DNA of 21,053 bases from positions 1-21,053 of the IMG/VR virus record IMGVR_UViG_3300048834_000370; one strand, given 5' to 3'. A model generated the notes under the pieces. It had not been told where the DNA came from and searched no databases. It worked only from the letters and a program-made list of their open reading frames with translations. Of this stretch, positions 1 through 21,053 are shown piece after piece (within the stretch, counting starts at the first letter, position 1; each line of letters starts with the position of its first letter). The DNA is from a virus. The translations under genes were made by a program, and so were the position numbers.

Positions 1-27
1 CGGCACAGCACCGGGCTGCGGAGTCAT
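1..27 (-). CDS. Start of next head gene, possibly protease/scaffold (gpI-like), partial
   Basis: An open frame enters from the left window edge on the minus strand and starts at an ATG at 27, giving MTPQPGAVP. The upstream in-frame stop is TGA at about 51. In Mu-like phages the gene after G is the head maturation protease/scaffold I, so position suggests that identity. Nine residues cannot prove it, and the Shine-Dalgarno match is poor (a G-run immediately before the ATG). An in-frame TTG a few codons upstream is an alternative start. Confidence 0.3.
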
Positions 28-119
28 CCCCAGCGCCAAGCTGCTGTCGGGTCAAGCCAGCGTGACGATAGATCATGAAGGTGAGAGGGAGTGAGATAAA
101 TACAGGCACCCGAGCGCGA

Positions 120-184
120 TAAATCCGGGATTTAGCAGAACGTAGGGGGATTTAACACGACGGAAAGTGCAATAGTCTTGCACT
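120..184 (-). promoter_or_regulatory. Dyad-rich intergenic region, candidate late promoter (PI-like)
   Basis: The gap 28-258 holds no convincing gene. It contains a perfect interrupted palindrome at 166-184 (AGTGCAA, 5-nt spacer, TTGCACT). It also contains a 15-bp palindrome at 120-134 (TAAATCC-G-GGATTTA) and a third copy of GGATTTA at 148-154. Reading leftward, TACGTT at 144-139 could serve as a weak -10, which would put the 166-184 dyad near -43, roughly where Mor-family activators bind in Mu. Mu has its late promoter PI at this place, between G and I. Activator binding here is inferred. Confidence 0.35.
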
Positions 185-258
185 GGGTGAAACCGCGCGG
201 CGCCGGGCTCGCTGCTTGTTTCGCGCCCATCTTAGCCGAGATTCAAGGTCGGCAGGCT

Positions 259-705
259 TCACGATTCGCCGAGATAGCTGCGCACGATGTCGAGAATGCT
301 CTCGGCGTCTTCCGGTCCCAGCGTGCCGGAATCTGGATCCGCCGTGAGCAGCCCACGACGCGGCATTCGCTTGGTTCCGAACTCGTGATATGCCGCATGG
401 GGCTGGCTGAATCCAATCGTGACGCTGGTCGCGTCGGCGCTGTGCGACAGGCTATGCAGCATGTCGCCGTAGCGGTCGAGCAGGAAGCCGTGGCCGTCTT
501 CCGGGTAGCTCTTGATGGTGGATGGCGCCCAGGGCGCCCAGGGTCGGCCCAGCGGATCGGTGCGCGTCTCGAAGCGGCTTGAGACCCGGCTTTCCATCTC
601 TTGCCCGATTGCGTCCATCAACGGCTGGAGGTTGCTGGACTTGGCAAGTAGCTGGTTGAGGTAGTCCAGGACCGGCCGGTCGTTGATGTCGACGGTGATG
701 CCCAT
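259..705 (-). CDS. Phage virion morphogenesis protein (Mu gpG-like)
   Basis: This 148-aa protein resembles the phage virion morphogenesis family typified by Mu gpG (156 aa), which is needed for head and/or tail assembly. An N-terminal helical part (residues 1-45) is followed by the family segment with DPLGRPWAPWAPST and LLDRYGDMLHSLS. The conserved AAYHEFGTKRMPRR block lies around residues 105-120, and a short acidic tail ends in LGES. It starts at an ATG 7 bp downstream of the preceding gene, so the two are probably co-transcribed. It is the last gene before the dyad-rich gap and appears full length and intact. Family assignment is from sequence pattern. Confidence 0.88.
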   Translation of the reverse strand: MGITVDINDRPVLDYLNQLLAKSSNLQPLMDAIGQEMESRVSSRFETRTDPLGRPWAPWAPSTIKSYPEDGHGFLLDRYGDMLHSLSHSADATSVTIGFSQPHAAYHEFGTKRMPRRGLLTADPDSGTLGPEDAESILDIVRSYLGES

Positions 706-712
706 GGCGAGG

Positions 713-1054
713 TCAGTAGATGACCTGGACCTCGCCGACCACGTGACCGTCGGCGTCGAGGAACTCCGCCACCACGGGGTCGATATCGTCGGCGGGATAG
801 GCGTCGGCCAGTTCGGCCGGCAGCTCGTGCAGGTAGCCGATGATGGCGGCCATGTCGGCGCGGCTTTTCAGTGGTGCGGGGCCGAAGGCGTGAGAGTTCG
901 GCATCGGATGCAGCGGCACGCCACCCGCTTCGATGTGCTGCATGATCTCGGCCGCGCTCTGGCCCGACAGCGTACCGGCGAGTTCATCCCAATCGAACAC
1001 CAGCGGTGCGACGCCCGGATTTCCCGACGATGGTTTGCAGTGGTAACGCGTCAT
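713..1054 (-). CDS. Small hypothetical head-module protein
   Basis: This 113-aa protein has no function I can name. The ATG at 1054 overlaps the stop of the gpF-like gene as ATGA, so I prefer it to an in-frame TTG at 1063. GGAAG lies just upstream of the ATG as a weak ribosome binding site. The protein is acidic, with an N-terminal FDWDELAGTLSG segment, a middle stretch AADMAAIIGYLHELP-like helix (near residues 65-85) and a beta-rich end (FLDADGHVVGEVQVIY). Its place between gpF and gpG in a tight operon suggests an accessory head role, but that is inference. Confidence 0.75.
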   Translation of the reverse strand: MTRYHCKPSSGNPGVAPLVFDWDELAGTLSGQSAAEIMQHIEAGGVPLHPMPNSHAFGPAPLKSRADMAAIIGYLHELPAELADAYPADDIDPVVAEFLDADGHVVGEVQVIY

Positions 1055-2622
1055 GGCTTCCAATGGAACAGCAACCCGATCACAAAATCGAACATTTCAC
1101 GATCCTCATTATAGAGTTTATTGAATCGAGTCAAGGTGTGTTTGATGCTGGGGTCAACGCCAAGCACCGACTCCAGCGCCACCGACATTACTTCCAGCGC
1201 GCCGCGCCCGGTGTACTCTTTGCCCTGGTACGGATTGATGTACTTGTCCCGGCGCGCCCACTCGTCACGCCTGTACCCGGCTATTCCGGTGAGATCGCGC
1301 AGCCGCATGAGCTGCTCGCCCGCCGTGCGGCGGCGATGCAGTTCCTGAAATAGCGCGTCCAGCGCCGGCAGCGCCGCCTGTATCCGGTGGGCGTACTCGT
1401 GCACGGCGTCTTCCAGCGCATCGGTACGCACCAGGATGTAACCGGCGCCCTTCCGAGCCGGCACGACGCCGAACGACGACAGCCTGATGTGTGTGTTGCC
1501 GGTTACCTCGTCCATCGTGTAGTGCCAGGCACGCGCCCTTGCCTGAGCCTTGACGTGCAGCGGCCCGAGCCGGTCGGTTGCTTCGGTCCATGAATCCGGT
1601 AGCCGCTGCGACGCCTTCTTGACCAACGCCGCACCAGCGCCGCGCGTGGCGACCTGCGCCGCCTTGGCCGTGCCGACCTCGCGCGCGAGGCGTTCCAGCA
1701 GCGCCGCATGGCAGGCCAGCGCGTCGGCACCGCCGTCTGGCAGGGTGGCGCTGATGGCCTGGCCGGCCGCAATCAACTCGTCGATGCCCTTCGGCGGTGT
1801 AAGCCCGGCGGCACGCACCGCCGAGGCCATGCCTGGTGTCGTCTCGGTCAGCTTCTTGTCGACCAGTTTCCCTAGCTCGGCCGCGCGCGCCTTCCCGACG
1901 TTGTAGGCGAACCCTGGCTGGATGCCGACCGGCACCTGCAGAGTCTCGCCGGTGCGGGTATTGGTCCATTCGCGCAACCGCTCGGGGGGCGCCGTCTTGA
2001 CCATGGGATTGCCGGTCGGAGTCTGCCCGCGCTCGTAGTCGCGGCGGCTGACCGCCACCACGCGGCAGCGGCAATTGAAGCCATTCAGCGGCAGATGCGT
2101 GTCCCAGAACGGATGCTCGACCGGCAAGGTGATGTTGTCCCACTGCGCGTGCTCGTCGCGGACCTTGCTGTCGCGCTGGGTGATGTAGCGGATATACGGG
2201 TGCGTCGCCCTGTTGCGCTCGATGCGTTCCCACTGCCCGGCCGCATAGGCCTGGCGCGTGTTGGTGTCGTAGATGAGTTTCAGGCGGGCCGGGTCGAACA
2301 CCGTCGTGACGGCGTCGCCAGTCACGACGTCGATTACGGTGCGCTCGCCCCACCAACCCTTGTGCGCCATGTATTCGGACAGATCGCGCATGAAGTCGCG
2401 CCGTGACAGATCGCCCGCGACGCTGTCGATGATGCCGCGTCGCAGGTTCTCCAGCACATCGAGCGCGGCCAGCCGGCTGACGGTGAAGTGATGGGCGTGC
2501 TCTTCCTGCCAGAGGTCGCGCCAGTCGAACGTCACCCGCAGCGAATTGCGCTCTTCCAGGTAGCGCAGCGCCTCTTCGGGCGACAGCCGGTACACCTGGG
2601 CGAAGTCGCTCGCGGCTGACAT
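1051..2622 (-). CDS. gpF-like minor head protein fused to a C-terminal zincin-like domain
   Basis: This 523-aa protein carries the Mu gpF-type head morphogenesis domain in its N-terminal half. The typical core is seen at about residues 141-197: HPYIRYITQRDSKVRDEH, then FWDTHLPLNGFNCRCRV with the paired cysteines. Such proteins are minor capsid components next to the portal. The C-terminal half differs from the core family. It contains HEYAH at residues 408-412 and, about 65 residues later, GALEVMSVALESV (E477 or E484). This looks like a zinc metallopeptidase HExxH motif with a downstream glutamate. The start overlaps the portal stop as TGATG. The gpF call is firm; proteolytic activity of the C-terminal part is inferred from the motif. 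Confidence 0.88.
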   Translation of the reverse strand: MSAASDFAQVYRLSPEEALRYLEERNSLRVTFDWRDLWQEEHAHHFTVSRLAALDVLENLRRGIIDSVAGDLSRRDFMRDLSEYMAHKGWWGERTVIDVVTGDAVTTVFDPARLKLIYDTNTRQAYAAGQWERIERNRATHPYIRYITQRDSKVRDEHAQWDNITLPVEHPFWDTHLPLNGFNCRCRVVAVSRRDYERGQTPTGNPMVKTAPPERLREWTNTRTGETLQVPVGIQPGFAYNVGKARAAELGKLVDKKLTETTPGMASAVRAAGLTPPKGIDELIAAGQAISATLPDGGADALACHAALLERLAREVGTAKAAQVATRGAGAALVKKASQRLPDSWTEATDRLGPLHVKAQARARAWHYTMDEVTGNTHIRLSSFGVVPARKGAGYILVRTDALEDAVHEYAHRIQAALPALDALFQELHRRRTAGEQLMRLRDLTGIAGYRRDEWARRDKYINPYQGKEYTGRGALEVMSVALESVLGVDPSIKHTLTRFNKLYNEDREMFDFVIGLLFHWKP

Positions 2623-4124
2623 CAGTCGTCACCCAGCCCGGCCTGGCCGGCCAGGCGCGCCGTATATCCGAGCTTGGCGAGCAGCTCGGCAAGCGCGCCG
2701 GGGTCGAGTTGTGCGACCAGCTCCGGCAGGCGTTCGAGCAGCTCCTCGGCGGTGTCACCGCGCGCGATCGCATCGTCCAGCGCTTGCTGCAGCGTCTGCA
2801 TCCACGGCGCCATCACCGGCCGCCATTCGGACAGCGCTTCGTCCACCAGGGCATCGATCGGGTCACCCGGCCGGCGATCCTGCTCGGCAAAGCTTGCCGC
2901 AGCTGGTTTGCCGTTCTCAGGTGAGTGCGGCTCAACGGGCGCAGCCTTCTTGTCCCACCCATCCCCATACTTCGCCCGCACCGCGTCGAGCGATAGCGAA
3001 AAGCCCATCTCCGACACATTCTTGTCGGTCTCACTCTCGGCTTTCTTGTCCTCTTCGCCTTTGATCTCGCGATACACCCGGCAGCGGCTGAAGCCGTTGT
3101 ATTCACAGATCCACTTGATCAGCGTTTCATTCAGGGTTTCCGAGAGCAGGTCGCTGTCGGCCTGGGTGAGTTCCAGGCGAACGTCCTGCCGCTCCTTGCT
3201 TGCGGCCGCCATCGCGCCACCGGACTTGCTGCGCGCTTCGGTTCCGAGCAGTACGCTGTCGATCCAGTCATCCATGTACTCACACAAGGATTGCTGGGTC
3301 GTAACCGAGCCTGTCAGCTTGGTCTCCAGCAGCTCGATCATCGTGCCTTCAGGCGTCATCACCACGCCGTCGCTGCTGAACGCTTTCAGCGCATCGAACA
3401 GCGTGTTCTTTTCCTTTTGCCCCGCCCCCTTCGGGTATTTGCCCCAGGGTGTGGGTGTGCCAAATCGATCGTTCAGCTTGTTCCAAGCGATGATGCCCTT
3501 GCGCTTAAAGAACACCGGCCAATAGAGCTGCAAGCCGAGGCCGGTGCCGTATGGGTTGTCATCCTCGGGGTTCACCCGGTGAACGATGAACTTGCGTTCC
3601 TCCAACTCTTCGCCACGGATCATATCCGCCTGTGTGAGCAGACGCAGTTGCGGGGCGCGCGTGTCGTCATCCTGCACATAGACAAAGCGCCGCTGCGCGC
3701 GTTTGACTACACGTGCGGGCACCACCCGGTTGTCACTCACCGTCCATATCACTTCAGCCGGAGAAAACCCGACGATCATCGCCTCCATCAAGTCCGAGCA
3801 CAGCCGGTCGAAGTTGAACCCGCCGAGGATCGCCTGCACGGCTTCAGCGTCGCTGGTGCTCTTGCCATCCGCAGGCTGCACCGTCCAGGGGCGGCTGATC
3901 AGCGCGAGAATGCGCTTCTGCAGCCCTGAGAACACCTTGCCGTCGCGCTTCAGATCACGGTAGATCTGCCAGTTGTTGCCATGCTCGCCGAGCAACGGAT
4001 CGTTGGGGCGCACTACCCCCATGAAGATGGGCTCGAATGGGTCGCGCAAGCGGCTTGCGACTTCGGTATTCAGGTCCGGCTTTGCCGGCCGGGTGGTGGC
4101 AGTGGTGGGAGTGGTCTTAGCCAT
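2622..4124 (-). CDS. Portal protein, DUF935 family (Mu gp29-like)
   Basis: This 500-aa protein matches the DUF935 portal family. The portal forms the ring at the head vertex through which DNA is packaged and on which terminase docks. A low-complexity Thr/Pro-rich N-terminus is followed by DPFEPIFMGVVRPNDPLL and YRDLKRDGKVFSGLQKR (residues about 28-70). Also present are a GFSPAEVIW motif and the WNKLNDRFGTPTPWGKYP block typical of the family. The C-terminal 120 residues (after SPENGKPAAA) are charged, rich in Leu and Glu, and probably helical. The start overlaps the terminase stop by 8 bp, which indicates translational coupling. Length is normal for the family and no disruption is visible. Confidence 0.92.
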   Translation of the reverse strand: MAKTTPTTATTRPAKPDLNTEVASRLRDPFEPIFMGVVRPNDPLLGEHGNNWQIYRDLKRDGKVFSGLQKRILALISRPWTVQPADGKSTSDAEAVQAILGGFNFDRLCSDLMEAMIVGFSPAEVIWTVSDNRVVPARVVKRAQRRFVYVQDDDTRAPQLRLLTQADMIRGEELEERKFIVHRVNPEDDNPYGTGLGLQLYWPVFFKRKGIIAWNKLNDRFGTPTPWGKYPKGAGQKEKNTLFDALKAFSSDGVVMTPEGTMIELLETKLTGSVTTQQSLCEYMDDWIDSVLLGTEARSKSGGAMAAASKERQDVRLELTQADSDLLSETLNETLIKWICEYNGFSRCRVYREIKGEEDKKAESETDKNVSEMGFSLSLDAVRAKYGDGWDKKAAPVEPHSPENGKPAAASFAEQDRRPGDPIDALVDEALSEWRPVMAPWMQTLQQALDDAIARGDTAEELLERLPELVAQLDPGALAELLAKLGYTARLAGQAGLGDD

Positions 4125-5520
4125 AGAGGAAGCCTGCGATATCGACGCTTCGGCGCTCGCCCGCGCCGTCGCTCATGAACTCGATCGGAGCGGCGGGATT
4201 GCTTGCCGCATGTATGGCCAGCGCCAGCGCCCAAAACTCGTCAGCATGGCCGTCGGCGGTACGCTCTGCGGTGAATCGAATATTGCCGGCTGCCGTGGTC
4301 TGCTTCGTCACCGCACGAAGGGCGGCACGCGTTTTCGGGTCATAGGGCATGCGCAGCCGGCGGTCTTCCATGCGCCCGCGCACCGGGTAGGCGAGTTCTT
4401 CCTTGACCTTCGGTGTGAAGGTGACCGCCTCCACCCGGTATTCACCGAACTTGTCCTGGGCATCATCGGCCCAGCCGATTCCCAGTCCGGTGGCGTCGAT
4501 GCAGGTGCGATCGCTCTCTTCGATCATCGGATAGATGATCTTTTCCTGGTCGCTCTTGCGCATGTTCTGCAGGCGTTCCACGCGCCGGGTGTAGAGCACG
4601 TCGCCCAGGTCTTCCACCTGCCAGGCCACCGTCAGATCCTGCTTGCGACCGATGTCGATGCCGGTATAGATCCGGCCGCCTTCCCTGCGCTCCCAGTCCG
4701 CGCCGGCCTCATACTCGGCCGACGCGATCAGGTCATATTCCAGAAAGGCCACGTCGTCATCGGCTGGGTTGCACATGAACTCTTGCTGGAACGACTCCTC
4801 GTCCGCGCAGCCGGCGCGCACCAGGTCGAAATAGGCCGCCTCGTCCATCGCCTGGCGCTCGTCGTCATCCGGCAGCATTTGCTGCAGCTTGTAGAGAAAG
4901 CCCTGGTCGAGCGCATCCTGCAGCGTCACCCGGTGTACGCTGATTTTCTTCGGGTTGCCCCGCTCGCGCGCCTCGCGAATCAGCAGATTGAAGAAATTGT
5001 GGCTGCCCCGATGGGTGGAGATCAGCTCCAGGCTGCCGCCCCAGGTGATGCCTGGGTAGGCGATCGCCCATAGCTTGCGCGGGTCCGGGTGCAATGCGAA
5101 CTCGTCCAGGATGCGCCCGCCGCGCTTTCCGGCCTGCGCGTCCGGGTTGCTCGACATGCTGTGAATGCGCTTGCCGGTGGCAAATTCCAGCACGTAGGCG
5201 GATAGACGCTTCTCGGGGTCTATCACCACCTCGCCCAGATCGCGGGCGGCCAGATCCATGATCTTCGCCCACATCTTGCAGTCCTCGACGAAGAGCCGCG
5301 CCTGCAACTCGTCGCGGCTGCTCACCCACTGATCGCGCAGCGCCTTGGCTACCGCTACGCGCTCCACCGCCGGATAGGCTGTGCTCCAGGACAGGCCGAT
5401 CTGGCGTGCCTTCTCCATCGCTTTCAGGCGGCTTTCGTCCTGGATCCACTTCGCCTGATAGGGCAGGAAGATGGCCTCCGGATTCGCGGGGATGATCTTG
5501 GCGTTACCTTTGATTTTCAT
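4117..5520 (-). CDS. Terminase large subunit (Mu gp28-like)
   Basis: This 467-aa packaging motor uses ATP to pump DNA into the head and cuts packaged DNA with its nuclease domain. With the start at 5520, the ATPase motif EKARQIGLSWS lies at residues 36-46 and the Walker B GGRILDEF at 134-141. Nuclease acidic residues are likely D289 (TGIDIGRKQDL), D342 (CIDATG) and D427 (HADEFWALALA). I chose the ATG at 5520 because GGGAG lies just before it and it overlaps the small upstream gene as ATGA. The longer frame to 5598 reads antisense-like basic sequence. The gene sits between gp27-like and portal genes, as in Mu. Confidence 0.93.
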   Translation of the reverse strand: MKIKGNAKIIPANPEAIFLPYQAKWIQDESRLKAMEKARQIGLSWSTAYPAVERVAVAKALRDQWVSSRDELQARLFVEDCKMWAKIMDLAARDLGEVVIDPEKRLSAYVLEFATGKRIHSMSSNPDAQAGKRGGRILDEFALHPDPRKLWAIAYPGITWGGSLELISTHRGSHNFFNLLIREARERGNPKKISVHRVTLQDALDQGFLYKLQQMLPDDDERQAMDEAAYFDLVRAGCADEESFQQEFMCNPADDDVAFLEYDLIASAEYEAGADWERREGGRIYTGIDIGRKQDLTVAWQVEDLGDVLYTRRVERLQNMRKSDQEKIIYPMIEESDRTCIDATGLGIGWADDAQDKFGEYRVEAVTFTPKVKEELAYPVRGRMEDRRLRMPYDPKTRAALRAVTKQTTAAGNIRFTAERTADGHADEFWALALAIHAASNPAAPIEFMSDGAGERRSVDIAGFLYG

Positions 5521-5669
5521 TGCTCCCACCGAGGCATGTTGTCGGCGATCCAATTGGCAATGCGAAGTCCGCGATCGAACAGCCATTCGAGGCACCACGC
5601 TGCCAGCGTGACGGGCACGCCGAGCAACACGAACGGAGTAATGAGGATGTTCCGGCGCGTCCAGCGCAT
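5517..5669 (-). CDS. 50-aa membrane protein between gp27-like and terminase genes
   Basis: This short gene encodes 50 residues beginning MRWTRRNILITPFVLL. A basic N-terminus is followed by one hydrophobic segment (about residues 8-25, ILITPFVLLGVPVTLAAW), then a Trp-rich amphipathic tail ending in PRWEQ. It starts exactly at the stop of the DUF3486 gene (TGATG) and its TGA overlaps the terminase ATG (ATGA). This double coupling is the main argument that it is translated. An N-in, single-span inner membrane protein is predicted. I know of no named function; a spacer needed only for translational coupling is the alternative. Confidence 0.65.
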   Translation of the reverse strand: MRWTRRNILITPFVLLGVPVTLAAWCLEWLFDRGLRIANWIADNMPRWEQ

Positions 5670-6241
5670 CACACGATCCCCAACACCTGACGGATTGCGA
5701 GCTTCGTCTCTTCGGTTACGCCTGCCTTGACCCCCATCGCATCGAGCTTGGCTTTCTGCTCCTCCAGCAGCTTCTTGCGCGCGGCTACTTCTACCTCGGC
5801 CTGGAATTTCTTCAGATTCACCGACGATCGCGTGAGCGTTGCGATGTTCTTCGCAGCTGTCGAGAGCACCCCCACGCGTTCGGCTGAGTCGACCTCTTCG
5901 TCGGTCGATTCCTGCATGTCCAGAATCGCCTCGAACAACTCCGTCTGAATCAGCGCCGTCAGCGCCTCCGAGCGCGCATCCTTGTCGTCGCCCGCCTGCG
6001 CCTGGATGATCTTCGCCGCTTCGGTACTGGCCCGGATCGCTGCAAGCCGCCGTTCCAGCTTCTGCCCATAGCGATGCACCGCCGTGCGGCTGGGCAGCTC
6101 ACCCTCGGCTGCAGCCGAAGGGAAATGCTCGTGCAGATCGGCAATCAGCTCGTCCAGCGTCATCCGCCCATCTGCCAGCCGCCCCTCGATATGGCGCTTT
6201 ACCTCGGGCGGAAGGCGGTCAATGCTGCTTTTGCGGCCCAT
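5669..6241 (-). CDS. DUF3486 protein (Mu gp27-like, probable terminase small subunit)
   Basis: This 190-aa protein belongs to DUF3486, the family of Mu gp27. By position before the large subunit it is thought to act as the terminase small subunit. Residues 1-40 (RLPPEVKRHIEGRL followed by MTLDELIADLHEHFP) form a predicted helix-turn-helix-like DNA-binding region, and SRTAVHRYGQKLERR follows. The second half is largely helical and contains a charged coiled-coil stretch (about 140-172). Length is typical. It is 6 bp after the preceding gene and overlaps the following small gene. The small-subunit role is established by synteny rather than by a catalytic motif. Confidence 0.88.
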   Translation of the reverse strand: MGRKSSIDRLPPEVKRHIEGRLADGRMTLDELIADLHEHFPSAAAEGELPSRTAVHRYGQKLERRLAAIRASTEAAKIIQAQAGDDKDARSEALTALIQTELFEAILDMQESTDEEVDSAERVGVLSTAAKNIATLTRSSVNLKKFQAEVEVAARKKLLEEQKAKLDAMGVKAGVTEETKLAIRQVLGIV

Positions 6242-6247
6242 CGCGGC

Positions 6248-6553
6248 TTACCAGTACTTCTCGGGGCGAGCGATGCCCGGCTGGCAGTCGACCGTGTACT
6301 CGGCAAAATCCACCCCGTGGCGGGTCAGCTTGGCGTGCCAGCGGCCATCAGGCTTGCGCTCAACCTCAACCAGGTCGCGCCCTCCCAGATAATCCAGCTC
6401 GCGCCGCAGCTCCATCATCGTCGCGTCCGGATACTCGGACTGCGCCACCGCCAGAATCGGCCCCTCGAATACACCCACCGGGCGCGCATTGTTCAGCGTC
6501 AGCAGTATCAGCCAGCGCAGGTGCTCCCGTCGTGCCTTGACCTGGTCAATCAT
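6248..6553 (-). CDS. VpaChn25_0724-type phage protein (Mu gp26 position)
   Basis: This 101-aa protein resembles a small family found in Mu-like prophages next to the gp27 gene, known as VpaChn25_0724 family phage protein. It starts MIDQVKARREHLRWLILLTLN. The pattern is winged-helix-like: helices at 5-22 and 45-60 (MMELRRELDYLGGRDLV), then a beta hairpin (VEVERKPDGRWHAKLTRHG) and a short tail. This could mean DNA binding, but no experimental function is known to me. The start overlaps the end of the DUF2730 gene by ATGA. Confidence 0.75.
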   Translation of the reverse strand: MIDQVKARREHLRWLILLTLNNARPVGVFEGPILAVAQSEYPDATMMELRRELDYLGGRDLVEVERKPDGRWHAKLTRHGVDFAEYTVDCQPGIARPEKYW

Positions 6554-6936
6554 TGTTTCACCCCTCGCAGTTGCTGGTTTTCGATACGCAGCGCCAGGCC
6601 GTCGAGCTTGGCCTCGATCACGCTCTGACCCCGGATGTAGTCCTCGCGCCGGACATAATTCAGCGGCAGCTCGGTTTTAAGCTCCATCAGTTCGCGCTCG
6701 ACGCGGCGCCACTGGCCAGCCTCTTCATGTGCCGCCTTCTCCAGCACGCCAAAGCGCGTATCCCAGTGCGCGGAGTGCAGCTCGCGCGCCTGCTCTTGCG
6801 CCGTGAATCGCACGTCGAGTCTGGCCTCGAACTGGCGCAGCAAGATCCGCCCCGCCGTGAATGCCGCGCCCAGGAATGTCACCAGCAGGCCGCACAGAAA
6901 CGTGATCAGCGCCCACAGTTCTATCTGTATCGTCAT
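6550..6936 (-). CDS. DUF2730 protein (Mu gp25 position), membrane-anchored coiled coil
   Basis: This 128-aa protein has one N-terminal transmembrane segment (about residues 8-28, WALITFLCGLLVTFLGAAF). A long charged helical region follows (35-125) with likely coiled coil. This is the pattern of DUF2730 proteins found in Mu-like phages between the lysis and terminase genes. I chose the ATG at 6936 because it overlaps the Rz stop as ATGA; the frame is open further upstream, but that part is antisense-like and overlaps Rz. The family has no established biochemical role. It should sit in the inner membrane with its coiled coil on one side. Confidence 0.8.
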   Translation of the reverse strand: MTIQIELWALITFLCGLLVTFLGAAFTAGRILLRQFEARLDVRFTAQEQARELHSAHWDTRFGVLEKAAHEEAGQWRRVERELMELKTELPLNYVRREDYIRGQSVIEAKLDGLALRIENQQLRGVKQ

Positions 6937-7439
6937 GGTTTGCCCTGTTGATGCCAGTCGATCAGCGCCGTGAGGCGTCGGGCGCATTCGGCGTATTGGC
7001 TGCCGGCGTCGAGTGCCCAGCCGGCGATGTCGGAATTGGTGGCAACGCGTCCGGCATCGGCTCCAGCAGCGCCGCCGCCGGCGTCGGGCAGTTCGACTCT
7101 GATGCCGGGGGCACCGTCGAGCACGCGCAAAGCAGGCTCGCGCAGACACACGCCAGCATCGGTGAGTTGAGCAATCGCACGATTGCGCTCCTTACGGTCT
7201 TGCGCGGCGGCAAGCCGCGCGGTTGAGAGTTGCCGGGTCAGGGCGTCGCTGCGCGCATGCGCGCTCGTCAGGCGATGCGCGGCCTGCACCGCGATGGCGC
7301 GCCGCACCTCCGCGAGCGACTCGCGCGCCTCGGCCACGCTCACGGCCGCGTAGTGCCGTCCCGCCGCAAACCCCGCGCTCGCGATCATCGCCGCCGCCGC
7401 GATACCGATGCCGGCGCGCATCACTACTCCGAGGTTCAT
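6933..7439 (-). CDS. Rz: Rz-like inner-membrane spanin (i-spanin)
   Basis: This 168-aa protein is the i-spanin candidate. It has an N-terminal signal-anchor (about residues 8-28, rich in Ala, Gly and Ile), then a helical, Ala/Arg/Glu-rich periplasmic part to about residue 95. The C-terminal region has AECARRLTALIDWHQ near the end. Spanins link inner and outer membranes and fuse them at the last lysis step. The assignment rests on topology, on its place after holin and transglycosylase, and on an embedded lipoprotein in another frame. The ATG at 7439 overlaps the preceding stop (TGATG); a GTG one codon earlier is possible. There is no strong sequence signature. Confidence 0.8.
   Translation of the reverse strand: MNLGVVMRAGIGIAAAAMIASAGFAAGRHYAAVSVAEARESLAEVRRAIAVQAAHRLTSAHARSDALTRQLSTARLAAAQDRKERNRAIAQLTDAGVCLREPALRVLDGAPGIRVELPDAGGGAAGADAGRVATNSDIAGWALDAGSQYAECARRLTALIDWHQQGKP
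6962..7180 (-). CDS. Rz1: Rz1-like outer-membrane spanin lipoprotein, embedded in Rz
   Basis: A second frame entirely inside the Rz gene encodes a 72-aa proline-rich lipoprotein. Starting from GTG at 7180, the signal peptide is followed by a lipobox LLCAC with the lipidated Cys at about residue 20. The mature part is STVPPASESNCPTP followed by further Pro-rich sequence. This is the classic architecture of Rz1 o-spanins. GTG is preferred because AAGGAG (7188-7193) lies 7 nt upstream; a TTG at 7213 is the longest alternative. Outer membrane attachment and partnership with Rz are family knowledge applied here. Confidence 0.8.
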   Translation of the reverse strand: MRLLNSPMLACVCASLLCACSTVPPASESNCPTPAAALLEPMPDALPPIPTSPAGHSTPAANTPNAPDASRR

Positions 7440-8026
7440 CACATTCCCGATGCTGGATGAGCTTCGATCGGAACCGGCTGAGTCGTGATATCCATGATGT
7501 CTCCGCCAGCGATCGAGCCGCTGTTGCCACTGTTCATTCCGCTGTAGTCGCCGTACTGGTTTCCGCCAACGATCGACCCGCCCACGTTCGGCTGCGGCGC
7601 TTGAATGTACTGATAGCCCTGCACAGCTGCCGCGCCAATCTCAGCACCAAACACCTGGAACGCCTGATTCGTTGATAGGCCGACATCCCGCTGCGCATTG
7701 ATCCCGGCAATGCCTTGTTTCATCCCGAAATAGCCCAGCCCCACGCTTGTGATAGGCCCTGCCAGCGCACCAATAAGCTGCATAGTGCGGCTGGGGGCTA
7801 TATGGAAGCCTTGGCCTGTGGCGCCTATCTTGTTGCCCAGCGTGATCGCAGCGACGGTGCGCACAGTGGTGTCACCGCCTTGCGCGATTTGCCACAGCGC
7901 GTCCGCATAACTCTTGGCTTCTGCCGCCCGATGCTTGGCAATCTCCGCTTGAGCAGTGTAGGGGTCCATTCCGGTAGCGCATCCAGCCAGAGACAACATT
8001 GCCGCGACCATAAAAATGGTTTTCAT
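7439..8026 (-). CDS. Phage lipoprotein of unknown function in the lysis cassette
   Basis: This 195-aa protein begins MKTIFMVAAMLSLAGCATG, a lipoprotein signal peptide with lipobox LAGC and Cys at residue 16. An Ala-rich helical region follows, then a hydrophobic Gly-rich stretch (LIGALAGPITSVGLGYFG). The C-terminus is rich in Gly, Asn and Ser (repeats like GGSIVGGNQYGDYSG) and ends in a Pro-rich tail. GGAG six bases before the ATG at 8026 decides the start over an upstream ATG at 8038. Attachment to a membrane facing the periplasm is predicted. Its place between transglycosylase and Rz suggests a role in lysis or in altering the lysogen surface (for example exclusion), but I cannot name the family. 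Confidence 0.78.
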   Translation of the reverse strand: MKTIFMVAAMLSLAGCATGMDPYTAQAEIAKHRAAEAKSYADALWQIAQGGDTTVRTVAAITLGNKIGATGQGFHIAPSRTMQLIGALAGPITSVGLGYFGMKQGIAGINAQRDVGLSTNQAFQVFGAEIGAAAVQGYQYIQAPQPNVGGSIVGGNQYGDYSGMNSGNSGSIAGGDIMDITTQPVPIEAHPASGM

Positions 8027-8099
8027 GACGTGCTCCATATGGTTGTGTAGCGCGCTACCCGTTCAGGCCGATTAGGCACCCCAGCACGATGCCCGCGCA

Positions 8100-8696
8100 T
8101 CATTGCGCCACCTCGACGCGTGGCCCCCACGCCGCATAGCGCGGCTGCAGCTCGACCAGGATGCGGCGCGGATAGCCGAGGTTCTCCCGGCAGTGGCTGA
8201 CGTGGCGCCGGGCGCTGCCGCATGCGGCATCAATGCTGGCGCGGCGCTTGTCGGTGGCGTTGCGCGCCTCGGCGTACCAATGCCCCAGCCCGCCGTTGTA
8301 GGCGCGCAGCGCCGCCCACATGCGGTCTCCGTCGTCGCCCAGATTGATGCGCTCCCACAACCAGCGGTCGTAGCCGACCAGGGCACGCATCGCCCATGTC
8401 GGGTTGGTCGGCTGGCAGTCGGTCGCGCTCATACGGTGCAGCTCGCACCACCAGCGTGCGGTCGCGGGCATGAATTGCGCCATGCCTCGGGCACCGACAC
8501 GGCTCACCGCGTGCGGGCGCCATAGTGATTCCTGGTGGATCTGCGCTGCAAATGCGGCAACAGGCGCATTCAGCCCCCACACCAGGCGCGCCTGGCGGGT
8601 CAGGTCAGTGCGATACGGGGTTGCAGCGGCCGGTACCTGGGCGACAGCGCCGCTCGCAAACAACACCCCGCACAGCACGGCAAACAGGCGCACCAT
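8100..8696 (-). CDS. Secreted lytic transglycosylase (SLT domain), phage endolysin
   Basis: This 198-aa muralytic enzyme should cleave the glycan MurNAc-GlcNAc bond. A Sec signal peptide (MVRLFAVLCGVLFASGAVA, cleavage before Q20) is followed by a goose-lysozyme-like SLT fold. The catalytic Glu is E56 in IHQESLWRP, the GARGMAQFMPATA block is at 69-80, and AYNGG is at 132-136. Four cysteines in the mature part (84, 94, 159, 169) could form disulfides, which fits periplasmic action. The ATG at 8696 overlaps the holin stop (TGATG). An exported endolysin means the holin may trigger lysis by depolarisation, as in other phages with secreted endolysins. Confidence 0.92.
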   Translation of the reverse strand: MVRLFAVLCGVLFASGAVAQVPAAATPYRTDLTRQARLVWGLNAPVAAFAAQIHQESLWRPHAVSRVGARGMAQFMPATARWWCELHRMSATDCQPTNPTWAMRALVGYDRWLWERINLGDDGDRMWAALRAYNGGLGHWYAEARNATDKRRASIDAACGSARRHVSHCRENLGYPRRILVELQPRYAAWGPRVEVAQ

Positions 8697-9034
8697 CACG
8701 CCCCCAGCGCCACGCCGATCATCGCGGCGGCGATCAGAATCGCCCGGCGCAACATCGAGGCGGCGAACGCGATCGCCTGCTCGCGCGTGATCGACAGCCC
8801 GCGCCCCGGCGCACCAGGGCTTGCGCACCACGTGATGAAGTGGTCAGGCCGCGCGTAGGGAAACAACCCCCGATCGATCCAGTACGCCATCCAGGCGGCG
8901 CTGGTGATCAGGCTCAGTTTGTAGAGCGATACCGGGAGCTGCTGCGGTGCGAGCAGCGCGACAACAACCGCGAGCACGATCGACACCACCAGCCACAAGG
9001 CCATGCGTGGGGGGCGGATGCGGGTGAAATCCAT
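8696..9034 (-). CDS. Putative holin
   Basis: This 112-aa membrane protein has about three hydrophobic segments: residues 12-28 (LWLVVSIVLAVVVALLA), 38-52 and 93-111 (MLRRAILIAAAMIGVALGA). The linker contains YWIDRGLFPYARPD, which I recognise from putative holins of Mu-like prophages. Holins permeabilise or depolarise the inner membrane at a set time. AGGAG lies 7 bases before the ATG. It is the first gene of the lysis cassette, after a 139-bp gap, so a late promoter probably lies just upstream. Confidence 0.8.
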   Translation of the reverse strand: MDFTRIRPPRMALWLVVSIVLAVVVALLAPQQLPVSLYKLSLITSAAWMAYWIDRGLFPYARPDHFITWCASPGAPGRGLSITREQAIAFAASMLRRAILIAAAMIGVALGA

Positions 9035-9173
9035 GGTTGACTCCTGCGAAGGTCACGTTTTGGGAACATGCTTGCTATGCAGGAGCCATGGTGCCGGGGT
9101 TTGCCCGGCGGCAATAAATGAACTGCTTCAATTACGCGCGGTGAGCGCTATCTGAAACGTGGCGGCGGGGTCT
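9035..9173 (-). other. Intergenic gap before the lysis cassette
   Basis: No gene is visible here. A perfect 6-bp hairpin, GCCGGG-GTTTG-CCCGGC, lies at 9093-9109 with no T-run on the minus strand, so it is not a convincing terminator. A small palindrome TGAACTGCTTCA occurs at 9119-9130. The position, just ahead of the holin, corresponds to the Mu late promoter Plys, but I see no clear -35/-10 pair, as expected if an activator is required. Confidence 0.35.
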
Positions 9174-9785
9174 TCACGATCGATCCCGCATCCATGCACA
9201 CAGAAGAATCAGTAATGCTCCGGCGAACAGCACCAGCCAACCCCACTGCATTTGTACCGACGACATAGCCGCATCGGCCAGGCCCCTGAATGGGTTGCCT
9301 TGTAAATCGGCGTTCATGGATGACTTGACCTTCGAAATTCGAGACTGGATTTCGAAGAACGCGTAGGCGATCACGCCGAACGACAGCCCTCCGGTTACCC
9401 ACAATAGAGTAAAGCGCCTGAAAAGCACCAGTACCGCAGAGCACACCGCAAGACCCAGAACAAACGTACCATCGCCCTGGCCATTGGAGAAATAGTTAAC
9501 GTTCATACCAAACGGCCCGGTCATCAGCGGCATGAATACACCAAGCGCCATCACCGCCGCACCGATCAAGCCAAACAATTGCCGTTTGGAAAAGTCGCTG
9601 AAATTGGCGCTACCCATCTCTATTACGGTGCGCCGCTCCGGCTTTTGGCGCACTCGCCAGGCTGGAGGCAGATCCACGTCGGCTGGCTCGACCTTCGCAT
9701 ACACAATCCCACATCTCGGACACTCGTAATCCGGCGCCTCATCAGACGCCTGGCGGGTGTATTCACACTTCGGGCATGTCGTCAT
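9174..9785 (-). CDS. Zinc-ribbon multi-pass membrane protein (probable moron)
   Basis: This 203-aa protein begins with a zinc ribbon, CPKC at residues 4-7 and CPRC about 19 residues later. A polar linker leads to four hydrophobic segments: FGLIGAAVMALGVFMPL, FVLGLAVCSAVLVLF, LLWVTGGLSFGVIAYAFF and WLVLFAGALLILLCAWM. GGAGG lies 9 bases before the ATG at 9785; another ATG at 9794 sits directly on that GGAGG and is unlikely. Similar zinc-ribbon membrane proteins occur in many proteobacterial chromosomes. The gene is separated by gaps on both sides, which fits a moron expressed in the lysogen. Function unknown. Confidence 0.75.
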   Translation of the reverse strand: MTTCPKCEYTRQASDEAPDYECPRCGIVYAKVEPADVDLPPAWRVRQKPERRTVIEMGSANFSDFSKRQLFGLIGAAVMALGVFMPLMTGPFGMNVNYFSNGQGDGTFVLGLAVCSAVLVLFRRFTLLWVTGGLSFGVIAYAFFEIQSRISKVKSSMNADLQGNPFRGLADAAMSSVQMQWGWLVLFAGALLILLCAWMRDRS

Positions 9786-9852
9786 GTTTCGCATCCTCCC
9801 CAAGATCAACAACCGATAAAGGTAGCCATCCCCTTTGTTTTGCGCGCTCCTG

Positions 9853-10428
9853 TCAGGAAACCTGATCCGGGCGCCATTTCTTGATGAAAGCCGCCACCGC
9901 CTCCGGCCCGCCGGCACTTGCCGCCGCCCACTCATCCCGACGTTGCTGCGCTCCCATCTCGGCCAATGGGGCGAGTTTCTCATGAATCGCCCACCATCGT
10001 TCCCGCTCCGCTTCGTGGTGCTGGTGTAGATCGCTACGCTTCTGACGCTTGCAGATCAGCGCCGCCTCACGATGAATGCGCGCGATATAGCTGGCCTGCT
10101 GCCGGCGGCGGATCGCGCGTGGCTGATGGGCGAGGCGCTGCTCCGCCCGGGTGTTGGCATGGTCCAGTAGCCACTGGATCTGCACTAGAGCTTCGTCAAA
10201 CCGCCCAGCTTGCTGGAGAAACTTGGCCAGGCGAGCGTCCTCGTACAGATCGCCCTGGATCACCTTTGCCTCGTGGAGTAGTGAAATCGCCCGATCCCAG
10301 TCGCCCGCATTCTTGGCCGCCGTCGCCTCCCGGTTAAGGGCCGCATACCGCTCAGCGTCCGCGCTGCGGTGAACCTGAACCTCGGCGGTCAGCGTCAACA
10401 CGGGGCTGTCAAATAGCACCTTTTTCAT
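9853..10428 (-). CDS. Hypothetical protein with TPR-like helices
   Basis: This 191-aa protein is unrecognised. Residues about 24-92 look like two tetratricopeptide-type helical pairs, with NAGDWDRAISLLHEAKVI and then QAGRFDEALVQIQWLL. These repeats usually mediate protein contacts. A basic helical middle (RAIRRRQQASYIARIHRE) and a C-terminal IKKWRPDQVS follow. Its ATG overlaps the repressor stop as ATGA, so it is probably transcribed with the repressor in the lysogen. That would fit a lysogenic-conversion or immunity-associated role, but no function can be stated. Confidence 0.72.
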   Translation of the reverse strand: MKKVLFDSPVLTLTAEVQVHRSADAERYAALNREATAAKNAGDWDRAISLLHEAKVIQGDLYEDARLAKFLQQAGRFDEALVQIQWLLDHANTRAEQRLAHQPRAIRRRQQASYIARIHREAALICKRQKRSDLHQHHEAERERWWAIHEKLAPLAEMGAQQRRDEWAAASAGGPEAVAAFIKKWRPDQVS

Positions 10429-10793
10429 GCCGCCTTGCCTCCCTTCTTCTTCGTCATACAGCAGCCTTCGTATTTCGCGAGCGCGCCAGACGTCGCCTTG
10501 ATGGCCCTCCGGGCATCTGGTGGGCAGTGCCGGTAGTCGTCGAGCAGGGCTTCTTCTTCGCGGGTCAAGGCCGGGGCGACTGGTGCGGCGCCGGCACGTT
10601 GACCAGTGAGGATGTAGAGCACGTCGGCACCTGCCGCCGCAATGGCTGCAAGGTAGGCCGCATCAGGCTGGCGTTCGCCTGCTTCGTAGTTGATCTGCGC
10701 CCGCTTCTGAACGCCGCCTATTTCACCAAAAGCGGACTGACTAAGCCCCAGTCTCTCCCGTTCAGCACGCAAGCGTTGCTCTAAGCTGTCCAT
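10425..10793 (-). CDS. XRE-family repressor (lysogeny regulator)
   Basis: This 122-aa protein has an N-terminal XRE-type HTH (about residues 4-65). RLGLSQSAFGEIGGVQKRAQ comes first, then the sequence NYEAGERQPDAAYLAAI and DVLYILTGQ. A short helical C-terminus ends in a Lys-rich tail. It lacks the LexA/CI peptidase domain, so RecA-stimulated self-cleavage is not expected. It faces the early operon across a 122-bp gap that holds a perfect palindrome in the early promoter, which is the arrangement expected for the lysogeny repressor. Upstream of the ATG there is no good Shine-Dalgarno sequence. Equivalent position to the BcepMu-type repressor. Confidence 0.85.
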   Translation of the reverse strand: MDSLEQRLRAERERLGLSQSAFGEIGGVQKRAQINYEAGERQPDAAYLAAIAAAGADVLYILTGQRAGAAPVAPALTREEEALLDDYRHCPPDARRAIKATSGALAKYEGCCMTKKKGGKAA

Positions 10794-10805
10794 TCGAACA
10801 CCAAC

Positions 10806-10811
10806 AAAATA
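10806..10811 (-). promoter_or_regulatory. Candidate -10 of the repressor promoter
   Basis: TATTTT on the minus strand ends 12 bp before the repressor ATG, which would give a leader of only about 6 nt. Together with the missing Shine-Dalgarno sequence this suggests nearly leaderless translation, as known for lambda cI from PRM. The -35 position falls inside the operator palindrome and is a poor match, so autoregulation is plausible. All of this is inferred from position. Confidence 0.3.
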
Positions 10812-10812
10812 G

Positions 10813-10841
10813 TTGACAGGTGCTCAAACGAGCACCATCAT
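10813..10841 (+). promoter_or_regulatory. Early promoter driving the transposition operon
   Basis: A perfect TTGACA (-35) at 10813-10818 is followed after exactly 17 bp by CATCAT (-10, 4 of 6 matches) at 10836-10841. Transcription would start near 10848, leaving a leader of about 65 nt before the first early gene. The spacer is almost wholly occupied by the palindromic operator, so repressor binding would block RNA polymerase. Confidence 0.6.
10819..10836. promoter_or_regulatory. Repressor operator palindrome
   Basis: GGTGCTCAAACGAGCACC has perfect 7-bp arms around a 4-bp AAAC centre. It fits the binding site of a dimeric XRE repressor, lies 26 bp from the repressor start and covers the spacer of the early promoter. 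The Ner-like protein is the alternative ligand. A second copy was not noticed in this gap. Confidence 0.6.
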
Positions 10842-10915
10842 TCACACACACACAAAACAAAGTGAATTCACAGGCAACACCATCGCCCATGAATGCAACC
10901 CGCGCAGGAGGTCAC

Positions 10916-11110
10916 ATGACCGCCCAATCCTTCAAGTCCCTGCTACGCCGGCAGGGAAAAACCATCCGCCAGTGGGCGGAAGAGCACAACTTCCCGCCCG
11001 GTGCCGTCTATCGCGTGCTCAACGGTGTGGACAAGGCCAACTTCGGCCGCGCCCACGATATCGCCGTTGCCGCAGGCATCAAGCAGTCCGACCAACAGCT
11101 TGCCGCATGA
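10916..11110 (+). CDS. Small Ner/Cro-like DNA-binding protein
   Basis: This 64-aa protein is the first gene of the early operon. It contains one helix-turn-helix domain: FKSLLRRQGKTIRQWAEEHN (residues 5-24) followed by FPPGAVYRVLNGVDKANFG and a third helix with AHDIAVAAGIK. Similar short proteins occupy the Ner position in Mu-like phages, where they shut off repressor and early transcription. A strong ribosome binding site, AGGAGG at 10906-10911, lies four bases before the ATG and decides the start; the longer open frame upstream crosses the promoter. Its role as the lytic-side regulator is inferred by position. Confidence 0.8.
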   Translation: MTAQSFKSLLRRQGKTIRQWAEEHNFPPGAVYRVLNGVDKANFGRAHDIAVAAGIKQSDQQLAA

Positions 11111-11118
11111 GGACCGCC

Positions 11119-11247
11119 ATGTTCATCCGCCTTCATCAAACCACTCGTTACCTCGATGACCTCAACGTCGACTTCATGGAAGCCTTCTGCGAACTCTGGA
11201 CCAACGCCAGCCTTGAAGCGGCGAGCTGCTTCGCCATCGGAGCCTGA
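11119..11247 (+). CDS. 42-aa early protein of unknown function
   Basis: A short frame beginning MFIRLHQTTRYLDDLNVDF ends SCFAIGA. I chose the ATG at 11119 because GAGG lies six bases upstream. An ATG at 11107 that overlaps the previous stop (ATGA) would add four residues. There is no membrane segment or known motif. Its place immediately after the Ner-like gene and good start signals support translation; function unknown. Confidence 0.5.
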   Translation: MFIRLHQTTRYLDDLNVDFMEAFCELWTNASLEAASCFAIGA

Positions 11248-11250
11248 GCC

Positions 11251-11649
11251 ATGGATGCCACCTTTCTCACACAAGACGAAGCCCCCGTCATTGCCGCCTT
11301 GGTCCTCGAAGGCACCCGCGCCAACGGCAAACGCACGATCAGCCCGGCCCACGCCCTGGCCACACTTCAAGGCGTGAAAACTGCCGATACAGCATCTTCG
11401 CAGGCTCGAAGTGCTCCTGCGACATGTCCTCTTCTTCAGGAAGGGTGCCGCCCGCATTCAACAGATCGAAGTTCTCCGCAGCCTGCCGCCAGATCGGTTC
11501 GACTTGCCGGGCAATGTCCGGCTGTGCTTTCAGCAGAGGCAGTAGCACATCCCGCAGCGCGGCCAGCACCCCGGCAGCCCAGTCATCGACTTGCTCGACT
11601 CTGGCACGCAGTTGCGCGACTTCTTCGCGCAGATCAGCTTCGTTCATGA
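11251..11649 (+). CDS. Early ORF, plausible only in its N-terminal part
   Basis: The frame begins MDATFLTQDEAPVIAALVLE and continues with a plausible soluble sequence to about residue 45. From about residue 50 the frame is antisense to a well-supported minus-strand gene and becomes rich in Pro, Ser, Ala and Cys, as expected of a shadow. GGAG lies about eight bases before the ATG. The simplest reading is a short early gene whose original C-terminus was replaced when the opposite-strand gene was inserted. It could also be wholly non-coding beyond that point. Function unknown. Confidence 0.4.
   Translation: MDATFLTQDEAPVIAALVLEGTRANGKRTISPAHALATLQGVKTADTASSQARSAPATCPLLQEGCRPHSTDRSSPQPAARSVRLAGQCPAVLSAEAVAHPAARPAPRQPSHRLARLWHAVARLLRADQLRS
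11339..11647 (-). CDS. Counter-oriented coiled-coil protein inside the early operon
   Basis: This 102-aa frame runs against all neighbours. It has an excellent ribosome binding site (GGAGG six bases before the ATG at 11647) and a well-formed protein. The N-terminal half is a helix or coiled coil (MNEADLREEVAQLRARVEQV, then WAAGVLAALRDVLLPLL) and an acidic hinge LPEEEDMS follows. The last 20 residues (YRQFSRLEVWPGRGPG end) overlap the plus-strand ORF and may be a read-through extension. A TAAAAT -10 lies 33 bp upstream. Transcription from it would oppose early transcription. It may be a moron or a regulator; no family recognised. Confidence 0.6.
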   Translation of the reverse strand: MNEADLREEVAQLRARVEQVDDWAAGVLAALRDVLLPLLKAQPDIARQVEPIWRQAAENFDLLNAGGTLPEEEDMSQEHFEPAKMLYRQFSRLEVWPGRGPG

Positions 11650-11679
11650 CGCCCTCCGGTCACCGTGTTCATGCCTTGC

Positions 11680-11685
11680 ATTTTA
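11680..11685 (-). promoter_or_regulatory. Candidate -10 for the counter-oriented gene
   Basis: TAAAAT on the minus strand matches the -10 consensus at five of six positions. It would start transcription near 11673, leaving about 26 nt of leader including GGAGG. No good -35 is seen 16-18 bp upstream, so an activator or an extended -10 would be needed. Confidence 0.35.
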
Positions 11686-11757
11686 GCCCGGTGAAATTCG
11701 ATTTCGCCGATTCCAAAAGCGCATTTGTTTAGCACCACGTACTTACGAGGATTTCCA

Positions 11758-12225
11758 ATGGCTCAGCGCACTTCGAAGCCCATGCCAACCAGCTTGAGAA
11801 CCGCGTTCGAAATGGACAAGGCGCACGCGCTCAAGCACAAGCGATTGAACGTCGAGCGCCTCTCGGAGCTGCTCGGCACCACCCCCGCGACGCTCTACAA
11901 GTGGATCGAGACCGACAGCATGCCGATCCGGATGCTGATCGCGTGGCAGCACCTGAGCGGCGCCAACAACGTAGTGCGCTACCTCGCCAGCCGCGAGGGC
12001 GCTGTGGTGATCCAGATCCCCACCGGTCGCACGCCCGACGCTGACGACGTGCACATTCTGCAGGCCACGCTCAACGGTGCGATTGGCGCGCTGCTGGATT
12101 TCATCGCGGGGCGCATGGACCGCGACGCGTGCATGGGCAAGCTCTCGACCGGGTTGGAGTCGCTCGCCTGGCATCGCGCCAACATCGAAAAGTCAGACCA
12201 GCCTGAACTGGAGTTCGGCTCGTGA
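11758..12225 (+). CDS. HTH regulatory protein, CII/CP76-like
   Basis: This 155-aa protein has a helix-turn-helix at about residues 33-56 (RLSELLGTTPATLYKWIETD). PIRMLIAWQHLSGANNVVRYLASREG follows. This resembles phage regulatory proteins of the CII/CP76 type, in which an HTH is followed by a conserved helix and a VVIQIP-like strand. The C-terminal half is helical. AGGA lies seven bases before the ATG at 11758, chosen over an upstream ATG at 11725 with no ribosome binding site. It overlaps the next gene by GTGA. It probably controls early or lysogenic transcription; the family match is moderate. Confidence 0.7.
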   Translation: MAQRTSKPMPTSLRTAFEMDKAHALKHKRLNVERLSELLGTTPATLYKWIETDSMPIRMLIAWQHLSGANNVVRYLASREGAVVIQIPTGRTPDADDVHILQATLNGAIGALLDFIAGRMDRDACMGKLSTGLESLAWHRANIEKSDQPELEFGS

Positions 12226-12530
12226 GCGCCAAATACACGAGCACCAGCCAGCAACGGCTGTTGAAACTCATCCTGGTCATGTTCGGCGACATCGTGACCG
12301 GCTACACCCCCGCCCAGCTCATACAGATGACCGGCCATCGTCCGGACGCCATGACCCGCGACCTGGAAAACCTGGTCACCGCCGGCCTGGCCGAACGTGA
12401 CGAGGACGGCCGCTACCGGCTGACCTCACGCCTGCCGCAGCAGGCAGTGAAGGTGCACGCCGCTATCGGCCGTGCCGAGGCACGCCTGGCTGAAACCCGA
12501 TCCGCGATCCACCGCAATAACGACTACTGA
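12222..12530 (+). CDS. Small winged-helix protein
   Basis: This 102-aa protein reads like an IclR/MarR-type winged helix. A first helix (TSTSQQRLLKLILVMFG) is followed by YTPAQLIQMTG and then the recognition-type helix RPDAMTRDLENLVTAGLAER. The wing is DEDGRYRLTS, and a C-terminal helix ends the protein. It starts with GTG overlapping the previous stop (GTGA), with GGAG eight bases upstream. It is probably a DNA-binding protein of the early operon, but its target is unknown. Confidence 0.7.
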   Translation: MSAKYTSTSQQRLLKLILVMFGDIVTGYTPAQLIQMTGHRPDAMTRDLENLVTAGLAERDEDGRYRLTSRLPQQAVKVHAAIGRAEARLAETRSAIHRNNDY

Positions 12531-12538
12531 GGAAGATC

Positions 12539-13489
12539 ATGACAAGAGGACGCAAACCCACCGCCGCAGCCGAACCCGAGATTCTTGACGCAGGTGCCGA
12601 GGCCAGAACAGAACAGGCGCTGGCCACGGTGCGCGAAGCCGAGCAGGCCACGGCGCTGGCCGTCTCGCAGCATGACGCCGCCGTGCGCGCCGTCGCGTTG
12701 CAACTGGGCTATCAGTTACCCGCGGACTGCACCGACCCGGACCTGATCCAGCGCGACATATCGGCGAACATGCGCCGTTCGGTCGAGGCGTGCCTGGAAG
12801 TCGGGCGCGGGCTACGGGTGTTGAAGGAGGCGTGCGAACACGGGCATTTTGTTGCGCGTCTTGATGTACTCGGGATCGACAAGCATGTCGCCTCCCGCTT
12901 CATGCAGTCCGCAACGAAGTTCTCAAAGTTGCCGTCGACGGCAACTTTGAAGGCCATCGGCAACCAGACCAAGCTCTTCGAAATGCTGGTGCTTGACGAC
13001 GATCAGATCGAGGAACTGGAACTGACCGGCCAGACCGGCGAACTCTCCCTCGACGACGTGGCCACCATGTCAGTGAAGGAACTGCGCGCGGCACTGCGCG
13101 AAGCGCGCGCCGATAACAAGGCCGACAAGGAGCTGCTGGCCGAAAAGAACCAACTGCTCGACGCCGAGCGCGCCAAGTCCAAGCGCATCCACGCCGCGCC
13201 ACCCGACCAGGTGCTTGCCGATCTGGCGAAAGAAACCGCCGAGCGTGTCGTCACGGTGGCCAACACGATCGACACTAGCGTGCGCGGCGCCTTTACCGCC
13301 CTTGCGGAGCACTTCGAAGCGCACGGCACCGACAGCCGGGTGCTGATGACCGGGCACGTGGCGCACATCCAGAAGGTGCTCAATGACTTGCGCGAAACCT
13401 TCATGTTGCGCGACTTCGAAGGCGACAGCACACCCGAGTGGATGACGTATCCGGACCACGACGCGCCTGGCGCAGCAACGGCCAACTGA
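12539..13489 (+). CDS. DUF3102-like early protein
   Basis: This 316-aa protein is mostly helical. A coiled coil at about residues 18-50 precedes a region of DUF3102 character: MRRSVEACLEVGRGLRVLKE, HGHFVARLDVLGIDKHVASR and FMQSATKFSKL. TGELSLDDVATMSVKELRAAL and a long charged coiled coil (about 180-225) follow. Similar proteins sit just before the transposase gene in BcepMu-type phages. GAGGA lies five bases before the ATG. No catalytic motif is seen. A perfect 28-bp palindrome lies within the gene at 12923-12950, encoding SKLPSTATLK. Function is not established; DNA or partner binding is a guess. Confidence 0.7.
   Translation: MTRGRKPTAAAEPEILDAGAEARTEQALATVREAEQATALAVSQHDAAVRAVALQLGYQLPADCTDPDLIQRDISANMRRSVEACLEVGRGLRVLKEACEHGHFVARLDVLGIDKHVASRFMQSATKFSKLPSTATLKAIGNQTKLFEMLVLDDDQIEELELTGQTGELSLDDVATMSVKELRAALREARADNKADKELLAEKNQLLDAERAKSKRIHAAPPDQVLADLAKETAERVVTVANTIDTSVRGAFTALAEHFEAHGTDSRVLMTGHVAHIQKVLNDLRETFMLRDFEGDSTPEWMTYPDHDAPGAATAN
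12923..12950. repeat. Perfect 28-bp palindrome inside a coding region
   Basis: The left arm TCAAAGTTGCCGTC (12923-12936) is followed directly by its exact reverse complement (12937-12950) with no spacer; pairing ends at 12922/12951. As RNA it would form a strong hairpin. As DNA it could be a dimer-binding site. It encodes a loop between two helical segments, where sequence constraint may be low. Confidence 0.9.
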
Positions 13490-13502
13490 GCGGGGGCGGA
13501 CC

Positions 13503-15239
13503 ATGGGACCGGCAATGATAGACGCCTTGCTCGATGTGCATGCCCGCATGCAGGAAGCCGGCCATGGCGGCAAGGGGGCTGTAATCGACAACGCCTGCCA
13601 GCGCCTGAACATGTCGAGGGCGACTCTTTGTCGCAAGTTAAAGGAGGTAGCAATGCGCCCCGCACGCAAGCGCCGCGCGGACGCGGGCAAGTGCTCGCTG
13701 CCGTTGAGCGAGGCCGAGGTCATCAGCGCGGTGTGGATGGAAGGCTACCGCGCGAACGACAAGAAGATCATGAGCATGGACCTGGTACTCAGGATCGTGC
13801 GGGCCGATGGTCGGGCTCGCGCCGAAGCGGTGGATGCGGATGGCGTGCTTCGCCCTCTGTCCGCCTCGGCCGTGGCGCGTGCCTTGCGGCACTACCGGCT
13901 GCACCCTGAGCAACTGCGCCGGGCCACCCCTGCCGTGCCGATGGGCTCGGACCACCCGAACGACGTGTGGCAGATCGACGCCTCGATCAGCACATTGTTT
14001 TATGTGCCCGACGGGGGCGTGGCCGACATGAGTCCGGCCGAGTTCTACAAGAACAAGCCCGGCAACTTCGAGAAAATCAAGCGCCAGCGGCTGACCCGCT
14101 GGGTCATCACCGACCACTGCTCGGGGGCTATCTTCGTGCACTACACCGCCGGGGGCGAGAGCATCGCGAGCATGGCCGAGGCGCTGCTGGCAGCGATGGC
14201 CGAGCGCCCTGGGCACCAGATGTATGGCGCCCCCTTCAAGTTGATGATGGACCCCGGCGTAGGCGTCACAAGTGCGTTCCGCAATCTGCTGCGCTGCCTG
14301 ATGATCGAGGCGGTCATCAATGCCGTGGGCAATCCGCGCGCCAAGGGGCAGGTCGAAGGGGCGCACAACATTGTCGAGTGTGACTTCGAGAGCGGCTTCA
14401 AGCTCACCCATGTCCCCGACATTGCCTGGATCAACGCCCAGGCCGCGCGCTGGATGCGTTGGTACAACAGCACCCGCATACATTCGCGTACCGGCGTGAC
14501 GCGCTGGGCGAAGTGGATGGAGATCACGTCCCAGCAATTGCGCCTGGTCGACGTGGGCATTGCCCGCCAACTGCTGACCAAGGAGCCGGTCGCCCGCCCG
14601 GTGAATAAGTACCTGCAGGTGCAGTTCGACGGCGCGCTGTGGTCGGTGAAGGCCGTGCCCAACGTGATGATGGGCGAGAAACTGTCCGTCACGTGGAACC
14701 CGCTGCGCCCGAACGCGGCCTTCGTGCTCGACCGTGATGTCGACGGCACCGACGTCCTGATCGAGATTCCAAAAGTCGAGTATGACGAACACGGGTTCGT
14801 GCAGGGTGCGGCGCGAATCGGCCAGGGATACAAGGCTCAGCCGGACACTGTGCTGGAGCGCAACCGCAAGGCTATCGAGCAACTCGCCACCGGGACCGAC
14901 AGTGAGGATGCCGCCCGCGCCGCGCGCAAGGCCAAGGCGATCGCGTTCGCGGGGTCCATCGACCCGTACAAACACCTTGATGACGTACCCGATGTGATCG
15001 CGCTGCCGCGCCGTGGCACGTCGCTCGAACCCACGGTGAGCACGGCCAGCGCCATACCGGAGCGCATCTACAGCCACTTCGAGGCCGCTACCGACCTGCT
15101 GCGTCGCGGCCTGCAGCTCACCGCCGAGCATCACACGCAGATCGCCGCCTGGCATCCGGACGGCGTACCCGAATCCGAGCTTGATCAACTGCAACACCGT
15201 CTCACCGTCCGCGCCGGATTGCGCGTGGTCGGTGAATAA
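13503..15239 (+). CDS. MuA-type DDE transposase
   Basis: This 578-aa transposase should bind the phage ends and catalyse strand transfer for integration and replicative transposition. A short N-terminal HTH-like part (residues 20-50, NMSRATLCRKLKEV) precedes further DNA-binding helices. The RNase-H-like core has likely catalytic residues D159 (VWQIDAS), D250 (LMMDPGVG) and E285 (KGQVEGAH), with the usual 35-residue spacing between the last two. RWYNSTRIHSRTGVTR follows, then a beta-barrel-like domain and a C-terminal region that could contact MuB. It is shorter than MuA (663 aa), in line with BcepMu-type enzymes. Start ATG at 13503, with another in-frame ATG at 13515. MuB follows after 13 bp. 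Confidence 0.94.
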   Translation: MGPAMIDALLDVHARMQEAGHGGKGAVIDNACQRLNMSRATLCRKLKEVAMRPARKRRADAGKCSLPLSEAEVISAVWMEGYRANDKKIMSMDLVLRIVRADGRARAEAVDADGVLRPLSASAVARALRHYRLHPEQLRRATPAVPMGSDHPNDVWQIDASISTLFYVPDGGVADMSPAEFYKNKPGNFEKIKRQRLTRWVITDHCSGAIFVHYTAGGESIASMAEALLAAMAERPGHQMYGAPFKLMMDPGVGVTSAFRNLLRCLMIEAVINAVGNPRAKGQVEGAHNIVECDFESGFKLTHVPDIAWINAQAARWMRWYNSTRIHSRTGVTRWAKWMEITSQQLRLVDVGIARQLLTKEPVARPVNKYLQVQFDGALWSVKAVPNVMMGEKLSVTWNPLRPNAAFVLDRDVDGTDVLIEIPKVEYDEHGFVQGAARIGQGYKAQPDTVLERNRKAIEQLATGTDSEDAARAARKAKAIAFAGSIDPYKHLDDVPDVIALPRRGTSLEPTVSTASAIPERIYSHFEAATDLLRRGLQLTAEHHTQIAAWHPDGVPESELDQLQHRLTVRAGLRVVGE

Positions 15240-15252
15240 CCCGAGGGGGAAT

Positions 15253-16443
15253 ATGCGACTGAAACTGAAACGGCTGCTGACCGTGATCGGCAGCAACCAA
15301 TCTGATCTGGCCCGCGCGGTATCTGTGAGCCCGGCGACGATTGCGCAACTGGCCAATCACGGCATTTGGCCCCGGAGAAATCCCCCGACCGGGGTGCTGC
15401 GCAGGGGGGTGATCGCGCATTTGCGCGCGCACGGCGCAACGGCCGAGCAGGTCGAATCTGCATTTGAGGAGTGGCCTGTGACGCGCAGCAACGCGCCCCA
15501 GGCCGATGACCCAACCACCGAGCAAGATGATGAGGACGAACACATGCTACTACGAAACGAGACGCTGACACATGACGCACGAGAGCACTTCAGCTTGCCG
15601 CGCTCGCCCTTTGTCGATGACATCGCGACGATCGCCGATGTGTTCGTGTCAGCGAGCACCCGGCGCGCTCGCGCGGCCCTGATGGATGCCGCGCTCAACC
15701 AGGGCTTTGTCGCGCTGGTGGGTGAGTCGGGCAGCGGCAAGACCACCCTGCGTGAAGAGCTGGAGGAACGCATCCGCCTTGAGTCGCGTCCGGTCACCAT
15801 CATCAAGCCCTACGTGATGGAGATGGAAAGCTCGGACGCGCGCGGCCAGTACATGAAAAGCTCGCAGATCGCCGAGGCCATCGTGCACACGCTGGCGCCG
15901 GGCGAGTCGGTACGGCAAAGCACGCAAGAACGCGCCCGCCAAGTGCACGAGCTGCTCACCAATAGCCAACGGGCAGGCTACGCCAACCTGCTGGTGGTCG
16001 AGGAGGCGCATCGCATGCCCAAGACCACGCTGCGCCACCTGAAAGGGTTCATGGAAATGAAGGCGGGGTTGCAGCGCCTGCTGGGTGTGGTGCTGATCGG
16101 CCAGCCGGAGCTGGACGCGACCCTGAGCGACAAGCTCGCCGACGTACGCGAGATCGTGCAGCGCTGCGAGCGGCGCGAAATGCTGCCGCTCGACGAAGAC
16201 TTGCCGGCGTACATACAACACAAGTTCGACCGTGTTGGCGTGCGCGCGGGCGATGTCTTTGCCGATGACGCGTTTGATGCCATCCGTAGTCGCCTGGTGC
16301 GCATCCCGCGCGGCGGCACCATGGCCGAGGCGCGCAGCATCTGCTACCCGCTGGTGGTCAACAACCTGGTGGTGCGCGCGCTCAACGCGGCGGCGGCGGT
16401 GCGGTTCCCCAAGGTCGATGCTCAAGTGATCAAGGGGTGCTGA
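15253..16443 (+). CDS. MuB-type AAA+ ATPase, target-site selector
   Basis: This 396-aa ATPase binds target DNA and activates the transposase. An N-terminal HTH (residues 1-60, SNQSDLARAVSVSPATIAQL) matches the known MuB design. An acidic linker leads to the AAA+ core: Walker A GESGSGKT at 157-164 and Walker B LLVVEEAH at 246-253. Further features are a VVLIGQPELDATL sensor region and arginines in VQRCERREM. A GAGGGGGA ribosome binding site precedes the ATG at 15253; the open frame upstream overlaps the transposase. It is longer than MuB (312 aa), through the linker and the C-terminal part. Together with the transposase it forms the transposition machine. Confidence 0.93.
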   Translation: MRLKLKRLLTVIGSNQSDLARAVSVSPATIAQLANHGIWPRRNPPTGVLRRGVIAHLRAHGATAEQVESAFEEWPVTRSNAPQADDPTTEQDDEDEHMLLRNETLTHDAREHFSLPRSPFVDDIATIADVFVSASTRRARAALMDAALNQGFVALVGESGSGKTTLREELEERIRLESRPVTIIKPYVMEMESSDARGQYMKSSQIAEAIVHTLAPGESVRQSTQERARQVHELLTNSQRAGYANLLVVEEAHRMPKTTLRHLKGFMEMKAGLQRLLGVVLIGQPELDATLSDKLADVREIVQRCERREMLPLDEDLPAYIQHKFDRVGVRAGDVFADDAFDAIRSRLVRIPRGGTMAEARSICYPLVVNNLVVRALNAAAAVRFPKVDAQVIKGC

Positions 16444-16444
16444 C

Positions 16445-16825
16445 ATGATATTCGGACCTCACGCCACGCCACTGCGCCTGATCCACTCGCATGATCACGA
16501 CCGTGCCTGGTCGGGCGGCAACCCCGCCGACGCCACGCCGCCACGAGTGCTTTGCCGCACGCTGATCCAGCGTCTGGCAGTGCTCAACAACGCGGTGCGC
16601 GAACTGCGCGCCATGGGGCTGGCGATCGAATCGCAATCGATTGGGAACGCGATCCTCTCCGGCGGCCCGCCGCTGGTGCGCATCCGCCGCGATCCGGCCG
16701 TGAGCATCGCGCGGCTGCTCGACGCCGCCGGGCCGCGCGTGTTCGTGCGGATCGGCAATCCGCCCGTGACGATTGCGCACTGTTTGCTCCGAGGCGTGAT
16801 GGTCGCCTGGGAGGAACGGACATGA
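16445..16825 (+). CDS. Hypothetical early protein (126 aa)
   Basis: This protein has no family I recognise. A helix (PRVLCRTLIQRLAVLNNAVR) is followed by RELRAMGLAIESQSIGN and a beta-rich segment with GGPPLVRIRR. Near the C-terminus are RVFVRIGNPP and VTIAHCLLRGVMVAWEE. It starts 2 bp after the MuB stop and ends overlapping the next ATG (ATGA). Its constant place after MuB in an uninterrupted operon supports expression. It is probably cytoplasmic, as no signal or membrane segment is present. Confidence 0.65.
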   Translation: MIFGPHATPLRLIHSHDHDRAWSGGNPADATPPRVLCRTLIQRLAVLNNAVRELRAMGLAIESQSIGNAILSGGPPLVRIRRDPAVSIARLLDAAGPRVFVRIGNPPVTIAHCLLRGVMVAWEERT

Positions 16826-17184
16826 TCCCGATCGCCGATCAGATCCGCGCGCTGGCTAACGATGCGGCGATGGCCGCCGCGTTGCGCGCGGCGCGGGCAC
16901 CACGTCGACCTGGGCCGACAACGCAACTGCTGGCACAGCATCTGCGCATCTGGCTCACCGCGCTGGCGTCGAGCAAAACCTGCTGCTCGGTGGATCTCGA
17001 AGAGCAAGCCACCGGCAGTCACGACATGCTGGCCCGCGCCGCACGTGTCGCGCTGCGCTGCGGCTGGATGCAGCACGCGACCACTGGCCCGCGCGGCCGG
17101 CGCTACTACCGCATCACCGATGCCGGCCGCGCAGTGCTCGCCCAAGGCGAATTCACCATATCCGAAGGAGTATCCAGAACATGA
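16822..17184 (+). CDS. Small winged-helix-like early protein (120 aa)
   Basis: The C-terminal half looks like a winged helix: CCSVDLEEQATGSHDMLARA then ARVALRCGWMQHATTGPRGR with RYYRITDAGRAVLAQ at the end. The last element is a common wing in PadR/MarR-like regulators. The N-terminal 40 residues are Ala/Arg-rich. The start overlaps the previous stop (ATGA) with GAGGA nine bases upstream, and the end overlaps the DUF3164 start. DNA binding is likely; the target is unknown. Confidence 0.65.
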   Translation: MIPIADQIRALANDAAMAAALRAARAPRRPGPTTQLLAQHLRIWLTALASSKTCCSVDLEEQATGSHDMLARAARVALRCGWMQHATTGPRGRRYYRITDAGRAVLAQGEFTISEGVSRT

Positions 17185-17810
17185 ACGCACCCACCACCGC
17201 CCCGGCCGTGCCCGAGGGCTACATGCGCAACGCCACCGGGCATCTGGTGCCGATCGAACAGGTGCGCGAGCAGGATCTGCTGCGCGACCAGACCGCGCGC
17301 GAGCTGGCCGAAGCGGCGATCGCATTGAACGAGGCACTCAGGAGCTTCAAGCAGAAGGCGCTCGGGGACATCGCCGACCTGGTGCAGATCGCAGGCGAGC
17401 GCTACGACGTACAGCTCGGCGGCAAGAAGGGCAACGTTTCCATCACCACCTATGACGGTGCCTTCAAGGTCACCCGCCAGGTCGCGGAACGCCTCGCCTT
17501 TACCGAAGAACTGGAAGCGGCCAAGGCGTTGATCAACGCGTGCATCGACCGCTGGAGCCAGGGTGCGAACCCGCACATCCGCGTGCTGGTCGACCGCGCC
17601 TTCCGCACCGACAGCAAGGGCCAGATCAAGACTGCGGCGGTGCTGGAGCTGCTGCGCATGGAGATCGACGACGACGAATGGCAGCGCGCCATGGACGCCA
17701 TCCGCGACAGCATCCACACCACCGGCACTGCAACTTACGTGCGCGTGTACCAGCGCGTCGGGGATTCGGATCAGTACCAGGCGATTCCCCTCGACTTGGC
17801 GGCGGTGTGA
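17181..17810 (+). CDS. DUF3164 family protein
   Basis: This 209-aa protein matches DUF3164, found in the early region of Mu-like phages. Typical blocks are PEGYMRNATGHLVPIEQVRE at the start and ALRSFKQKALGDIADLVQIA in the middle. GGKKGNVSITTYDGAFKVTRQ follows in part, then the sequence INACIDRWSQGANPHIRVLV and RTDSKGQIKTAAVLELLRME. It ends with a Trp-containing acidic helix and a beta hairpin. The biochemical role of the family is not known to me. It starts at ATG 17181, overlapping the previous stop, with AAGGAG ten bases upstream. Confidence 0.88.
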   Translation: MNAPTTAPAVPEGYMRNATGHLVPIEQVREQDLLRDQTARELAEAAIALNEALRSFKQKALGDIADLVQIAGERYDVQLGGKKGNVSITTYDGAFKVTRQVAERLAFTEELEAAKALINACIDRWSQGANPHIRVLVDRAFRTDSKGQIKTAAVLELLRMEIDDDEWQRAMDAIRDSIHTTGTATYVRVYQRVGDSDQYQAIPLDLAAV

Positions 17811-17812
17811 TC

Positions 17813-18004
17813 ATGGACAACCCGTTCAAGGCCAAGAATTACGACGGCAGGCAGACTTACTGGATAACCGCCGTCGACCGCATCGCGCGAGTCAGGGAGT
17901 TCGACCAGGCGCAATGCGAAGCGGCGCTGCGGCTCGATGATCTGCAGAGAACCGTGGAGCGCGCTGTCAGGGTGCGACTTCGCGCCTTGCAGGCAGGAGG
18001 CTGA
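17813..18004 (+). CDS. 63-aa early protein
   Basis: A short basic protein starting MDNPFKAKNYDGRQTYWITA, followed by a single long helix to the end (EAALRLDDLQRTVERAVRVR). It begins 2 bp after the DUF3164 stop and ends 4 bp before the gemA start, within the same operon. No family is recognised and no membrane segment is seen. Tight packing between two well-supported genes is the main evidence. Confidence 0.6.
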   Translation: MDNPFKAKNYDGRQTYWITAVDRIARVREFDQAQCEAALRLDDLQRTVERAVRVRLRALQAGG

Positions 18005-18008
18005 CATC

Positions 18009-18446
18009 GTGATCTCCGCGCCCCTCGCCGCCGCGCGCGCCGCCCAGCACGCGCAACTGATCCGGCGTGTGCATGCGGCCAAGACGTGGCTCAAGCTCGA
18101 CGACGACACCTACCGGTCTACGCTCGCGCGGTTCGCGGCTGGCAAGACCAGCAGCAAGGCGTGCAGCGTGGCCGAGTTGCAGGCGGTCATCGAGCACTTC
18201 CACGCCGCAGGCTGGCCACGCCCCGGCAAAGAACCGTACAAGCCGCTTTCATCCCGTCAAAAGAAAATGTGGGCACTGTGGCAGACGCTCGCCAATCAGG
18301 GCAAGGTGCGCAACCGCACGATGCGCGGGCTGCTCGCGTGGATCGAACACCAGACAGACAACCACGTGCAGCGCCTGGAATGGCTCACGCCCGCGCAGGA
18401 GCACACGCTGATCGAGTCGCTCAAGAAGTGGAGTGAGCGCACGTGA
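18009..18446 (+). CDS. gemA: GemA-like regulatory protein (DUF1018, Mu gp16)
   Basis: This 145-aa protein matches the DUF1018/GemA family. Its hallmarks are RVHAAKTWLKLDDDTYRSTL near the N-terminus and SSRQKKMWALWQTLANQGKV in the middle. Next come WIEHQTDNHVQRLEWLTPAQ and a final helix. In Mu, GemA modulates host gene expression, reportedly through gyrase-dependent supercoiling; its mechanism here is untested. The start is GTG at 18009 with AGGAGG at 17994-17999 eight bases upstream. It overlaps the mor gene by GTGA, as Mu-like phages usually place these two together. Confidence 0.88.
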   Translation: MISAPLAAARAAQHAQLIRRVHAAKTWLKLDDDTYRSTLARFAAGKTSSKACSVAELQAVIEHFHAAGWPRPGKEPYKPLSSRQKKMWALWQTLANQGKVRNRTMRGLLAWIEHQTDNHVQRLEWLTPAQEHTLIESLKKWSERT

Positions 18447-18874
18447 GCCGGCTGGCCGATACCCCACTGGCCGTGCTGGCGCCGCTTGCGGAGCTGCTGG
18501 ATCCGGCGTACCCGGCCGAGTGGCGCGACATCGCCACGGGGTTGTTCGTGCAGATGCGCGAATCCCGCGACCTGGTGCACCTCGCTCCGGACCGGCTCGC
18601 CCAGCTCGCGCTGCGCCTCACCGAAGGGCTACGCGCCGAGTTTGGCGGCAGCCAGCAGTACCTGTCGAAAGGCGAGCGCTACAACCAGCAAGTGCGCGAC
18701 CGCGCCATCTACGCCGAGGCCAACGGCCGCAACATCGACGAGCTGGCCCACAAGTACGGACTCACTCCGAGACAGGTCTACAACATCATCGCTGCTCAGT
18801 CCGATGCGCGGCAGGGAAAACTACCGTTCATGGTGCCGCCCGAGGATGAAACCACCGATGACGACGACGATTGA
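18443..18874 (+). CDS. mor: Mor-family transcription activator of late genes
   Basis: This 143-aa protein belongs to the Mor/C family. Residues 1-60 contain the dimerisation part (LLDPAYPAEWRDIATGLFVQ). A central helical region with GGSQQYLSKGERYNQQVRDR precedes the C-terminal HTH (NIDELAHKYGLTPRQVYNII, about 96-115), and an acidic tail of aspartates ends the protein. In Mu, Mor dimers bind a dyad upstream of the middle promoter and recruit RNA polymerase; no separate C gene is seen in this window. It starts with GTG overlapping gemA. It closes the early operon and is followed by a terminator-like repeat. Confidence 0.88.
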   Translation: MSRLADTPLAVLAPLAELLDPAYPAEWRDIATGLFVQMRESRDLVHLAPDRLAQLALRLTEGLRAEFGGSQQYLSKGERYNQQVRDRAIYAEANGRNIDELAHKYGLTPRQVYNIIAAQSDARQGKLPFMVPPEDETTDDDDD

Positions 18875-18881
18875 AAATCCG

Positions 18882-18953
18882 GCCCGTGGCGCCCATCGAC
18901 CCCCTTTGCTGCGCCCGATACCCCAGCGCGGTACCGAAAAACGCGCCACGGGC
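18882..18953 (+). terminator. Long inverted repeat with T-run after mor
   Basis: GCCCGTGGCGC at 18882-18892 pairs perfectly with GCGCCACGGGC at 18943-18953, followed by TTTTATAAAA. The 11-bp GC-rich stem and T-run fit a Rho-independent terminator ending the early operon. The 50-nt loop is unusually long, so a role in the phage end or another structure remains possible. Confidence 0.5.
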
Positions 18954-19113
18954 TTTTATAAAACCGAATCGGGGCGTTGTGATGTGCCACATGCGAGCGT
19001 AGGGCGTGGCGGCTGTCGACGGCGTCAACCGTCATGCCGAATATCGACCTCGAAACGGCTGCACTGAGGGGTTAGCCGGCCCCTGAAAACCGGCACAACA
19101 GGAGAAACACCGC

Positions 19114-19241
19114 ATGAACGAAGAAGCGATTGAGCAAGAGATTCAAGACAAGGGCTTGGCCGCAAGATCGCCCGCGGCAACGCTCGCGACAAGATTTGGG
19201 CGCTCGAAGGCTACGCCCTGCGCGAACGGCTCGCGGGCTGA
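19114..19241 (+). pseudogene. Internally deleted Gp49-family phage gene
   Basis: AGGAG and an ATG at 19114 begin MNEEAIEQEIQDKGL, the usual N-terminus of the phage Gp49 family. Directly after it, in another frame, lies LGRKIARGNARDKIWALEGY followed by ALRERLAG and TGA at 19241, which resembles the family C-terminus. The roughly 80 residues between are missing and the join is out of frame, so a full product cannot be made. The initial frame alone would give a meaningless 59-aa peptide ending at 19293. Family recognition is from memory of the motif. The surrounding 18875-19387 holds no intact gene, only this remnant, the repeat after mor and two hairpins. Confidence 0.6.
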
Positions 19242-19248
19242 TGCGGCT

Positions 19249-19298
19249 GCCGGCATGAAGACGCGAGAACTCATGCCGGCTAACGCCGCGTAGCGGCG
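19249..19298. repeat. Two adjacent GC-rich hairpins
   Basis: GCCGGCATGA (19249-19258) and TCATGCCGGC (19271-19280) form a perfect 10-bp stem with a 12-nt loop. Immediately after, CGCCGC-GTA-GCGGCG (19284-19298) forms a perfect 6-bp stem. No T-run follows, so simple termination is unlikely. They lie in the gap between the Gp49 remnant and the DHH gene. Confidence 0.7.
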
Positions 19299-19387
19299 GT
19301 CAACGCAAAAGTCAGCGGCGCCGGAACGGCGTCCGCTGGACTGCCGGGTTGTGCGGCAAATGGCGCCAACAACGAAAGGACAGAAAA

Positions 19388-20200
19388 ATGAGCATGTGCA
19401 TCTACCACGGCAACTGTGCCGATGGCTTCGGAGCCGCCTGGGTTGTTCGCAAGGCGATGGGAGACATTGAATTCCACCCTGGCAAGTACCAAGAGCCGCC
19501 GCCCGACGTGACGGGCAAGGACGTGGTGATGGTGGATTTCAGCTACAAGCGCCCGGTGCTGATTGAGATGGCCGAGAAGGCCAACAGCATCTTGGTTTTA
19601 GACCACCACAAGACTGCAGCGGAAGACCTGCTTGATCTTCCAGCGAACGTGACAGCCAAGTTCGACATGGCGCACAGCGGCGCGATGCTGACATGGGAAC
19701 ATTTCTTCCCCGGCCAGGAACCGCCGCCGCTTCTGCTGCACATCGAGGACCGCGACCTGTGGCGCTTCGCGCTCCAGAACACGCGCCAGATTCAGGCGAA
19801 CGTCTTTTCCTTCCCATACGACTTCCAAGTGTGGGACACGCTCATGGCGGCGGCGCCGGCAGCACTGGCGGCCGAAGGCGAAGCGATCGAGCGCAAGCAC
19901 TTCAAGGACATTAGCGAACTGCTCGGCGTGACCACGCGGGAAATGGTGATCGGTGGGCACCGCGTGCCGGTGGCAAACCTGCCCTACACGATGAGCAGCG
20001 ACGCCGGGCACGAAATGGCCAAGGGGCGCCCGTTCGCCGCCTGCTATTGGGACACGCCGAATGGCCGGGTTTTCAGCCTGCGATCGAACGACGAAGGCGT
20101 CGATGTCTCCGAGGTGGCGAAACAGTACGGGGGCGGCGGGCATCGCAACGCGAGCGGCTTTACGGTGAGCTTCGCAGCGGCGACGGCGTTCGAGGTTTGA
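19388..20200 (+). CDS. DHH-family phosphoesterase of phage type
   Basis: This 270-aa protein has the fold of DHH/DHHA1 phosphoesterases, which hydrolyse phosphodiester bonds in small nucleotides or single-stranded nucleic acid using Mn2+. Visible motifs are YHGNCADGFGAAW (residues 6-18) with D12, VVMVDFSYK with D50, LVLDHHKTA with the D72-H73-H74 signature and HIEDRDLWRF (D121, D123). Near the C-terminus is the DHHA1 glycine motif GGGGHRNASGF (248-258). All key residues are present, so it should be active. AAAGGA lies upstream of the ATG at 19388. Such genes are frequent in phages beside methyltransferases. The natural substrate is unknown; a nucleotide-signal hydrolase with an anti-defence role is speculation. 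Confidence 0.85.
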   Translation: MSMCIYHGNCADGFGAAWVVRKAMGDIEFHPGKYQEPPPDVTGKDVVMVDFSYKRPVLIEMAEKANSILVLDHHKTAAEDLLDLPANVTAKFDMAHSGAMLTWEHFFPGQEPPPLLLHIEDRDLWRFALQNTRQIQANVFSFPYDFQVWDTLMAAAPAALAAEGEAIERKHFKDISELLGVTTREMVIGGHRVPVANLPYTMSSDAGHEMAKGRPFAACYWDTPNGRVFSLRSNDEGVDVSEVAKQYGGGGHRNASGFTVSFAAATAFEV

Positions 20201-20278
20201 CGCACAACGCTCCGCATGAGGGGCCGGGCGCGGCATCATCGCGCACGGTCCCACTCGATGCGGTTGTTGGGGGACGCG

Positions 20279-20986
20279 ATGCGAAGTGACACCGTTGGAA
20301 CTTGCACTCTTTACCTGGCCGACTACCGGCAAGTGCTGCCGCTGCTGCAGGGAGTGACCGCTGTGGTGGCAGACCCACCCTACGGCAACGACTACCGGCA
20401 AAAGCGAAGCCGAGACAAGCTGGTGAGGCCGGACACGACACACGCGGCAATTGTGGGCAACGCGGAACCGTTTGACCCGCGCCCGCTGCTGCAGCTTGCG
20501 CCGACCGTGATTTTGTGGGGCGCGAACTATTACGCCGACAAACTGCCTGCAAATGGGAAGTGGTTGGTATGGGACAAGCGCGAGAACACCACGCCCGACG
20601 ATGGCGCGGATGTTGAGATGGCCTGGACGAACTTGCGCGGGGTGCCGAGGATGCACCGGCAATTGTGGCGCGGGATTTGCCGTCGAGGCGAAGAGAACGT
20701 GAGCAAGGGGGCGAAGAAACTGCACCCGAACCAGAAGCCTGCAGCGTTGATGGATTGGTGCCTCGATCAGGCAAAAGTCGGCGCTGGCGACACGGTGCTT
20801 GACACGCACATGGGGAGCGGCACAACCGGCCTTGTGTGCCTGCGGCGCGGGGTGCGGTTCATCGGGTGCGAGATTGACCCGGTGCATTATCAGACGGCGG
20901 TGGATCGGCTCAAGGCCGAGTCCCCCAACGCTAGGTTGAGCGGACCGCAACGGCCCGCACAGGAGGTGGAAGATGGGACAAAGTAG
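20279..20986 (+). CDS. DNA methyltransferase (N4-cytosine/N6-adenine), beta-type order
   Basis: This 235-aa enzyme transfers a methyl group from AdoMet to an exocyclic amino group in DNA. The catalytic motif IV DPPYG is at residues 32-36, near the N-terminus. HPNQKP is at 149-154 and the AdoMet motif I DTHMGSGTTGL at 175-185, followed by RFIGCEIDPVHY. This order is that of beta-class enzymes. The target-recognition part is very short, as in compact phage methyltransferases. No restriction enzyme gene is adjacent, so it is probably an orphan that protects phage DNA or regulates. The ATG at 20279 with GGGGGA upstream is chosen; an ATG at 20258 would add seven residues. The stop overlaps the next gene by 14 bp. 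Confidence 0.88.
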   Translation: MRSDTVGTCTLYLADYRQVLPLLQGVTAVVADPPYGNDYRQKRSRDKLVRPDTTHAAIVGNAEPFDPRPLLQLAPTVILWGANYYADKLPANGKWLVWDKRENTTPDDGADVEMAWTNLRGVPRMHRQLWRGICRRGEENVSKGAKKLHPNQKPAALMDWCLDQAKVGAGDTVLDTHMGSGTTGLVCLRRGVRFIGCEIDPVHYQTAVDRLKAESPNARLSGPQRPAQEVEDGTK

Positions 20987-21053
20987 CCGGGCCGTTGTGG
21001 GTCCGCTCGAACCGTCAGTTGGGCGGCCGGTGAACGAAGGCACGGACGCCGAA
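20973..21053 (+). CDS. Start of a downstream gene, partial
   Basis: An excellent ribosome binding site, AGGAGG at 20961-20966, lies six bases before an ATG at 20973. The frame stays open to the window edge and gives MGQSSRAVVGPLEPSVGR plus nine more residues. It overlaps the methyltransferase stop, as expected in a phage operon. Twenty-seven residues are too few for a family call. Confidence 0.5.
   Translation, partial: MGQSSRAVVGPLEPSVGRPVNEGTDAE

Follow-up and report, generated by a model that had tools for sequence, protein, structure and literature searches.

A palindrome inside a DUF3102-type gene of a B3-like transposable phage as the probable binding site of the encoded protein

A perfect, spacer-free palindrome lies within the coding sequence that precedes the transposase gene of a viral genome fragment, which raises the question of what reads it, and as DNA or as RNA. 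The first-pass annotation had offered either a dimer-binding site, such as a transposition enhancer or operator, or an mRNA hairpin tuning expression of the downstream transposase. We refer to the whole 21,053-nt stretch analysed as the window; the features discussed are the following.

10425-10793, minus strand: divergent phage repressor (HTH_3)
12222-12530, plus strand: winged-HTH regulator upstream of the DUF3102 gene (phrog_1368), whose residues do not track the arms of the palindrome
12539-13489, plus strand: DUF3102-type gene (phrog_1748) of 316 aa, with a predicted ParB/Noc/KorB-like DNA-binding domain and long helices, the putative reader of the site (profile matches, AF2 model)
12845-12871, plus strand: first helix of the helix-turn-helix, residues 103-111 (AF2 model)
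12881-12919, plus strand: codons of the recognition helix, residues 115-127, with specificity residues K115, H116 and S119 (AF2 helix 115-127, mutual information, paired changes)
12923-12950, no strand: perfect 28-bp palindrome, putative dimer site of the DUF3102 protein (relatives keep a symmetric site; arms track the recognition helix)
13503-15239, plus strand: transposase A, following directly in the early operon (phrog_310 transposase, E 2e-96; IS481-like)
15253-16443, plus strand: transposition ATPase, or B protein (AAA_22; phrog_296)

The palindrome and the gene that contains it

The palindrome reads TCAAAGTTGCCGTC followed directly by GACGGCAACTTTGA, its two 14-nt arms being 100% complementary with no spacer, and its half-site can be written CAAA-GTTGC-CGTC. 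It falls entirely within the open reading frame 12539-13489 (codons 129-138), exactly as first described, and is the only palindrome of the window to reach the scan threshold. Its score of 14 exceeds the 10-11 reached by the top palindromes when the window was Markov-shuffled ten times, and a perfect palindromic 28-mer would be expected by chance about 8e-5 times in 21 kb (a rough figure), which bears out the earlier remark that it is unlikely by chance. A search of the window for further copies, as the annotation had suggested, returned none even at 3 mismatches, with 0 expected.

The DUF3102 gene stands in the order repressor (divergent), CII-like gene, small winged-HTH gene, DUF3102, transposase A, transposition ATPase. 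GemA and Mor genes are found farther along the window and fit a B3-like, Mu-type transposable phage. In Fc02, a relative of B3, the lytic early operon includes ner, transposases A and B, gemA and mor, and is transcribed from pE after induction with a transcript level that falls distally (PMC9936078). The early region of the window ends with a DHH-family phosphoesterase-like protein (19388-20200) and an N6/N4 DNA methylase (20216-20986).

The window protein matches the phrog_1748 profile with an E-value of 1e-79. Its own match to DUF3102 (PF11300) has an E-value of 0.014, below the Pfam cut-off, and PF11300 is matched by 75 of 86 relatives at E<=0.1. In the AF2 model (pLDDT 88, pTM 0.60, built from 83 sequences), a predicted helix-turn-helix is formed by helices 103-111 and 115-127 and long helices occupy the C-terminus; residues 115, 116 and 119 sit at the start of the recognition helix, and the loop that follows it (128-135) is largely encoded by the palindrome. 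Structural neighbours of the middle part include Noc-NBS (Z 6.7), Spo0J-parS (6.1), ParB-parS (5.6) and KorB-operator (5.1), Z-scores of 5-7 being modest (<8) and similar to that of an unrelated match to Raf1, with Foldseek E-values of 1 or more. A ParB CTPase domain is not apparent in the model, where residues 1-61 form essentially a single long helix, and a ParB domain is absent from the 25 most frequent Pfam matches of the 86 members. A PDB sequence search gave coiled-coil matches only, and among the scanned early proteins ParA was not matched, the AAA+ transposition protein being the only hit.

Conservation and placement of the site in relatives

Among 214 distinct homologues of the gene, 168 contain a CAAA-N18-TTTG quasi-palindrome, whereas shuffled versions do so in 2.2% of cases; as the scan required ends close to CAAA/TTTG and no more than 4 asymmetric pairs, the conservation of the ends is partly built in. 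Among 101 distinct in-gene sites, 68 have 0 or 1 asymmetric pair. First-round relatives carry, at the same codons, TCAAA-N5-CGTCAACG-N5-TTTGA, with N5 arms that differ from phage to phage and stay largely complementary while the encoded amino acids change too. Even at 23-36% identity, B3, Fc22, Ps59, KP12, PhiKM and Mae-JY22 have perfect palindromes of other sequence in the same gene, which in the first five lie at the equivalent place. The central dinucleotide is pyrimidine-purine (YR) in all sites and self-complementary in most, and the codon phase is constant in 164 of 167 in-gene cases, the same phase being used where the site lies in the repressor gene or in certain other host genes. There is about one site per phage genome, and none is dispersed in host genomes. 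The palindrome is ancient and under selection. Across relatives its inner bases vary and its symmetry is maintained; instead of relatives that encode the same residues with codons breaking the symmetry, the opposite is seen, residues changing jointly while the symmetry stays.

Two observations were made in passing. The record of Klebsiella phage KP12 (OM835952.1) is filed under Vequintavirinae yet contains an early region of B3-like transposable-phage type, and its taxonomy line looks wrong. One relative (L208) has its DUF3102 gene frameshifted at the palindrome and another contig (L207) starts at it; a hairpin forming there may provoke deletion or break assembly.

Where the DUF3102 gene has no site of its own, one is often found elsewhere in the early region, mostly in the interdomain linker of the divergent repressor gene (L014, L019, L026, L057, L079, L212, L214, L293, L295, L298, L301, L303, L316, L317 and L321); the repressor gene of the window, unlike that of these relatives, is devoid of the palindrome. 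In L224 and L227 the site lies directly upstream of the DUF3102 gene, L021, L038 and L042 have an additional site directly upstream of its start, and in L306, L307 and L310 it is found at about -2.7 kb, a position resembling that of the repressor copies. L192, L223 and L023 have no site in the DNA examined.

Several genomes have more than one copy. In Microcystis phage Mae-JY22 (L191) one site sequence occurs three times. Two of these own-type sites (3235-3305) lie 45 bp apart and in frame within a nuclease-like gene, in the linker that follows its signal peptide; a viral-contig search with the protein of this phage gave no hits. L222 has two near-identical sites at 2275-2745, in an upstream gene of 156 aa and in the other open codon phase (KCANVGAFE), while its DUF3102 gene has no site. 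Non-cognate sites are found additionally in L218 and in L159, an Accumulibacter MAG. The latter has a cognate site within its DUF3102 gene (691-716 of L159). It also has two sites of different class in tandem and, between genes, a further copy (4660-4722 and 5366-5391) whose arms are exactly the GTTGC of the window. These extra L159 sites are possibly decoys, or relics of other phages.

A residue-base code linking recognition helix and arms

When the relatives are sorted by arm sequence, the arms turn out to be predictable from the recognition helix of the protein: covariation among them ties arm bases 6-7 to residue 119 (codon 12893-12895 in the window) and base 8 to residue 116. At position 119, Q goes with (A/T)GCG, R with (A/T)CG, A or V with TGT, K with GGTG and S with GTTGC; at position 116, R or H goes with G at arm position 8, K with C, and S or T with T. 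The window, with K115, H116, S119 and GTTGC arms, belongs to the S class, as the code expects. Column 119 has the highest mutual information of all (about 1.45-1.48 bits, 1.45 with base 7), followed, among residues that are not encoded by the palindrome itself, by 116 and 115. The best columns of TnpA and of the wHTH protein, used as controls, reach 0.35 and 0.41 bits, against 1.48, and both proteins were rejected as readers of the site on account of couplings no higher than these.

Paired changes tell the same story. Across 83 disjoint nearest-neighbour pairs, with neighbours defined on the rest of the protein, residue 119 and arm bases 6-7 are concordant in 80 (40/2/1/40, p=4e-20): the bases differ in 40 of the 42 pairs in which the residue differs, and are identical in 40 of the 41 in which it is identical. 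Residue 116 and base 8 change together as well (p=3e-13), and each of the two residues ranks first among all protein columns for its bases. A code trained on in-gene sites alone was then scored on 13 distinct sites in other genes, and gave log-odds of 48.7, where permutation gave a mean of -42.6 (sd 16.5, p<=5e-5), which removes the explanation that the coupling is a coding artefact; the sites of L026, L307 and L310 likewise fit. For L247, TGTC arms were predicted beforehand and a matching site is present in its repressor gene. The site of L248 also agrees with the code, without having been predicted, and for L249 and L231, two of the three advance predictions, no site was found within 13 kb.

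Helix and site also travel together. Between the B3-type phages L195 and L202, a segment of about 180 bp comprising the helix-turn-helix and the palindrome has 56-71% identity while its flanks have 93-100%. At the level of sequence, this comparison shows helix and site swapped together as a cassette of about 180 bp between otherwise near-identical phages.

Possible roles of the site and known systems

Symmetric sites kept while their inner bases diverge, inner bases that follow residues of the helix, and the joint movement of the two as a cassette lead us to conclude that the palindrome is very probably the cognate site bound by the DUF3102 protein, the product of the surrounding gene. A homodimer of this protein, with its putative helix-turn-helix of ParB/Noc/KorB type, would probably bind the site as DNA. 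The dimer-binding site of the first-pass annotation is thereby strongly supported by covariation, with the amendment that the candidate binder is the DUF3102 protein and not a repressor, Ner or the transposase. The mRNA hairpin put forward beside it, or a hairpin in single-stranded DNA, acting as an attenuator in the early operon and maintained by base pairing, appears highly improbable. The arms do covary with complementarity retained, and the succession of A-tract, stem and T-tract resembles a terminator; but mismatched pairs are A:C in 22 cases and G:T in 20, showing no bias toward G-U wobble, the centre is always YR and usually self-complementary, neither of which a loop needs, the arms obey a code set by protein residues, and sites occur in untranslated or intergenic DNA and in a divergently transcribed gene, thus in both transcription contexts. 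An RNA hairpin or intrinsic terminator was rejected on mismatch types, centre and residue code. We give equally little credence to a mobile palindromic repeat (RPE/REP-like) or a functionless quasi-palindrome correction: the additional or displaced copies seen in other genes of L191, L222, L218 and L159 and the nearly constant codon phase would suit it, but it is countered by the presence of about one site per phage genome, with none dispersed in those of hosts, and by arms that follow the recognition helix across many independent pairs. A repeat dispersed in host genomes was likewise rejected, with 1-3 copies per genome, nearly all at prophage loci.

Two further explanations share more with our own. 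The DUF3102 protein could bind the site as an autoregulatory operator or roadblock that throttles transcription of tnpA and tnpB in the early operon, or of the repressor; the binding relation is then the same, and the difference lies in the role. We regard this as possible, if rather less than likely: sites directly upstream of the DUF3102 start in L021, L038, L042, L224 and L227 favour it, as do the dwindling distal transcripts of the Fc02 operon after induction from pE (PMC9936078), whereas a site within the DUF3102 gene would be expected to regulate in the opposite sense to one within the divergent repressor gene, yet the two positions substitute for one another between relatives. Self-immunity of the BstA/aba kind, in which the protein would attack DNA lacking a cognate site and the in-gene site would protect the phage and drive diversification, seems unlikely to us. 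Cognate pairing and a hypervariable cassette of helix plus site speak for it, the short DNA element aba, part of the bstA locus, conferring cognate self-immunity (PMC8585504); site classes differ in three of four pairs of co-resident prophages, a sample too small to use, and the remaining pair has identical sites. Against it, the DUF3102 gene belongs to a lytic operon, BstA being expressed constitutively in lysogens, and the window protein has no PADLOC match, on which ground membership in a known defence family was rejected.

For the binding site of the DUF3102 protein, we consider it plausible, at somewhat under even confidence, that it functions as a phage-specific cis mark, like parS or a transposition enhancer but tolerant of position, which would nucleate, on the DNA of the phage itself, a complex for replicative transposition early in the lytic cycle. 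Such a mark is favoured over a fixed-position operator because the site, usually single in a phage, may lie in the DUF3102 gene, in an intergenic stretch or in the opposed repressor gene, and is confined to the early region; this flexible position, by itself, is what points to a role beyond binding. Placement within the gene may keep reader and target linked despite the frequent recombination of these phages, in a loop that presumably tolerates sequence change. More tentatively, B3/BcepMu-type phages might carry a swappable, self-contained specificity cassette through which each phage's replication-transposition machinery recognises its own genome only in mixed infections; the cassette would then comprise a ParB-like reader with a single target inside its own gene, diversified among phages.

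We found no description of this site in the literature on DUF3102 and B3-like phages. We propose that DUF3102/phrog_1748, previously without assigned function, is a DNA-binding family with defined specificity residues, which would give a specific function to a large uncharacterised family that, in many transposable phages, is encoded next to the transposase. The covariation extends over about 180 related phages, and about 115 different site sequences supply a natural recognition code. The target lies within the gene of its proposed reader, next to the recognition codons, so that the two are passed on and exchanged as a unit. How B3-like phages discriminate their own DNA or control transposition thus becomes a testable question.

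Among known systems, ParB/parS, Noc/NBS and KorB/OB resemble the DUF3102 pair in combining a palindromic site with a helix-turn-helix, the predicted fold being modestly similar (Z 5-7). Those proteins read their palindromes through the recognition helix, a mode that covariation supports for DUF3102, and specificity appears to be switched by few residues in both, four being needed to turn ParB into Noc (PMC7383237). The DUF3102 protein differs in showing no N-terminal ParB CTPase domain and no recognised ParA partner, and its site, of 26-28 bp with CAAA at the ends, is longer than parS, NBS or OB, occurs singly as a rule and is located in its own gene beside the recognition-helix codons. BstA/aba is similar in that the locus contains a short DNA element cognate to the putative DNA-binding protein that it encodes, with specificities varying by phage; aba, in contrast, has 63 bp with direct CCCGCC repeats and no palindromy described (PMC8585504). 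BstA also belongs to another, KilA-N-like protein family and is expressed in lysogeny rather than from a lytic operon, and KilA-N is not among the Pfam families listed for the 86 DUF3102 members. The internal activation sequence of Mu, its transposition enhancer, is an internal site in the early, regulatory region of a transposable phage, as is the palindrome of the window, and is bound by MuA and the repressor. We know of no DUF3102-type reader in Mu, and the reader proposed here would be a separate protein, distinct from both the transposase and the repressor.
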